Positions 1 to 64,000 of a stretch of DNA of 64,000 nt are shown here, piece after piece; the first letter of the stretch is position 1, and each line of letters opens with the position of its first letter. The translations under genes and the position numbers were made by a program. The notes beneath the pieces are model-generated. The model searched no databases. It worked only from the letters and a program-made list of their open reading frames with translations, and had not been told where the DNA came from. This DNA comes from Desulfobacca sp. (GTDB lineage Bacteria > Desulfobacterota > Desulfobaccia > Desulfobaccales > Desulfobaccaceae). The stretch spans positions 1-64,000 of the forward strand of contig DYEV01000009.1 of the NCBI GenBank assembly GCA_020725545.1, in the 5' to 3' direction.

Positions 1-450
1 GGCCGGTGAGATTAAAATTGAATGGCTGGTCCGGTGTTGTTCCCACAGGACCAATTATACATATATTTCACAAAAGTACAAGTTCGCTTGTGAAATTTAA
101 CAATTTTTTTCATTTTCTCAGATGACTGAAGAGTTACAATTTATAATATTTTAATTAATTTTTTGCAAGATGTTTGAGGATATTCTGGGTAAATCGCAAG
201 GGAAAATCAGGACTGTGGTAGGTAGCCAGCAGTGCTCTTTTTGGGTGCTGGTTCCGGCGGTTAGCTCAAGTTGCGCCAGCCTCATCCCGGCAAATAATCG
301 GGGTAAATCTGCTTGAACTGCTTAACCGGCATGGCAACACACAATTTTCAAACATGCAACTTGGCCTGGCTTGATATATAATGACGGCAAATGAACCGGC
401 GGGCGCAGTTTGGCGTCAGGGTGCGGCTGCCGATGGTCCAGGAGACGGAC
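1..450. other. Upstream non-coding region of phoU
   Basis: No convincing gene is visible. The first 180 bases are AT-rich. They contain a 9-bp inverted repeat, ATTTCACAA (65-73) and TTGTGAAAT (88-96), which could be an operator or the stem of a small hairpin followed by a T-rich run. The rest is unremarkable leader sequence for the phoU-like gene. Confidence 0.5.
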
Positions 451-1122
451 ATGGAGAGGCATTTTGACAGGGAATTGGGCGAGCTCAAAACGAATATTAT
501 CGAAATGGCCCAGTTGACTGCGGAGTCGGTGAGTCGGAGCATCGACTCGGTCCTGAACCGCGATTCCCAGGCTGCTGAAGCGGTGATCATGGGAGATGGG
601 GCCATCAACGCCATGGAAAACGCCATCAACGAGCAGTGTCTGCGGCTCCTGGCCTTAAGGCAGCCCTTGGCTCGGGACCTGCGTCTGATCACGGCCGCCA
701 TGCGCATCATCACCGATCTGGAACGGATTGCCGATCAGGCCGTGAATATTGCGGAACGGGCCTTGGAGCTGAACCAGCGGGAACCGTTGCACCTACCCAT
801 TGATCTGCGCTACATGGCTGATTTAGCGCTGGAAATGGTCCGCAACGGCATTGATGCCTTTGTCAAGCAGGATCCGCAGCTGGCCTTGCAGGTTTGGCAG
901 CGGGATGTGGAAGTGGATACCCTGGATGATGCCTACATCCAGAAGCTTTTGAAATTTATGCTGGAAGACACCCCAGCAGTGATGCGCGCCGTGCATTATA
1001 TCATTATTATCCGCAATTTGGAGCGGATCGCTGACTTGGCCACCAACATCTGTGAAGACATTGTCTTTATTGTCGAAGGCAAGGTGATCCGGCATGCCTC
1101 CGAAGGGAGTGCTTCAGTCTGA
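451..1122 (+). CDS. phoU: PhoU family phosphate signalling protein
   Basis: PhoU is a cytoplasmic peripheral protein that links the PstSCAB phosphate transporter to the PhoR/PhoB system and limits phosphate uptake. The product is all-helical with two PhoU repeats, each carrying the acidic metal-binding pattern (for example DLERIADQAVNIAE and NLERIADLATNICED). The family's usual N-terminus, M-x-HFDREL-x-EL, is seen if translation begins at the ATG at 451, which has AGGAG five bases upstream; in-frame ATGs at 391 and 433 lack a good ribosome site. At about 223 residues it is normal length. No pst genes are adjacent, so its partners lie elsewhere. Its 3' end overlaps the convergent DnaA-like gene by 9 bases. 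The family assignment is secure. Confidence 0.93.
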   Translation: MERHFDRELGELKTNIIEMAQLTAESVSRSIDSVLNRDSQAAEAVIMGDGAINAMENAINEQCLRLLALRQPLARDLRLITAAMRIITDLERIADQAVNIAERALELNQREPLHLPIDLRYMADLALEMVRNGIDAFVKQDPQLALQVWQRDVEVDTLDDAYIQKLLKFMLEDTPAVMRAVHYIIIIRNLERIADLATNICEDIVFIVEGKVIRHASEGSASV

Positions 1123-2496
1123 GGGCGGCGGCAAGAATGGCGACCTGACGCACTGCTGCCATTGCGGCGAGGTCTGCAGCTTCTCTTCCAAAAAGGCCAG
1201 TTCGGCTGCAAAGGCCGGCGAGGTTTTGCGATCCCGGTCGACACACTCCAAGGAATGTAAGACCGTGGAATGAGTCCGCCGGAAGGCCCGGGCCAAGTCG
1301 CGGATATTTTTTTGCAAGTAGGTGCGACACAGATAAATGGCCAGATTTCTGGCCTTGACCACCTTTTTGCGCCGGGATTTTCCCAACATTTCCGCCACGC
1401 TGATCTGGTAGATGCGCCCCGTCAACTGTTGAATTTCCTCAACCCGCAGTCTTTGCCGGGCCACTTGAAAGTCTTGCAGAACTTGGTCGGCCAGATCTAA
1501 ATCGATGGGTACCTTGAGGGTAGCGGCTTTGAGGAGGAGGTTGTCCAGTGCGCTGACCATCTGCCGGACATCCTGGGTGAGGTACGTGGCCAAATGCTCC
1601 AGGACTTCTTGAGGCACCCGAACCTGACGGTCGGCCGCCTTCCGGCTGAGGATTTTGACCCGGGTGGCAAAATCCGGCGGTTCGATGGGAGTGATCACCC
1701 CGGCACTGAAACGAGAGACCAACTCCTGGCGCAGTTGGGGGATCTCCCCCGGCAGATAAGAGCTGGTGAAGACGAGCTTTTTGTTCTGGTCCGCCAAAAA
1801 GTCAAGGGTATAACATAGTTCCGTCTGAATCTTGTCCTTGCCGCTGAGAAAATGGACTCCTTCCAGCAATAACGTATCACATTGCCGGCGGAATTTCTCC
1901 TTGAACTGCGGCATCGTCCCCTGCCGCAGGGCCGCCACCATTTCATTGGCGAAATCCTCTGCCGTCAGATACAAGATCCCCTGACGACGAAAGTGGGTCT
2001 GGATATAATTGCCCACCGCCTGGGAGAGATGACTTTTGCCCAAGCCCGAAGGCGCCGACAAAAAGAGGGTGCGGCTATACAAGGTATCATCGCTGGCTAA
2101 GGCCCGGGAGGCCTGGAAGGCCAGCCGATTGGAGGCGCCCACCACGAAGCGTTCAAAGGTAAAACTCTGATTGAGAAGACGGGAGAAGCCTTCGACTTTG
2201 GAGAAATTGGGCAACAATGCCTGCCGACAGGGAGAAACGGGCTCAACCCGCCGCTCCGCCTTGACGAGGTGCAGATTGACCTCATTATGGCTGCCGCCGA
2301 GGGCCTGGAATTCCCTCCGGATAGCGTCCAGATAATGAGTTTCCACCCATGTGAGGAAAAATTGGTTAGGACAGCCGAGGCGTATCTCGCCCTCGGCCGC
2401 AATGGTACATTGCAAAGGCTCGATCCAGAGCTGATAGGCTGAAGCAGACAATTTCTCTCTAAAGATTTGTTTGACCTGTTCCCAATGACTCTCCAT
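1114..2496 (-). CDS. Divergent DnaA paralogue (replication-initiator-like ATPase)
   Basis: The protein has the full DnaA order: domain I (residues 1-75, WEQVKQIFREKLSASAYQLW), a short linker, an AAA+ domain (about 110-330) and a C-terminal helix-turn-helix (about 365-430, ending AFRRTHSTVLHSLECV). Walker A is APSGLGKS (148-155), close to the GxxGLGKT of true DnaA. Walker B reads LLLEGVHFL (209-217), where DnaA normally has LIDDIQFL, so the acidic pair is replaced by Glu-Gly. Sensor 1 is TSS rather than TSD. The arginine of the SRF motif (261-263) is kept. In the DNA-binding signature the usual Gly-Gly-Arg-Asp-His is RRTH. The start is supported by AGGAG six bases upstream. No dnaN, gyrB, rpmH or DnaA-box cluster is nearby. 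I infer a second, specialised DnaA rather than the main initiator. Confidence 0.85.
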   Translation of the reverse strand: MESHWEQVKQIFREKLSASAYQLWIEPLQCTIAAEGEIRLGCPNQFFLTWVETHYLDAIRREFQALGGSHNEVNLHLVKAERRVEPVSPCRQALLPNFSKVEGFSRLLNQSFTFERFVVGASNRLAFQASRALASDDTLYSRTLFLSAPSGLGKSHLSQAVGNYIQTHFRRQGILYLTAEDFANEMVAALRQGTMPQFKEKFRRQCDTLLLEGVHFLSGKDKIQTELCYTLDFLADQNKKLVFTSSYLPGEIPQLRQELVSRFSAGVITPIEPPDFATRVKILSRKAADRQVRVPQEVLEHLATYLTQDVRQMVSALDNLLLKAATLKVPIDLDLADQVLQDFQVARQRLRVEEIQQLTGRIYQISVAEMLGKSRRKKVVKARNLAIYLCRTYLQKNIRDLARAFRRTHSTVLHSLECVDRDRKTSPAFAAELAFLEEKLQTSPQWQQCVRSPFLPPPSD

Positions 2497-3436
2497 AGTC
2501 TCTCCTGTCCGGAAAAGTTGCCCCTTCTCAACATTGGCTCTTCCCTAAGCCACAAGTCTGACGGCATGTCTGCGGGCTCGCACCATTTGAACGTTGGCAA
2601 GCGCATCATCACCAGGGAAGAGAAAGATCAGTCATTCCAGCCATACAGGATCAATCCGGGTTACCTCTAGCCTGGCGTCGAACGGATTGGCCTCATTATC
2701 CTCCTTTGCTTTCTGCCCGAGCAAAAAGCGTCTTGTCTTCGGACCTGTTTTAATGGGCTCATGCACTTATGAATAAAATACATAAAAATTAAATAATGTT
2801 TTACAGCTCGATTCGCCTGCTTTGCGGCGCTACCTTCCTGGCAGCATCTCAGCAACATCTCGAGGAACAAGGAACAGTGGGCAGGGGAAGTGTGCCGATT
2901 GCGATGGCAACATATATATTAAGAATCCATGTCCTTGTCAAAGACGCTGAGGCTGATTTTTATCTTAGGAAGGGATGTTGCCAGGCCTTTTGAAATCGGC
3001 CCAGGCAGGACCAAATTCATATTCATGATCAATAGATAAGCAACTCCTTGAAAATACGATGGCGGGTAACGTTTCGTATATTGGCCAGTTATCAAACAGG
3101 GGCCAAGTCGGGAACGAGGGCAGCAATCTCCCCCAATCTCTTATTTTCGGCAAAATTTGCAGGAAGAAAAAAAATAGGTCACGAAAAAATGGCAGGTGGA
3201 GAAAAATCTTGAGGAAATGGTCAGGCAAAAAAATGGCCGGCCGGCCTCAGCCGTTGCCTGTCTTCGGCGATCATGGTCAAGACCCTCTTTCTTTCCAGAA
3301 AATTGCCATTGTTTCCGCGCCATCCAGCAAACGCCCTGAACCGGGCCGCCAGGGTATGAGGGGGCATGTAACTCCGGGCGATTCGGGTTGCCAACCAGGG
3401 GAAAAATCATATAAGATACAAAAAGATTATCGGACG
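2497..3436. other. Intergenic region, no supported gene
   Basis: About 940 bases separate the DnaA-like gene from the M23-like gene. Short open frames here have no ribosome sites and look compositionally random. An AT-rich patch at about 2745-2810 could hold the leftward promoter for the DnaA-like gene. I looked for DnaA boxes (TTATCCACA and one-mismatch forms) and found no cluster, so I do not call an origin. Confidence 0.5.
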
Positions 3437-4090
3437 ATGGATGGTTGCAGCATGCCGAGACTTGGTAATGGCAGCAGTACTCTGACAACGCCAGCCACAC
3501 TGCCGAACGGCAAGTTTTTTGAATATTTCCTGGACGCCAACCGGTCCAGATTGACTGGCTTCGGCCATTGGCTTTTCCATCCCGGTATGTTTTTCCAGGC
3601 TCAGCGGCAGTGGTGGGGGGAGCAGAAACCCCGCCCCACTCCGCATGAGGGTCTGGATGTTTGCTGGTTCCGGGATCGGCTCGGTGATCAGCGGGCCCTC
3701 CCCACCACCACGGTAATCCCGGCGCCGTTTCCAGGTCGGATCGTCAAGATCGGTGCCGATTTTTTAGGAGAGTCAATTTTTCTGCTTCACCCGGGTTTAG
3801 GAGGGGATGGCCGGGATGTGCTGACGGCCATGGGACACACCCAGCCGCTCCCCGGAGTTGTGGCGGGGACCTTGGTCAAGGAAGGCGACGGTATTGCCAC
3901 CTTGGCTGCCCCGGCGCGGCGCACCGCAGTGCCCCCCCACTTACATATTACTATCGCCCTGCTGCGGGAATCTCACTCGGTGGCCGACCTTTCCTGGAAA
4001 AAACTGAGTACTGCCCCACAGTTCTTGCTCTGGGATCCCTTGACGGTCTTCCCTACCTCCTTTGCCCGAGTGGCACCCATGACCGATTAG
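3437..4090 (+). CDS. M23-like (LytM/lysostaphin fold) protein
   Basis: The C-terminal two thirds resembles the M23 endopeptidase fold. It has an H-x3-D zinc pair in TPHEGLDVCW, the barrel segment VIPAPFPGRIVKIGADF, a GxxVxxGxxIxxL-like stretch (GTLVKEGDGIATLAA) and the closing HxH motif in PPHLHITIAL. All three expected zinc ligands are therefore present. M23 enzymes cut peptidoglycan cross-links, but some members are non-catalytic. No signal peptide or membrane segment is visible from the start chosen (3437; 3452 is also possible). The open frame extends upstream to 3059, but that part is basic, low in family-like features and probably untranslated. The start is uncertain because no good ribosome site is seen. 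Confidence 0.6.
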   Translation: MDGCSMPRLGNGSSTLTTPATLPNGKFFEYFLDANRSRLTGFGHWLFHPGMFFQAQRQWWGEQKPRPTPHEGLDVCWFRDRLGDQRALPTTTVIPAPFPGRIVKIGADFLGESIFLLHPGLGGDGRDVLTAMGHTQPLPGVVAGTLVKEGDGIATLAAPARRTAVPPHLHITIALLRESHSVADLSWKKLSTAPQFLLWDPLTVFPTSFARVAPMTD

Positions 4091-4285
4091 CCTTCGGCTC
4101 GGTGGCAGGGCTTTGCCGCCGCTCCTCCTGAATGATTGATTTTATAAAAATGACATCGGGGTATCTCAGGAAACGAGAGGGTTAACCTCGATTGTTAGGG
4201 TGTTCCTGGCGGTGGAAGGCAACAGGCAGCTTACCGGTGAGGGGAGCTCGCCCGGCAAACTGCCCGCTGCCCACGGTGGGATGGT

Positions 4286-6856
4286 TTACGGCTTTTCTTC
4301 CTCTTCTTGTTTCACATACTCCTTATACCATTCGGAGTGATGCTTTTTGGCCCAGCTGCGGCTGACCTTGCCGTGCACCAGGACCTGCCAGGTGCCAGGG
4401 TTGGCGATAGTGCCCAGGTAGGCATGGGCAATGATCGAGGCTACGAAGACCACCGCAAAGAAGCCGTGAATGGTGGACATGACACAGCTCAGGGTCAGGG
4501 GCAGGCTGCTCTTGAAGATCAAGAAAATGCCGGTAACGCCGGTGATGAGCGTCAGGATGCCGGTCAGCCAGAAGAAGATCTTCTGCCCGGCGTTCAGGCG
4601 CCCGGCCGGCACTTCCACTTCTTGGCCGCCGATATAGCCGCCCTTTTTGGCCAGCCATTCCTTATCGTATGGCGCAAATTTGGCATACTTGCCCCAGAGG
4701 GCCACGCTGGCGATGGAGGCGGCGATGAAGATGAGGCCCGCCACCCAGTGGACCACTACCGCGGTCTGGGGTGTCCCGAAGGACATCCGCAACAGGGTAA
4801 TATTGTTAAAGAAGAAGATGTAGCCGGTGAAGGCCAGGACCAGGAAGCTCACCATCCGGAAGAGGTGGGTCCAGCGCTCGGAAAGCGGGAACCAGACGAT
4901 CTCCGGCGGTGATTTGTAATAATCCGCCACCTTGGGCCCCTGGCCGGTGTAGTGCAGCACTAATCCAAAGACCACCAGCAGCATCAAGATGTTGGCATAG
5001 GGTGACAGATAGAGCTGATGGAACTGATTGAGGTAAAAGGCCCAGGGCTGGCAGCCGAAGAGGCGGCCCGAACTGATGGTCAGCGGCTTGCCATCCGGCG
5101 GCCCGAACATATCCGTGACGATCTGGCCCTTGAACATGTGGGCCTCAGTGGAGTGACAGTCGCCGCAGCCATTGGCCCCCAGGGCTAAGGCAGCCGGCGC
5201 CACGTTGTGGTTAATGTTAAACCCTTCCACATGGCCGGCGTGGGTATGATCATCTTCCACCACCACCTCGCCCTTGTCATTGAGATGATAGTGCTTGCCC
5301 CCCTTGTGGTAATACGGCTTGATTTGCTGAAAGCGCTTGTTGCCTTGCAGGGTTTCGGTGAGGGCGGTGAGCATCAGCTTGATCTGCTCATTAGTGTGCA
5401 GCTCCGGTTTCATGGGGTTCTTGGGCTGCAGTTGGTCCTTGATCTTCTCATAGGCCTTCTTATTTTCCCGGCCAAAGAGGGGATAGTAAATGCCGTCCTT
5501 ATCCAGGTTGGTAAAGAAAACCCCCAAGAGGGCGTTCACCGGCGCCAACTGCCCCCGTTTGATCCGTTGGTACCGGGGGTGCCAGTCGAAGTAGTCACCG
5601 ATCTGCTTAGGAGAATTTTTCAGATCCTTGAGATTAAAAACGGGGTAATTGACCATGGCGCCGGTGGTGACGTCAAACCCCTCGCCGCCGGCGATGTGCA
5701 GGGTGGGGATATGACAGGTTTCGCAGGCCAGTTTCTCCAGGTGGTTGGGCCGGACGCCAAGATGGGTCGGCCGGGGCGCGCCCATATAACCCTGGGAATG
5801 GCAATCCCGGCAGGTCATGATGGTATTGTCCAGATCATCCCGGACACTGGAAACGTTTTCATCCCCTTTGGCGAATTGGTGTTGGAGTTTCGTAACCTTG
5901 AGGGCGGGATTATCAATGGCTGGATGGCAGTCGTTACAGGACATCCCCCGGGCATTGTGAACATCGTGGTTGCGGCGATCATTCCAGGAAAAGCCCCGCT
6001 TCTTGGCGTCAGAAATGCCGTGGCAGAAATTGCAGTTTTCCGAAGGCGGGGGATAGGCCAGATCCAGGGCGATCTTGCCATCTTCATTAAAAAGGCGTTT
6101 ATTATACTGGACCGTGGGCTGCTGGTCCTCCCGCACAAAGCCACTGACCTGGCCAATGCCCGAGGCTGCGGTGGCGGCCCACTTAAAGTTATACATTTTT
6201 AATTGTTTATTACGTTCTTTGAAGTTGTAGCCGGGCAGATGGCAGAGGAGACAGTCGGCCTCCACCACGCCCGATTTGTCCCATTTGCTCTTGTAGTAAT
6301 CGCCGTCCAAGGATTGGGCCAAGGTCGGTTCGGCCTTCAGGCGCTGGTCATAGCGCTTGCCGTCCCGATCAAACTCCAGACCACCACCCCCCGGGTGGCA
6401 GCCGCCGCAAAACGGTACGCCGATCTGTTTGGGATCGGTGGGACCACCGCCCACCCATTCGAAAATGGTGATGTCAATCTCGTCGGGGCTGGTATTCTTT
6501 TTTTTCGCCAACTGGCGAAAGGAGGGCGGTCAGAACTTCCCCAGCATGCCGTCGGAGAGCACCCAGGGCTTGTCCATTTTTTTGCCGAAATCATCGCTGA
6601 TGCGGTCCCAGCCCTGTTGAAAATGGTAACCTTTGGTGATCTCGTCGTAATTATGGCAGGCGCCGCAGGTCTGCCGTGGACTGTAGGGCTGATCAGCGTT
6701 TTCGCCGGTGAGGGGGTTGATAATCTTGCCATCCTCAGTCTTCAGATGGAAAGGAATACAGGCCCGTTCCCGGGCCATGGCCACCGAGACGAACAGAAGC
6801 AGCCCGAGCCCGGCCAGGAGCAGGGCAGCGAGGCGTGGCACGTTTTGCCTCTCCAT
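4286..6856 (-). CDS. Octaheme cytochrome c / cytochrome b fusion with in-frame TGA
   Basis: Read through one TGA (6530-6532), this is a single 856-residue protein: signal peptide (about 1-28), periplasmic multiheme domain, and a five-helix membrane domain resembling the FdnI/HydC cytochrome b family. CxxCH motifs number eight: CGACH (64-68) before the TGA, then CGGCH (150), CLLCH (202), CNFCH (275), CNDCH (307), CRDCH (349), CETCH (378) and CGDCH near 570. Membrane helices follow from about residue 610. This layout matches CbcL-type quinone:periplasm electron carriers of Geobacter. The start at 6856 has GGAGGTG seven bases upstream. The part after the TGA has no signal peptide, and its first possible start, TTG at 6511, has no ribosome site, so two separate genes are unlikely. 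The TGA would be residue 109. Selenocysteine, a nonsense mutation and a sequencing error are all possible. Confidence 0.85.
6503..6520 (-). promoter_or_regulatory. SECIS-like hairpin 3' of the in-frame TGA
   Basis: In the mRNA, nine bases after the UGA, there is a perfect 7-bp stem UUUCGCC/GGCGAAA with the 4-base loop AGUU. The UGA-to-loop distance is 16 bases and a G lies in the first two loop bases. Both fit the loose published rules for bacterial SECIS elements. Bacterial SECIS sequences are poorly conserved, so this supports but does not prove recoding. The hairpin is followed by A residues, not U, so it is not an intrinsic terminator. Confidence 0.5.
6530..6532 (-). other. In-frame TGA, candidate selenocysteine codon
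   Basis: The upstream frame ends with Gly-Lys-Phe at this TGA. The same frame continues without another stop for 748 codons, starting Pro-Pro-Ser-Phe-Arg-Gln-Leu. The codons on both sides read as one continuous cytochrome domain. Position in the joined product is 109. Confidence 0.6.
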
Positions 6857-7058
6857 GGTAATGCACCTCCGGTTCATAAAATTTTTTTTTGATCATAATG
6901 TATCTATTGTTTAGGCATTGCGCAACATTTTTTAATTTTTCGGTTTCGGGGTTTCGGGGTGCAAATATTACGGTTTTCGGTTGCTGCTTTCTGGAAAAGG
7001 TCTGCTTTGCGGGGGGGCGGGCCGCCGCCCGGGCTGTGGCGGGTTGGGCAGCTCGCAG

Positions 7059-7080
7059 GGGCGGACCCGCGTGTCCGCCC
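7059..7080 (-). terminator. GC-rich hairpin downstream of ldcA-like gene
   Basis: Stem GGGCGGAC (7059-7066) and GTCCGCCC (7073-7080) with a 6-base loop, beginning 11 bases after the stop of the leftward gene. There is no clear U-run. A similar GGGGGGC...GTCCGCCCCCC hairpin occurs at 60781-60805, so this may be a dispersed palindromic repeat rather than, or as well as, a terminator. Confidence 0.4.
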
Positions 7081-7090
7081 GCCCCCGGGC

Positions 7091-8017
7091 TCAGAGGCTG
7101 CCCGGCATCAGCCACTGCAGGGTCCGTTGCTGGGAATCAACCCGGACCAGAGTTCCCAGGGGGATGGTGTAATTATCCGGCTGGTGGCCCATGGGCAGCC
7201 CGGCCAGGACCGGCAGGCCCAAGTCTTCTCCCAGGGAGGCAAAGAGTTCCCAGACCTTGGGCAAGGGGCCGCAGCCGGTGAAGCCGCCCAAGACGATGGC
7301 GTGTACGCCCTGGAGTCGGCCGGAGAGGCGCAGTTGTTGCAAAAGGCGGTCAATCCGGTAGAGCGGCTCGTTGTAATCCTCCAGGAGCAGGACGTGGCCG
7401 GATAGGGTGGGGGCAAAGGGGGTGCCCAAGAGGGAGCAGAGGATGGCCAGGTTGCCGCCCACCAGGGGGCCTTGGGCCGTCCCCGGGGCCAGAACCTGGA
7501 GGTCTGGGAAGCACAGCCGCTCTAGAGAGGGTTCCATCAGCAGGCAGCGGCAGTGTTCCTGGGCCTCCGGCCAGATTTCCGCCAGATGGGCCACCGTGGG
7601 ACCATGGCAGGTGACCACCCCGGCCCGTTGGCTGAAAAGGCAGAGCAGGGTAGTGATATCGCTGAAACCCAGGAAATATTTGGGGTGCTGCGCCAGGAGA
7701 GTCAGGTCCAGATGCTGCAGAAGGCGAATGGTGCCGTAGCCGCCTCGGGCACAGATGATGCCTTTGATCTCGGGATCAGTGATGGCCTGGGCCAGCCGTT
7801 GGGCCGCGGCTTTATCAGCCGCAGTCGTATAGGGACGGGGGGCAAAAATTTCCGCTCCATGGGTCAGACGAAGGCCCCAGGTCGCCAGGACGGCAATGCC
7901 GGCGGCAAAGGCTTCCCGAGAGATGGGGCTGGCCGGGGCGACGATGGCCAGCAGGTCTCCTGGTTGGAGTGGCATCGGCCAGATGGGGTTGGTTTTACGA
8001 GGAGCAGAAGGAGTCAT
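7091..8017 (-). CDS. ldcA: LD-carboxypeptidase (peptidase S66, LdcA/MccF family)
   Basis: S66 enzymes are serine peptidases that trim the terminal D-alanine from murein tetrapeptides during cytoplasmic recycling; relatives cleave microcin C7. Family features seen are the N-terminal LQPGDLLAIVAPASPIS, the oxyanion-side motif ARGGYGTIRLL, the nucleophile region LGFSDITTLL, GGNLAIL, LLLEDYNEPLYRIDR and the late GxPMGH segment carrying the catalytic His. From the ATG at 8017 the product has 308 residues, the usual length; the open frame extends to 8113 but the extra N-terminus is not family-like. No signal peptide is seen, in keeping with a cytoplasmic role. It is divergent from the glycosyltransferase at 8138, so a short shared promoter region is likely. 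Confidence 0.88.
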   Translation of the reverse strand: MTPSAPRKTNPIWPMPLQPGDLLAIVAPASPISREAFAAGIAVLATWGLRLTHGAEIFAPRPYTTAADKAAAQRLAQAITDPEIKGIICARGGYGTIRLLQHLDLTLLAQHPKYFLGFSDITTLLCLFSQRAGVVTCHGPTVAHLAEIWPEAQEHCRCLLMEPSLERLCFPDLQVLAPGTAQGPLVGGNLAILCSLLGTPFAPTLSGHVLLLEDYNEPLYRIDRLLQQLRLSGRLQGVHAIVLGGFTGCGPLPKVWELFASLGEDLGLPVLAGLPMGHQPDNYTIPLGTLVRVDSQQRTLQWLMPGSL

Positions 8018-8137
8018 ACATTTTTTCCATTCAGGGTGAAGGATAGGCACATTCGTGTGGAGAAAAAACGACTGTCCTTGTGCACGGCGCGGTCTTGCCG
8101 TATTATAGTCCAAACAACCATGGAGTGAAGGAAGAAA

Positions 8138-9790
8138 TTGCGCCGGAGGGCTACTATAAAAAGGTTTTTTAACTCATTGGGACTGTCGCGGGAGGCCGCT
8201 GGGCACCCGTCCTGGCCCTGGCAATCGTGGCTTTTCCCGGCTTTGGTGGTATTTTTCCTCTGTCTAGGCATTTTCTACCGGATCTACGGCATCGGCGCCC
8301 GCAGTCTGTGGACCGATGAGGCCTGGGTAGCCTTAGCGGCGATCCAGCCAGCGGCGGCGGCGGCTCTGGCTGGGGGCAAGTCCACGCCGCCATTCTATCT
8401 CCTCACGGTCTGGGGGCTGGTACAGGTACTGGGGGCCAGCGAGACGGTTTTGCGTATCACGTCAGTGCTGCTGGGGATCGGCTCTTTGGTGCTGTTTTGG
8501 CCTTTGGCCCGGTGGCTGCTGCCCCCCTGGCAGGCCCTGGCTGCCCTGGCCCTGGTGAGCGTTTCCCACCGGTTGGTTTACTTTAGTAAAGAGTTAAAAC
8601 AATACAGCGCCGATGTATTTTTTGCAGTGCTGACTTTTCTTCTGGTGGAAAGGCAACTCCGACGGGGCGGGCAGGGAGGGTGGGGCCTGTTGACGGCCGT
8701 GCTGGCCCTGGGTTTGGGGTATTCCTTCCCACTGGTGTTTATCCTGCCGGTGGCGGCAGGGGTGTTGTGGTGGCAGTTACCTGCGGCTAGGCGAGCCGTG
8801 GTCCTGTCGTTTGGCACCCTGGCTCTGGTTTTCCTGGTCTATTATCTTACCCTGTTTCGGGGGCAGGTGGATCGGGAACTCCTGATCTACTGGCAGGCCG
8901 ATTTTCCGGATCTCTCGGCGGTGGGGCCGTTTTTTACCTGGCTGGGTGCGGCTTGGTGGCGGTTCGGCCGTTATTTTTTTGCCGATTGGCGGGTTTTGCC
9001 AGGGGCGGCGTTGCTGCTGGTCGGCCTGGTCGCTTGTGCGCGGCACGGTCAGGCGCGGGTGGTCTGGTATTTCTTCGGTCCCCTGCTGCTGGCCCTGGCT
9101 GCGGCTTTTGCCCAGCGCTATCCCTTTATGGGACGTGCCGGCGGGGTGCGGCTGATGATGTTTGCTGCGCCCATGCTGTATCTGGTGACCGGGGCCGGTC
9201 TTGGCGCCGTGGGAGGCTGGCTGTGGCAGAGGACTAAAAGGTGGCAGGCAGATCCCGCGGCGGCAAGCCTAGATGAAAATGGAGGGGGAAAAAAATTAGG
9301 GTGGCGTCTGGGGCCAGTCGTGCTGCTGGGCCTTTACCTGCTGGCGGTCATCCTGTGGCTGCGACCGGTCTTCCTCTGGCAGGAGAATCTCTGGCCCCAG
9401 ATGAATCGGGAGGAAATTGCCCCCCTGGTCCGTTACCTGGAGGCCCACCGCCGTCCCGGCGATGCCATCTATTTATACTATTTTGCCAGCGATCCCTTCA
9501 TGTTTTATTACCAAGGGCCATTCACCGATATTATCTGGGGCCAATCCTGCCACGACTGCGGCCTGCCCCTGCCCGCGGCGCGTCTGGCCCAGATCCAACG
9601 TCTCTGGCTGCTTTTTTCCCATTTTGAGACCGAAGCCGACGTGGACCGGTTCATCATGAACCTGTTGGGCGAGGGTTGGACCAAAGAATTTTCGCTGGCC
9701 CAGCCGGGGGCCCTGCTGCGGCGCTATCGGCCGCCCTGGGCCAGACCTGAAGCCGAGACCGGTGACCTCAGGCCGTCAGTGCCTGAGTAA
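8138..9790 (+). CDS. GT39/ArnT-like polytopic glycosyltransferase
   Basis: This 550-residue protein has about ten hydrophobic helices and the GT39-like N-terminal pattern of an acidic motif in the first periplasmic loop (RSLWTDEAWVAL). A lipid-linked sugar would be transferred on the periplasmic side. After the last helix (about 385-405) a soluble tail begins with a conserved-looking segment around YLEAHRRPGDAIYLYYF. The start is TTG at 8138; the alternative is a later codon. Related proteins decorate lipid A, proteins or glycolipids, and the acceptor cannot be told from sequence. The 3' end overlaps the convergent receiver gene by 23 bases. Confidence is high for a membrane glycosyltransferase and low for substrate. 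Confidence 0.75.
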   Translation: MRRRATIKRFFNSLGLSREAAGHPSWPWQSWLFPALVVFFLCLGIFYRIYGIGARSLWTDEAWVALAAIQPAAAAALAGGKSTPPFYLLTVWGLVQVLGASETVLRITSVLLGIGSLVLFWPLARWLLPPWQALAALALVSVSHRLVYFSKELKQYSADVFFAVLTFLLVERQLRRGGQGGWGLLTAVLALGLGYSFPLVFILPVAAGVLWWQLPAARRAVVLSFGTLALVFLVYYLTLFRGQVDRELLIYWQADFPDLSAVGPFFTWLGAAWWRFGRYFFADWRVLPGAALLLVGLVACARHGQARVVWYFFGPLLLALAAAFAQRYPFMGRAGGVRLMMFAAPMLYLVTGAGLGAVGGWLWQRTKRWQADPAAASLDENGGGKKLGWRLGPVVLLGLYLLAVILWLRPVFLWQENLWPQMNREEIAPLVRYLEAHRRPGDAIYLYYFASDPFMFYYQGPFTDIIWGQSCHDCGLPLPAARLAQIQRLWLLFSHFETEADVDRFIMNLLGEGWTKEFSLAQPGALLRRYRPPWARPEAETGDLRPSVPE

Positions 9791-10163
9791 TGGCCTCCTG
9801 CAGCTGCTGCGTCCGGAAGGGCTTGGGGATTATGCCGGCGACACCAACGGCTTGCAGTCGCTCTACTTCATCCTGCCCAAAAAATCCTGATGTAACAATA
9901 ACCTTAACCGACGGGGCGAGGGTTTTGCAGCGGTTCAAGACCTGATAACCGTCCAGACAGGGCAGGTTCAGGTCCATGATGACCAGGTCAATCTCCTGAT
10001 GCCGCCGTTGGAAGAGTTCCAACGCCTGGTCACCGCTGGCGGCCGTCACCACCCGAAAGCCGAGGTGTTCTAAAAGTTCCTGACTGAGCGCCAAGATCTG
10101 GGGATCGTCGTCCACCAGCAGGATTATCCTGGCCTGGTTCTGCGGAGATTGCCTGAGAGTCAC
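9768..10163 (-). CDS. Single-domain response regulator (CheY-like receiver)
   Basis: The product is one receiver domain of about 131 residues with no output domain. All key residues are visible: the acidic cluster LLVDDD, the phospho-acceptor Asp in LVIMDLNLP, the conserved hydroxyl in VTSGF and the Lys of PKPF. Such stand-alone receivers act by protein contact or as phosphate shuttles in phosphorelays. The start is probably the GTG at 10163, preceded by AAAGG; a longer frame begins at 10238 with a non-family N-terminus. No histidine kinase gene is adjacent, so the partner is unknown. Confidence 0.85.
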   Translation of the reverse strand: MTLRQSPQNQARIILLVDDDPQILALSQELLEHLGFRVVTAASGDQALELFQRRHQEIDLVIMDLNLPCLDGYQVLNRCKTLAPSVKVIVTSGFFGQDEVERLQAVGVAGIIPKPFRTQQLQEAITQALTA

Positions 10164-10527
10164 TGACAAGCCTTTTGAATACCTGAAGAAGAAAGAAAAA
10201 TAGCTGGCTCCGGCCGCAGGAGAGCCTTGAGAGAGCAACGGCGCGCCGCGCTGTGGCCAGGCCCCCGGGGCCAGCCCGGCGGCGGCTTCCGGTGCCGCAT
10301 TACATCAGCATATTCCCAGAATTCAGGGGGAAGTTACGAGGTGATACTTACTATGTATCACAACGATCGGAGAAAACAAAGGTTTTTTCAGGCCGAGGGG
10401 GGATGGCATTATGGTTGCCTGGGGGGCAGCACAGGCCGGTCGCGGGTTTTGGGACGCTAAAGATTGATAAACTGATGAAATTTTCAACAGAAATGTTTCT
10501 CTTTACAAGAAGGTTTTGTTATTCTGT

Positions 10528-10557
10528 AAATAAAAATGCATAAAATAAAAATGCATA
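10528..10557. repeat. 15-bp tandem repeat, two exact copies
   Basis: The unit AAATAAAAATGCATA occurs exactly twice, head to tail (10528-10542 and 10543-10557). Each copy contains the palindrome ATGCAT. It lies about 170 bases upstream of the hydrogenase small-subunit gene and could be a regulator or architectural-protein site; that role is inference. Confidence 0.6.
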
Positions 10558-10660
10558 AAAATCAGCAATAAAGATTATAATAATAATTTTCACAAGCAAA
10601 TATTCTTTTTGCCAGTTGCTTTATTCTTTCGTTAAAATAGGCGGAGGAGGAAGAACCAGC

Positions 10661-10687
10661 ATGTCGGAGGATATCTCCATGTCATAA
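10661..10687 (+). CDS. Possible 8-codon leader ORF upstream of the hydrogenase operon
   Basis: ATG at 10661 opens a frame coding for MSEDISMS and ends at TAA (10685-10687). It is preceded by a strong purine-rich site, GGAGGAGG (10643-10650), ten bases upstream. It ends 38 bases before the hydrogenase ATG. It could be a regulatory leader peptide or chance; nothing else supports it. Confidence 0.25.
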   Translation: MSEDISMS

Positions 10688-10725
10688 ACCCAAGGAAGAG
10701 TTGTCTGCAGGCAACGGGAGGAGTT

Positions 10726-11931
10726 ATGAAAGACCAGGAGTTTGAGCACCTTCCCAGTCATTTCGGCATGGTTTCCCGGCGGGATTTTTTGAAATTCTGC
10801 ACGATAGCCGCGGCTACCATGGGGCTGCCCATGAGTATGGGCCTCCGCATGGCAGAAGCGGTGGCCGCGGCGAAGCGGCCGCCGGTCATCTGGCTTTCCG
10901 GCCAGGAATGCACCGGTTGCACCGAAACGCTGCTCCGTTCCACCCATCCCACTGTCGAACACCTCATCTTAAATCTCATCTCGGTTGATTATCACGAAAC
11001 CCTGAGCGTCCCTTCTGGTCATTTAGCGGAAGAAGCCAAGAAGGCTTCCATCAAGGAAAACAAGGGTAAATTCATCCTGGTGACGGAGGGAGCCATTCCC
11101 ACCAAAGACGGTGGCATTTACTGTCTGGTGGGGGGGCGGCCGGTATTGGAGATTGTCCGGGAGACCGCGCCCTATGCCGCAGCCATAGTCGCCATCGGCT
11201 CCTGCGCCGCGTGGGGCGGGATTCCTGCGGCCGCACCCAATCCCACTGGCGCTGTCTCCACCCAAGAGGTTCTGGGTGATAAGTTCAAAGTGATCAATAT
11301 TCCCGGCTGTCCTCCCAATCCGTATAATTTCCTCTCCACCGTCCTCTACCTCGTCACGTTCAAAAAGCTCCCCGAACTGGACGAGAAAAACCGGCCCCTG
11401 TTTGCTTATCGCCGCCTCATCCACGAGGGTTGTGAGCGCCGGCCGCATTTTGATGCCGGCCGGTTTGCCCTGGAGTTTGATGACGAAGGGCACCGCCGGG
11501 GCTGGTGTCTCTATAAGTTGGGCTGCAAAGGACCGGTAACCTATAACAATTGTCCGGCGGTCTTGTTCGGGGATGTAGGGGCCCGGAGTTGGCCGGTGGG
11601 TACCGGTTGCCCCTGTTTCGGCTGTTCCGAAAAAGAGGTGGCATTTACGGAGCCCATACCGGCCATGGCCAGCCTGAAGTTTGTGGAACCTTCGCCGGCC
11701 TTGGTGGGCGAAGGGGCGGAATCTCGGCCTGGCGGTCGGGTGCTGCGGCTGACGCCGCCCAAGACCTTTGCGCCCATTGAGGCGCCGCGGGGGGCGGGAC
11801 CGTCAGCGGCCACTGTGGGGGTCCTGGCGGGTCTGGCCGGCGCGGCGTTGGGAGCCGGTGCCGTGGCCGCCTCCCGGCTGGGCAAAGGCAAAGAAACCGA
11901 GACTGCTGCAGAAACCAAAAAAGAGGATTAG
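10726..11931 (+). CDS. [NiFe] hydrogenase small subunit (HybO/HyaA type)
   Basis: This iron-sulfur subunit carries electrons from the NiFe site. It has a Tat signal (SRRDFLKF at residues 17-24, then a hydrophobic run ending AEAVAAA), so the folded heterodimer is exported to the periplasm. Cluster ligands are visible: ECTGC, GSCAAWGG and IPGCPPNP for the proximal cluster, and the HEGCERR, GWCLYKLGC, NNCP and GTGCPCFGC motifs for the medial and distal clusters. A C-terminal hydrophobic helix (about residues 363-383) anchors it in the membrane. A good ribosome site (GGGAGGAG) precedes the ATG. It is the first gene of a four-gene operon in the order small subunit, HybA, HybB, large subunit, as in E. 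coli hydrogenase 2. The 401-residue length is normal. Confidence 0.95.
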   Translation: MKDQEFEHLPSHFGMVSRRDFLKFCTIAAATMGLPMSMGLRMAEAVAAAKRPPVIWLSGQECTGCTETLLRSTHPTVEHLILNLISVDYHETLSVPSGHLAEEAKKASIKENKGKFILVTEGAIPTKDGGIYCLVGGRPVLEIVRETAPYAAAIVAIGSCAAWGGIPAAAPNPTGAVSTQEVLGDKFKVINIPGCPPNPYNFLSTVLYLVTFKKLPELDEKNRPLFAYRRLIHEGCERRPHFDAGRFALEFDDEGHRRGWCLYKLGCKGPVTYNNCPAVLFGDVGARSWPVGTGCPCFGCSEKEVAFTEPIPAMASLKFVEPSPALVGEGAESRPGGRVLRLTPPKTFAPIEAPRGAGPSAATVGVLAGLAGAALGAGAVAASRLGKGKETETAAETKKED

Positions 11932-11933
11932 CC

Positions 11934-12899
11934 ATGGGACTGAGTCGGAGAAATTTCCTGAAAGCCGCGGCCGGGGGTGGGCTGTTGGCGGCCTCGCAGC
12001 TCAGTCCGGTGCCGGTCTGGGCCCGGGAACCAAAAACCCGGCTGCCCGAGGCCCTGGGCATCCTCTATGATGCCACCCTCTGCATCGGCTGCAAGGCCTG
12101 CATGACCGCCTGTAAAGAGTTTAACAGTCTGCCGCCTGATCCAAGCTCGCCGGAAGGCCTTTGGGATGACCCCCTGGATCTGTCGGCCAAGACGTATAAC
12201 ATTGTCAAGCTTTATCGGAGTGGCACCGGTCAGACCAAAGACCGGGAAGAGGACGGCTACTCCTTTATCCGCCGCTTTTGCATGCACTGCGTGGATCCGG
12301 CCTGCACCTCGGCCTGTCCGGTGAATGCCTTGAGCAAGGATCCAGTGACCGGCATTGTCAGATACAATAAAGATTTGTGTATCGGCTGCCGGTATTGCCA
12401 GATCGCCTGTCCGTTTAATGTGCCCAAATTTGAGTGGGATACGCCTTTCCCCCAGATAAAGAAATGTCAATTGTGTGACCACCGCCTCGTCCGGGGTAGT
12501 TATCCGGCCTGTTGTGAATTCTGTCCCAACGGCGCCTCGGTCTTCGGGGATGTCCAGTCGCTGCGGAAAGAGGCCAAACGCCGGCTGGGTCTGCCGGCCG
12601 GTTCCCAGGCCACCTTTCCGGTGCATCGCATCGACACCGGCGAATACCGCTACGCCACCGTAGGTCATTACTTCCCCCGGGTTTACGGCGAAGTGGACGG
12701 CGGCGGCACGCAGGTCCTCATCATGGCCGGGGTCCCCTTCAACAGATTGGGGCTGCCGGACCTGCCCCCGGAATCCACCGCCAGCCATTCGGAGACCCTC
12801 ATGCATACCCTCTATAAAGGCATGATTGGGCCCTATGTCCTGCTGGCTGGCCTCTTTTATCTGGTCTACAAGAATACCTCCAAGAAGGATCTACCCTAA
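11934..12899 (+). CDS. hybA: HybA-like periplasmic 4x[4Fe-4S] ferredoxin
   Basis: The protein has a Tat signal (LSRRNFLKAAAGGG) and four cysteine groups typical of the DmsB/HybA ferredoxin family: LCIGCKACMTACKEF, FCMHCVDPACTSACPV, LCIGCRYCQIACPF and KCQLCDHRL with ACCEFCPNG. A C-terminal membrane helix (about 298-315, VLLAGLFYLVYK) anchors it. It should carry electrons from the small subunit to HybB. Its ATG lies two bases after the stop of the small subunit, indicating translational coupling. At 321 residues it matches HybA. Confidence 0.95.
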   Translation: MGLSRRNFLKAAAGGGLLAASQLSPVPVWAREPKTRLPEALGILYDATLCIGCKACMTACKEFNSLPPDPSSPEGLWDDPLDLSAKTYNIVKLYRSGTGQTKDREEDGYSFIRRFCMHCVDPACTSACPVNALSKDPVTGIVRYNKDLCIGCRYCQIACPFNVPKFEWDTPFPQIKKCQLCDHRLVRGSYPACCEFCPNGASVFGDVQSLRKEAKRRLGLPAGSQATFPVHRIDTGEYRYATVGHYFPRVYGEVDGGGTQVLIMAGVPFNRLGLPDLPPESTASHSETLMHTLYKGMIGPYVLLAGLFYLVYKNTSKKDLP

Positions 12900-12914
12900 C
12901 AAAAGGAGCCAGTG

Positions 12915-14063
12915 ATGCTGAATGAGAGTCAACCCTTGGGGGGCAAGATCCTCACCAAACCGTTTCTGGTGTTGGCCGCCGTGGCTCTGGTGGGGGGTGT
13001 CCTGATCGTTTATCGGTATGTCTTCGGACTGGGGGCGGTGACCAACCTGAGTGACGGCTACCCATGGGGCATCTGGATCACTTATGACGTCCTGGTGGGC
13101 ACGGCCCTGGGCTGCGGCGGTTATGCCATGGCCCTGTTGATCTATGCCTTTAATAAATGGGAGTATCACCCGTTAGTGCGGTCAGCCATCTTAACCAGCG
13201 TCTTCGGTTATACCCTGGCCGGCGTGGCTGTCTTCCTGGATATCGGCCGCTATTGGAACGGCTATAACCTCTTCCTGCCCTGGCGGGTCAATTTCAATTC
13301 GGTGCTGGTGGAAGTGGCCTTGTGTATCGCCGCCTATGTGGTGGTCTTATGGCTGGAATTGGCTCCGGCCCTCCTGGAGGGGCGACCTGATCCCAAGGCG
13401 CAGCGGACCCGGCAGCACCTGAAAAGGTGGCTGCCCATTATCGTCTCTCTGGGAATCCTGCTCCCTACCATGCACCAATCCTCTCTGGGAGCACTGATGA
13501 TCATTGCCGGGCCGAAGCTGTCGCCCCTCTGGCAGACGCCCCTCTTACCCATGCTCTTTTTGATTACGGCCATCGCCATGGGCTATGCGGTGACGGTGTT
13601 TGAATCGCTGCTGTCATCTCTGGCCTTCAATCGGCCCTACGAAACACCGTTGTTGGCCAGGATCAGCACCATCATGGTGGGCTTCGTGGGCATCTACCTG
13701 GTCATCCGCTTCGCCGACCTGATCTGGCGGGGGCAGACCGGTCTCATCTTTACCGACAGCACCGCCAGCCTCATGTTCATCATTGAGAACCTGCTGTTCT
13801 TACAGGCGGTGATCATCTTGGCGAGGCCAGCCAATCGCAGCGACAACCGTTGGCTGTTTATCTCGGCCATCCTGCTGCTCCTGGGCGGCGCGGTGTATCG
13901 CTTTAACGCCTTCCTGGTGGGTTATACTCCCGCCGTCGGCTGGCGTTATTTCCCGGCTTTGCCGGAGATACTCATTACCTTGGGCATCGTCGCCCTGGAA
14001 TTGTTGGGTTATCTCTATTTTGTAAAGCGGTATCCCATTTTGCCTAAGGCGGAACATGCCTAA
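12915..14063 (+). CDS. hybB: HybB-like (NrfD family) integral membrane subunit
   Basis: About ten hydrophobic helices fill the 383-residue product, and family segments such as DGYPWGIWITYDVLVGTALG are present. HybB passes electrons to, or takes them from, menaquinone in the cytoplasmic membrane and carries no heme. The ATG at 12915 has AGGAG six bases upstream; a GTG immediately before it (12912) is too close. It begins 15 bases after hybA and is part of the same transcript. Confidence 0.94.
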   Translation: MLNESQPLGGKILTKPFLVLAAVALVGGVLIVYRYVFGLGAVTNLSDGYPWGIWITYDVLVGTALGCGGYAMALLIYAFNKWEYHPLVRSAILTSVFGYTLAGVAVFLDIGRYWNGYNLFLPWRVNFNSVLVEVALCIAAYVVVLWLELAPALLEGRPDPKAQRTRQHLKRWLPIIVSLGILLPTMHQSSLGALMIIAGPKLSPLWQTPLLPMLFLITAIAMGYAVTVFESLLSSLAFNRPYETPLLARISTIMVGFVGIYLVIRFADLIWRGQTGLIFTDSTASLMFIIENLLFLQAVIILARPANRSDNRWLFISAILLLLGGAVYRFNAFLVGYTPAVGWRYFPALPEILITLGIVALELLGYLYFVKRYPILPKAEHA

Positions 14064-14169
14064 ACAACGGTATCCCTTAGGCTCGGTCGAAACCGGCGCC
14101 TTTTTGAGAGATTACCGGTTCTCCTGAACGAGACCCGGTCCCCCCGAACTGTGACGAGGAGACAGAGAC

Positions 14170-15870
14170 ATGGGTAAACGAATTACCATCGATCCCATCA
14201 CCCGTATTGAAGGACACCTGCGCATTGATTGTGAAGTGGACGGCGGCAAGGTGGTGAACGCCTGGTCATCGGGCCAGATGTGGCGGGGTATTGAAATCAT
14301 CCTGCAGGGACGGGACCCCCGAGATGCCCCCACCTTTACCCAGCGGTTCTGCGGCGTGTGTACCACGGTGCATGCCTTGGCCTCCTGCCGGGCCGTGGAA
14401 AACGCCCTGCATTTGGAGATCCCCCTCAACGCCCAGTATATCCGCAACCTGATCATTGCGGCCCATGCCGTGCATGATCACATTGTGCATTTTTATATCC
14501 TCTCGGCGCTGGATTGGGTGGATATTACCTCGGCCCTGAAGGCCGACGTAAAAAAGGCCGCGTCCTTGGGGGACTCCCTGTCCAATTGGCCCCGGAATAA
14601 TTACCGGGAACTGCAAGCGGTCCAGGAAAAGCTGGCGGCCTTTGTCAACTCTGGCCAACTGGGGCCCTTTGCCAACGGCTATTGGGGCCATCCGGCCATG
14701 AAGCTGCCGCCGGAGGTGAACCTGTTGGCCGCGGCCCACTATCTTCAGGCCTTGGAATATCAGCGCAAGGCCAACATGATCGTCTCCATCCTGGGGAGTA
14801 AAACGCCCCACGTGGCCAACCTGGTGGTGGGCGGCGTCTCCAGCCCCATCAACCTGGACAGTTCTTCGGCCCTGAACATGGAGCGGCTCTACTACATCAA
14901 GACGCTTATTGATGAAGTGGGTGATTTTGTCAAGAACGTCTATCTGGTGGATGTTTGCGCGGTGGGCGCCCTTTACGCGGATTGGACCCAATACGGCGCC
15001 GGGGTGACCAACTACCTGTCGGTTCCCGATATGCCCATGGACACCAAAGGCCAGGCCTTCAACATGCCGGGTGGCTATATTCAGAATGCTGACCTCGAAA
15101 CTTTTCAGCCCATCACCGATTTCAACTCCGAGTATTTTCGGTTCGGAGTCAAAGAGAGCATCAAACACTCCTGGTATGAGGGCGATTGGGCCCGTCATCC
15201 CTTCGATGAGACGACCCAACCAAAATACACCGGCTTTCAGGAAAACGGCAAGTATTCCTGGGTCAAGTCCCCCACGTTCTATGATAAACCGGCGCAGGTG
15301 GGGCCGCTAGCCAATGTGCTGTGTATGTATGCCGCCGGCCACGCCCCCACTAAAAAGTATGTGGAGGCGGCGCTGGCGACGGTAAGCAGTATTGCCGGCG
15401 CCAAGGTGGGTCCCGAGGCCCTACATTCCACCATCGGTCGGCACGCGGCCCGGGCCATCCGTTGTGCCGTGCTCTATGAAGAACTCAACAAACAATGGAC
15501 GGCCTTGATGGAGAATATCGCCAAGGGCGACGTGAAGACCTATAGCCGCTATTCCTTCCCGGCCGGAGAGATCCGGGGGTTTGGCTTCCACGAGGCGCCC
15601 CGGGGGACGCTCTCCCATTGGGTGGTCATCAACAGCGGCAAGATCAAAAACTACCAGGCGGTGGTGCCCTCCACCTGGAATGCTGGCCCCCGCAACCAGG
15701 CGGATGCCCTGGGGCCCTATGAGGCCTCCCTCATTGGCAACCCCATTGCCGATCCCGAGCGGCCCTTGGAGGCAGTGCGTACCATCCACTCCTTTGACCC
15801 CTGTCTGGCCTGCGCCATCCACCTGGTGGACGCCAAAGGCAAGTCCATCGTCCAGGTGCGGGCGTTATGA
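14170..15870 (+). CDS. hybC: [NiFe] hydrogenase large subunit (HybC type)
   Basis: This is the catalytic subunit that splits or makes H2. The two active-site cysteine pairs are intact: FCGVC (C61, C64) and DPCLACAIH (C545, C548). There is no UGA, so it is a NiFe and not a NiFeSe enzyme. Residues 1-20 hold the RIEGH motif. A 15-residue extension follows the final His, so a maturation protease must cleave it after Ni insertion. No such protease or hyp gene follows in this window. The large subunit has no signal peptide and is exported with the small subunit. A 106-base gap separates it from hybB. GACGAGGAGACAG before the ATG provides the ribosome site. Confidence 0.96.
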   Translation: MGKRITIDPITRIEGHLRIDCEVDGGKVVNAWSSGQMWRGIEIILQGRDPRDAPTFTQRFCGVCTTVHALASCRAVENALHLEIPLNAQYIRNLIIAAHAVHDHIVHFYILSALDWVDITSALKADVKKAASLGDSLSNWPRNNYRELQAVQEKLAAFVNSGQLGPFANGYWGHPAMKLPPEVNLLAAAHYLQALEYQRKANMIVSILGSKTPHVANLVVGGVSSPINLDSSSALNMERLYYIKTLIDEVGDFVKNVYLVDVCAVGALYADWTQYGAGVTNYLSVPDMPMDTKGQAFNMPGGYIQNADLETFQPITDFNSEYFRFGVKESIKHSWYEGDWARHPFDETTQPKYTGFQENGKYSWVKSPTFYDKPAQVGPLANVLCMYAAGHAPTKKYVEAALATVSSIAGAKVGPEALHSTIGRHAARAIRCAVLYEELNKQWTALMENIAKGDVKTYSRYSFPAGEIRGFGFHEAPRGTLSHWVVINSGKIKNYQAVVPSTWNAGPRNQADALGPYEASLIGNPIADPERPLEAVRTIHSFDPCLACAIHLVDAKGKSIVQVRAL

Positions 15871-15939
15871 CAGGAAAGGTGACCGCATGACGGCAGCATA
15901 GGAATGGCCGGCGGCTGGAGCACTGGGGCTGGGCAAATC

Positions 15940-15975
15940 CCCGGAAGTCTCCATAGGAACATGGGGACTTCCGGG
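15940..15975 (+). terminator. Intrinsic terminator of the hydrogenase operon
   Basis: A perfect 10-bp stem, CCCGGAAGTC (15940-15949) and GACTTCCGGG (15966-15975), with further partial pairing in the loop, is followed by TTTCT. It lies 70 bases after the large-subunit stop. Confidence 0.75.
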
Positions 15976-16648
15976 TTTCTGGAGGAGGGGATGAGGGGTT
16001 GATCTGGAGCTTTGCCGTCTCTGGCTGGCAGACGTTGGTACCCAGAGCAGCTGGACTTGCCGATGATTAGAAAAAAATTACATTATCAGAGAACTTTACT
16101 GTTACATTGAGTTACCTTTTTTTGAAGAGATGTTTCGTTTTAATCGATACGAAATATAGAGAGAGCTCAATATATAACCGACAACTATCCCGATCAAAAA
16201 ACCTGCCAGAAACATTTCCGTCCACCAACGAATAGAAAAATTTACTGAACCTGTCTTATTTTATAGCAAATATTGTACCATTGCTCTGAGCAAGAAAAAC
16301 CAAGGTGTTAAGGCGAGCCGTCCTGTAATCATGTTCACAATGGCGAACATAATGTTAATTTTTTTGGACAAAAAACCATATATTTTTATTAATATTGGGT
16401 CAAAGTTATCTCAATAAATATGACAATATGGTTCGATTTTCGTTGCATAATACGTGAAGGTCTATCAGAGCCAGACGACCGTACTGCTCCGGCCGAGGGT
16501 CTCAGCCGAGGGAAGCCTTCCGGAGGCAGTGGTCGTGGTCATGGTTGACAAGGGGGTTATTTTTTCTTAAATAAAAGGGTGCCTGGGGGTATGGCCGGGG
16601 GACAGCTTTGTGGTGTGGTGAGATGCCGCTTCTGGTGGGAGCAAAGGT
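15976..16648. other. AT-rich intergenic island
   Basis: Between the hydrogenase terminator and EF-G is a stretch (about 16050-16460) much richer in A+T than its surroundings. No complete conserved gene is seen. A small leftward frame coding for a one-helix protein is listed separately. The low GC suggests transferred or decayed DNA, or simply a promoter-rich spacer. Confidence 0.45.
16102..16215 (-). CDS. Possible 37-residue single-helix membrane peptide
   Basis: ATG at 16215 opens a frame of 37 codons beginning MFLAGFLIGIVVGYILSS: a hydrophobic helix followed by a basic tail (YRLKRN, SSKK). The sequence has the shape of a real small membrane protein. However, the ribosome site is weak and the frame is open upstream for another 15 codons without a start, so it may be a fragment of a decayed gene. 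I do not recognise a family. Confidence 0.25.
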   Translation of the reverse strand: MFLAGFLIGIVVGYILSSLYISYRLKRNISSKKGNSM

Positions 16649-18688
16649 ATGGGCAGCGCCGTAAAATTAAAAAATCTACGAAACATTGGAATTATAGCAC
16701 ATATTGATGCCGGCAAGACGACGTTGACGGAGCGGATTCTCTATTATACCGGCAAGACCCACAAAATGGGGGAAGTGCATAATGGCGCAGCGGTCATGGA
16801 CTGGATGCCGGAGGAGCAGGAGCGGGGCATTACCATCACCTCGGCGGTGACCACCTGTGAGTGGCAAGGGTGTCAGATCAACATCGTAGACACGCCCGGG
16901 CATGTGGATTTTACTATAGAAGTGGAGCGGTCGCTGCGGGTCTTGGACGGGGCCATCGGCGTCTTTGATGCGGTGAACGGGGTCGAGCCCCAATCGGAAA
17001 CGGTCTGGCATCAGGCGGATAAATATCGGGTTCCCAAACTCGCCTTTATCAATAAGATGGATCGTTTGGGGGCGGACTTCCCGGCAGCGGTGCAGAGCAT
17101 GCGAGAGAAATTGGGGGCTCGCCCCCTGCTGCTCACCATCCCCATGGGGCAGGAAGATCAATTCCGCGGGGTCATCGATGTCTTGAAGCAAAAAGCCATT
17201 GTCTGGGACGAAGAAAGTCTGGGCGCCATCTATCAGGAAGTGCCGATCCCGGCGGCATTCACCGAGGCGGCCCAGCAGGCCTATGAAAATTTGCTGGAGG
17301 CCCTCGCGGATGTGGATGACGCGGTCATGGAGGCGTATGTGGGGGGAGAGGACCTGTCCCCGGAGGAATTGGCCCAGGCCATCCACCGGGCCACCATCCA
17401 TCTGCGGGCCGTGCCCACTTATTGCGGGTCGGCGCTGCGGAACAAGGGCGTTCAACCCCTGCTGGACGGCATTGTCAGGTTTTTACCTGATCCCACGGAA
17501 GTTCCGGCGGTAACCGGGGTAAATCCTCTGACCGGGGAGACGGAACAGCGCCCGGCCCGGCGGGAAGGTCCTTTGGCGGCATTGGTCTTTAAGATCATTA
17601 TGGACCAGGGGCGGAAGTTGTCCTATGTGCGGATTTATTCCGGCACGTTGAAAACCGGCCAGGATGTCTATAATCCCATCAAAAAGGTAACGGAAAAGGC
17701 AGCCCGGATTTTGCGCATGCATGCCAATCAGCGGGAGCGCTTGGATGAAGCCCCGGCCGGCAATCTGGTGGGGGTCATGGGCTTGAAACACAGCACGACC
17801 GGCGATACCCTGTGCAGTCCGGAGGCGCCCATTGTACTGGAACCCATTGAATCCTATATTCCTGTTATGTCCTTGGCCATCGAACCGCAGACCCGGGATG
17901 ATCAGGAAAAGCTGGAGGCCGCCCTCAGCCGGTTAGTGGAAGAGGATCCCAGTGTGCGGGTGTGGACCGATGAAGAAACGGGGCAGATCATTCTCTCGGG
18001 CATGGGAGAATTACACCTGGAAGTCCTGATCCATCGCCTGGAGCGGGAATTTCACACCCGGGTGATGGCCGGACGACCACAGGTGGTTTATCGGGAGACC
18101 ATTAATAAGCCGGCGACGGCCAGCGCCGTCTTTGATCGGGAACTGGCCGGCAAACGGCATTATGCGGCGGTCACCGTGCAGGTGACCCCGCAGCCCCGGG
18201 GGGACGGCAATCGGGTGGAGTCAAAACTGCCGCCGGAACACCCGGCCGCGCCCTTTGTGCCCATGATGCTGGAAGCAGTGACCGGTGCCTTGTTGGCCGG
18301 CGCCGCCTTTGGCCAACCGGTGGTGGATGTCGCAGCCACGGTGTTGGAGGCCGAGGTCAGAGAAGGGTTGGCCAGCGACATGGCCTTCCGGGTGGCGGCC
18401 ATGCAGGCGGCCAAACAGGCCTGCCTGGAGGGCCAACCGGCCCTCCTCGAGCCCATCATGCGGGTGGAAATCATCGTCCCCGAGGAATTCATGGGCGAGG
18501 TCATCGGCGACTTTAACGCCCGCAAAGGCAAAATTGAAGAGTTGCAATCTAAGGGCGCCATTCGGGTCATCACCGGTTTGGCGCCCTTGGCCAGCATGTT
18601 CGGTTATGCTACGGCCCTGCGCTCGGCCACCCAGGGTCGGGGCACTTTTACCATGCAGTTTCATCATTTCGGCCAGGCGGAAAAATAG
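16649..18688 (+). CDS. fusA: Elongation factor G (stand-alone copy)
   Basis: The 679-residue product has all EF-G features: G1 AHIDAGKTT, G2 with RGITIT, G3 DTPGHVDF, G4 NKMD, then domains II-V, with the domain IV/V stretch ending MFGYATALRSATQGRGTF. EF-G drives translocation on the ribosome and, with RRF, recycling. It is not in the usual str operon (no rpsL, rpsG or tuf nearby), so it is probably a second EF-G of the kind common in deltaproteobacteria. The start at 16649 has AAAGG close upstream. Whether it acts in elongation or only in recycling cannot be told from the sequence. Confidence 0.93.
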   Translation: MGSAVKLKNLRNIGIIAHIDAGKTTLTERILYYTGKTHKMGEVHNGAAVMDWMPEEQERGITITSAVTTCEWQGCQINIVDTPGHVDFTIEVERSLRVLDGAIGVFDAVNGVEPQSETVWHQADKYRVPKLAFINKMDRLGADFPAAVQSMREKLGARPLLLTIPMGQEDQFRGVIDVLKQKAIVWDEESLGAIYQEVPIPAAFTEAAQQAYENLLEALADVDDAVMEAYVGGEDLSPEELAQAIHRATIHLRAVPTYCGSALRNKGVQPLLDGIVRFLPDPTEVPAVTGVNPLTGETEQRPARREGPLAALVFKIIMDQGRKLSYVRIYSGTLKTGQDVYNPIKKVTEKAARILRMHANQRERLDEAPAGNLVGVMGLKHSTTGDTLCSPEAPIVLEPIESYIPVMSLAIEPQTRDDQEKLEAALSRLVEEDPSVRVWTDEETGQIILSGMGELHLEVLIHRLEREFHTRVMAGRPQVVYRETINKPATASAVFDRELAGKRHYAAVTVQVTPQPRGDGNRVESKLPPEHPAAPFVPMMLEAVTGALLAGAAFGQPVVDVAATVLEAEVREGLASDMAFRVAAMQAAKQACLEGQPALLEPIMRVEIIVPEEFMGEVIGDFNARKGKIEELQSKGAIRVITGLAPLASMFGYATALRSATQGRGTFTMQFHHFGQAEK

Positions 18689-18746
18689 GGAACGGGGCCG
18701 CGGCGTCACGCCAAGGCAGCAAAACCCTCGGACCGGCCATTTGATA

Positions 18747-18882
18747 TAACCCCAAATTGAGCGATTATTGAAGCAATCGCTTGGTAGCCGCAGGCTTTAG
18801 CCTGCGCTCAGAACGACCTGATTAGTAGCAGTAACTTAGCGCAATCTAAAGATTGCGGCGACAAAACGCCTCATTTGGGTTG
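18747..18882. repeat. Nested palindromic element (REP-like)
   Basis: An outer imperfect inverted repeat (AACCCCAAATTGAG near 18748-18761 and CTCATTTGGGTT near 18870-18881) encloses three hairpins. These are AGCGATT/AATCGCT (18760-18781), CGCAGGC-TTTA-GCCTGCG (18789-18806) and CGCAATCT-AA-AGATTGCG (18840-18857). The 136-base unit sits between EF-G and ndk. It looks like a mobile palindromic repeat or a structured leader. Confidence 0.65.
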
Positions 18883-18941
18883 ACAACATCTTGGTCGCGC
18901 TGCCCTCTTCGGCAGTCGGCAGTCAGGAAGGAAACAGTACT

Positions 18942-19361
18942 ATGGCAATGGAGCAGACGTTATCTCTGATTAAACCGGACGGCGTCGCCCGGGGGCTGAT
19001 CGGCGAAGTGATCGGCCGTTTTGAACGGGCCGGGCTAAAGATCAAGGCCATGAAGATGGTGCAGTTGAGCAAAACCCAGGCCCAGAAATTTTATGCGGTA
19101 CACGAAAACCGACCTTTTTATGACAGCCTGACCACCTTCATGAGCTCCGGTCCCATCGTGGCCATGATCCTGGAGGGGGAGGACGCCATTTTGCGGAACC
19201 GGGACCTGATGGGGGACACCAATTATCAGAAAGCTGCCCCGGGCACGATCCGGGCCGATTTTGCCCGGGATATCGAAGCGAATATCGTGCACGGCTCCGA
19301 TGGGGCCGACACGGCCAGGACGGAAATAGCCTTTTTCTTCAATGAGTTGGAAAAATATTAG
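18942..19361 (+). CDS. ndk: Nucleoside diphosphate kinase
   Basis: Ndk moves the gamma phosphate of ATP to other nucleoside diphosphates through a phosphohistidine. The 139-residue product has the family's N-terminal [13 protein letters not shown], the ENRPFYDSL segment, and the catalytic histidine region [16 protein letters not shown] (the usual NxxHGSDSxESAxxEI with small changes). The ATG at 18942 has AGGAAGGAAA upstream; the frame extends to 18891 without family similarity. It is followed after 111 bases by thiL on the same strand. Confidence 0.96.
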
Positions 19362-19472
19362 CAGTTTTTTGGTCCGGCGACGTCCCGAGTGCCGGCGTCG
19401 CCAGCCGGCAGCACGGTTCGGAAGGTTCTCAGGACGCCGAAGGGCGGCCGCGCCGGGAGACGTGAGGAAGAT

Positions 19473-20483
19473 ATGGCCGGCGAGCGCCGCCTGATCACTG
19501 CCCTGAGCCGGATTTTTGGCCCGCCCCCACCGCGAGTGCTCTGCGGCATCGGCGATGATACCGCCATCTTGGCAGTGGAGCCGGAGCAGGAACTGCTCTG
19601 GACCATCGATGCCCTCATCGAGGGGGTACACTTCGATCTCAGATATACGCCACTGCGGTCGTTGGGCTGGAAATCCCTGGCGGTGAATCTCAGTGATATT
19701 GCGGCTATGGGCGGTGAGCCGCAGTATGCCTTGCTGGCCTTGGGGTGGCCGCCGACCAGAGACCTCGACCAAGCTCTGGAGTTGGCCCAAGGCATGCAAG
19801 ACGCAGCCGAGGAATACGGCGTAACGGTGATCGGCGGTGATACCGTGGCCGCGCCGGCCGGACTGACGCTGAGCCTGACGGTCATCGGCCAGGTGCGGCC
19901 AGGGCTGGCGTTGCGACGGGATGGGGCCCAGGTGGGCGATGAAATCTATGTCACCGGTCCCCTGGGTCTGGCGGCCGCCGGGTTGGAGGTGCTGCGCGGC
20001 GGCGTGGAGCTGCCCAAGGACAGGCAGGACACTGTGACGGCGGCGTTTTTGCGGCCCCGGCCTCAGATTGCCGCCGGCCGCCTCCTGGCGGGCCAACGCC
20101 TGGCCACGGCGGCCATTGATCTATCCGATGGCGTGGCCTCAGACCTGGAGCAGGTCTGTCTGCGTAGCGGGGTCGGCGCGGTGCTGACGATGGCTTCCCT
20201 CCCTATTCCCCAGCCGGTCCAGGAGGTTGCCAGCTGCCTGGGGCTTGATCCCCAGGATCTGGCCCTGAAAGGTGGGGAGGATTATCAGCTCCTCTTTACC
20301 GTCAATCCAGGGAAACGAGCAGTGCTCCACCTGGCTTTTGCCAGAGCGGGGTTGCCGGCCCCGACCGGCATCGGCAGCATCGTTGCCGGTGCCGGTATCC
20401 GGCTGCGGGGGGCTAAGGGGGAGCAGGAAATAGCCGGAACCGGCTTCGATCATTTCCCGGATGGCGGCCTTAGAGGTGATTAA
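19473..20483 (+). CDS. thiL: Thiamine-monophosphate kinase
   Basis: ThiL phosphorylates thiamine monophosphate to the active cofactor thiamine diphosphate. Conserved blocks seen are CGIGDDTAIL near the N-terminus, DALIEGVHFDLRYTP, AVNLSDIAAMGGEP, GGDTVAAPAGLTLSLTVIG, AIDLSDGVASDL and KGGEDYQLLF. These include the aspartates that bind Mg2+ and phosphate. The start at 19473 follows GAGGAAG by about five bases; the longer frame from 19389 is not supported. The 336-residue length is normal. No TPP riboswitch pattern is seen upstream. Confidence 0.95.
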   Translation: MAGERRLITALSRIFGPPPPRVLCGIGDDTAILAVEPEQELLWTIDALIEGVHFDLRYTPLRSLGWKSLAVNLSDIAAMGGEPQYALLALGWPPTRDLDQALELAQGMQDAAEEYGVTVIGGDTVAAPAGLTLSLTVIGQVRPGLALRRDGAQVGDEIYVTGPLGLAAAGLEVLRGGVELPKDRQDTVTAAFLRPRPQIAAGRLLAGQRLATAAIDLSDGVASDLEQVCLRSGVGAVLTMASLPIPQPVQEVASCLGLDPQDLALKGGEDYQLLFTVNPGKRAVLHLAFARAGLPAPTGIGSIVAGAGIRLRGAKGEQEIAGTGFDHFPDGGLRGD

Positions 20484-20487
20484 AAGC

Positions 20488-20545
20488 TGTTGCAAAACCC
20501 TAAACACCGATTATCTGTTAGGAATGACAAAAAGTTTTTGCAACA
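20488..20545 (+). terminator. Hairpin after thiL
   Basis: TGTTGCAAAA (20488-20497) and TTTTGCAACA (20536-20545) form a 10-bp stem starting five bases after the thiL stop. The loop is long and there is no clean T-run, so efficiency is uncertain. It could act for the convergent CooT transcript as well. Confidence 0.45.
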
Positions 20546-20597
20546 ACCCGTAGGCCGCAAGGGCAAGGCTTTTAGGTTGTCTCAGCGGCGAGCGTCT

Positions 20598-20789
20598 CTA
20601 CTTGGTTTCCACTAGAATAACTTTATGATTTACCAGATTCAGGCTTTGGATGGCGGCCTTGACGATTTTCTGCTCACCGAAGATACTGACCAGGCGGAGA
20701 TGATCGCCCTCGGGTTCGATAAGATCGACGTCTTCCAGGAGTAATTCTTCCTGACCGTTGCGGATTATATAAGCGGCGGCTTCACACAT
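20598..20789 (-). CDS. CooT family nickel-binding protein
   Basis: The 63-residue product begins MCEAAAYI and contains EELLLEDVDLIEPEGD and SIFGEQKIVKA, typical of the CooT family. In Rhodospirillum rubrum, CooT is a dimeric Ni(II)-binding protein that helps supply nickel to CO dehydrogenase, with Cys2 as a ligand; Cys2 is present here. The start at 20789 is chosen because the family begins Met-Cys-Glu; AAGGAG lies ten bases upstream. It overlaps the end of the DUF3842 gene by 8 bases, so the two are translated together. A nickel-chaperone role is inference; the window also encodes a nickel hydrogenase. Confidence 0.82.
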   Translation of the reverse strand: MCEAAAYIIRNGQEELLLEDVDLIEPEGDHLRLVSIFGEQKIVKAAIQSLNLVNHKVILVETK

Positions 20790-21213
20790 CTTGCATAATC
20801 TCCTTGAGTCGGATACTGACAATGTGTTCCACGAGATGGGGCAATGGTTCGGGTTTCAGGCCCACGATTTCGATCCGTTCCTGAGTTAACGGTAAAAGTA
20901 ATTTTAGGGCCTTGGCGGCGGCAATAGCTTCGGCCATGCGGGGGGTGAGCTCTCCCATCATGGCATTGGGAAGAATGATGGCGATGGGCCCGATGACAAT
21001 GTCGGCAGTGGCTACCGTCTGGACAATGGCATTTTCGCCGGTAGCACCCCGATTGGCCCGGGCCTTAAGCATCTGGGCCGTGGCAATGGCATTGGTTCCC
21101 AAAGCAATGATTTCATGCTCCTCTTGATACACTTCTTTGAGTCGCTTAATAACGGCAGCGCCAATACCGCCACCCTGACCGTCCACCACGCAGATTCGCA
21201 CCGGTACCCTCAT
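20782..21213 (-). CDS. DUF3842 family protein
   Basis: I recognise this as the DUF3842 family of anaerobes, with an N-terminal nucleotide-binding-like motif (VVDGQGGGIGAAVI) and central GATGENAI and GPIAIILPNAMMGELT blocks. Its biochemical function is unknown. The glycine-rich start resembles a Rossmann-type phosphate loop. The likely start is at 21213 (MRVPVRICVVDG), with GATGAG just upstream; ATGs at 21231 and 21243 are alternatives. The overlap with the CooT gene suggests a shared role, perhaps nickel- or corrinoid-related, but this is only inference from context. Confidence 0.72.
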   Translation of the reverse strand: MRVPVRICVVDGQGGGIGAAVIKRLKEVYQEEHEIIALGTNAIATAQMLKARANRGATGENAIVQTVATADIVIGPIAIILPNAMMGELTPRMAEAIAAAKALKLLLPLTQERIEIVGLKPEPLPHLVEHIVSIRLKEIMQDV

Positions 21214-21243
21214 CTCATCTTTTCTAGGCATATAGTATAGCAT

Positions 21244-21895
21244 TCTCGGCGCCGCTGCAACTTTTTCGGCTTAATTATTTAAAGCTGCCATAGATCAACG
21301 AGAAGCTATTTCAAAACCCCCGCACCTCAATGCTCTCCCCCCGGGGGCATGTTCTTACCCACAACTTAGTAACCGGAGAGTGCCTACCGGATCCGACCTG
21401 GAGGTCGGCGCTGGTGATTTTTTTCTCTTGCCGGCGAGGGAAGCGGCACAGATAATTTACTATATTCAACACTTTGGCCAATGCCCTTTGCTTCTCTCCC
21501 ACTTATGGGTAATGATAAGGCCAGGGGGAGAGGAAATCTTAAGGAATTAACAGGATATTTTCTTTCTATCAGCAGAATACCATACCCCGCAAAAAGGTTT
21601 TGAAACAAGTTATAGCATCCAGCAGATATCGTTAGGAAATTTGCTGCATTTGGTCAGATATGGGGTATTAATCAATCTCTTCCAATAGATAACTTGACAG
21701 AGGGTTGGCATCCCTGTCATGCTTACAATTGGCCATCCTGATCTTCGGATGAATACGGCTTAGAAAAAATTTAAGGAAAAGGCAAGATCGGTCGATAACG
21801 GATGAAAGGGAGAAGAAAAATTTTCAACGATACCTTCGGCGCGGTAATGCCGTAGCAGGAGATGGTGTTTCCCCAAATCCTGAAGGAGTTCTGGC
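21244..21895. other. Intergenic region with one palindrome, no supported gene
   Basis: About 650 bases without a credible gene; the short leftward frames at 21311-21608 have no ribosome sites or family features. A hairpin, CCGACCT-GG-AGGTCGG, lies at 21393-21408 and resembles widespread palindromic repeats. The right part is moderately AT-rich and must hold the PilZ-gene promoter. Confidence 0.5.
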
Positions 21896-22339
21896 ATGGC
21901 CGACCAGAAAAAGACTGACCAAAAATCTGCGGAGCAGGCCGAGGACAAGGCCATCCGAGAGGCCCGGCGGGCCCGCACTTATCTGATTAATAGAGAACTG
22001 TTGGAAAAAATGACCAAAAAACAGGCAGAGAGACTCCGGAAGGCCCGCCGTTTCCCGGTAAACCGGGAACTCCTGGAAGTCAATGGCAAACCCGGCAACG
22101 GTGCTCAGCTTCTGGATCTGAGTATGAATGGGGCCAGACTGCGCCTGCCGTTTTCTCCTCCTTTCATGAGTCAGATAACGCTCAAATTTACCCTGCAGAC
22201 TGATGCCAGGATACAATCGGTAATAGGCCGGGTGATCTGGTCACGCCGTGGCCTCGATAAAGATTGGTACGAGGTGGGGGTGCAATTTTATCAGAATTAT
22301 TGGGAAATTGATCAGTTGTTGCGGTTAGAACAGCGCTGA
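21896..22339 (+). CDS. PilZ domain protein
   Basis: PilZ domains bind cyclic di-GMP through an arginine-rich N-terminal motif and a later D/N-x-S-x-x-G motif. Here LLDLSMNGARLRL (about 72-84) supplies the second motif and RKARRFPVNREL (about 48-59) the arginine region, followed by beta-strand sequence up to the C-terminus. The first 60 residues are charged and helical, and they contain a near-duplicate of the NRELLE segment (residues 32-37 and 56-61). The binding motif is not a perfect RxxxR, so c-di-GMP binding is probable but unproven. GGAG lies eight bases before the ATG. It converges on mnmG with 13 bases between stops. Confidence 0.78.
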   Translation: MADQKKTDQKSAEQAEDKAIREARRARTYLINRELLEKMTKKQAERLRKARRFPVNRELLEVNGKPGNGAQLLDLSMNGARLRLPFSPPFMSQITLKFTLQTDARIQSVIGRVIWSRRGLDKDWYEVGVQFYQNYWEIDQLLRLEQR

Positions 22340-22352
22340 GGGCCGCCGGCCA

Positions 22353-24251
22353 TTAATGGCAGTCTGACCCTTGCGCCCGCTGAGCGGGCCAGCGTTTGAG
22401 ATAGACCAACAGCAGGGCAATGGCCGCCGGGGTAACCCCGGAGATGCGGGCGGCTTGACCGAGGGATTGGGGCCGGATTTCCTGCAGTTTTTGACGCACC
22501 TCATTGGACAGGCCGGGCACGCGATTATAATCAAAATCCGGGGGCAGATATTTCTTTTCCAGATTGACCATCTGTTGCACCGCTTCTGTTTGCCGCTGAA
22601 TATAGCCCTCGTATTTGTGTTGAATCTCCAATTGTTCCACCACAGCCGGGGGCACGGCCGGCACCTCGCCGGCCCAGGCATAGAGGCTGGGCAGATCGAG
22701 TTCCGGTCGTTTCAGGAGCTTCAGCAACGGCGTCGGCTCTTTCAGGACCGTCGACCCCCGTGCGGCCAGGGCTGCATTAATGGCCGGCAGGGGGAAAATT
22801 TTTATTCCCGCCAGCCTGATTTCCTCTTCGGCCAGAAGGCGCTTTTTTTCCCGCACCGCTTCCACGGCTTCCTTGGTCACCAACCCCAATTCATACCCCA
22901 GTTCCGTCAGGCGCAGATCGGCGTTGTCCTCCCGCAGCAGGAGGCGGTATTCGGCCCGAGAGGTAAACATGCGGTATGGCTCGCGGGTGCCTTTGGTAAC
23001 TAAATCATCCACTAAGACGGCCATATAGGCCTGGCCGCGGTGCAGCAGAAAAGGCGGCCGTCCCAGGATCTGGCAGGCGGCGTTAATGCCGGCCCATAAT
23101 CCTTGGGCTGCAGCTTCTTCATAGCCGGAGGTGCCGTTGATCTGGCCGGCCAGGAAGAGGCCTTTGACCAGTTTGCTTTCCAGGGTCGGCAGGAGTTGGG
23201 TGGGCAGCACATAATCGTATTCAATGGCATAGGCCGGCCGCATGATTTCTGCTGCCTCGAGGCCAGGGACGCTGCGGAACAGGTGTAACTGGATCTCCAC
23301 CGGCAGACAATTGCCCAACCCCTTGGCATAAATCTCTTGGGTCTGCCGACCCTCCGGCTCCAGGGTGACCTGATGGGAGGGTTTGTCGGCAAAGCGCATG
23401 ACCTTGTCTTCCAGGGAGGGGCAATACCGGGCGCTGGTGCCTTTGATGACGCCGCTATAGAGGGGCGAAAAATGGATATGGTCCCGGATGAGACGGTGGG
23501 TCAGGGCCGAGGTCTGGGTGACGTAACAGGTGACCTGTTCCCGGGGGCCCAAGGGACTCCGCCAGGAGAAGGGCCGCACCTGTTCGGAGCCCTGGAGTTG
23601 GCCCATGGCGCTGAAATCGATACTGGCCGCGTGCAGGCGGGGCGGGGTGCCGGTTTTCATGCGCCCCATCTGAAACCCCAGTTCCCGGAGGTGGGCTGCC
23701 AACGTTGTGGCCGCGAATTCGCCGGCCCGACCGGCCTGAATCTGATGTGGGCCGATGTGAATCAGGCCGTTTAAAAAGGTGCCGGTGGTGATCAAAACTG
23801 CCTTGGCCCGATAACACAAGCCATAGGATTCCACCACGCCCACGACCCGGCCGTCTTCGATGAGGAGGCGGTCCACCATGGCTTCCCGGATGTGGATGCG
23901 GGGCTGCGCCTCCAAGAGGGCCTTCATGGCTAACCGGTAGGCCTGTTTGTCGCACTGCACCCGAGTGCCTCGGACTGCCGGCCCTTTGGAAGTGTTCAAG
24001 AGACGGAATTGGATGCCGGTCTGATCCGCCAGATAGCCCATGGCGCCGCCCAGGGCATCGATCTCTTTGACCAGGTGGCCTTTGGCCAGACCGCCGATGG
24101 CCGGATTGCAGGCCATCTGGGCAATGGTGTCCAGGTTTAAATTAAACACCAGGACCTCCAGACCCAGCCGGGCAGCGGCCAGGGCTCCTTCGCAACCGGC
24201 ATGGCCGGCCCCGACCACGATGAGATCATAGGTTTGCGGATAAAAGGTCAC
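22353..24251 (-). CDS. mnmG: tRNA U34 carboxymethylaminomethyl-modifying enzyme MnmG (GidA)
   Basis: MnmG, with MnmE, modifies the wobble uridine of several tRNAs using FAD, NADH and methylenetetrahydrofolate or glycine. The 632-residue product shows the FAD motif [17 protein letters not shown], the two family signatures GxCxxxTxKGPAVRxxRxQxDK-like ([19 protein letters not shown]) and [16 protein letters not shown], and the C-terminal helical MnmE-binding domain. It appears complete. mnmE and rsmG are not adjacent. Confidence 0.97.
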
Positions 24252-24431
24252 GGGAGGTTACAAGATTGGTGACAGAGCCTAATTTTCTATGAATAATGCC
24301 GGGTTGGGAAATTCCCCTATGAAGGCGGTTGGCCGGTGCCAGCAGCCGTCTTCCCAAACTTTTTATCAAGCTCGAGTTTAGCTTTTATTAATAAAGTATT
24401 TTTTCAGTGGCCGACGCAACATTTCTTTCGT

Positions 24432-24818
24432 TTACTGCCAGTCCACTTCGCGCAGCAGTTCGATGAATTCCGGCGATTCAGTATATTTTTTAAGTGACTC
24501 CTGATAGTCGAGCCAATTTTCCCACAATGCCAGCCATTCCTGATTGTGGTAATAGATAGTGGTTTCTTCCCCGGAGTCTTTGACGCGCCGGTACTCGTCG
24601 TATTCTTCCTGACAACTGCTGCAGAAGCGATACGGGCCGTAATAGCGTTTGTACATTTCCTGGGGGTCGAACTGTACCCCACACATGGAACAGCGGGCCA
24701 AACAACGTTTGCATTGCAGGAACTTGCGGATAAACTCCAATTTTTTGGCCTTGTCAACCTTGACTTTCTTTTTCTGCTCCTGCTGCAGCCGCTTTTCTAA
24801 ATCGATGATTTTACTCAT
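24432..24818 (-). CDS. Cysteine-rich (zinc-ribbon-like) conserved hypothetical protein
   Basis: I do not recognise a named family. The 128-residue product begins MSKIIDLEKRLQQEQKKK, a charged helix, then carries six cysteines in CKRCLARCSMCG and FCSSCQ, suggesting one or two zinc ribbons. The C-terminal third is rich in Trp, Tyr and Glu (EWLALWENWLDYQ). No membrane segment or signal is seen. The start at 24818 follows GGAAGG; the frame extends to 24848. It could bind nucleic acid or act as a regulator. Confidence 0.6.
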   Translation of the reverse strand: MSKIIDLEKRLQQEQKKKVKVDKAKKLEFIRKFLQCKRCLARCSMCGVQFDPQEMYKRYYGPYRFCSSCQEEYDEYRRVKDSGEETTIYYHNQEWLALWENWLDYQESLKKYTESPEFIELLREVDWQ

Positions 24819-24973
24819 ACGGGCCTTCCAATGGCAAAAGGTTTCCATTCACTTTTCATTAAAATAATAATCATCCGGCGTTGCGTCAATGTGTTGCCCA
24901 AAACCAGGGAGGCCGGCGGTTGCCTTCCCAAGTCGAGGCTCGCAGACCGCTGCCAATGGCTGCTGACCGTGGC

Positions 24974-25615
24974 TCACTCGGCCAGGATGGTAGCTTTGAG
25001 GATGGTTACCGGTTCTACCGGGACGTCGCCGTGAAAGCCTTTGGTGGTGGTGGCCACCGCCTTGATGGCGTCCACCACGTCTTTCCCCTGGACCACCCGC
25101 CCGAAGACCGCGTAGCCCCAGCCGGCCGGGGTCTTGCTGGTGTGGTTCAGGTTTTTATTATCCGCCACGTTAATGAAAAATTGGGAGGTGGCGGAATCGG
25201 GCACCGCGGTGCGGGCCATGGCGATGGTATAAGCCTCGTTGCGCAGGCCGTTGTCCGCTTCATTTTTAATGGGCGCCCGGGTCGGTTTCTGCTGCATCTG
25301 GGCGTCCAGCCCGCCACCTTGGATCATAAAGCCATTGATCACCCGGTGAAAAATGGTGCCGTCATAAAAGCCGTCTTTGACGTACTGGAGAAAGTTGGCC
25401 ACGGTCAGCGGGGCCTTCTCCGGATAAAGTTCCAGGGTGATGTCGCCCATGGAGGTCTGCAGTTTTACCATAGGATTGCTCCGGGCCGCCCAACCGGGCT
25501 CGCCGCCCGGCACCCACGACCAGCACAGCAAGGTCAAGAGCCACAGGCGCAGGATCGTCGTTAGCAGCGGCGACGCCAACCGAGGCGGGCGGCATGATTG
25601 AGGTGGATGGTTCAT
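24974..25615 (-). CDS. Periplasmic peptidyl-prolyl cis-trans isomerase (cyclophilin)
   Basis: Cyclophilins catalyse proline isomerisation during protein folding. The mature part (about residue 50 onward) starts [20 protein letters not shown] and has the active-site stretch [14 protein letters not shown], a [19 protein letters not shown]-like core and [16 protein letters not shown]. An N-terminal signal with a long hydrophobic stretch ([16 protein letters not shown]) indicates export. The start at 25615 has GGCAGGGACT before it; the frame extends to 25762 without support. At 213 residues it is the size of PpiA-type enzymes. Confidence 0.93.
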
Positions 25616-25715
25616 AGTCCCTGCCGGAAGATTAATTTTCCCAATTAGTATATCAGGATAAGGAGTCTGAGGCAATGCCCGGCCCGCGGCCGGAGCGTCA
25701 GTTACCGGAAGAAAC

Positions 25716-26780
25716 TCAAGAAGGAAACAGGTCCCGCCAGCGGGTCTCGTCCAAAGCTGCAATTATGGCCACGGTCAGGGCCACCAGGGCCTCCACATCG
25801 GCTAGATGGATCATGGAGGCCGGAGAATGGGCATAGCGCACCGGTGCTCCCAGGACAATGGTGGGCAGGCCGCCGTGGGCCACATGAATGGCCCGGGCAT
25901 CGGTGGCGCCGCTGCGGCGCACCGCCAATTGGTGCGGAATCTGCCGTTGTTGCGCCAACTCCACGACCCAGCGCCAGAAGTTTTGGGGCACGATGATGGT
26001 GGGATCATACAGCCGGATCTGCACGCCGCGGCCCAAGGCACCCTGGGGCGGATCGGGGCTGAGGCCGGGCAGGTCGTCGGCCGGGGGGCCTTCCAAGACA
26101 ATGGCCAGATCGGGTTTGGCAAGCTCCACGGCCGCGGCTGCACCGCGACTGCCCACTTCTTCCTGGACGGTGCCGACGGCCACAATGGTGTTGGGGTGGG
26201 GATGGTCCCGAAAGTGTTGCAGCACCGCCACCATGGCAGCCACGCCGACCCGGTCATCCCAGGCTTTGTTGACCAGACACTGCTCATTGAGCACCCCCAG
26301 ACCGGCGCGGGGTACGGCCAGGTCGCCCAGACCGACACCCAGAGCCTGGACTTCCTGGGGGGAGTTCGCGCCGATGTCCACCAACAGCTCTTCCATCTTT
26401 AAGGGCTTGGTATTTTCGGTCCGGAAATGCACCGGTAGGGCCGCCACCACCCCCTCCCGCCGGCCTGTGACCGTCTGGATAATTAGACGCTGGCCCGGCA
26501 GGAGGCTGGCATCCCAGCCACCCAGGGCCTGGAGGCGCAGATAGCCCTGGGCGGTGATACCCTGGACCATGAAACCGATTTCGTCCAGGTGAGCTGCCAG
26601 CAACAGGCGCGGCTTGGCCTGGGTCCCCATCTTTTCGGCCAGGACGGAGCCCAGGCCATCCCGGCGGAGTTGGCAAAAAGATTGCAGGTGTTGGCTCATA
26701 AGTTGGGCTACCGGGGCTTCGCCGCCCGGCGGTCCGAAGCAGTCGGCAAAGGTCGTCAGGAGTTCTCGTAGTGGTTGCAT
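25716..26780 (-). CDS. M42 family metallo-aminopeptidase
   Basis: M42 enzymes are cytosolic, dinuclear-metal aminopeptidases (the TET/FrvX group) that finish peptide breakdown. Expected metal and catalytic residues are visible: [29 protein letters not shown], the later acidic ligand (IVLEGPP, in place of the common Asp), and the C-terminal His in [16 protein letters not shown] is also typical. Of the two adjacent ATGs (26780 and 26783), AAGG is better spaced for 26780. The downstream cyclophilin begins 101 bases after this stop. The assignment is secure at family level; the substrate is unknown. Confidence 0.9.
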
Positions 26781-26903
26781 CATAACCTTAGCAGTTGCAG
26801 GGTCCGTAAATTCTACTTGCCAAGAGTCGGGGTTTGTTCGATACTGAATAGTTAATCTCAAAAAATATAATCTTGCTGCAATTAAAGAGAGGTCGTCATT
26901 GCC

Positions 26904-27278
26904 ATGATCCGTTACACTGTTCTGGCCCTGGTCAGCGTCAATATCCTTTTTAATGTCCTGGGGCAACTTTTGTTAAAAACCGGCATGAACAGATTGGGCA
27001 ACTTCCAATTATCCCTCAACGCGCTCATTCCCGTTTTCATCCGGGCCTTTTTCAACCCCTATATATTGTTGGGTCTGGGCTGCTATGTCACCGGCTTCCT
27101 CATCTGGCTGATCGTTTTGGCCAAAGCTGAAGTCAGTTATGCCTACCCCTTGATCAGCGTGGGCTATGTGCTCACGGCGGTGATGGGTTGGTGGTTATTG
27201 GGAGAAAATGTCACCTGGATTCGCATCAGCGGCATTCTCATCACCTGTGTGGGGGTTATTATCATTTCTCAGAGTTAA
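26904..27278 (+). CDS. Small four-helix EamA/SMR-like membrane protein
   Basis: The 124-residue product has four hydrophobic helices and resembles half-size EamA transporters (SMR and ArnE/ArnF-like). Family-like segments are GQLLLKTGMNRLG near the start and AYPLISVGYVLTAVMGWWLLGE in the third helix. Such proteins work as dimers, either as drug or metabolite exporters or as flippases for lipid-linked sugars. No partner gene is adjacent. It converges on the znuB-like gene with a 4-base overlap. The cargo is unknown. Confidence 0.7.
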   Translation: MIRYTVLALVSVNILFNVLGQLLLKTGMNRLGNFQLSLNALIPVFIRAFFNPYILLGLGCYVTGFLIWLIVLAKAEVSYAYPLISVGYVLTAVMGWWLLGENVTWIRISGILITCVGVIIISQS

Positions 27279-28096
27279 CTTCTGGTCCGGCTGGCTTTAT
27301 ATCGCCGTCCCCAAAGGGAGGCCAGAAAGAAAAGTCCGGCCAAGATAACCACGATGGTCGCGCCTGAGGGCAGATCAATCTGGTAGGACAAGGCCAAGCC
27401 GGCCAGATTGGCAGCCACGGCCATGAGAGTGGAAACCAGCAGCATGGCATGGATGTGCCGGGTCAGGTTCCGGGCCACGGCCGCGGGAATGACCAACAGG
27501 GCCGAGACCAGAACGATGCCCACCAGATAGATGGCGACGATGATCACCAGGGCCAGCACGGCCAGAAACAAATAGCGGACGGCTTGCACCGGCACGCCGC
27601 AGACCCAGGCCATCTCTTCATCAAAACTGAGGAAGACCAGCTCCTTATAGAAGAGCAAGAGGAAAAGCAGGACAATGGCGGTGACGCCGGTCACCTGCCA
27701 CAACTGTTGGGGACCGATGGCCAGGATATTGCCGAACAGGATCCCGAAGATATCGGCGTTATACGTTCTGGAAAAATGTAAAAAGAGGACCCCCACCGCC
27801 ATGGCCGCCGCAAAAAAAATGCCGATGGCGGTATCTTCGTCGACCCGCCCCCGAGTCTGCACCAGTTCGATCAGAAAAGCCACCAGGATGGCAAAGGCCA
27901 GGCCGGTCCAGAAGGGGTCGACCTGCAGGAGAAAACCCAAAGCCACGCCCCCGAAAGCGGCATGGGAAATGCCGGCCCCCACAAAGGCCATGCGTCGCAG
28001 AACAATAAAGACGGACAGCAGACCGCAGATGAGGCTGACCAAGAGTCCACCCACCACCGCATTCTGCATGAACCCCGGCTCCAACCAGTCAAACAT
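27275..28096 (-). CDS. znuB: Zinc/manganese ABC transporter permease (ZnuB family)
   Basis: This permease of the ABC-3 family has about eight helices, with LLSVFIVLRRMAFVGAGISHAAFGG as the conserved N-terminal block (split here only for reference to the family) and a VIPAAVARNLT segment late. It forms the membrane channel for Zn2+ taken from ZnuA. The start at 28096 (MFDWLEPGFMQ) overlaps the end of the ATPase gene by 8 bases, which indicates coupling; the open frame extends to 28147. It is the last gene of the zur-znuA-znuC-znuB operon. Confidence 0.9.
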   Translation of the reverse strand: MFDWLEPGFMQNAVVGGLLVSLICGLLSVFIVLRRMAFVGAGISHAAFGGVALGFLLQVDPFWTGLAFAILVAFLIELVQTRGRVDEDTAIGIFFAAAMAVGVLFLHFSRTYNADIFGILFGNILAIGPQQLWQVTGVTAIVLLFLLLFYKELVFLSFDEEMAWVCGVPVQAVRYLFLAVLALVIIVAIYLVGIVLVSALLVIPAAVARNLTRHIHAMLLVSTLMAVAANLAGLALSYQIDLPSGATIVVILAGLFFLASLWGRRYKASRTRS

Positions 28097-28865
28097 CGTG
28101 AATCCGCACGACCCGATGGGGAATTTCCCCATGAAAGAGATATTCAACGCTGCAGCCGAAGGTCTTTTCTAGCCCCAGGCGGCCGATGGGCGGCGCCTGA
28201 TGGACATAGATCCGCCGGTTCAGGCAGATAATATCGCCCACATGACGGGAAATGGCGCCGATATCGTGGGAAACCATGATGACGGTCAGGTCCATCTGCT
28301 CCTGGAGCTGATGGATGAGGTCATATAACTCATCCTGAGCGCAGGCGTCCAAAGAAATGGTGGGTTCATCCATGATCAGGAGCCGGGGCTCCACACTGAG
28401 AGCCCGGGCAATAAAGACTCGCTGTTGCTCACCGCCCGACAAGGCACCGATAATATTATGGGCATGGGCGGCCATGCCCACCTGAGCCAGGAGGCGCAAG
28501 GCTATCTCCCGATCTCGCTGGGAAGGACGCCGACCGATCCCCAAGAGACCATACCGCCCCATGAGCACAACGTCCAGAACCGAGATGGGAAAATGGGGGT
28601 TGGTCAGCGGCCGCTGCGGCAGATAGCCGATAATCTGCCCCTTACCCCGGAGTTTTTTGGGTTTTTGGCCGAAGATGAGGACCTCCCCAACGTTAGGCCG
28701 AATCAAACCCAGTATCACCTTCAGGAGGGTGCTCTTGCCGGCGCCGTTGGGCCCCAGGATGCCGACAAAACTGCCGGCGGTAATCTCCACGGAGATATCT
28801 TCCAGGACTACTTCGTCCCGATAAGATAAGGAGACATTTTGGATGCTGACCGCTATCGTCGCCAT
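28089..28865 (-). CDS. znuC: Zinc ABC transporter ATP-binding protein (ZnuC family)
   Basis: The ABC ATPase motifs are complete: Walker A GPNGAGKST, Q-loop YLPQRP, signature LSGGEQQR, Walker B LLIMDEP and the switch His in MVSHDIG. At 258 residues it matches the family. It starts 6 bases downstream of the znuA stop and powers uptake of zinc, or possibly manganese, through ZnuB. Metal assignment rests on the Fur-type regulator and the His-rich ZnuA. Confidence 0.93.
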   Translation of the reverse strand: MATIAVSIQNVSLSYRDEVVLEDISVEITAGSFVGILGPNGAGKSTLLKVILGLIRPNVGEVLIFGQKPKKLRGKGQIIGYLPQRPLTNPHFPISVLDVVLMGRYGLLGIGRRPSQRDREIALRLLAQVGMAAHAHNIIGALSGGEQQRVFIARALSVEPRLLIMDEPTISLDACAQDELYDLIHQLQEQMDLTVIMVSHDIGAISRHVGDIICLNRRIYVHQAPPIGRLGLEKTFGCSVEYLFHGEIPHRVVRIHDV

Positions 28866-28871
28866 ACCCGG

Positions 28872-29825
28872 TTATTTCATGGCCTGGGCCATGGTGTTAA
28901 GGTTATACTCCATGAGCTGGATATAGGACTCGCCATAGGGCGGCCGGCCGCCGATGGGGTCCAGGGTGAGGACGCGGACGCCGGCCTCGTTGGCCAGGAC
29001 CTCGGCGATCCGAGGATTGAACTGCGGCTCCGAGAAAATCACCCGGATGCCGTAGCGCTTGATGGCCGCCAGGATATTTTGCAAAGCCCGGGGAGTCGGC
29101 TCCCGCCCCGGCGCCACCTCGATAATACCCACCTCCCTGAGGCCATAGCGGCGGGCAAAATAGCTGAAAGAAGGGTGGAAGCCGATAAATTCCTTGATCT
29201 GAAACTGGGCGGTGGCGGCGGCAATCTTATCATGCAAAGCCGTCAGCTTTTCCAGATACTGGTGCAGCTGCTGTTCATAGACCGGTCGGCCTTCCGGATC
29301 GGCGCTGCTCAAGGCCGCGGCCAGCCGACGGCAGATGTCCTGGGCCAGGACTGGGTCCAGCCAAACGTGGGGGTTGACATCACCATGGGCATGCGGGTGG
29401 CCATGACCATGCTCTGGTTTTTTCCCGCCGATTGTCTGCGGCCCGCCCTCCCGAACATGGCCGTGCACTTCCCGGATGAGGTCAAGGCCATCTGTGGCAG
29501 TAACCACCATCGGTTTCTGGACTTTCAGGGTCTGCAGAAAGCGGCCAACCCAGGGTTCCAGGCCAGCGCCGTTGATAACCACTACCTTGGCCTGGCGGAG
29601 GCCGGTGAGGAGGCCGGGGGATGGTTCAAAGGTATGGGGACTGGCCCCAGGGGGTATGAAAACCTGGACCTGGACCCGCTCGCCGCCGATCTGGCGACAG
29701 AAGTCAGCCAAAGGAATAATGCTGGCCGCCACCGGCAGCTTGACCGGCTGGACTGCCAGGGCTATGGCGCTTTGCCAGAGCGTCAGCAGCAGGACGCCTA
29801 GCATGATGATTCCCCTGACTAACAT
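28872..29825 (-). CDS. znuA: Periplasmic zinc-binding protein (ZnuA family)
   Basis: This cluster A-I solute-binding protein has a signal peptide (MLGVLLLTLWQSAIALA) and the metal-binding histidine motifs GASPHTFEP, PHVWLDP and FHPSFSYFA plus a late acidic ligand. A His-rich loop (HGHGHPHAHGD) points to zinc rather than manganese. It would capture Zn2+ in the periplasm for ZnuBC. GGAGGG precedes the ATG. It starts 28 bases after the Fur-family gene, consistent with one operon. Confidence 0.92.
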   Translation of the reverse strand: MLVRGIIMLGVLLLTLWQSAIALAVQPVKLPVAASIIPLADFCRQIGGERVQVQVFIPPGASPHTFEPSPGLLTGLRQAKVVVINGAGLEPWVGRFLQTLKVQKPMVVTATDGLDLIREVHGHVREGGPQTIGGKKPEHGHGHPHAHGDVNPHVWLDPVLAQDICRRLAAALSSADPEGRPVYEQQLHQYLEKLTALHDKIAAATAQFQIKEFIGFHPSFSYFARRYGLREVGIIEVAPGREPTPRALQNILAAIKRYGIRVIFSEPQFNPRIAEVLANEAGVRVLTLDPIGGRPPYGESYIQLMEYNLNTMAQAMK

Positions 29826-29853
29826 ACGACCCTCCTTCGGTGCTCTCAGCTTG

Positions 29854-30285
29854 TTAGCCCATATCCCGGCATTTAGGGCAAAGACCTTCCAGCCGGATTT
29901 CTACCCGCAAGGCCAAGTTATCCCTCGGACCGTGTAACTCTGCCAACAATTGGCTCAGGTCAATGGGTTCCAAACACTGCACCTCACCGCAGCGCTGACA
30001 TTGGAAGTGGGGGTGCGGGCAGCGAGAGCCCCCGGCTAATTCATAGTAGTCGGCCCGGCCCTCCAGAGAAAGTTTGCGCAGCAGGCCTTTCCGGGTAAAG
30101 AGGCTTAACATCCGGTAAACGGTGACTTTATGCAGCCGCCGGCGGGCTGTTAAGGCGGCCAGCACCTCCGGCGCGGTCTGAGCCCCCGGGGTGTGCAAAA
30201 ACAGATCCAGGAGGGCAAGCCGCGGCTGTGTGGCTTTCAGACCGTATTCTGACAAATAATCTTTCGGGCGCTTGCCAGCCGACAT
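29854..30285 (-). CDS. zur: Fur-family metal regulator (probable Zur)
   Basis: The product has the Fur winged helix (LKATQPRLALLDLF, HKVTVYRMLSLFTRKGLL) and the C-terminal structural-zinc cysteines CQRC and CPKC. The location directly ahead of znuACB, in the same direction, argues for Zur. At 143 residues it is typical. The likely start is ATG 30285; an upstream frame reaches 30309. A palindrome just upstream may be its own operator, giving zinc-dependent autoregulation of the whole operon. Confidence 0.85.
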   Translation of the reverse strand: MSAGKRPKDYLSEYGLKATQPRLALLDLFLHTPGAQTAPEVLAALTARRRLHKVTVYRMLSLFTRKGLLRKLSLEGRADYYELAGGSRCPHPHFQCQRCGEVQCLEPIDLSQLLAELHGPRDNLALRVEIRLEGLCPKCRDMG

Positions 30286-30305
30286 GGTAAGGTTATAGCA
30301 AAAAA

Positions 30306-30318
30306 GCAACTGAGTTGC
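30306..30318. promoter_or_regulatory. Candidate Zur operator
   Basis: GCAACTGAGTTGC is a perfect 13-bp palindrome 21 bases upstream of the zur start, partly overlapped by a second palindrome GTTGCAAC. Position and symmetry fit a Fur-family operator; the sequence class is not one I can match to a known Zur box. Confidence 0.5.
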
Positions 30319-30394
30319 AACAAAACTGGCTGCTCAGGTGCAGGGGGTGAGGCAGCAAGGCTGGCAGCTTGTTGAGAAAGGGCTCAAAGCTGGG

Positions 30395-30436
30395 GCAGGG
30401 AGTACAGTCCCCCGTCCCCTCCCCGAAAACCCTTGC
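30395..30436 (-). repeat. Dispersed GC-rich repeat, copy 1
   Basis: Read leftward, this contains GGGTTTTCGGGGAGGGGACGGGGGAC, split here as GGGTTTTCGGGG then AGGGGACGGGGG, followed by CCCTGCCCC. It lies about 100 bases after the stop of the poly(A) polymerase family gene. It matches the general form of three other copies (35725-35771, 42161-42203, 58243-58285). It is the most diverged copy. Confidence 0.4.
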
Positions 30437-30537
30437 CCCGACCCAAAATGCCTGTCGGCGGTGCCAGGTGGCAAGGAAATGGGTTTACCCTGTCCCTCTG
30501 TAGTGTCTGAGGAGCGTTTTTCAACAGCCAGAGAGAT

Positions 30538-31893
30538 TCAGGAGGGGGGCATTTTTTTTCGGGAGCGGAATTGCCGGCCGCGACGGCGCTTTTTGGAGGC
30601 CGGGGGTGCCGGCGCTGGCGGAGTGATGGCGGCTTGGGCGGCGATTTCCTGAAAGAACTCCTCTGGCGCGCCGGCGAGCAGATGGGCCAGCAGCCAGGCC
30701 TCGGGGAAACAGACCCGACGACGCAGACGGGCCGGCAGGCGTTGCCCGGAGCCGAGGGCCCGGAGGACCTGGACTGTGGTCAGCCACAGCAGCAGGATAT
30801 CCTCCCGCCGGCCTGGGGCAAATTCCAACGGCAGCAGTGCCTGCTCGACAAAGGGACCGACGGTGTCTGGAGGAATCTCCTGCACCGGCAGGTCCAAGGT
30901 CAATGCCAGGCAGGGCATCAGGAAGGCGGTCCAAAAAAAAGATTCGCTGCAGCTGAGGTTGGCTTGGATAAGGCTGTCCACCCTGGCAAATATCCCCTGC
31001 AATCGTGACCGCTGGGCGGCCAGCAGTGCCGCGTCTTGCCGGTCATTTTCCAGAAATGGCAAAATGGCCGCCAGCAAGCCGCTGCTCAGCATCAGATCGA
31101 GAAAGGGGGCCGAGGCTCCGCTCTTGAAATCTTTCAGAAGCTCATCCCGGACTCGGGAGGGGTTGCAGAGTCTGATAAGGTGGCGTTGGTCCAGGGTCGC
31201 CGTCCACGTAGCCGCGTCAATGGCAAACCCGGTCCGGGCCGCATGGCGCAATACTCGCAACATACGGACCGGATCCCGACGGAAGCGCACTTCCGGCGAG
31301 CCGATCACCCGGATGAGCCGGTTGCGCAGATCGGCCAGGCCACCCACATAATCAATGATGGAGAAATCGGCGATATTATAAAAGAGGCCGTTAATGGTCA
31401 GGTCACGGCGGTGCGCATCCTCAGCCGGGGTGCCAAAGGTGTTGTTGGGTGCCAGGAGGTCGTCGGTCCCATCGAATTCCGACCGCCGTCGAAAGGTGGA
31501 GACCTCCACCACCTTGCCGCCCTTAAAAAACACCTGGACCAGACGAAAGCGGCGGCCGATAACGCGGCTGTTGCGAAAGAGACGGCGGATTTCTTGGGGG
31601 TGGGCATCCGTGGCAATATCGAAATCTTTGGGCTTTCTGGCCAACAGCAGGTCCCGCACGCTGCCGCCCACCAGGAAGGCCTGATAGCCTTGATGGTGCA
31701 ACCGGTAGAGGACCTTGAGAACCTCCACGTCAATGTGGGCCCGGGAGATGTTATGCTCGGCCCGCGGCACTACTATGGGCTGGGGATACGTCTCCTCCAG
31801 GGCCATGGGGGCGTCGTCTAAGGCAGAAATTGCTTGGTCGGAAACGGTCATGGGAGTACGGTCTGCCTTGCCGCTGTCCTTGGCAAAAATCAA
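30538..31893 (-). CDS. pcnB: PcnB/CCA-type nucleotidyltransferase (poly(A) polymerase family)
   Basis: The nucleotidyltransferase head carries the class II signature FLVGGSVRDLLLARKPKDFDIAT, given here only as GGSVRD...DFDIAT, then RRDLTINGLFYN and the RNA-binding RFRRDPVRMLRVLRHAAR block. PcnB adds poly(A) tails that promote RNA decay; CCA-adding enzymes are close relatives. PcnB-like features are the N-terminal extension with an IPRAEHNISR-like motif (VVPRAEHNISR) and the very basic C-terminal tail (SKKRRRGRQFRSRKK). At 451 residues it matches PcnB. The start could be at 31893, or the internal ATG at 31851. Confidence 0.87.
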   Translation of the reverse strand: MIFAKDSGKADRTPMTVSDQAISALDDAPMALEETYPQPIVVPRAEHNISRAHIDVEVLKVLYRLHHQGYQAFLVGGSVRDLLLARKPKDFDIATDAHPQEIRRLFRNSRVIGRRFRLVQVFFKGGKVVEVSTFRRRSEFDGTDDLLAPNNTFGTPAEDAHRRDLTINGLFYNIADFSIIDYVGGLADLRNRLIRVIGSPEVRFRRDPVRMLRVLRHAARTGFAIDAATWTATLDQRHLIRLCNPSRVRDELLKDFKSGASAPFLDLMLSSGLLAAILPFLENDRQDAALLAAQRSRLQGIFARVDSLIQANLSCSESFFWTAFLMPCLALTLDLPVQEIPPDTVGPFVEQALLPLEFAPGRREDILLLWLTTVQVLRALGSGQRLPARLRRRVCFPEAWLLAHLLAGAPEEFFQEIAAQAAITPPAPAPPASKKRRRGRQFRSRKKMPPS

Positions 31894-32185
31894 GGCGTCG
31901 CTCGGGGGGCGTGGCTACTCATGCCAATAAACCGATGCCACTTGGTGATTCCCCCCCACGGCGCAAGTACTGGCCTGGACGCCAAGGGTCGGGACTCTCT
32001 TGGGATTGGCAAATTAGGATATGCGTCACCAGCAACAAAGCTCACTTCTTAAAGTAGCTCGTGCTATCTCGTCTGGCAATGGCTGTTTATTCACATTATA
32101 CTATATACTAAATATACTAAATTTTGCCAAGTGTTAACCCTTAGGAAAAATTAAGTTATTATGAACGGCTGGAAGGAGAAACGCC

Positions 32186-32836
32186 ATGGGCCTCATTATT
32201 GAATCGGTGCACGTCGGTCCCCTCGCAGTAATCTGCTACATCGTCGGTTGTGTCCAGAGCCGTCAAGGTATGCTCATTGATCCCGCCGCTCCGGATGAGG
32301 CGGTGGCCCGACAGATCGAACGGCATGGCCTGACCATTCGGTGGCTGGTCAATACCCACGGCCATCCCGATCACACCGCCGGCAACAACTACTGGGCTGC
32401 CAAAACCGGCGCCACCACCGTCCTCCATGAGCTGGATTGGCAATTCTTCAGCACTCCGGCCATGCAACGGGCCGCCGTGGCCGAAGGCTTCCCGCCTCTG
32501 ACCCGGATCGATCGGCTGGTCCGCGACGGCGACCGCCTGCCCGTGGGCCAGTATGACTTTCTCGTGCTCCATACCCCCGGCCATACCCCGGGCTCCATCT
32601 GTCTCTACACCCCCGGCCATCTTTTCACCGGTGATACCCTGTTTGTGGACAATGCCGGCCGCACCGACCTGCCCGGCGGTTCCCTGGAGACCTTGGTAGC
32701 CTCCATTCAGACGAAAATCCTCCCCCTGCCGGATGACACCATCATCTGGCCCGGCCATGACTATGGCGACACGCCCACGGCCACTTTGGCGGACCAGAAA
32801 CAGACAAACCCCTATATTACTGATTTCCTCGACTAG
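32186..32836 (+). CDS. MBL-fold hydrolase (glyoxalase II-like)
   Basis: The metallo-beta-lactamase fold signature THGHPDHTAGN is present with further metal ligands in HTPGHTPGS, FTGDTLF and WPGHDYGDTPT. This set matches the glyoxalase II-like hydrolases (YcbL group), which bind one or two Zn/Fe ions and cleave thioesters such as S-lactoylglutathione. The 216-residue length fits YcbL better than full GloB, which has an extra helical domain. GGAAGGAGAA precedes the start. The substrate is unknown in this likely glutathione-poor anaerobe. Confidence 0.88.
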   Translation: MGLIIESVHVGPLAVICYIVGCVQSRQGMLIDPAAPDEAVARQIERHGLTIRWLVNTHGHPDHTAGNNYWAAKTGATTVLHELDWQFFSTPAMQRAAVAEGFPPLTRIDRLVRDGDRLPVGQYDFLVLHTPGHTPGSICLYTPGHLFTGDTLFVDNAGRTDLPGGSLETLVASIQTKILPLPDDTIIWPGHDYGDTPTATLADQKQTNPYITDFLD

Positions 32837-32926
32837 CCTCGCGCCCAGAAATGGGCAGGTGCAGAAGGTCATTTTCTCAAAATGCCCATGGCCGGGGCGC
32901 CCAGAGAGGCTGTTTTCCCAGATTGA

Positions 32927-32957
32927 GGGGCCGGTGCACGACAAATTCTCCGGCCCC
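32927..32957 (+). terminator. Intrinsic terminator after the MBL hydrolase
   Basis: Stem GGGGCCGG (32927-32934) and CCGGCCCC (32950-32957), followed by TGCTTTTT, about 90 bases after the stop codon. Confidence 0.75.
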
Positions 32958-33127
32958 TGCTTTTTAAGGGCGATTTATAATTAATATAAACAGGTTAGCA
33001 GATTCTCAATTTGAATCACCCCGGCCTCACTGTATTTCCTGGAAAATCGGCAGGTTGGCCGTCGGCAACTCTGGCCCGTGCTTTGCAGTAGTTACCACCA
33101 AGAATCCGAAGAGAAAGGAGTCTCACC

Positions 33128-33442
33128 ATGTCTCTGTTGAGAATATGTGGTCTGGTGGTTTTATTGGCGGCTTTGACCGCCGGTTGTACCAGCATGAGCC
33201 CCTACACGTATACAGGGGCCGGTGTCGGCGGGGCTTTGGGGGCCGGGGCCGGCGCCATGTTGGATCAGAACAATCGCTGGCGGGGGGCCATGGTCGGCGG
33301 CCTCATGGGCGGTGCTTTGGGTGGCGCCGCCACGGAATTAGGCCGCCGGGCGGCTGACGAGGATGCTCGCCAGCGGCGTATGTACGGCACTAGCACCACT
33401 CCAGCCCCCCAAACCTATGACAGCGGCGGTTACTTTCAATAA
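33128..33442 (+). CDS. Glycine-zipper outer-membrane lipoprotein
   Basis: The 104-residue product has a lipoprotein signal with lipobox LTAGC (Cys about residue 20). A glycine-zipper segment follows (GAGVGGALGAGAGAML and AMVGGLMGGALGGAA), then a charged segment and a Gly/Tyr-rich tail. Glycine-zipper lipoproteins (YMGG/Rick_17kDa-like) insert in, or span, the outer membrane; their functions are mostly structural or unknown. AGAAAGGAG lies just upstream. It is monocistronic with its own terminator. Confidence 0.82.
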   Translation: MSLLRICGLVVLLAALTAGCTSMSPYTYTGAGVGGALGAGAGAMLDQNNRWRGAMVGGLMGGALGGAATELGRRAADEDARQRRMYGTSTTPAPQTYDSGGYFQ

Positions 33443-33497
33443 AGCGGTTGCCTAGAGAGTCCGTCTCCCAACGGGCCAAATTCGCCTGGCGCCTACC

Positions 33498-33512
33498 CCC
33501 GGTAGCGCCGGG
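33498..33512 (+). terminator. Intrinsic terminator after the glycine-zipper lipoprotein
   Basis: Stem CCCGG (33498-33502) and CCGGG (33508-33512), followed by CTTTTTGCTTTT, 55 bases after the stop. Confidence 0.7.
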
Positions 33513-33534
33513 CTTTTTGCTTTTCGGTTGCTAG

Positions 33535-35631
33535 CTAACCCCTCTTATTTTGTCTTGCTAGCTGATCCAGCAATTCTGCCAGGGCCGGGGCACTCTGCAC
33601 AGGCGCCAGACAGGTGGTCCCCGGGCAAACAAAGGCCGTGGGTTGACCGGCGATCTGCTCATAGTCCCGGACAGCGGGGATGAGCGTAGCCAATTCTGCA
33701 GCATTTGCCGGGGTTTTCAGAACCAGCCGCCGATGCGGCAAAAAGCGGTGGTAGATCTCGGCGAGCATCCCTCGGATGACCGGATGGTCGGGCTCGCCGG
33801 TCAAGGTGATGGCCAGCGGCGGTGCCAGAAAGGCTTCCTGGGCGGCGGCCAGATGGGACAAAGCCCGGGGATTTTCCAGGAGCAGATTTTGCAGCCGGGT
33901 GAGGATCTCCTGGGCCCGCTCCCAAAATTCTGGTCTGTCGGTGAGGCGATGGAGACGGATGAGGTTATGGACCATGACCGAGTTGCCTGACGGCACGGCC
34001 AGATCCTGGAAGTTTTTCGGGCGCACCAGCAGGGTTTCATGATCCTGGGGCGTGGAAAAATAGCCGCCGGCCTCTTGATCATAAAAGGCCTTGTCAGTTT
34101 CCTGGGTCAAACGTAACGCCGCCCGGAGCCAACGCAGATCGAAGTCGGTTTCATAGACGTCCAAGAGGGCGGTGATGAAATAAGCGTAGTCATCCAGGAA
34201 GGCCGGCCGATGAGCCGGGACGGCCCCCCCCCAGGTGCGCTGCAGGCGTCCTTGCCGTGCCTCCTGGTCCAACAGAAAGGCCGCAGCCCGCAATGCAGCC
34301 TGGGCGTAGCGGGGCTCGGCCAAGACCTGGCCGCCAGCGGCCATGGCCGAGATCATCAGGCCGTTCCAGGCGGTGATGATCTTTTCGTCCCGATGCGGCC
34401 GTATACGTTGTTCTCGGGCAGTAAGCAGCTGCTGGCGGGCCTCGGCCAGGATTTCCTGCACCTGGGCCTCCTTGAGGGCAAACTGTTGGCCCAGTGCCGC
34501 CGCGCTCCAGGGCCGGTGCAGAACGCTGGCCCCGTGTTCAAAATTCCCCTCGGCGGTGACGCCGAAAGCCGCCTGGACCAAAGGGGCTCGCGCCGATCCG
34601 ACCACTTGGGCAATCTCCGCCGGGGTCCAGACAAAAAATTTCCCTTCCACCCCTTCGCTGTCGGCGTCCTGGGCGGCATAAAAGGCGCCGTCCGGGGAGG
34701 TCATCTCGGCCAGGACGTAATCCAAAGTCTCCCGGGCAATGGCGGCATACCAGGGATCGCCGGTAAGCTGATAGGCCTCCAGATATCGTACGGTCAACTG
34801 AGCGTTATCATAGAGCATTTTTTCAAAATGGGGGATAAGCCAGACGCCGTCCACCGTGTAGCGGTGGAAGCCGCCCCGCAATTGATCGTAGATGCCGCCG
34901 CGCGCCATTCTCTGCAGGGTCAGGAGGAGCTTGGCCAGGACCTCGCTTCGACCGGTGCGCTCATAAAAGCGGGCCCAAAAGCCCAGGTCCAGGGAGGGGG
35001 GAAATTTGGGGGCGCCGCCGAAGCCGCCGTTGTCCTGGTCAAAATAGGCCAAGGCATGATCCAGGGCCTGTTCCAAATGGGCATAACGGGGAGCCGGGCC
35101 AGGCTCCGGGGTCAGGGACAAGATCTGTAAATTCTGGTCCAACAGACCCGCAACATTGGCAATATTGGCCTTTTTGTCGCGATAGGCTTCGGCCAGGGCC
35201 TGGAGCAGGCGGGGAAAGCCGGGCAGTCCGCCCCGATCCTCGGGAGGAAAATAAGTGCCGCCATAAAAGGGCTTCAGATCCGGGGTCAAGAACACGGTCA
35301 AAGGCCAGCCGCCCCGCCCCGTCAGCATCTGCACAGCATTCATATAGACATCATCAATATCCGGCCGCTCCTCCCGATCAACCTTGATGTTCACGAAGAG
35401 GGCGTTCATGATGCCGGCGATGTCGGGGTTTTCAAAACACTCATGGGCCATGACATGGCACCAATGGCAGGTGGAATAGCCGATGCTCAGCAGGATGGGC
35501 CGGTCTTCCTGGCGGGCCTTGGCCAAAGCCTCGGGGCCCCAGGGATACCAATCCACCGGATTGTAGGCATGTTGTTGTAAATAGGGACTTGCTTCCTGGA
35601 TGAGCCTGTTGGGCCGGCCGGCGTTGGTCAT
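33535..35631 (-). CDS. Thioredoxin-domain protein of the YyaL/DUF255 family
   Basis: The protein has an N-terminal thioredoxin-like domain (residues about 1-160) with the motif [13 protein letters not shown] and conserved [13 protein letters not shown]. An (alpha/alpha)6-barrel domain resembling N-acylglucosamine 2-epimerase or cellobiose epimerase follows to the C-terminus. This is the COG1331 family, known as spermatogenesis-associated protein 20 in animals; its substrate is unknown. The start at 35631 follows AAAGGACC; the frame extends to 35655. At 698 residues it is full length. No signal peptide is seen. Confidence 0.92.
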
Positions 35632-35724
35632 TAGAGGTCCTTTCTGAAGGATCAAAGGAAAAATGCGATTTTCCAGCCTTTTGGTGCAGCAAAAAGGCCA
35701 TGTTGGGGTAGGGGGGGATTTCAG

Positions 35725-35771
35725 CGGGGGGCATAGTCCCGCGGCCCCTGCCCTGCAAAATACTTTTCAAA
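35725..35771 (-). repeat. Dispersed GC-rich repeat, copy 2
   Basis: Read leftward: TTTTGAAAAGTATTTTGCAGGG, given as TTGAAAAGTATTTTGC then AGGGCAGGGG, followed by a G-run/C-run hairpin. It lies about 140 bases after the stop of the ParB-like gene. It shares the TTGAAAAGTxxTTTxGxxGG core with the copies at 42161 and 58243. Confidence 0.5.
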
Positions 35772-35906
35772 AGCCCTGCGAGCTAAAAATAATCATTCTG
35801 CAACAGGAAGCAATTGCCGGGCAAGTGGGTAGCGGCGGCCGAGAGGGCGCAGTTTGGCCGGGCGCATCATCCTGACAGAGGCAGACCGCGCTTTGCCGAG
35901 TTTTTC

Positions 35907-36920
35907 TTAAAGTCGGCAGAGAGCGGCCAATTCCGGGCGGTCCAGGAGGTCCTGGAGTTGGCGCACCTGCCGGGCCAATTGTTCGGGGTTCGTAAAACGG
36001 AGTTCCAGACGCCAGGCGGCGTCCTCGAAGGCCGGGGAGGGCTGGACGCGCATATGAGGATGCTGCCATAAGCCCAGGGCCTTGAGGTTTTCCTGGACGA
36101 ATTGCCGGGTCTGACTGAGGCGGGGGAAACACCAGCGCCGCAACGTTTCCCAGAGCTGCCGATCTTTGGCCGCCGGCGTCAGGACCGGATCTTGCAAGAT
36201 CGCTGTCAGCTCCGCCTTTTCCAGCCAAGCGGCAGGGGAGATGCCGTGGCGGCGGCTTAGGGTTGTCAGATATTCCAAGATTTCCAGCTGCTTACTGTGG
36301 CTGAGGAGCAGGGTTTGAAACCAGGGCAGGAGGGCCTGCCGATCCGGGGCCGGCCAGCGGCTCAGACGGGCGCCGGCGGTTACGGTCAGACGGTTCCGGG
36401 CTGCCAGGTCCTGCCAGGGCTCCTCCAGGGCCAGCAGGGCTTGGTAGTTCTGCAAGACAGACTCCGAGGGCGGCAGGCCAAGGCTCGGCAGATGCTGCTG
36501 GCGCACAGTATCCAGAGGAAAAAACTCCAACAGGCGCTGGATCATGTTGGCCGCTTCCAGGGGATTGAAGCCCCGCCCCAGGGCATTGTCATGCAGGGAG
36601 GCCAACAGGCACCACTGCGGCGGCGTCGCCGCCGGTACGAGGTAGACCGGCAGATCCCGGCAAGATAATTCCTGGAGCACCAGAAAACGCTGCCACCCGG
36701 CAATAATCTGGCACCGGCCATCCGGACGCGGCCGCACCAGGGGGGGATTGAGTAATCCCAGGGATTGCACGGAGGCCCGCAACGGCGCCAGGTCAAAACC
36801 GGAGCTGACCACAAAGGTGCGATCAGCCTCATCTATGGCGGCCAGATCGAGCCGGGTCAGGGTTGCCACCGGTTTTGAAGAGTCGGCCTCAAAACGCCTT
36901 GACTCCATATTCGGCCTCAA
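35907..36920 (-). CDS. ParB/Srx-like N-terminal domain protein
   Basis: Residues about 20-130 resemble the ParB nuclease/CTPase-like domain: LRASVQSLGLLNPPLVRPRPDG, best read as SLGLLNPPLVRP, then IIAGWQRFLVLQEL in place of GERR, and LHDNALGRGFNPLEAANMI in place of the ENxxRxxLNPxExA motif. The GERRxRA arginines of chromosomal ParB are partly replaced, so CTP use is doubtful. The remaining 200 residues are helical and not recognised. No ParA is adjacent. The start is TTG at 36920 (AAGGAG ten bases upstream) or ATG at 36908 (AGG six bases upstream). It follows the MlaE-type gene by about 100 bases on the same strand. Confidence 0.62.
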   Translation of the reverse strand: MRPNMESRRFEADSSKPVATLTRLDLAAIDEADRTFVVSSGFDLAPLRASVQSLGLLNPPLVRPRPDGRCQIIAGWQRFLVLQELSCRDLPVYLVPAATPPQWCLLASLHDNALGRGFNPLEAANMIQRLLEFFPLDTVRQQHLPSLGLPPSESVLQNYQALLALEEPWQDLAARNRLTVTAGARLSRWPAPDRQALLPWFQTLLLSHSKQLEILEYLTTLSRRHGISPAAWLEKAELTAILQDPVLTPAAKDRQLWETLRRWCFPRLSQTRQFVQENLKALGLWQHPHMRVQPSPAFEDAAWRLELRFTNPEQLARQVRQLQDLLDRPELAALCRL

Positions 36921-37016
36921 GTTGATCTGCTCCTTGGTTGTAAAAGTGGCCCCCCAACCGCAACGAAACCTTAAGACGCTAGATTATCATTTTCAGACCA
37001 GAGACCAGCCGCCGCC

Positions 37017-37832
37017 TTATACCAGATATCTGACAATGCTCAAGAGAGTATTCAGGAGTCCCAGGGCAATGAGAGCGGCTACGGCGCCCCGGGAGGTTTG
37101 GGACACGAGGCTTTCCCAATGGTCTTTGGTGCCCAGGCCGTAGTAAATGGCGATGCTCCCCATGGACATGGCGAAAAGGAGAATTTTGCCGGTGCTGATG
37201 ATGACATCCTCCCAATTGAGGGCGTTTAGGAAGGAGCGCCACAATTTTTGCCAATAAATATCGGTTAACAATTGGCCGAAGAGGTAACCGCCGATGATGG
37301 CACTGAAAAGGAAGATGCCGAAGAGGATGGCCAGAGAAATGAGCAGACCCCAAAAACGGGGGGCACCGATGACAATTTCCGTCTCCAGACCCATAAGTTC
37401 AAGGGATTCCATCTCCCGGTCCAATTTCATGACGCCGATTTCCACAATCATGGCCGCGCCGGAGCGCAGGAGCACCAGGAGCGCTGTCAGGATGGGACCC
37501 AATTCCCGGACGACAACGATGACCAAAAGGCTGCCGATCAGTTCCTCCAAATGGATTTTCCGCAATTGCGCAGCAATGTAGACAATAATGGACAGACCCA
37601 GGATCAGGCCGGACAGAGCGACAATGGGCCAGCCGAGGACTCCCAGGCGATAGATCTGTTGGGCATACTCGCGGATCATGAGGCGATGGCTGCCAAAGGG
37701 CCGGCCAAAGGTAGCCAACAGCCGATAAAACAGGGCACTGATGCCGATAAACGTGGCTCCGGTGGCCAGCCAGAACCGCCAGAAGGCGCCAAAATACCGG
37801 AGCGGATCGGCAAGAGGGCGCGGGTTTCCCAT
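37017..37832 (-). CDS. MlaE-type ABC permease (lipid transport), without ATPase partner
   Basis: MlaE permeases move phospholipids across the cell envelope together with an MlaF ATPase and MlaD lipid-binding protein. Family blocks seen are LRKIHLEELIGSLLVIVVVRELGPILTALLVLLRSGAAMIVEIGVMK, cited in parts as VVVRELGPILTALL and RSGAAMIVEIGVMK, followed by the Glu-rich MESLELMGL segment. There are five or six hydrophobic helices. It starts 3 bases after the sensor-like gene. No MlaF or MlaD is present nearby, which is unusual: either they are encoded elsewhere or the protein has a different role in this operon. Confidence 0.85.
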   Translation of the reverse strand: MGNPRPLADPLRYFGAFWRFWLATGATFIGISALFYRLLATFGRPFGSHRLMIREYAQQIYRLGVLGWPIVALSGLILGLSIIVYIAAQLRKIHLEELIGSLLVIVVVRELGPILTALLVLLRSGAAMIVEIGVMKLDREMESLELMGLETEIVIGAPRFWGLLISLAILFGIFLFSAIIGGYLFGQLLTDIYWQKLWRSFLNALNWEDVIISTGKILLFAMSMGSIAIYYGLGTKDHWESLVSQTSRGAVAALIALGLLNTLLSIVRYLV

Positions 37833-37835
37833 GGC

Positions 37836-39398
37836 CTACCTCTGCTCAGGGTTGTCTGGCTTGCCAGGCAGCAGGAGGACCATAGCCAAACCCCCGCCGG
37901 CCTGGGGAGTCAGGGTCAGGGTGCCGCCATGTTGCCGCGCCAGGGCGGTGATCAGAAACGGCCCAAGAGGCCCGGGGGCGGTCTTGTGGACCTGAAAGGG
38001 CTGCAGAAGCCCCGCTAGATCAGGCTGGTCAAAACGTCGGCCTGGAAACGTCAGATTGACGGCCAGAGCGCCATTCGGCTGCAAACCGGCCTGCCACAGA
38101 ACCTCCCCGGGGGGCGTCATCGCGGTTAAAGCAAAATCCACCATAAGCAGCAGGGCCAGGATTAAGTTGGCTTCGCAGCCATATAAGCGCGGCAGGGGCT
38201 GCGGTTCGACACGGAGAGCGACACCGCTGGGCAGCAGGCTCTGCAAGAGAAGACCGACTTGCTGGACCTGCGGGTCCAAGGCCACCTCTCCCCAAGACTC
38301 CGGCCGGGGGGCAAAAAGGTCAGCCCAGGCGGCCGGATCAGCTCGGGCCTCCTTTGCGGCCGTGAGCTGCGGTAGCATGGCGCTCAGCAAGCGGCCGCTG
38401 CCGGCCTGGCGCTCCATGCTGACCAGCCGCTCCGCCAGGGACTGCACGGTCGCTCCGAGCTGCAGGCAGAAGCGCTGCAGCTGCTGAAGTTCTAAAATAT
38501 TCTGGGTGTCCTGCTGCTCCAGGTGCAGCTGTAAGGTGATGGGATCCATGCCAGAACCGCTCTCAAGGGCCGTTGCCAACATGGTGTAGCCCGTCAGCAG
38601 GTTGCCGGTCTTCCGGCTCTGCCAACGGAATCCCAGCAGGCCGAGGATCAGGGCGATGCAGGTAACAGCGGCCATGGCCCACATAAGATTCTGGCGCAGA
38701 CTCACTCTTTCCTCTTCCAGAAGAAGGAGAAAACGGCGCATGGCGTCGATGCTGATGCCCACTTTAACCACCCCCCAAAAGACCGCACCCCTTTCTGGCA
38801 GGGGAATATACAGGGGAAAATACCGCAGGAGGAGTTCGCTTTCCAATTTTCGCCCCTGGTTGACGGCTTCCAACAGGGTGCGGTCAACCCGCTGCTCTCG
38901 GATCAACAGGCGGATTAATTCCCCTTCGGGTCCGGGAAAGGACCGCCAGGTTTTTTGGGGAGCCCGTTCCGCTCCCGGTTCTTCATAACTTAAGGGGAAA
39001 AAAACGTAGGAGAGATGCTGACCGGTGGCATCGGTCTGCCGGCTGATGAGTTCGATCCCCCGGATGGTTTCATTAAAGGTCACCTTTTCCCACAACAGCC
39101 GTTTCACCATTTGATCCAATGCAGCATCCTCGCCGATGCTGGTCTCCAAGGCGCTCAGGTGCGAGAATTCAAAAACTAATAGCCGGGCAATGGTATCGGC
39201 TTCTTTTTCGATCTCCTGGCGCACCGACTGGGAGACGCGATCCCAGATGGTGGAAAAGGCAACCTGCAGAAAAACTAGGAAGATGGCCAGGGAACAGACC
39301 AAGGTGCTGAGAAAAACGAGGTTTTCCCGTCGCTGCAGGACACTGGCCAGCGGCCGACCGCTCTCGTTTGCTTGGCGCCGGTTAATCCAGAGGGACAT
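37836..39398 (-). CDS. Membrane sensor with degenerate histidine-kinase ATPase domain
   Basis: The 520-residue protein has one helix at about 27-48, a periplasmic sensor region (about 50-235), a second helix (about 238-260) and a cytoplasmic C-terminus. The last 130 residues resemble an HATPase_c domain: NLILALLLMVDFALTAM corresponds to the N box and GPLGPFLITALARQHGGTLTL to the G2 box. However, the catalytic Asn of the N box is Phe, the DxGxG box is absent and no phospho-accepting His motif is visible. It is probably a pseudokinase that signals by contact. Its start overlaps the solute-binding lipoprotein gene by 17 bases, suggesting the two form a sensing pair. Confidence 0.68.
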   Translation of the reverse strand: MSLWINRRQANESGRPLASVLQRRENLVFLSTLVCSLAIFLVFLQVAFSTIWDRVSQSVRQEIEKEADTIARLLVFEFSHLSALETSIGEDAALDQMVKRLLWEKVTFNETIRGIELISRQTDATGQHLSYVFFPLSYEEPGAERAPQKTWRSFPGPEGELIRLLIREQRVDRTLLEAVNQGRKLESELLLRYFPLYIPLPERGAVFWGVVKVGISIDAMRRFLLLLEEERVSLRQNLMWAMAAVTCIALILGLLGFRWQSRKTGNLLTGYTMLATALESGSGMDPITLQLHLEQQDTQNILELQQLQRFCLQLGATVQSLAERLVSMERQAGSGRLLSAMLPQLTAAKEARADPAAWADLFAPRPESWGEVALDPQVQQVGLLLQSLLPSGVALRVEPQPLPRLYGCEANLILALLLMVDFALTAMTPPGEVLWQAGLQPNGALAVNLTFPGRRFDQPDLAGLLQPFQVHKTAPGPLGPFLITALARQHGGTLTLTPQAGGGLAMVLLLPGKPDNPEQR

Positions 39399-40713
39399 GG
39401 CGCTTTAATTCCTCGGCAGCAGCCTGAATGGCCTGGACCGGCGTCCGGCGGCCAAACAGGGCGTCTTGGAGGTGCTTTTCCAGAATCTCATTCAGTTTCC
39501 GGCTATGAGGACGAGGCTGCAGCGTGACTGTGGGGGAGGCGAAAATATTTTCATAAACCCGCAGGACATCGGGATTTTTGACTTGGGCCAGGGCCGTCTC
39601 CGAGGCTGGGACCTCGCCGCTGGTCTCCGCCCGCAGCACCTGCACCCGATCACTGTTGACCAGATTGAGGAATTGGCTGGCCATGTCTTTGACGCCGGGC
39701 ATGGTGATGGCAAACCGGTTGACCGCCCAGCCGAAGGAGCCGATATTCGAATATTTGCGGGGGCGACCGCTTTGGGAAGGAATGGCCGCCACGCCGATCT
39801 GGTCCACGTTTTTGATAGCAGCCTGAGCCTGCCATTGGGGGTCGGCAAGCATGAGGCGGAGATCGTGGAGCCGGGTGTTCCAATTAATCATGAACAAGGC
39901 TTCGCCCCGCAGAAAAGCCTGTCTGAGACTCTTCGGCGCCGCGAAACGGGGCAGGGCCGCCGGTCCGGGCACTAGGGTGCCTTGTAGGGCACAGATTTCG
40001 GTCAGGGCCGCTTCGGCCCGAGCCAACATGTCGGGCTGCAGAAAGATAAAGTTCCCCCGGTCATCGTGGGTCCTGCCGCCAAACCCCCAAAAAATCGGAT
40101 AGAAATCATTGAGAAAATTGGTGACGTGAAAAATGAGGCCATATTTCAGGGACCGTTCCCGGGGCAGGATGTCCCGGCAGATGGCTTTCAGTTCGTCCCA
40201 GGTGCGGGGCGGCGCTTTTTGATGAGTCGCGAGCAGGTCTTGGCGATAAAAGAGGATGTTTCCTTTGATGGCATTGGGCACGCCCATCAGTTCATTGACC
40301 AGTTCTCCAGAAGGACTTTTTTGCTTAAAAGAAAAGGCCTGGGCCACCGCCGGCACCAAACCCGCGGCGACATAGATGCCGGTGCTGGATAGAGGGCTGA
40401 GCCAGTTGCTGGCGGCATACCGCCGCACCCACGGTGCATCTAGAAACAGCACCGTGGGAATGGGACTTTCGGTGGCCAACCCCAACACAAAGGGCTCGTA
40501 CGGCAGGAAGACATCAGGGACATAGATGCCGATAAAATTACGGCTGAAACCGGCTGTTTGAGGGGTGAGGCCCTCGGCCTGCAACTGCTCCAAGATGACC
40601 CGGGTCTGGGCGTCCACCACAAAGCTGAACGTCCCGATCGGGCCTGAATCCATGGCTTCGCCACAGCCTAAGAGAACGCTGAGGCAAACCCCCAAAAGCA
40701 GCAGACGTGCCAT
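39382..40713 (-). CDS. Solute-binding lipoprotein (ABC family 1 type)
   Basis: The product begins MARLLLLGVCLSVLLGCGEA, with a lipobox LLGC, and has the layout of a family 1 extracellular solute-binding protein (mainly sugars). Visible segments are GVPNAIKGNILFYRQDLL, PPRTWDELKAICRD, GRTHDDRGNFIFLQP, and RGEALFMINWNTRL, all common in such proteins. The start at 40713 follows GGTAGGAACC; the frame extends to 40809 without support. It lies 5 bases after the MFS gene and overlaps the sensor gene. No cognate ABC permease of the sugar type is present, so it may serve as a ligand sensor. The ligand is not predictable. Confidence 0.82.
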   Translation of the reverse strand: MARLLLLGVCLSVLLGCGEAMDSGPIGTFSFVVDAQTRVILEQLQAEGLTPQTAGFSRNFIGIYVPDVFLPYEPFVLGLATESPIPTVLFLDAPWVRRYAASNWLSPLSSTGIYVAAGLVPAVAQAFSFKQKSPSGELVNELMGVPNAIKGNILFYRQDLLATHQKAPPRTWDELKAICRDILPRERSLKYGLIFHVTNFLNDFYPIFWGFGGRTHDDRGNFIFLQPDMLARAEAALTEICALQGTLVPGPAALPRFAAPKSLRQAFLRGEALFMINWNTRLHDLRLMLADPQWQAQAAIKNVDQIGVAAIPSQSGRPRKYSNIGSFGWAVNRFAITMPGVKDMASQFLNLVNSDRVQVLRAETSGEVPASETALAQVKNPDVLRVYENIFASPTVTLQPRPHSRKLNEILEKHLQDALFGRRTPVQAIQAAAEELKRHVPLD

Positions 40714-40718
40714 GGTTC

Positions 40719-42089
40719 CTACCTCTCCGGGCCGGGAGGGGCGCCGCCTTGGCCGCCCGCCGCTCCTGGCAATAGCGGTATGGCCAAACTCCGGGCTATC
40801 TGGCGCCAATAGCGCTCGACTTTGAGAAAACGCAGGAAAATGAGGCAGCCCAACAATCCCACGGCTTGCAAAAGGAAGACCCCGACATAAGCTCCGGCGG
40901 AGGTGTCAAGCCGCTGCAGAAACCGGTCCAGGAAAAAGCCGCCGGCCATTTCACCCAGAGCTAGGGCCAACCCGGAGATCAGATTCCATAACCCCATGAA
41001 AACACCGCCAAAGACCGGATGGGCCAGGCGCATGGTGAGATGCGCCAGCCCGGCATTATAAAATCCTTTGGCAAAACCCAAGAGCCACAAACCTGCCGCA
41101 GCCGCCGTGGCGTGTGCCTGCCAGGCACTGAGGCTCAAGAGGCCAAAGGCCAGAGCCCCCAACCCCAGGCCGATGGGGAGATTGACGGCATCCCCCACAG
41201 CCACGGCCTGCCGCAGCCGCCAAGAGGCGGCCCCCATGCCGAATAGGGTGCCATAGGAAATAACCATGCCAAATTTCGTGGTCTCCCCCACCGGCAGCTG
41301 CAAGATCTCCCCGCCAAAAGGCGTCAGGATAAAGATGTGCATGGCCAGGAAAAAGACCGAGGCCGCCAAAAAGCCGAAAAACAATAGGGCCTGACTGCTC
41401 TGCCCAAAACTCCAGAGGGAGCGTTCCAAACCGGCGACGGCTTCCGGCTGGCGCCGGACGCTTGGCAGAGGCATCTCAATCCCCCTGAGACTCACGATGG
41501 TTAAGGCGGCCGCGCCAAGAGTAAAGAGCCAAAATATCCGAGGGAGATGGCGGACCTGGTCTCCGGGAAAAAGGAAATGAAACCCGCTTGAACCGATGAT
41601 CATACCCGCTAACGTCAAGATCCAGACCAGGGTCATGGCCAGTCCCCGGCGGCGCCAGGAGACTCTATCCACCAGAAGGGCGTTGACCGCGGTGGCCGAG
41701 ACCGTGGTACCCACCCCAAACAGGCTGAAAAGCACTACCCCCAACCAGAAGAGCTGCCGGTCGGCTGGAGCCGCAGCCAGGGCCAAGCCCCAAAAGGGAA
41801 AGAAGGGCGTCACCGCCAGACTGAGGAACATGCCACCCAGGATAAACGGCGTGCGCCGTCGGCCGGTCGGTTCTAGTTTATCCGAAAAATACCCGGCAAT
41901 CAAACCGGAAGGCGTGGCCAGATGTTGAAAAGCAAAGATAAAGGCGATCAGGCTGGCAGGGGTCTGATACTCGACGATGAGGACGCGGTTCAAAACATTG
42001 GTAATTAAAATCACCAATAGGGAAGTGGCAAACCGGATAATCCCCAGTTTCAGGATAAGGATGTTTTCATTGCTGGTTGAGGTCGGCAT
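40719..42089 (-). CDS. PucC-like major facilitator carrier
   Basis: This 12-helix carrier resembles the PucC/BCD branch of the major facilitator superfamily. The first loop reads NRVLIVEYQTPASLIAFIFA, and the helix 2-3 loop GYFSDKLEPTGRRRTPFILGG matches the GxxSDxxxxxGxRRTPxIxxG pattern of that branch. PucC proteins of phototrophs aid light-harvesting complex assembly or (bacterio)chlorophyll delivery. No photosynthesis gene is present here, so this member probably carries something else. It is the first gene of a tight unit with the solute-binding lipoprotein, pseudokinase and MlaE-type permease. The last 20 residues are Gly/Pro-rich. Confidence 0.7.
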   Translation of the reverse strand: MPTSTSNENILILKLGIIRFATSLLVILITNVLNRVLIVEYQTPASLIAFIFAFQHLATPSGLIAGYFSDKLEPTGRRRTPFILGGMFLSLAVTPFFPFWGLALAAAPADRQLFWLGVVLFSLFGVGTTVSATAVNALLVDRVSWRRRGLAMTLVWILTLAGMIIGSSGFHFLFPGDQVRHLPRIFWLFTLGAAALTIVSLRGIEMPLPSVRRQPEAVAGLERSLWSFGQSSQALLFFGFLAASVFFLAMHIFILTPFGGEILQLPVGETTKFGMVISYGTLFGMGAASWRLRQAVAVGDAVNLPIGLGLGALAFGLLSLSAWQAHATAAAAGLWLLGFAKGFYNAGLAHLTMRLAHPVFGGVFMGLWNLISGLALALGEMAGGFFLDRFLQRLDTSAGAYVGVFLLQAVGLLGCLIFLRFLKVERYWRQIARSLAIPLLPGAAGGQGGAPPGPER

Positions 42090-42160
42090 CGCGCAAGATT
42101 TACCTTTTGGCGCAGCCCAGAGCCATACTAGAGGCTTGGGGGGAGGAGTGTTAGGGAGAC

Positions 42161-42203
42161 AGGGGGCTGTGCCCCCTAGCCCCCGCCCCGAAAAGCACTT
42201 TCA
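42161..42203 (-). repeat. Dispersed GC-rich repeat, copy 3
   Basis: A hairpin AGGGGGC-TGT-GCCCCCT (42161-42177) is followed by CCCCCGCCCCGAAAAGCACTTTC. Read leftward this is GAAAGTGCTTTTCGGGGCGG and then the hairpin. It lies about 70 bases after the stop of the GT4 gene and upstream of the PucC-like gene. It may terminate the glycosyltransferase transcript. Confidence 0.55.
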
Positions 42204-42269
42204 TACCCCTCATTTCTCAAGTTGGCAGGGTCGCGCTGGCTGGCGTCCATCCTGCAGCCCTTTGCTATC

Positions 42270-43289
42270 CTACCTTGCTGAGAGCACCTGTCGATACAAG
42301 CGGAGGTAGGCGTCCACCATGGCCTCCTGGGAAAAATGCTCGGCCACGTGACGGCGGCAGGCTTCGGGATCCAGGTGCACCACCGCCTGCATGGCATTGA
42401 TGAAATCGGCCGGCGAGCGGGCGATGAAGCCGGTGACGCCGGGGACGATGATTTCCGGCGCGGCGCCGCGAGCCGAGGCGATGACCGGCGTGCCGCAGGC
42501 CATGGCCTCCAGCATCACCAAGCCAAAAGCCTCATCCACCTCCAAGGGCAGGAGGAGCGCCCGGGCCCGTCCCAACAGGTCAAGTTTCCGGGGAAAATCC
42601 GCCGGACCCACATAGACGAGACGCCGCCCGTCCAGGTGTGGGGCAATCTCCTGCTCAAAATAAGGGCGATCCGGCCCAAAGACAGGCCCGGCACAGACCA
42701 GACGGCTGCCCGTCTCCCGGGCCAGACGGATGGCGGTGTGCAGCCCTTTTTCCGGATAGATCCGTCCTAAAAAAAGGAAGTAGTCTTCTTTGCCAGGGCC
42801 CGGCGGATAGGCCGCCACCTCCAGACCGTGGGGAATCAAAGACACTCGAGGGTGGCCGGTCAGGCGGCGGCGCTGGAAATCGCTCACCGCAACCAGGTGG
42901 ACCTGAGAAAAATGCAGCAGATAATCCCGTTTTACCTCGGTGATGGGGGTGTGGAGGGTGATCACCAAGGGCTTAGGGTTTGCCAAGGCTTCCCAAAAGC
43001 CGGCGGCACTCTCCAAATGGGAATGCACCAGGTCAACGGGGTGCTGTTGCAAAAACCGCCAGGCGTAGGCCAGATGGAGGTTTTCAGAAAATTTCTCAGG
43101 GGGCCAAAACGACTGGGAGAAAGGACCGGCGGTGGGCGGGGCCAGGGTGGAATCGCCGGAGCAGAAAACCAAGACCTCCACTTGGCGTTGACGCAAACCC
43201 CGAACCAGCACATCCACCATAAGTTCCGTGCCTCCGTAGGTGACCGGCGGTACAGGAATCCAGGGCGGGGCGAGGTGGGCCAGGTGCAT
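42270..43289 (-). CDS. GT4 family glycosyltransferase
   Basis: The product is a GT-B fold glycosyltransferase. The N-terminal MHLAHLAPPWIPVPPVTYGG and TELMVDVLVRGL segments and the C-terminal FLGRIYPEKGLHTAIRLA, EAFGLVMLEAMACGTPVIAS and GVTGFI motifs are characteristic of GT4, including the E-x7-E pair that binds the sugar nucleotide. At 339 residues it is slightly short but complete. Its ATG overlaps the stop of the GT81-like gene (TAATG), so translation is coupled. It could add a second sugar to the product of the neighbour. Confidence 0.88.
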   Translation of the reverse strand: MHLAHLAPPWIPVPPVTYGGTELMVDVLVRGLRQRQVEVLVFCSGDSTLAPPTAGPFSQSFWPPEKFSENLHLAYAWRFLQQHPVDLVHSHLESAAGFWEALANPKPLVITLHTPITEVKRDYLLHFSQVHLVAVSDFQRRRLTGHPRVSLIPHGLEVAAYPPGPGKEDYFLFLGRIYPEKGLHTAIRLARETGSRLVCAGPVFGPDRPYFEQEIAPHLDGRRLVYVGPADFPRKLDLLGRARALLLPLEVDEAFGLVMLEAMACGTPVIASARGAAPEIIVPGVTGFIARSPADFINAMQAVVHLDPEACRRHVAEHFSQEAMVDAYLRLYRQVLSAR

Positions 43290-44386
43290 TACCCCTCCAG
43301 GGCAAGGGCTCCGGCAATTTCCGGCAGGGTGCGCAGCGGCGGCAGGGTTTCCTCCCCCACCGGCACCGATAACCATCGGACCGGCCGAGAAGTGCCACCC
43401 CCCGGCAGGGGGATGTGCAACGGCCCCGTCGGCGTGGGGGTTTTCCAGGTGAGCACTTCGGCTTGGACTAAGACCTCCCAGAGGGTATGAAAGACCGTGG
43501 CAGCCATCTGATCCAGGCCGGCCCGCCGGCGATCAGAGCGCAAGGGGGCATGGCGGTGATCCATCTGACCCACAAAAACCTGAGCCAGGGCTGCCAGATC
43601 GGGACGCCCGGGCTGCAGCTGCAGTTGATCCAGGGCCAAGGCGAGCAAAATCAGGATCTCAATACCGTAGCCGGTTTTAAAAGGCACCGCGGTCCAGAAA
43701 GTCAGCGTTGCCGCCATTTCCCCGGAGAGCAGATAGAGCAGTTCTTGCAGGCGCTGCAAACCTGGATGCGGCAAGGCTGCCAACAGCGACCGCACAAAGG
43801 TATTCAACCGGCCGCCCCTGGGCCGAAAATAGACCACCTTGGCCGCCTCCAGCCCGGCAAACCAGAGGAGAGCCCCCACCGGACCGAGACACCACGGCGC
43901 TCCGAAATAGGCTGGCCGGATATCAGCATCAAAAAACTGCAGGATGGCTCGGGGATCGGTGATCTCCCGGGAGTGGACCAAATAATGGATTATGGCCCGC
44001 ATCACGGCACCTTTGCCCCAGGCACAGGTGGTCTGATCCGGGGGCGGCAGGTGGCGGCTCAAAAAAACACGCAGCCAGGGGAACTGCCGGGGCAGGAGGG
44101 CCAAATCTCCCGGGTCGGAAGCGCCACAGGCCAGCCAACCGGCATCTATGATAGTGCCCACCAAAGGATTGAGGATGGCGGCCAGCTTTGCCACATTGGC
44201 CGCTTCGCTGCTGTCTTTTACCGGGAAAATGACGTGCACCGGGCGAGCCTGGTGTTGTTTCAGTGCCACCAGGTCTGCTGCCCGCCAGGCATCGGCCCCC
44301 AGAAGACCGAGAGGGGGGCAGGGGCTGCCCTGGCCCAGATGATAGGGATCCAGAAAGGTCAGGGGACGCTCCGACGCTAATCCCAT
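43289..44386 (-). CDS. GT81-like glycosyltransferase (GpgS family)
   Basis: The sequence follows the glucosyl-3-phosphoglycerate synthase family: VHVIFPVKDSSEAANVAKLA for the N-terminal nucleotide-binding strand, ILQFFDADIRP for the metal-binding DxD, GGRLNTFVRSLL, YLLSGEMAA, VPFKTGYGIEILILL and AQVFVGQMDHRH for the later conserved blocks. GpgS makes glucosyl-3-phosphoglycerate, the precursor of the compatible solute glucosylglycerate. No GpgP phosphatase is seen in the window. The start at 44386 follows GGAGG; the frame extends to 44449. It overlaps the preceding glycosyltransferase gene by about 10 bases. The exact donor and acceptor are inference. Confidence 0.75.
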   Translation of the reverse strand: MGLASERPLTFLDPYHLGQGSPCPPLGLLGADAWRAADLVALKQHQARPVHVIFPVKDSSEAANVAKLAAILNPLVGTIIDAGWLACGASDPGDLALLPRQFPWLRVFLSRHLPPPDQTTCAWGKGAVMRAIIHYLVHSREITDPRAILQFFDADIRPAYFGAPWCLGPVGALLWFAGLEAAKVVYFRPRGGRLNTFVRSLLAALPHPGLQRLQELLYLLSGEMAATLTFWTAVPFKTGYGIEILILLALALDQLQLQPGRPDLAALAQVFVGQMDHRHAPLRSDRRRAGLDQMAATVFHTLWEVLVQAEVLTWKTPTPTGPLHIPLPGGGTSRPVRWLSVPVGEETLPPLRTLPEIAGALALEG

Positions 44387-45585
44387 ATGGCCTCCAGGGT
44401 CGCGGCCCGGATCTCTGGTCGGGCCAGCCAGCTTTGCAACTGCTGCCACAGGGCCATCGACTGAAGGTAGTTTGACAAGACTGAAGTGCCTTCCGGCGGG
44501 GGCGCCAGGATCGCGAGATTGGCCAGGGTTGCCTGCGCTGCGGCGATATCTCCGGCTGCCAGATATTCCTGGGCCAAAACGGTATGGGCCTGATAAGCCC
44601 GGAGCTCCAGATCGGCCGTGAGAAATTTACCCGGATAGGGCCAGAGGTCCTCGGGGCGCACCAAGGCGGGCACCAGACCAGGCTCCTGGGCCAAGAGCTT
44701 CTGCCGGGTGTACCAGAAACGCTGCAGGTCTTGCCGCAACCGCTGCCAGACGGGATGGGGTTTGGCCGGCGGGTCGTGCACCACCCGCAGACCGGCGTCC
44801 AGGAAGAATGGCACCCCAAACATCCGGGCGTTCAGGACATAATCCGTATCTTCGCCCCGGGGCAGCACCGGATCAAAGGGCAGGAAACGATACAGCGCCG
44901 CCGGTATGGCCATATTGCCGCCCAAGGCAAGGGGCGTCGGCCGCAAAGCCGGTCCGGGACCGGCGAGCGCCTGGAACGCTTCGTTCATCCAGCGAATTTT
45001 TGGCCAGAACCTGACCCAGCCACCCGTAGGCTCGGCAACCAAAATTTCCCCGGCCGGGCTCTCATACAGACCGGCCAACCCGTAGAGGGTGTACTCCCGG
45101 CCCAACACGGCCAGAGCCTCGGTAAGGCGTGCCAAGAACCGGGGGTCGGTGATAATCTCATCGTCGTCCAGACTCACCAGGACCTCGGCCGCCAACAGGT
45201 TGGCCAACACCAGGGTCAGGTTGCGGATGGCCCCGTAACCCCGCAGGGAGAGCAGGCGGCAGTACTCCGGCCGCCCCTGGCTCTGACAAAACTGGTGCAG
45301 CCTGGCCAACTGGGCCGCAGCAAAGAGCCGGGGCCGCGCCGTTGGTGGGTATCCTGCCAGGATCTCACCCACGTGCGCGGCTGTCTGGGCCGCCAGACAA
45401 TCAGACGTGGCTGCCGCCACCACGATCATGCTGACCTGGGGCGAGGTCAATGGCAGCAGACTGTCCAGACAACGACGGAGCGTGCCTTCAGTATCTAGAG
45501 GGGTGGGGTGATCAAAAAAAAGGTCGCCTTGAACCGCCGAGCCCGGGAAAGTCCAGTAAGTGGGGATTGCCAGGCAAAACCGCAT
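44377..45585 (-). CDS. GT2-like glycosyltransferase
   Basis: This GT-A fold enzyme begins MRFCLAIPTYWTF and carries VSLDDDEIITDPRFL, a DxD metal site, followed by GGNMAIPAALYRFLPFDP and LPRGEDTDYVLNARMFG, where the ED pair is the likely catalytic region of GT2-like enzymes. The C-terminal 100 residues are helical (AYQAHTVLAQEYLAAGDIAAAQ), TPR-like. It is the first gene of the three-glycosyltransferase unit. No good ribosome site precedes its ATG; a possible promoter, TTGACG-17-TACTCT, ends 8 bases before it, so the mRNA may be nearly leaderless. Substrate unknown. Confidence 0.75.
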   Translation of the reverse strand: MRFCLAIPTYWTFPGSAVQGDLFFDHPTPLDTEGTLRRCLDSLLPLTSPQVSMIVVAAATSDCLAAQTAAHVGEILAGYPPTARPRLFAAAQLARLHQFCQSQGRPEYCRLLSLRGYGAIRNLTLVLANLLAAEVLVSLDDDEIITDPRFLARLTEALAVLGREYTLYGLAGLYESPAGEILVAEPTGGWVRFWPKIRWMNEAFQALAGPGPALRPTPLALGGNMAIPAALYRFLPFDPVLPRGEDTDYVLNARMFGVPFFLDAGLRVVHDPPAKPHPVWQRLRQDLQRFWYTRQKLLAQEPGLVPALVRPEDLWPYPGKFLTADLELRAYQAHTVLAQEYLAAGDIAAAQATLANLAILAPPPEGTSVLSNYLQSMALWQQLQSWLARPEIRAATLEAIWD

Positions 45586-45949
45586 AATGGGCTAGAGTAT
45601 CCTGAGGCTGAGACCCCGTCAAGGGAAATATCCCGGCAAGAGCCGCCGGCAATTTTTCATGTTCACCACATGAACTATTTGCTTGACAAGAATCTGAACA
45701 TTTTGTATGTTGATTGGCAAAGAGCAACCCTCAGGAAGCCAATATGTTCAATGCATTGAACATTGAGCGTTTAATAAAATGAACATAATGGTATCGGGCC
45801 TGGGATCTTGTCCCCTGGAGGCGCAGTGTACGTGGGATGATACATGGGTTGCCATATTTCCATGGAGGGAAGGCAGGTCAGACAGGATGTCAGGCCCGAT
45901 AGTGCTACGTTGGCCAAACCTCTAAAGTCAATAAATAATACCTGTCGCA
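45586..45949. other. Intergenic region with inverted-repeat operator-like sites
   Basis: No supported gene lies here. The region holds an array of TGAACAT/ATGTTCA half-sites (listed separately). It also has a rightward TTGACA (45683-45688) with TATGTT 17 bases on, overlapping one of the sites, and a leftward TTGACG-17-TACTCT just before the glycosyltransferase gene. Confidence 0.55.
45658..45787. promoter_or_regulatory. Array of TGAACAT / ATGTTCA half-sites
   Basis: Three paired sites and one single half-site fall within 130 bases. They are ATGTTCA-CCACA-TGAAC near 45659-45675; TGAACAT-TTTGT-ATGTTGA near 45695-45713; the perfect 20-bp palindrome ATGTTCAATGCATTGAACAT (45744-45763); and TGAACAT near 45780-45786. 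The repeated half-site suggests cooperative binding by a dimeric regulator upstream of the glycosyltransferase unit. Confidence 0.6.
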
Positions 45950-46921
45950 TCATTCTTTCGCCGTAAAATCTCGACAAAGCCCGGCTGCGGCCGCGCCGTC
46001 GCCGCGATCATGGTCAAATCCCAGGACCTCGAAGAGCGTATGGACCTGGCTCTTGCCGGGCAGGTTCACTTCCAGACGTTTACCCACCTGAATTTTGTCT
46101 TGGATAAATTGATAGACGGTTTCCGAGATTAAGAATCTCGTTCCTGCCAGTTTATTAGCCGCTTCAATCCGGCTGGCGACGTTGACGGCGTCGCCGATGA
46201 CGGTTTCCCGGCGGGTCTCGGCGGGCCCGAAGGCCCCGGTTACCACCTTGCCGTAGTGGAGGCCGATGCGGATCTGGAAGGAGCGGTGAAAGAGTTCTTG
46301 GAGGTAGGGCTGCAGGCGTACGGTCTCACTGAGCATGGCCAAGCCGGCCTGAACCGCCCGGGCAGCTCCTTGGGCCGGGTCCTCTGCTTCAAACAGAGCC
46401 ATCAGCCCATCCCCCATATAGGCATTGATGTAGCCGTGGTGGTGCCGAATCACCCGGCCCATCCGATTAAAGTAGCGGTTGAGCACGTGGACGATATCAT
46501 AGGGCAGCAGGGCTTCGGCAAAGGACGTGAAACCCTCGATATCCGCGAAGAGGATGAAAATGCCTTTTTCGGTGCCGACAATGGCAGTTTGGTCAGTAAG
46601 GATGGTCAGATCGGTGCATTCCAGATCTTCGTCATCAATGATCAGACGCCGCAGGCGCACCGGTCCAGTAATGTAGGTCTGGCAGGCCAGGCGGATGTCG
46701 GCGGTGAAGTGGAGTCTTTCGGCCAAGCGCTGTTCCCGGGGTGGGCGGGGGGAACAATATTCCAAACCTGCCAGGATAAGCAGGCGGCAAGTGGAGCAGC
46801 GGCCTTTGCCGCCGCAGATGTGGGCTTGCAGGATGCCATGGCGGAGCAAGGCCTGCAGGATGGTTTCGTCGGCCTGGGCCTCAATCTCTCTACCCTCGGG
46901 CAGAACCTCAATGCGGGCCAT
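45950..46921 (-). CDS. Adenylate/guanylate cyclase with N-terminal [2Fe-2S] ferredoxin domain
   Basis: Residues 1-90 form a plant-type ferredoxin domain with four cysteines at 36, 42, 45 and 80 (CGGKGRCSTC and LAC). Residues about 118-300 are a class III nucleotide cyclase catalytic domain: ILFADIEGFTSFAE with the first metal Asp, YMGDGLMALF with the second, and the TVIGDAVNVASRIE block. This architecture suggests cAMP or cGMP synthesis controlled by redox state. No membrane helix is seen. The start at 46921 (MARIEVLPEGRE) is preferred because the ferredoxin fold begins there; the frame runs to 46951. The substrate base is not certain. Confidence 0.85.
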   Translation of the reverse strand: MARIEVLPEGREIEAQADETILQALLRHGILQAHICGGKGRCSTCRLLILAGLEYCSPRPPREQRLAERLHFTADIRLACQTYITGPVRLRRLIIDDEDLECTDLTILTDQTAIVGTEKGIFILFADIEGFTSFAEALLPYDIVHVLNRYFNRMGRVIRHHHGYINAYMGDGLMALFEAEDPAQGAARAVQAGLAMLSETVRLQPYLQELFHRSFQIRIGLHYGKVVTGAFGPAETRRETVIGDAVNVASRIEAANKLAGTRFLISETVYQFIQDKIQVGKRLEVNLPGKSQVHTLFEVLGFDHDRGDGAAAAGLCRDFTAKE

Positions 46922-47012
46922 CCACCTTCTCCGCGGCCGCGGCACTCTCACGAGGTTTGGCGCGCCGCCGACGACTTAGCCAGGCATGGGCAACGGTCGA
47001 CTCAGAGTCAGG

Positions 47013-47489
47013 TTATTCCACAGGAATGGTGCCAGCCCGGTGAACCTTTTTGGCTGCTGATTTTTTTGCCATTTTGGCAGCTTCTGGCTTTTTGGGGGCA
47101 GCTTGAGAGGGGCCGGCTTTTTGGGCGCTGTTGGCAACCTCGGTGTGTTTGCGAAGCTTGGACTTGGCGGCCGATTTCTTGGGAACCTTGGCCTTGGCCA
47201 CAGGTTTTGGCGCCTGCCCGGTTTTCGCTGCCGTCGGTTTTTTCTCTGCCCGTCGTTTAGCTAACGACTGGGGTGGGGCAGAGGTCTTAGTGGCCGTTGT
47301 CTGCGGCGGCGTCGCAACCACCGACTTGGCAGCGGGGGCCGCCGGTTTGGTCGGCGCCGTCTGTGAGGAGGCCGGTTTGGAATCCAGCGGCAGTTCAGCC
47401 GGGGGCGGGACCTCGCGTTGCGACCACCCGGTGCCGGTCATACCCAGGCAGAAGAAAAACAGCGTCGCACAGCAGACCAGAGTGCGCAT
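47013..47489 (-). CDS. Secreted Ala/Lys/Pro-rich low-complexity protein
   Basis: The 158-residue product has a signal peptide (TLVCCATLFFFCLGMTGTGWSQ). The rest is a disordered Ala-Pro-Thr then Lys-Ala-rich tail (for example KVPKKSAAKSKLRKH, KKSAAKKVHR), resembling histone H1-like basic tails. No family is recognised. A basic exported protein could bind envelope polyanions or nucleic acid. GGGGGGAG precedes the ATG. It lies between the cyclase gene and tRNA-Met on the same strand. Confidence 0.6.
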   Translation of the reverse strand: MRTLVCCATLFFFCLGMTGTGWSQREVPPPAELPLDSKPASSQTAPTKPAAPAAKSVVATPPQTTATKTSAPPQSLAKRRAEKKPTAAKTGQAPKPVAKAKVPKKSAAKSKLRKHTEVANSAQKAGPSQAAPKKPEAAKMAKKSAAKKVHRAGTIPVE

Positions 47490-47550
47490 GCTCCCCCCTT
47501 TGTGTTGTCCTCGCGGATGGATGATTGCTGATTATCGCTGTGGCTGGCAG

Positions 47551-47627
47551 TGGTGGCGGTGCAGGGATTTGAACCCCGGACACTGCGGATATGAGCCGCA
47601 TGCTCTGACCACCTGAGCTACACCGCC
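47551..47627 (-). tRNA. tRNA-Met (anticodon CAU)
   Basis: The leftward strand folds as a full cloverleaf: acceptor GGCGGTG/CACCGCC, D-arm starting GCTCAGGTGGTCAGAGC, anticodon arm TGCGG-CTCATAT-CCGCA with anticodon CAT, T-arm GGGGTTCAAATCCC, discriminator A and an encoded CCA. The 5' G-C pair and the D-arm suit an elongator Met tRNA. An Ile tRNA read through lysidine-modified CAU is less likely but cannot be excluded by eye. Confidence 0.95.
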
Positions 47628-48087
47628 ACGTATCTTGCTATATTGTACTGCCCTGGCGCGGATGTCAATAAGAAAAATAAGCTTGCAAAGTGGTCAGGTG
47701 TCGAGCCGGCCGGGAGGTCCATTCCCAAGAGAGTGCCAGCCAAGCCCAGAAAAAATTTTTTTCCCATCGTGAAAAGTCAAACAATTCAGCAGGACTGGTC
47801 CGGGGACAAATTTTGCTTACTATTTTCCCTTTAAAGATATTGACAATCCAGGAGAGATTTGCTATTTCCACTTAGTGAATGTTTGCACATTGTTTAGCCG
47901 CCAACCAGGCGCCCGGTTCTCCCGGTTAGGCGCTAAGTTATTTATATAGTTAATTAATATAAATTTTAGGCGAGGAGGTGGTCTTTTTTTCACGTCGGCG
48001 GTGCCTGCCGCTCTATCTTTTCGGGCATTCTGGGTCCAGTGAGGGGCCCCCGTAATTAGCAGATTCAACATATTAAGGAGGAAGTGA
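47628..48087. other. Upstream region of the pyrophosphatase gene
   Basis: No gene is supported in these 460 bases. It includes an AT-rich patch (47935-47965) likely to hold the hppA promoter, and a strong ribosome site, AAGGAGG, just before 48088. TTGACA at about 47839 could be a -35 element but lacks a good -10 partner. Confidence 0.5.
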
Positions 48088-50157
48088 ATGGACATTCTGA
48101 ATTTTGCGCTTCTGTGCGGCGCCGTTGGTGTAGCCTATGGCCTTTTCACCACGACCTGGGTTTTGAAACAGGATCCCGGTAGTGCCCGCATGCAGGAGAT
48201 TTCGGGCGCTGTCCAGGAAGGTGCTGCCGCCTTCTTGAACCGGCAGTATAAAACGGTGGCCATGGTGGGTGCCGTTTTGTTCGTGCTGCTCTTCGGCTTG
48301 GGCAAATACACAGCCATCGGCTTTCTGATCGGTGCCGTGGGTTCGGCGGCGTGCGGTTATATCGGCATGTACGTGGCCGTGCGGGCCAATACCCGGACAG
48401 CCCAGGCTGCCTTTACCAGCATTTCCCATGCCTTGAACGTCGCCTTCAAAGGCGGTTCGGTGACCGGTCTGCTGGTCGTCGGTTTGGGCCTCCTGGGTGT
48501 GGCCGGCTACTACAAGTTCCTCACCACCATTGCCAAGGTGGAGACTGTAGAAGCCATGCACGCCCTGGTCGGCTTGGGCTTTGGGTGCTCCTTGGTGTCG
48601 GTGTTCGCTCGGTTGGGCGGCGGTATCTACACCAAGGCCGCTGACGTCGGCGCCGACCTGGTCGGTAAGGTCGAAGCCGGTATCCCGGAAGACGACCCCC
48701 GCAACGCTGCCGTTATCGCCGACAACGTGGGTGACAATGTCGGTGACTGCGCTGGTATGGCTGCAGACCTCTATGAAACTTATACCGTGACCGTGGTTGC
48801 CGCTATGCTGTTGGCCTCCACGATTTATGGTGCTGACTCTCCGGCGGTGATCTTCCCCCTGCTCATCGGTGGCGTTTCCATCATCGCTTCGGTCATCGGT
48901 ACCTATTTTGTAAGGTTGGGCAAATCCCAGTATATCATGGGCGCCTTGTATAAAGGCCTGGCTGCTTCTGCCATTTTGGCCACTATTGCCTTCTATCCCC
49001 TGGCCAACAAATTTATGGCGGGCGTAGCCTCCAAGGCTGCCAAAGGCGCGGTTGGCTATGCGATCCCGCCGTTTAACGTCTTCCTCTTGGCGGTCATTGG
49101 TGTGGCCCTCACCGGCCTCATCGTCATCATTACGGAATATTTCACCTCCAAGAGCTTTGCGCCGGTTAAGTCCATTGCGGCTGCCTCCACCACCGGCCAT
49201 GGCACCAACGTCATCCAGGGTCTGGCCATCTCCATGAAGGCCACTGGTGCCCCGGTTCTCGTCATTGTCGCGGCCATTCTCTACTCCTTCCATCTGGGCG
49301 GCGGCCTGGCCAATCCCGGCACCGGTCTCTATGCCATTGCCTTGACTGCGGTGGCCATGCTCTCCATGACCGGTATCGTGGTGGCCATTGACTCTTATGG
49401 TCCCATCACCGACAACGCCGGTGGTATTGCGGAGATGGCGGAACTGCCCGAAGAAATCCGCAACATCACTGACCCGTTGGATGCCGTGGGCAACACCACC
49501 AAGGCCGTGACCAAAGGCTATGCCATCGGCTCCGCCGGTCTGGCCGCTCTGGTGCTTTTTGCCGAATATTCCCGGTCCTTCCCCGCTGGCATGACTTTCG
49601 ACTTGTCCGATCCGCGGGTCCTGGCTGGTCTGTTCATCGGTGGTCTGCTGCCCTACTACTTTGCCGCCATGTGTATGGAAGCGGTGGGTAAAGCGGCCGG
49701 CGGCGTGGTGGACGAAGTCCGCCGTCAGTTCCGGGAAATCCCTGGCATCATGGAAGGTACGGCCAAACCTGAGTACGGCACCTGCGTGGATATCGTCACC
49801 AAAGCCGCTCTGAAGCAGATGATGGTGCCGGCCCTGATCCCCGTGCTATCCCCCATCATCGTCGGCTTTATGCCCGGCTTGGGCCCCGTTGCCCTGGGCG
49901 GCCTGCTCATTGGCTCCATCGTGACCGGTCTGTTCCTGGCCATTGCCATGACCTCCGGCGGCGGCGCCTGGGATAACGCCAAGAAGGCCATCGAAGACGG
50001 CCTCTATGGCGGCAAGGGCTCCGATGCCCACAAAGCTGCAGTCACCGGTGACACCGTGGGCGACCCCTACAAAGACACCGCCGGCCCGGCCATCAACCCC
50101 ATGATCAAGGTCGTCAACATCGTTGCCCTCTTGATCGTGCCTCTGTTGGCCAGATAA
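48088..50157 (+). CDS. hppA: Membrane-bound proton-translocating pyrophosphatase
   Basis: HppA couples hydrolysis of pyrophosphate to ion pumping across the cytoplasmic membrane. The 689-residue product has about 16 helices and the substrate-site motifs [19 protein letters not shown], cited as [16 protein letters not shown], then [19 protein letters not shown] (as [17 protein letters not shown]) and late [18 protein letters not shown]. Residue 472 is Lys in [10 protein letters not shown]; in this family Lys at that place marks K+-independent enzymes and Ala marks K+-dependent ones. It is therefore probably a K+-independent H+ pump. A strong ribosome site and its own terminator mark it as monocistronic. 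It would save energy from PPi released by sulfate activation, if the host is a sulfate reducer. Confidence 0.97.
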
Positions 50158-50184
50158 GCTGATCTGCAAGCATTAACCAACGGC

Positions 50185-50211
50185 AAAGGCCGGCTCCTGG
50201 AGTCGGCCTTT
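50185..50211 (+). terminator. Intrinsic terminator of hppA
   Basis: Stem AAAGGCCG (50185-50192) and CGGCCTTT (50204-50211), followed by GTTTTG, 28 bases after the stop. Confidence 0.8.
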
Positions 50212-50319
50212 GTTTTGCCGGCCAGCGGTGCCAAAATTTTCATCAGGAGCGTGCTGCGGCCGGGGGGGCCAGCTTAAAATAATTCGATATTCCGGAAAAA
50301 TCCGGGTATAGTGTGGCGT

Positions 50320-51975
50320 ATGCGATCATTGTTCTGGCGCTGGCAGTGGCAGCCGGTCGTCCTCTTGGTCTTGGGCAGTTGCCTTTTTTTCCTGCGGTTG
50401 GGCGTACCCGGTCTCATGGATCCGGACGAAGGCCGCTATGCGGAAATCGCCCGGGAGATGCTGGCCTCGGGGAACTTCATTACGCCGCAACTGAACTTCC
50501 TCCCTTACCTGGAAAAACCGCCGTTGGTGTATTGGCTGACCGCCTTGAGCTTGCAGTTGTGGGGTCATACCGAAGGGGCGGCGCGGCTGGTCCCGGCCCT
50601 AAGCGCTTTGGGCGGTCTGTGGGCGGTCTATTGGCTGGCCAACCGCCTCTGGGATCCGAACACCGCCCTGCTGGCCGGCCTCATTACGGCCACCAGCTGT
50701 GGCTATTTCCTGCTGGGCCGCATCCTCACTTTGGACATGGCCCTGACCTGCTGTCTGACCTGGGGTATTGCCCTGGCCTGGGTGGCCTGGCGGGGCGGGT
50801 CCCGGCGTTATCTCGTCTGGTCCTACGTGGCCTTAGGTTTGGGAGTGCTGGCCAAGGGTCCGGTGGCTGTAGTTTTGCCGGCCTTAATCTTCCTGGTCTG
50901 GCTGGTCCTGGAGGGAGAGTGGCGGCAGTGGCGGCGGCTTTGGCATCCTGGCGGGGCCGTTTTGCTGGTGCTCTTGATGCTGCCCTGGTATCTGTTGGCG
51001 GCCTGGCAGAATCCGGAGTTTGTGCGTTATTTCTTCTGGGAAGAGCATGTGGAACGCTTTCTGACGCCCCGCATCCATGCCGGACAGCCGGTGTATTTCT
51101 ATGTGGGCGTCATGCTGGTGGGGCTGCTTCCGTGGACCTTCCTGCTGCCCTGGGTCTGGGGGGCCGGCAAAGCCCTGGACACAGATTTCCAGGCGGCGGC
51201 CGACCGGCGCTTTCTCCTGGTCTGGTTTGGGGTGATATTTGTCTTTTTCTCGCTGGCCAGAGCCAAATTATTCCCCTATCTCCTTCCCGGTCTGCCGCCG
51301 TTAGCCCTCCTCATGGGGCGGGCCCTGGCCGCGCCAGACGCGGCCGCCCATTGGCAATCTCAGATCTGGCGTTGGACAGTGCTCGGCTGGCTTCTTGTGG
51401 CCTTGGCTCTGCTGGGAGCTCTGGCGGTATTGCCTTGGGCAGCCCCCCAGACCTGGGCCCGGTTGGCCTTCCTAGCTCTTTATCTGGTGGTGACCGGGGG
51501 CCTCGTTTTGGCTGTAATCCCGCTTCTGCTCCTGCTCGGTGGGAACTCGCCCAAGCGGGTGCGGCTTTGCCTCATCAGCGGCGCCCTTATCTTCAATCTC
51601 CTGCTCATCCTAGGGGTGGAGCGGTTGGCTGTGGTGAGATCGCCCCGGGCCCTGGCCCAAATTATCAACCAGCACCGGCAGATTGATACCGTTATTCTGG
51701 GCTATCAGGCGTATTCTCAGGCCATTTCTTTCTATACCGGCCAGCCCCTGTATCTTTTCGGCCTCCGGGGCGAACTGGATTTCGGCATACGCCAGCGTCC
51801 TGACACTCCTTATCATTTCAGCACGGTGGCCCAGGTGTCGGCCTTTTTAGAGCAGCATCCTGACTTTTTTGTTATTATTGATCCGGAGAATTTTAAGGTT
51901 TTCCAGACCATCCATCCTTATCCGGTTCAGGTCCTGGCCCGATGGCAGAAATATCTCCTTATCCGCAACGGCTGA
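50320..51975 (+). CDS. ArnT-like GT39 membrane glycosyltransferase
   Basis: The first periplasmic loop has the GT39 signature MDPDEGRYAEIAREML with its catalytic acidic residues, followed by GNFITPQLNFLPYLEKPPL, which is closely similar to ArnT. ArnT moves aminoarabinose from undecaprenyl phosphate to lipid A. Here the sugar and acceptor are not known. About ten helices are followed by a soluble C-terminal domain (from about residue 440). The start is ATG 50320; GTG 50311 is an alternative. A TATAGT box lies just upstream. The stop overlaps the start of the LptF/G permease gene (TGATG), pointing to a shared role in lipopolysaccharide modification or export. Confidence 0.85.
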   Translation: MRSLFWRWQWQPVVLLVLGSCLFFLRLGVPGLMDPDEGRYAEIAREMLASGNFITPQLNFLPYLEKPPLVYWLTALSLQLWGHTEGAARLVPALSALGGLWAVYWLANRLWDPNTALLAGLITATSCGYFLLGRILTLDMALTCCLTWGIALAWVAWRGGSRRYLVWSYVALGLGVLAKGPVAVVLPALIFLVWLVLEGEWRQWRRLWHPGGAVLLVLLMLPWYLLAAWQNPEFVRYFFWEEHVERFLTPRIHAGQPVYFYVGVMLVGLLPWTFLLPWVWGAGKALDTDFQAAADRRFLLVWFGVIFVFFSLARAKLFPYLLPGLPPLALLMGRALAAPDAAAHWQSQIWRWTVLGWLLVALALLGALAVLPWAAPQTWARLAFLALYLVVTGGLVLAVIPLLLLLGGNSPKRVRLCLISGALIFNLLLILGVERLAVVRSPRALAQIINQHRQIDTVILGYQAYSQAISFYTGQPLYLFGLRGELDFGIRQRPDTPYHFSTVAQVSAFLEQHPDFFVIIDPENFKVFQTIHPYPVQVLARWQKYLLIRNG

Positions 51976-53147
51976 TGGCGGCAAGTGGGGCGCCTAGGCG
52001 GCCTGTTTGGCCCTTCATCCTCTATCGCTATCTTTGGCGGGAGTGTTGGGGGATGTTTGCCGTCAGCCTCATGGCCATTACCACCATTGTTTTTATGGGG
52101 CGGATTACCCGGGTGATGCAGATGATTATCACCAAAGGGGTGGGGGTGGTGGATATCTTGCGCTTCTGTCTCCTGCTTTTACCCTACCTGTTGCTCTTTA
52201 CCATTCCCATGGCCGGGATGATCGCGGTGTTGGTGACCTTTTTGCGGCTCTCCAATGACAATGAGATCATGGCCCTGAAAACGAGCGGCATCAGTGCCCT
52301 GCAGCTCCTGCCACCGGTGCTGGCCTTTAGCCTGGTGATTACCGGCGCAGCCCTGTTCTTTTCCCTTTATGCCACGCCCTGGGGCAATCAGGAGATGCGG
52401 CAACTCTTAACGGAGATCACGAAACGGCGGGCTGATTTGGGCATCCAGGAGCAGGTCTTTAACAATGATTTTGATCGGGTGGTGCTGTTTATCAACAATG
52501 TGCCACCGGCCGGCGGCCTTATGGAGGGCGTTTTCCTGGCGGATGATCGGGATCCACAGGTACCCTATGTGATCACTGCCGACAAGGCGAGGATGCTTTA
52601 TGATCAGAAATCGGAACGGCTGGTCCTGCAGCTCTTTCAGGGGCGGGTCCTCCGCCTCAGTGAGGACCGCATCTCTTTTCACAGCGTGGAATTTGATACG
52701 TATCAGGTGCCCCTCGAGTTGTTTCAATTTGCCCCCAAACCCAAATCAGAGGATGAAATGTTTTGGGGGGAGCTCCAACAGGCCTTGGCCCAAGCGCCGC
52801 TCGGCAGTGTGGAACGCAATAAGCTGCTCATCGAAATAAACCGTCGCTTTTCCCTGCCCCTGGGTGTGACCATCATGATCTTAACGGTCATGCCTTTGGG
52901 GATTGCCACCCAGATCAAAGGTCGGGCCGTGGGCTTGATCCTGGGTTTGGCCATCTTTCTCCTCTATTATCTGCTCCTGACGGCGGCTTGGCGGCTGGGC
53001 ACCTATGGCTTTGTGCCGCCGGCCTTGGCCCCCTGGCTGCCCAACCTCGTGTTTTTGGGATTGGCGTGGTACCTGTGGGGCCGCACCCGCAAAGATCTGC
53101 CTATCGGGGTCTGGGAAGGCACTTTGTGGCCATGGCGAGAGCGGTAG
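51975..53147 (+). CDS. LPS export permease (LptF/LptG family)
   Basis: LptF and LptG are the membrane subunits of the ABC complex that extracts lipopolysaccharide for transport to the outer membrane. The product has three helices at the start (residues about 15-110), a periplasmic beta-jellyroll domain (about 130-265, including VFNNDFDRVVLFINNV and VITADKARML) and three helices at the end. The N-terminal ILYRYLWRECWGMFAVSL and the block FTIPMAGMIAVLVTFLRLSND (as PMAGMIAVLVTFLRLSND) fit LptF best. Translation probably starts at ATG 51975, inside the TGATG overlap; an in-frame ATG at 51942 would overlap the upstream gene by 34 bases. Its partner gene is not adjacent. Confidence 0.88.
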   Translation: MAASGAPRRPVWPFILYRYLWRECWGMFAVSLMAITTIVFMGRITRVMQMIITKGVGVVDILRFCLLLLPYLLLFTIPMAGMIAVLVTFLRLSNDNEIMALKTSGISALQLLPPVLAFSLVITGAALFFSLYATPWGNQEMRQLLTEITKRRADLGIQEQVFNNDFDRVVLFINNVPPAGGLMEGVFLADDRDPQVPYVITADKARMLYDQKSERLVLQLFQGRVLRLSEDRISFHSVEFDTYQVPLELFQFAPKPKSEDEMFWGELQQALAQAPLGSVERNKLLIEINRRFSLPLGVTIMILTVMPLGIATQIKGRAVGLILGLAIFLLYYLLLTAAWRLGTYGFVPPALAPWLPNLVFLGLAWYLWGRTRKDLPIGVWEGTLWPWRER

Positions 53148-53172
53148 TTTGGTAGGCGACGGCGGGCAGCAG

Positions 53173-53200
53173 ATCGGGGCAGTCAAAGGGCTGCCCCGAT
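53173..53200 (+). terminator. Intrinsic terminator after the LptF/G gene
   Basis: Stem ATCGGGGCAG (53173-53182) and CTGCCCCGAT (53191-53200), then GCTTTTC. It lies between two convergent genes and could act in both directions. Confidence 0.75.
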
Positions 53201-53213
53201 GCTTTTCATGGTT

Positions 53214-55901
53214 CTATGGTTTTGGCGGCGTTTCGCTGGGAGGCAGCGTCGGCGGGGCAGCCGGCGGTGGTGCTGGCGGCGTGGCCTCGGGAGCAGGTTG
53301 GGCTTCCCCTCCCGGGGTGATGTCCCGCAGGCGTTGGCGGGATCGCTCGGCCTGGGTTTGGAAGCGTTCTTCCAAACGGGCAAAGCCTTCCTCGAGGGTC
53401 GGCTCCATCACCACAGTGTCGCTTTTAACAACGATGAGGCGCTTTAATTGGGGGATCCGCAAGGTGCTCTCGGCTTTGAGATAGACCGACTGGATATACA
53501 CCAGGGAGCCCATCACCGGCACGACGATCATGCGTCCCCGCTCCACCTGAGAGCCCATCTGATTCCAGAGGGTGAACTGAGCGGACACCTGGGTATCCTG
53601 GTCGATGATGGCATCCACCTGGGAGGGCCCTAAAAACAAGGACCCTTTGGGGAAGGTATAGACGATGAGTTTGCCGTAATGGGGCGGGTCGCAGCCGACG
53701 ACCACCAGGGCGCGAAGATTGGCCCGGGCCTTGGGCGTCATGGGACAGAGGAGGAGGAAATCGGTCCGGTCCGGGTCAATGAGGTTCAGGGTCAGATAAT
53801 ACGGATAGACCCGGCCACCCCGGCTGCCCCGTTCCATCAGGGGGAATTCCCACAGATCCTCTTGCTTGTAGAATTCCTCCACCGTCTGGTGGTATTTGCG
53901 GTAGATGTCCAATTGGATATCGAAGAGATCCCGGGGGTAGCGCACGTGGGGTTTGAGGGCTGCCGGCATTGCCTCTTTGCCTTTCAGGAGGCCGGGATAC
54001 ATGCGCTGATAGGCCCGGACGATGGGGTCGGTCGGCTCGAAAAGATAGAAATCTATGGTGCCGTTATAGGCATCGATGACGATCTTCACGGAATTGCGGA
54101 TATAGTTAAATCCCAGGGTATGGGGGTGAGAACCTGGATAGAGGCTGGAGATGGTGTAGGCATCCTGAATCCAATAAAGCCTCTCGGCAGTGACGACGAG
54201 GTAAGGATCTCGATCCAGGATGAAAAAGGGCGTCAGGGCCTTGACCGCCTCCACGATGTTGCGGCGGAAGAGCATGCGGCTGTTCCGGTTGGTCTTGGTG
54301 GTGAAAAAGATGTTTTTTTCACCGAAGTAGATGGAAAAGATGAGTTTCCGGAAGATGTTATTGACAGGCACGCCGCCCTTCCCGGTATAATTGTATTCGG
54401 TGGTGGTATCGCCCAGCGGATAGCCCAACTCCCTGACATCATTGGGAGAGATTACCGGCGCCAGATTGGCCCGGCCATAGTAAATGGCTGCTTGGTTAAT
54501 CTCAAAACCGTATTCCGAGGTTGGCGGGATCCCCCGGATAAACCAATGCATGGGCTCGTCGCCGCCCTGGGCCGCCGGAGTCATGACCACGCCGAAGCCA
54601 TGGGTGTATTTCAGGCGTTCGTTGACCCAGTTGCGGGCCCCGGTCGGCAGGGCGTCCAAGTTAAGTTCCCGGGCGGCCAGATAAACCTGCTGCAGCTGAT
54701 TGCGCACCAGATAGCGGTCCACACTGATGCCGGTGAATTCATAATAAGTGCGCAACTGCTGCAGTTGGGCAAAGACGTCGATAAGGACCTCTTTATCCCA
54801 GACCGGAATGTTGCGCAGACTGGCGCCGATTTTGCTGACCCGGGTGCCGGCCTCCCCATCGGTGATGGGGTCCTCCCGGATCTCCACCTGGTGAACGTTA
54901 TAGGCACGCCGGGTGGCATCGATATTTTTCTGGATAAAGGGCGTTTCCCGGGTGATTTCATTGGGCTTGACGATATAGCGCTGCACCAGATCGGGAAGGA
55001 ACTGGGTATAACGCAAGGCTAAAACGACCACGAGAAACACGACGCTGCCGAGGAAGTAGCGCAGCCGCTGCTGCGGGTTTTTCAGATAGAGGAGTAGACT
55101 CAGGGCGACGGCCAGCAGACCAATGATCGTCGCGTAAATCAGCGGCAGGATGATCCGCATCTCCACAAAACCAGGGCCGGAAAAGAGGGGCAGACGGGTC
55201 TGCGCATAGACCAACTCGTAGCGTTCCAGGAAGACCCACCAGAGGCAGAGAGTGAAGAGGAGGACCACCAGCAAGGTAATATGGATTTTGGCCCCTTTGG
55301 GGATCTGCTCCTCCACTTTGGTAAGCATGCGGCTTTCCAGATAATAGAGGAGGGCTAGGCCGGCGATGAGCAGGGTCACGGTAATGAGCCATTCCCGCAA
55401 TAACAATCGGAGAATCGGCAGAGCAAAGAGATAAAAACTGATGTCTTGGCCAAAGTAAGGGTCAGATATTCCGGCGGCAGGACTGAAAAAAAAGAGGAGG
55501 GTCTCTTCCCAACGCTGATAGAGGGGCCAGGCTACTAATATCCCCAATAAGAGACTAAAAGGCACGTAGACCCGCATGGAGCCGGTGCGGAATTTTTGCA
55601 CCAGATTGCGATAGCGGGAACTGGCAGTTTCAGCCTTATCAGCGGGTTCCACCCGCCCCAAGTAGCGGGAGCCGAACCAAAAATTGAGGAAAAAGAAGAA
55701 AAAGAAGGACAGCGTAATAAAAGCAAAAAGCAGGTAGCGATAGCCCAATCTGAGCCAAAAGAAGCCTTCGTAGCCGACGCTGCGATGCCACCAGAGTTCC
55801 ACAAGGAAGTTGGTGAAGACAATGCCGAAAAGGACATACGCCCCGACCAGGCCGATACCGCCGATGATCAGGGTTAAGAGCCATCGTTTTAATCGCTGCA
55901 T
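53214..55901 (-). CDS. UPF0182 family large membrane protein
   Basis: The 895-residue protein belongs to UPF0182: about seven hydrophobic helices in the first 300 residues, then a large extracytoplasmic domain (about 330-830) with family segments YVKPNEITRETPFIQKNI (seen here as IVKPNEITRETPFI), THGFGVVMTP, EYGFEINQAAIYYG and GSLVYIQSVYLKAE. Its function is unknown. The last 70 residues are coiled and Pro/Ala-rich (EEGFARLEERFQTQAERSRQ, then a proline-rich tail). The start at 55901 follows GGGAGAA; the frame extends to 55928. It is monocistronic between convergent and co-directional neighbours. Confidence 0.88.
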   Translation of the reverse strand: MQRLKRWLLTLIIGGIGLVGAYVLFGIVFTNFLVELWWHRSVGYEGFFWLRLGYRYLLFAFITLSFFFFFFLNFWFGSRYLGRVEPADKAETASSRYRNLVQKFRTGSMRVYVPFSLLLGILVAWPLYQRWEETLLFFFSPAAGISDPYFGQDISFYLFALPILRLLLREWLITVTLLIAGLALLYYLESRMLTKVEEQIPKGAKIHITLLVVLLFTLCLWWVFLERYELVYAQTRLPLFSGPGFVEMRIILPLIYATIIGLLAVALSLLLYLKNPQQRLRYFLGSVVFLVVVLALRYTQFLPDLVQRYIVKPNEITRETPFIQKNIDATRRAYNVHQVEIREDPITDGEAGTRVSKIGASLRNIPVWDKEVLIDVFAQLQQLRTYYEFTGISVDRYLVRNQLQQVYLAARELNLDALPTGARNWVNERLKYTHGFGVVMTPAAQGGDEPMHWFIRGIPPTSEYGFEINQAAIYYGRANLAPVISPNDVRELGYPLGDTTTEYNYTGKGGVPVNNIFRKLIFSIYFGEKNIFFTTKTNRNSRMLFRRNIVEAVKALTPFFILDRDPYLVVTAERLYWIQDAYTISSLYPGSHPHTLGFNYIRNSVKIVIDAYNGTIDFYLFEPTDPIVRAYQRMYPGLLKGKEAMPAALKPHVRYPRDLFDIQLDIYRKYHQTVEEFYKQEDLWEFPLMERGSRGGRVYPYYLTLNLIDPDRTDFLLLCPMTPKARANLRALVVVGCDPPHYGKLIVYTFPKGSLFLGPSQVDAIIDQDTQVSAQFTLWNQMGSQVERGRMIVVPVMGSLVYIQSVYLKAESTLRIPQLKRLIVVKSDTVVMEPTLEEGFARLEERFQTQAERSRQRLRDITPGGEAQPAPEATPPAPPPAAPPTLPPSETPPKP

Positions 55902-56106
55902 ACTGCAGTTCTCCCTTTGCCTTGTCAAAGTAACTCATGGAGCCGGGGGAGCGTTGCCACTCTAAGGCGTCTTTATTGTAAAGCACTCCCGCCGCTAAGG
56001 CAATTATATACGCATGGCCGCTTTTCTCAACCCGGCCACGGCCAATCATAAGTGGTTGCCGCCGAGGTTTAGAACCCGCGGCCTCGATCTTTGTTCTGCG
56101 GTGGTC

Positions 56107-57753
56107 TTATTCCAGGCTGAAGCGATATTTCTGCTGTCCGGCCGGGACATACCATTTTATAAAGTTATAGCTGATGCCGGCCGGAGCTGGCTTGATGCCA
56201 TGGACCCGGCGGCTCACGGCCGGGAGGGCGTCCGGGACAAAAAGAAAAGTGTAGGGCTGATCGTGAGCCAGGATTTCCTGGAACTGGAAATAGCAAGCCC
56301 GACGTTTGGCCTGGTCAAAAGTGTGCCGCCCCTCTTCCAACAACCGGTCCACCTCGGGGTTCTTATAGTGGATAAAATTCAACTCTCCCGGGTTGGTCTT
56401 GGAGGAATGCCAGATGTCGAAGACATCCGGGTCCTGGCCGGTGGTCCATCCCAAGAGCACTGCTTCGAACCGCCTCTTCTCAATGAAATCTTTAATGAAG
56501 GCAGCCCATTCCACCGTCCGGATTTTAACGAGGATGCCCACCTCCCGGAGGCGGCGCTGAATGATCTCAGCCGTCCGCACCCGGACTTCGTTCCCCTGAT
56601 TAGTGAGAATGGTAAATTCAAAGGGCTGTCCCTCTTTTTCCTGGATGCCCTGGGCGTTCAGGCGCCAGCCGGCCTCGGCCAGCAAGGCCTTGGCCCGCTC
56701 CGGATCAAAGGGGAAATCCTGAACCTGAGGGTTATAAAACCAGGTGCCGGGCTTGTACGGACCGGTGGCCGGCACTGCCATACCCAAAAGGACGCCGTCG
56801 ATGATCTCCTGTTTGTTGATGGCCGAGGTCAAGGCCTGGCGGACGCGGACATCTTTGAACTTCGGGTCCTCCAGATTATAACCCAGATAGGTATAAGCAA
56901 AGGCTGTGTAGCGGTACTTGTTGAACATTCTTTGAAATTTGGGATAGTCAGTCTGGCGGGTATACTGCAGCGGCGTCAACCCCATGCGGTCAATATTGCC
57001 AGCTTTGAGCTCCATGAAGATGGTGGCCTGATCCGGCTTCACCATGGCGATATAGCCGTTGAAAAAGGGCCGACCGTCAAAATAATCGGGGTTGTAGGTT
57101 AAAATGATGCGATCCTGGGTTTTCCAGGACTTGAAGCGGAAGGGGCCGGTGCCGATGGGGTGGCGGGCCAACGGTGAGCGGGTGATATCCTCGCCGGCCA
57201 GCAGGTGTTTGGGCAGCATGGCCAGTCCCCAACTCCCCAGGGCCGGAGCAAAGGGCTTGGGATAGGTCACCCGAAAGGTGTAATCATCCACCGCCTCGGC
57301 CTTGGCCACTTGTTTATAGTCACCGGCATAGGCCGTGGGCGTCTTGGGATCCACCATCACCTGATAGGTGAACAAAGCGTCCTGGGCGGTAAAGGGTTGG
57401 CCGTCATGCCACCGGACGCCGCGCCGCAGTTTAAACGTGATGGTCAAGCCGTCCGGGGAGATCTCCCAACTTTCCGCCAGATCACCTACCAACTGCAGGT
57501 CGCCGTTATATTTCACCAGGCCGTTATAGACCAGGGAAGCTATTTCATGGGAGGCGGAATCAGAGGCCAGGGGCGGGATGAGGGTGCTGGCATCACCGAT
57601 GGTCCCGTCAATGAAAATATCCCCATAAGCCGGCCCAGTGTCTGGGCCGCCAGGTGGCGATGGACCCTCAGCGGCAGACTGACAGCCGATGATCAGACTG
57701 AGGGTGAAAAGCCCCAATGGCAGCATGATAGCTTTCAGCAGCGCAATCTTCAC
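56107..57753 (-). CDS. Peptide/nickel ABC transporter substrate-binding lipoprotein
   Basis: This is a family 5 solute-binding protein (DppA/OppA/NikA type). It has a lipoprotein signal with lipobox LIIGC, then the N-terminal YNGLVKYNGDLQLVGDLAESW and LRRGVRWHDGQPFTAQD blocks, HPIGTGPFRF, DVRVRQALTSAINKQ and a late HYKNPEVDRLLEEG. At 548 residues it is complete. No Dpp/Opp permease or ATPase genes are adjacent, so it is an orphan binding protein. Peptides are the commonest ligands of the family; nickel or other ligands cannot be excluded. Confidence 0.9.
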   Translation of the reverse strand: MKIALLKAIMLPLGLFTLSLIIGCQSAAEGPSPPGGPDTGPAYGDIFIDGTIGDASTLIPPLASDSASHEIASLVYNGLVKYNGDLQLVGDLAESWEISPDGLTITFKLRRGVRWHDGQPFTAQDALFTYQVMVDPKTPTAYAGDYKQVAKAEAVDDYTFRVTYPKPFAPALGSWGLAMLPKHLLAGEDITRSPLARHPIGTGPFRFKSWKTQDRIILTYNPDYFDGRPFFNGYIAMVKPDQATIFMELKAGNIDRMGLTPLQYTRQTDYPKFQRMFNKYRYTAFAYTYLGYNLEDPKFKDVRVRQALTSAINKQEIIDGVLLGMAVPATGPYKPGTWFYNPQVQDFPFDPERAKALLAEAGWRLNAQGIQEKEGQPFEFTILTNQGNEVRVRTAEIIQRRLREVGILVKIRTVEWAAFIKDFIEKRRFEAVLLGWTTGQDPDVFDIWHSSKTNPGELNFIHYKNPEVDRLLEEGRHTFDQAKRRACYFQFQEILAHDQPYTFLFVPDALPAVSRRVHGIKPAPAGISYNFIKWYVPAGQQKYRFSLE

Positions 57754-58322
57754 CTACACTATCCCTTTCTAAGGCGCATTCAGCAGTGTCCAATAGAGAT
57801 CGGTCGATTCCTGTCAGATGCCGGACTTTTTGCGGCTTTTTTAGACTAGCCGCATGCTTGAGACAAAATCGATCGAGCCGGGGGATGAACCGAGGGGTGC
57901 ATCTTCACCCGTTCCATGAGAGCCCGCCCCTGCCAGGTACAGGAAATTATAATGCAGATTGAACAATTTTTCTCTCTAGTAATCCATCCGGAAAGTCCTT
58001 TCCTCTCCCGCAGGGTTTGCGGAATGGTGGGGAGGAACGATATTAAGCAATTTTCCGGATAATTAACTTAAATTAGAGCCGGCATCCTTTCCATGCTTAT
58101 GGGGCGTCACTCTGGTTGACGGCTGCAATCCAACCAGTAAGGCATTGACAAATCTCCTGGATTTTCTGCGCGAGGGAGGAACCTTCTTTTCTTTAGGCGT
58201 TACTGCCAAGCCGAGTGGGGGTTGGGGGAAGGGTTTTGGAAAGGGAGAGGGGCCTCCTGGCCCCTCCCGCAAAAGCACTTTTTCAATGACCTGTTAAAGC
58301 TGTGGGTGAGAAGGGGGGCCGC
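57754..58322. other. Intergenic region with a dispersed repeat
   Basis: About 570 bases with no supported gene. The left end would hold the promoter of the peptide-binding protein gene. The right end contains copy 4 of the dispersed GC-rich repeat, listed separately. I see no other structure. Confidence 0.5.
58243..58285 (-). repeat. Dispersed GC-rich repeat, copy 4
   Basis: GGGAGAGGGGCC (58243-58254) and GGCCCCTCCC (58259-58268) form a hairpin, followed by GCAAAAGCACTTTTTCA. Read leftward it is TGAAAAAGTGCTTTTGC and then the hairpin. It lies 40 bases beyond the stop of the DUF6600-type gene, in the same relative orientation as the other copies. This is the clearest copy. Confidence 0.6.
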
Positions 58323-60212
58323 CTATTCAAGCCTTTTGCGCCGCGGCTGTCCCTCGGTGGCCGGTGCGTGCTGCCCCCGCCCTTGCTGCTGCTGTTGTAT
58401 TGCGGCCTGCTGCTGTTGCTGGCGGATCATCTCGGCCTGCCGCTGCTGCTGGGCCTGTTGCTGGCGGATCATCTCGGCCTGCCGGCGCTGGTGTTCTTGC
58501 TGCTGCCGGACCATTTCGATCTGGCGCTGTTGTTGCATCTGTTGTTGGCGGATCATCTCGGCTTGCCGCTGCTGCTGCTGGGCCTGTTGCTGGCGGAGTA
58601 ATTCCGCCAGCCGGCGTTGCTCTTCTTGCTGCTGCCGGACCATTTCGGCCTGCCGTTCCTGTTCCTGCTGCTGGCGCCGGATCATGCCCTGACGCTGCTG
58701 CTGTTCTTGTTGCTGACGCCGGATAGTTTGCTGCCGGACTTCGTGCTCTTGTTGCTGACGCCGCTCTTGTTCCTGCTGCCATCGCCGGCGGTCGGCCGAC
58801 TGGGGCGGCAGGGCCTCGCCATCCCCAGGCCGTCCGGGCCTTGCGGCCGGGGGGGTCATGATCGCCGGCGGCTGGGGCGGCGTCCCGCTGACGGTGGTGG
58901 TGCCGGTGGCCGGGGCGGGCTGTGGTCTGAGAATGTCGGGCTGCGGTCGCCGCGGCGCCGTGACCGGCTCACCCCCCTGCGGGGCTGGTCCCCTAGGCGG
59001 CGAGGTTGACGCCAAAGGCGGGGCTGGTTGCTGCGGCGCCGTCACCCGGTCGGCAGTGGGGCTCACCCTGGCCGGATGTTGCCCCAGCTGTGGTTTCTCT
59101 GGCGAAGTCGACATCCGACCGGCATTCAGCGGCGGCTTGCCAACCGGCTGGACTCCGGAAGACTCACCGGGCTTGGCGGCAGCCGGCGGCGTAGTGGGGG
59201 TGGCGGCGACTGCCGGCGGCGCCGGGGCTCCGGGCCGACCAGACCTAGAAGGGGCCTGGCGGGACCAGGACGCTGGCAGCGGCAGGGCATCCGGACGGTT
59301 CAAGGCCGCGTTCCTAGTTTGGACCGGGGTCCACCAACGACCGGGACGGTGGCTGTCGCCAGTGCCCACCGGGACCAACTGCCGCCAGGCGGGGTGGCGG
59401 TCCAGAACATGTTTGGGGGGCAGGGCGTTGTGCAAGTAGTGCAGACGGTGCCGCTGGCTGCGCTGGTGAATGTCCCGTTGGTTGATATGCGTCACTTTGG
59501 TAATATAGGTCACGGGCGGCCCCCAATTGTAACAGGCCCGGGGGGCGTAGGCCGGGGTCACATAGTTATAAATATACACCGTCCGTTCATAGATCACCGG
59601 GACGTATTGGGGCGCAGCCAGCAGGCCGGCATTATAATAAGAATACTGTGAGCTATAAGGTTCGCCCCAGCCATAGAGAAAATCGCGGGCCCGGGTGAAA
59701 ATCCAGGACGAAGCCGGCAGACTGGCCGTCGCATAACCGGGCGAGCCATAATCCGATCTCGAGGCATAGTTTCCCTGCCAGGATAGATCAGCATTGGCAA
59801 CATCGGGGGGTGGCACCGGGGCCCAACCCACATGCTCATCGTTGGCCCGCCAGGTGACGGTGTGGGGATACCAGGTGCGGCCCGGGATCCAGATCCAACC
59901 ATGTTCGGGGGTATTCTGCCAGTTGCCGTAGTGATAGGTGGCCCAACCCCAGGGTTCGTCGGTTTCGAAAACATAGCCGTCATCGGTCAGGACCCAGCGG
60001 CCGTTGGTGTAGGGCCGCCAGGTCCGCTCGACCCGAGAGGGCCGCCAGACCAGACCATAACGGTTATGCTGCAGCCACTGACCGTACGGGGCCAAAGCCT
60101 CCTGGAACAGAGCGGCGTCCTCGGCCGTAGCCTGCGCCTGAACCGGCGCCACCCAAACGCTGACCAGCATAACCACGAGGCAGATACACACATATTTGGG
60201 GAGCGAAACCAT
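58323..60212 (-). CDS. DUF6600-type exported protein with Gln-rich repeat tail
   Basis: The product (about 629 residues) has a signal peptide (VCICLVVMLVSVWVAPVQAQ) and then a Trp/Tyr-rich N-terminal domain of the DUF6600 type: APYGQWLQHNRYGLVWRP, TNGRWVLTDDGYVFETDEPWG, YGNWQNTPEHGWIWIPG and EHVGWAPVPPP. The middle third is Pro/Ala-rich. The last 150 residues are Gln/Arg-rich with imperfect repeats of RQQQxQQQRQAEMIRQQQ, likely a long helix or coiled coil. The start at 60212 follows AAAGGAGAGG; the frame extends to 60281. Function is unknown; an envelope or surface role is inference. Confidence 0.8.
   Translation of the reverse strand: MVSLPKYVCICLVVMLVSVWVAPVQAQATAEDAALFQEALAPYGQWLQHNRYGLVWRPSRVERTWRPYTNGRWVLTDDGYVFETDEPWGWATYHYGNWQNTPEHGWIWIPGRTWYPHTVTWRANDEHVGWAPVPPPDVANADLSWQGNYASRSDYGSPGYATASLPASSWIFTRARDFLYGWGEPYSSQYSYYNAGLLAAPQYVPVIYERTVYIYNYVTPAYAPRACYNWGPPVTYITKVTHINQRDIHQRSQRHRLHYLHNALPPKHVLDRHPAWRQLVPVGTGDSHRPGRWWTPVQTRNAALNRPDALPLPASWSRQAPSRSGRPGAPAPPAVAATPTTPPAAAKPGESSGVQPVGKPPLNAGRMSTSPEKPQLGQHPARVSPTADRVTAPQQPAPPLASTSPPRGPAPQGGEPVTAPRRPQPDILRPQPAPATGTTTVSGTPPQPPAIMTPPAARPGRPGDGEALPPQSADRRRWQQEQERRQQQEHEVRQQTIRRQQQEQQQRQGMIRRQQQEQERQAEMVRQQQEEQRRLAELLRQQQAQQQQRQAEMIRQQQMQQQRQIEMVRQQQEHQRRQAEMIRQQQAQQQRQAEMIRQQQQQAAIQQQQQGRGQHAPATEGQPRRKRLE
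58390..58720 (-). repeat. Degenerate tandem repeat coding a Gln-rich helix
   Basis: Within the DUF6600-type gene, units of about 45-54 bases coding for (Q)RQAEMIRQQQxQQQ and variants (RQIEMVRQQQ, RQAEMVRQQQ, RLAELLRQQQ) repeat six or seven times. The DNA is GCTG/CTGCTG-rich and may vary in copy number by slippage. Confidence 0.75.
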
Positions 60213-61005
60213 CGGCCCTCTCCTTTGTAACCTTATTCCCATTGCTCGTCTTGCCCTGCAACGCTCTCCGGCCTGGTCCACAAATGCCAGGTCTTCTGGA
60301 TATTATTCTTTGCAAATATCTTGCCAAGAGTTGCCCCTCCACAAGCTGGTCACCGCCCCGGCTTTCCTGGCGATTTCCCACTTTCACACCGGGACCGGCG
60401 CCGGTCCCAAACAGCGGCGTCCCCAGAAAAATTTCTTAAAAAGGCAAAAGCCCCCCGCCTCCGGGCCAACAACCTCTCATTTTGACAAAAACCTCCCTCC
60501 GCCTCACTGGGCTGCGGCTTGGTTAATATATAAGGACTGAATATTAGGAAGGAAACAGCAATATCGGCGAGTTCAAAAATATTACCGGGAATTTGTGGGG
60601 CAGCTGCAGCCGGCACACCGCTGGTGCCTGGCCGCAGCTTGGTCAGGGGAGGGGGCGTAGTTAAAAAAGCCGGGGTAAGCAGTAGGCAGAGGGAAGTTGC
60701 TGTTTGCCAGTGGTCAATGGTCAGAAAATTTCTCTAGTGGGGTGGGCCTCCGTAGCCGTCCAATGGTCAGTACCTTTGTAAGGGGGGCCCGCCTGTCCGC
60801 CCCCCGAGCACCATCCTGCCACATTTTCATGCTTCGCGGGTGATTTTTATAAGGAATCAAATACCATACATTTCGCCGGCTGAAGCCCGCGACCGCAGCA
60901 TACGCTTTTCGATCGATTTTCATCTGGCTGGGCAAGCAAAAGAGCACATTTGGCAACAGGTTCTCCCGGCAGCACATCTCCCCTCTGCGGGTGAAACTTG
61001 AGATA
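60213..61005. other. Intergenic region, no supported gene
   Basis: Nearly 800 bases separate the DUF6600-type gene from treY. No open frame has a ribosome site with a family-like product. It contains a GC-rich palindrome GGGGGGCCCGCCTGTCCGCC at 60782 onward, similar to the hairpin at 7059-7080, and two copies of CAATGGTCAG (60715-60724 and 60761-60770). No riboswitch or RNA gene is recognised. Confidence 0.5.
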
Positions 61006-63855
61006 TTACTTCCCCTGCGGCCGCAGCAAAGCCACCGGCAATTGGGCAAACACTGCGGCCAGCGGCAGACCCTCGGGTCCGCCGGCAATCTGCCGGTCGC
61101 TCAGTTCCTCCCGCCAGTGGTGGGGGGCCGCAGCCGGGAGCAGCAGGCGGGTATTGTGCCACACGGCCTCGCCTACCGGCGGTTGGGCCGGTGTGGTCAG
61201 GCCGGCAAAGAACCGGCCCGCGGCCGCAATGACCCACTGCTCCTCCCGCTGACGGGCAAAGGCCACCACGTGTTCCCCGGCGGGGCCGCTCACTTCCAGG
61301 GGCAGATAGTCGCCGGCCGCGAACAGCTCTCGGCTGCTCTGGCGGATTTTCAGGGCTTTGTAAGTGAGATATAATTTCACCCGGCCATCCCGCCACGACG
61401 TCAGGAGCTCCGCCGGGAGGGTAGGGTCACGCGCCGCCTCCCGGCCTTGCAGTTCTTGCAACAGTCTCTGGCGCCGGCCAAAATCCACCGGCCGGCGGTT
61501 GTCCGGATCCACCAGACTGAAATCCCAGAGCTCCGTTCCCTGATAGATGTCCGGTAAGCCAGGCGCCGTGAGCTTCAGGAGCACTTGCGCTAAGGAGTTC
61601 AAGGCCCCGAAGTAGGCCAGTCTGTTCTGGAACGCCAGAAAGTCTGGCAGAAAGTCATTTCCCGGGGTCTCGCTCAGGATGTCCGCCACAAAGGCCAGTA
61701 CTGCCTGTTCGTAATCCTGGCAGGGTTCGATCCAGCGGGAGTGCACCTTGGCCTCCCGCAGGGCCTTGATCAGGTAAGCCCGCAGACGCTCCTGAAAGGC
61801 CGGCACCTCTGCCCGGTCCAAAGGCCAGGCTCCCAGCAGGGTTTGGTAGATAAAGATCTCTTCGTTGGCGTCCGGCACTTCCTGGCCATGCACCCTAGTC
61901 TTCCGGGAGGCGTGCCAGGTCCGCCAGGTATGGAGTTTCTGCCGCCAGAGCTGGGGCATCTCCGTCAGCACATTCAGTCGGGCCCGGACATCTTCGCTGC
62001 GTTTGGTGTCATGAGTAGAGGTGGTGTTCATGGTGGCTGGCCAGCGCCGTAGACGCTCCTGGCAGAAGGCATGAAATTCCGCCGGGGACACGGCGTGGCG
62101 GCAGCCGCCCACTTCGTTGAGGGACACCAGCGGGTTATAGACATAGGCAGCGGTATCTTCCAACCCCTTGGCCATAATGGGCCCGGTAAATTGCTGCCAC
62201 CGGCAGACAAAGCGGAGCCAGCTTTTTTTCTGGTCCTCCGACATGTGATCGCCGAACTCCAGGAGGAGGATGCGCCGTAAAAAATCCAGGGCCAGCTCGG
62301 CCAAGGCAGGTTGACGCCGCCGGGCTTCGGCCAACGCCGCCTCAAGAGTGCGCCGATCCGCAGGAGCTACGGTGTAATTGCAGGTATAGGTTCGATACAC
62401 CGGTAGACAGGCGGTGATCTCCGTCAGGGCAGTCAAGAGATCGTGACGGGAGATGTCCATGGCTTGCCGGTCGGCGGCCGCCAAGGTGGCCAGTTCATCT
62501 TCCAGATTGTGCACCTCCCCGCCAAAGAGCGCGGCCATGATAAATTTCTTCTTCTCATAGACCACATCTGACCAGGATGCCGGCATCCCGGTCACCTCCC
62601 GATAGACCGCCTCCATTTCTTCCAGACCCTGGGCGGCCACAAAAAGGTTATTCAGCACCCCCAGGAAATCATAGCCGGTGGTGCCCGCCACCGGCCAGGC
62701 CGCGGGCAGCTGTTCATCTTCCGCTAGGATCTTTTCCACCACCACATAGCAGGGAGCGTTGGCGTCATCCGGTCTTCTCGCCTGGAGTTCGGCGTGCAGA
62801 CGTTGGAGATAGGCGGTCGGATCGTTCAGGCCGTCAATGTGATCCAGGCGCAGGCCGGTAACCTTGCCCTCCTCAACCAATTTAAAGAGCAGACCGTGGG
62901 TGGCGGTGAAGACCTGGGGGTCCTCCACCCGGATGCCGATGAGATCATTGATGCTGAAAAACCGGCGATAGTTGATCATTTCCAGGGAGACCAGCCAATG
63001 GGCCAGACGATAGGGCTGCTCCCGCAGAAGTTGGTCCAGGAGGGTAAAACTGGCGGGGTCGCCCCGTTGCCCGTTGAATTGACGCAGATTTTCGTCCAAA
63101 AACTCCCGGAGACGGGGTGAGCGTTCATAGAGGAGCCAAAGATTTTTTTTGATAATGTCACGCCAGTGCAGCCGCTCCCGCCGTTTCTTGGTGCTGCCGA
63201 CGGTCCGCGGCGGCAGGTTGTGGATAAGAGAAATTACCCCGAGAATGCGGATCACGTCCGGATTATCGGCGCCCAGGGCCATTTTCAGCTCATCCAGGCG
63301 ATGGGTCAAGATGGGCAGATAACTCTTGGGATCCAGCGGAAAAGAGTGGTCGTAATAGTGAACCGCAAACCCTTCTGGACTAAGACGCAGGGTCAGTTCC
63401 TGATCTTCCAGACACTGGCCGTACGGCCGCCCGAGGATGGGGAGCAGGATTCTGTTTTTCAGGCTGCGATAGGGCGGGTCCCACTCAATATCAAAGAAGA
63501 CGGCATAGGGCGAACTCTGGCCGTTCTCCAGAACATCGTACCACCAGGGGTTGGTGTGGCTCAAAGCCATGTGGTTGGGCACGACATCCAGGACCAGACC
63601 CAGACCCAGGGACCGCAGTTTCCGACTCATGGCCTCAAACCGGGCCGGAGAGCCCAATTCTGGATGCAATTGCAGGGGATTGGTCACCGAATAGCCGTGC
63701 AGACTGCCCCGCCGGGCCTGAAAGAGCGGCGAAGCATAGATAGCCGAGATACCCAGAGCGGCAAAATACGACAGCAGCCGGGTAACCTGAGCAAAAGTAC
63801 AGCCGCCGTGGAACTGCAGGCGGTAGGTGGCGCTGGGGACACGGGTGCTGGCCAT
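61006..63855 (-). CDS. treY: Maltooligosyl trehalose synthase
   Basis: TreY (GH13) isomerises the reducing-end glucose of malto-oligosaccharides to a trehalosyl unit, which TreZ then releases as trehalose. The 949-residue product has the family's start (PSATYRLQFHGGCTFAQV), LGISAIYASPLFQARRGSLHGY (as YASPLFQARRGSLHGY), the catalytic regions DVVPNHMA, GLRLDHIDGL and VVVEKILAEDE, and STHDTKRSEDVRARL plus LPDIYQGTELWDFSLVDPDNRR (as PDIYQGTELWDF). It is complete. treZ is not seen in the window; the truncated gene just upstream may belong to the same glycogen or trehalose operon. Confidence 0.96.
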   Translation of the reverse strand: MASTRVPSATYRLQFHGGCTFAQVTRLLSYFAALGISAIYASPLFQARRGSLHGYSVTNPLQLHPELGSPARFEAMSRKLRSLGLGLVLDVVPNHMALSHTNPWWYDVLENGQSSPYAVFFDIEWDPPYRSLKNRILLPILGRPYGQCLEDQELTLRLSPEGFAVHYYDHSFPLDPKSYLPILTHRLDELKMALGADNPDVIRILGVISLIHNLPPRTVGSTKKRRERLHWRDIIKKNLWLLYERSPRLREFLDENLRQFNGQRGDPASFTLLDQLLREQPYRLAHWLVSLEMINYRRFFSINDLIGIRVEDPQVFTATHGLLFKLVEEGKVTGLRLDHIDGLNDPTAYLQRLHAELQARRPDDANAPCYVVVEKILAEDEQLPAAWPVAGTTGYDFLGVLNNLFVAAQGLEEMEAVYREVTGMPASWSDVVYEKKKFIMAALFGGEVHNLEDELATLAAADRQAMDISRHDLLTALTEITACLPVYRTYTCNYTVAPADRRTLEAALAEARRRQPALAELALDFLRRILLLEFGDHMSEDQKKSWLRFVCRWQQFTGPIMAKGLEDTAAYVYNPLVSLNEVGGCRHAVSPAEFHAFCQERLRRWPATMNTTSTHDTKRSEDVRARLNVLTEMPQLWRQKLHTWRTWHASRKTRVHGQEVPDANEEIFIYQTLLGAWPLDRAEVPAFQERLRAYLIKALREAKVHSRWIEPCQDYEQAVLAFVADILSETPGNDFLPDFLAFQNRLAYFGALNSLAQVLLKLTAPGLPDIYQGTELWDFSLVDPDNRRPVDFGRRQRLLQELQGREAARDPTLPAELLTSWRDGRVKLYLTYKALKIRQSSRELFAAGDYLPLEVSGPAGEHVVAFARQREEQWVIAAAGRFFAGLTTPAQPPVGEAVWHNTRLLLPAAAPHHWREELSDRQIAGGPEGLPLAAVFAQLPVALLRPQGK

Positions 63856-63875
63856 AGGGACCTCGCAGGCGTTGG

Positions 63876-64000
63876 TTACAAATTGGCGATGGCCAAGCGC
63901 AATTTCTGGGCCAGGGCCACAAAATTTGTCACCCAGGCGTGGGCGTTGGCGTCCCCCTGGCGAGCCGCTTCGGTCCGCGCCGGATAGATCCGCTGCACCA
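63876..64000 (-). CDS. C-terminal fragment of an unidentified gene (runs off the window)
   Basis: A leftward open frame enters from the right edge and stops at TAA (63876-63878), 20 bases before treY. The visible end includes ARQGDANAHAWVTNFVALAQ and KLRLAIANL. It has the composition of a real gene and likely shares an operon with treY. The fragment is too short to name; enzymes of alpha-glucan or trehalose metabolism are plausible by context only. Confidence 0.55.
   Translation of the reverse strand, partial: VQRIYPARTEAARQGDANAHAWVTNFVALAQKLRLAIANL

Follow-up and report, generated by a model that had tools for sequence, protein, structure and literature searches.

The gene at positions 4286-6856 on the minus strand of the window (the whole 64,000-nucleotide stretch of Desulfobacca sp. 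contig DYEV01000009.1 that was analysed) is very likely a selenoprotein gene, in which the UGA at codon 109 is read as selenocysteine (Sec). The joint claim, that this selenoprotein is also a single protein carrying a signal peptide, an octaheme cytochrome c domain and a cytochrome b domain, is held with similarly high confidence. The Sec reading is drawn from comparative genomics, and neither protein nor selenium was measured for either conclusion. A preliminary description of this region, made from sequence alone, had proposed a candidate selenocysteine codon in an octaheme cytochrome c/cytochrome b fusion. The observation was confirmed and the Sec reading is supported, without protein chemistry.

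Structure of the interrupted gene

The frame of 856 residues is interrupted only once, by the TGA at 6530-6532 (residue 109). All features described here lie on the minus strand. The start codon, ATG 6854-6856, is preceded by a ribosome-binding site, GGAGG, read directly from the sequence at 6866-6870, and the product carries a signal peptide. One CxxCH motif, CGACH at residue 64 (6653-6667), is located upstream of the TGA. Seven are located downstream: CGGCH at residue 150 (6395-6409), CLLCH at 202 (6239-6253), CNFCH at 275 (6020-6034), CNDCH at 307 (5924-5938), CRDCH at 349 (5798-5812), CETCH at 378 (5711-5725) and CGDCH at 564 (5153-5167). A scan of the octaheme gene against Rfam returned nothing real.

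The C-terminal approximately 200 residues match TIGR01583 (formate dehydrogenase gamma) with 119.9 bits against a cut-off of 115.85. E. coli FdnI (PDB 1kqf chain C) is matched at E 1.3e-26, with the His positions and the NAGQK motif kept. This FdnI-type di-heme cytochrome b/menaquinone domain occupies residues 653-849 (4310-4900). By comparison with the FdnGHI structure, the aligned His are taken to be heme-b ligands and NAGQK to be the quinone site. The domain is thus homologous to the gamma subunit of formate dehydrogenase-N, although, unlike that subunit, it forms part of a fusion with an octaheme domain. The fdh partner genes (FdnG/FdnH) are absent next to the gene, which stands alone among unrelated neighbours (Peptidase_S66, M23, DnaA). 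A link of the protein to quinone is likely, as inferred from the motifs.

A frame of this kind could also represent two genes, the first ending at the TGA and encoding a short periplasmic monoheme protein, the other beginning near TTG 6511. In favour of this explanation, TGA is a normal stop in this organism and the TTG lies approximately 20 nt downstream. Against it, the second part has neither a signal peptide nor a Shine-Dalgarno sequence, the TTG falls inside the hairpin described below, and homologues with Cys at residue 109 are single, uninterrupted proteins. Two genes are therefore considered very unlikely. The preliminary claims of a single TGA in an otherwise open 856-residue frame, with one heme motif before it and seven after, and of a second part without an export signal or a ribosome site at TTG 6511, both held.

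Conservation of residue 109 among homologues

Among 84,980 species genomes in a collection independent of the window, 16 loci encoding relatives were found, and residue 109 is TGA in all 16, followed by [PS]PS[FY]RQLA. The groups represented include Desulfobacterota-type sulfate reducers, Fundidesulfovibrio, Ammonifex (Bacillota) and one Eisenbacteria MAG. Desulfoluna limicola, Ammonifex thiophilus and Fundidesulfovibrio agrisoli are carriers that have been cultured. Searches in the class and phylum of the window revealed further TGA members, as well as sister subfamilies with Cys in the same column (L047-L051, L064-L065, L068-L069 and L079-L083). Among 59 aligned members, this column holds Sec in 32, Cys in 11 and another residue or a gap in 16. 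In Bacillota other than Ammonifex, 398 genomes yielded only 2 relatives, neither of which has Sec or heme 2. The presence of TGA in independent homologues and of Cys in sister subfamilies, which had been proposed as a check on the preliminary description, supports Sec.

On the tree of the family, three changes are needed to account for Sec, in clades A, B and C. Clade A contains the FdnI-fused genes, including that of the window; clade B is sister to the Cys genes; clade C consists of L131, L135, L137 and L143. In L131 and L135, the frames extend to approximately 1500 residues with approximately 15 heme motifs and appear to join an octaheme unit to another multiheme unit. In the closest relative (L027, positions 5959-8567; L045), a frameshift around residue 390 breaks the gene in two, as a result of either an assembly error or decay.

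The hairpin downstream of the UGA

The hairpin TTTCGCC-AGTT-GGCGAAA (6503-6520) begins 9 nt past the UGA and has 7 perfect pairs, the loop AGUU and a folding energy of -9.7 kcal/mol (fold z = -2.15). According to the published rules for bacterial SECIS elements (PMC13188914), the apical loop is 3-9 nt with G in the first two positions, the stem is 4-16 bp, the distance from UGA to loop is 16-37 nt and the MFE is at most -7.5. All of these are met here, with a UGA-to-loop distance of 16 nt, and the earlier claim of a SECIS-compatible hairpin at this position held exactly. A comparable hairpin follows 28 of the 1755 TGA trinucleotides in the window (1.6%), which is the chance level. The hairpin and TGA are therefore only suggestive by themselves, and it is the comparative evidence that lifts the case far above chance.

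The Gln-Leu-Ala codons within the hairpin are CAG-TTG-GCG in all 31 distinct Sec genes of clades A and B, even though TTG typically makes up only about 12% of Leu codons in those genes. At the same place in the Cys genes, Leu is encoded by CTG, CTC or CTT and never by TTG (0/8). The naive probability of this codon lock is about 1e-50 when related genes are treated as independent; as the Sec genes are related, only the direction of this value can be trusted. The loop AGUU is invariant in Sec genes, and the UGA-to-loop distance is 16 nt in clade A and 22 nt in clades B and C. The stem varies with pairing retained (UUUCGCC/GGCGAAA, GCAGCC/GGCUGC, CGAGCC/GGCUCG and GCGGCC/GGCCGC). Pairing was found in 89.9% of cells compared with 75.4% in shuffles, and covariation was 0.349 compared with 0.112; none of 500 shuffles was as high, and slid registers were worse.

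These results bear on the main alternative of the preliminary description, that the TGA is a nonsense mutation or an assembly error, in other words a sense codon that was damaged or misread in this genome only. It is true that a TGA within a long frame commonly has such an origin and that a hairpin follows it by chance at the rate given above. However, the identical TGA is present in all 16 independent homologues and in many genomes of the class and phylum, the protein and frame are conserved on both sides of it, and the hairpin is codon-locked and covarying. Neither mutation nor assembly error can account for dozens of genomes that share this TGA together with a codon-locked hairpin, and this alternative, refuted by conservation, is all but excluded.

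Selenocysteine machinery of the genome

The genome to which the window belongs is 99.96% complete. selA (618 bits), selB (388 bits), selD (367.7 bits, itself with an in-frame TGA) and a tRNA-Sec (selC) with anticodon TCA are all present, so that the search for the four genes proposed earlier was fully answered. Of the other genomes, 15 were tested for selB, and each of them scored above the cut-off.

A suppressor could in principle insert another amino acid, such as Trp or Cys, at the UGA without the Sec machinery, and the identity of the residue cannot be named from comparative data alone. Against this stand the full machinery, the fulfilled SECIS rules and the homologues with Cys rather than Trp. 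Moreover, TGA is the terminal stop of the octaheme gene in some homologues (L018, L026 and L037), and therefore it is not simply a sense codon and no reassignment has taken place. Suppression is accordingly very unlikely, and insertion of Sec remains the preferred reading.

Relationship to known multiheme cytochromes

The octaheme tetrathionate reductase (OTR) family has eight c-hemes in the same order as the window protein. Its profile matches that of the window family over hemes 3-7 (hhalign 99.3%, E 1.4e-20), and OTR genes likewise have a TGA/Cys site in frame between heme motifs 1 and 2. However, the window protein scores only 33.6 bits with the OTR model TIGR04315 against a curated cut-off of 375, and it is accordingly a relative of OTR and not a member. 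The Sec position is 41 residues before heme 2 in the window family compared with 10 in OTR, and the FdnI domain is fused in the window protein, unlike in OTR. In the N-terminal profile comparison, the heme 2 motifs align and the two Sec sites do not; homology of those residues is therefore not claimed. Within the OTR family itself, seven loci (L087, L091, L092, L097, L098, L101 and L103) have an in-frame TGA at NNF-U-I with hairpins of their own, and others have NNFCI; this agrees with the Sec-OTR annotation in GenBank cited in PMC13188914.

MmcA of Methanosarcina, a heptaheme protein (TIGR04314), has a related heme core, with 45.3 bits for the window protein against a cut-off of 250. It has no b-type domain, and heme 2 is missing from it as it is from the relatives L119 and L120. 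ExtKL (NF040886) is also a Sec-containing multiheme cytochrome, but it is a separate family with five hemes and with Sec located after the hemes. The AlphaFold model of the full-length protein was of low quality (pLDDT 50) and its heme part was unusable, while the heme domain alone reached a pLDDT of 90.3. With that model, Foldseek found no match in the PDB at E <= 0.001, and a fold shared with the OTR structure 1SP3 is at most possible.

Genomic context

Several clade A genomes have a DsrE-like gene close to the octaheme gene. Around the octaheme genes of the sister B/Cys clade, ACR3, ArsC-type phosphatase, ArsP, ArsR and ArsM genes are nearby in 16 of 23 contexts, compared with 0 of 15 in clade A. 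These counts include some overlapping or closely related genomes, and the families were confirmed for examples. Arsenic as a substrate of the window's clade was set aside, since arsenic genes were found only around the sister clade. The neighbouring genes point weakly to a sulfur-type substrate in the window's clade and, again weakly, to an arsenic-related substrate in the sister clade. No substrate has been shown, and for the window's clade the balance still tips slightly against a sulfur substrate.

Several other features of these neighbourhoods were observed. The DsrE-like gene beside the octaheme gene has an in-frame TGA of its own (CKA-U, where relatives have CKAC) in L023 (8566-8919; also L117) and L116 (4535-4894). 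In L111 (3152-13195), a Sec octaheme/FdnI gene lies within an arsenic cluster (ArsR, ArsP-like permease, ACR3) and is followed by a Sec-containing ExtKL cytochrome with TGA at DGUPGTNR. In L114 (3954-15779), a Cys octaheme gene lies in an ars cluster with ArsR, ACR3, thioredoxin, CcdA, ArsP and ArsC-type phosphatase, together with a separate cytochrome b561, a porin and a rhodanese. In the window, PhoU and a DnaA-family gene are found near the octaheme gene (391-2496), and by eye a DnaA-like gene is also near it in L021. A [NiFe] hydrogenase operon (small subunit, ferredoxin, NrfD, large subunit) is located at 10726-15870; its large subunit has DPCLAC near the end, thus Cys and not Sec.

Association of Sec109 with heme 2

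Heme motif 2 is, by order, the counterpart of OTR heme 2, which is catalytic and Lys-ligated (PMC11024163). It is kept in all 43 members with Cys or Sec, and the six relatives without it, including L119 and L120, all lack Cys/Sec (Fisher p 0.00025, relatedness ignored). In L119 and L120, which are Bacillota with the same FdnI fusion, the heme 2 cysteines are lost and the entire Sec loop is deleted. In 11 other members, heme 2 is present with Ser, Gln, Phe, Trp or a gap in the residue-109 column, which indicates that heme 2 needs no thiol or selenol and that the link is one-way. No invariant Lys was found after heme 3 in sequence sets A2 or A5, without ligand modelling. In set A5, the eight c-hemes are matched by only six invariant or almost invariant His outside the motifs. 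Two hemes would thus be left without a conserved His partner, and Sec109 as the partner of heme 2 is a plausible inference.

The occurrence of Cys/Sec only with heme 2, and its loss in relatives without heme 2, suggest that Sec109 probably works with this heme. The evidence leans modestly toward the two sharing one active site, as inferred from evolutionary coupling. The earlier suggestion that Sec109 could be an unusual heme or metal ligand is supported only as far as this coupling, and ligation itself has not been shown.

Sec109 may also belong to a true selenoprotein and yet act away from the catalytic heme, as a redox-active or metal-binding substitute for a thiol, for example in an enzyme that detoxifies arsenic or metals. 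The arsenic genes around the sister clade and the 11 relatives with heme 2 only, which show that the tie is not strict, speak for this possibility. The absence of arsenic genes from the contexts of the window's clade and the lack of Cys/Sec in relatives without heme 2 speak against it. It remains possible, with a shared Sec109/heme 2 site still preferred.

Proposed mechanism

On the preferred reading, the hairpin 9 nt downstream directs SelB and Sec-tRNA(UCA) to insert selenocysteine at UGA109; this step is shown by comparative genomics and not by protein chemistry. The product would be exported, and its eight c-hemes acquired outside the cytoplasmic membrane, in an inferred periplasmic location. 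The C-terminal FdnI-type domain, whose motifs are shown and whose function is inferred, would lie in the membrane and carry two b-hemes together with a site for menaquinone. Electrons would then be exchanged between menaquinone and a periplasmic substrate at the Sec109/heme 2 site, as inferred from the evolutionary coupling. The direction is hardly decided by the data, with quinol-driven reduction having only a slight edge over oxidation.

In TsdA thiosulfate dehydrogenase, the Cys ligand of the active-site heme is the covalent catalyst and forms cysteine S-thiosulfonate (PMC4423706). By analogy, the selenolate would most likely attack a sulfur-sulfur bond or some comparable thiophilic centre, and the resulting covalent Se intermediate would be resolved by electrons from the heme chain. 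TsdA/SoxA-type thiosulfate dehydrogenases serve only as a mechanistic model; they are different cytochromes, and no homology was tested or is claimed. In a bolder reading, Sec109 would be a selenolate ligand, axial or second-sphere, of a c-type heme, and selenium would act as a covalent catalyst on sulfur or arsenic species within a respiratory protein coupled to quinone. This joint claim is unlikely on present evidence, and any Se-Fe bond is unproven. If true, it would represent a natural selenocysteine-heme active site.

Significance

A 2026 review (PMC13188914) lists 119 prokaryotic selenoprotein families, among which the only Sec cytochromes are ExtKL and annotated OTR; Sec-OTR proper is thus already listed as GenBank-annotated. 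The FdnI-fused, quinone-linked octaheme family is absent from that inventory, and no described Sec octaheme/FdnI fusion was found in the open-access literature searched. Naive gene calling splits these octaheme genes into two broken pieces. The family makes the coupling of selenium to a multiheme chain testable, and the relatives that have Cys, that have Ser, or that lack both Sec and heme 2 serve as natural controls. It connects selenium with the respiratory chemistry of sulfate-reducing lineages and, via the sister clade, with arsenic.
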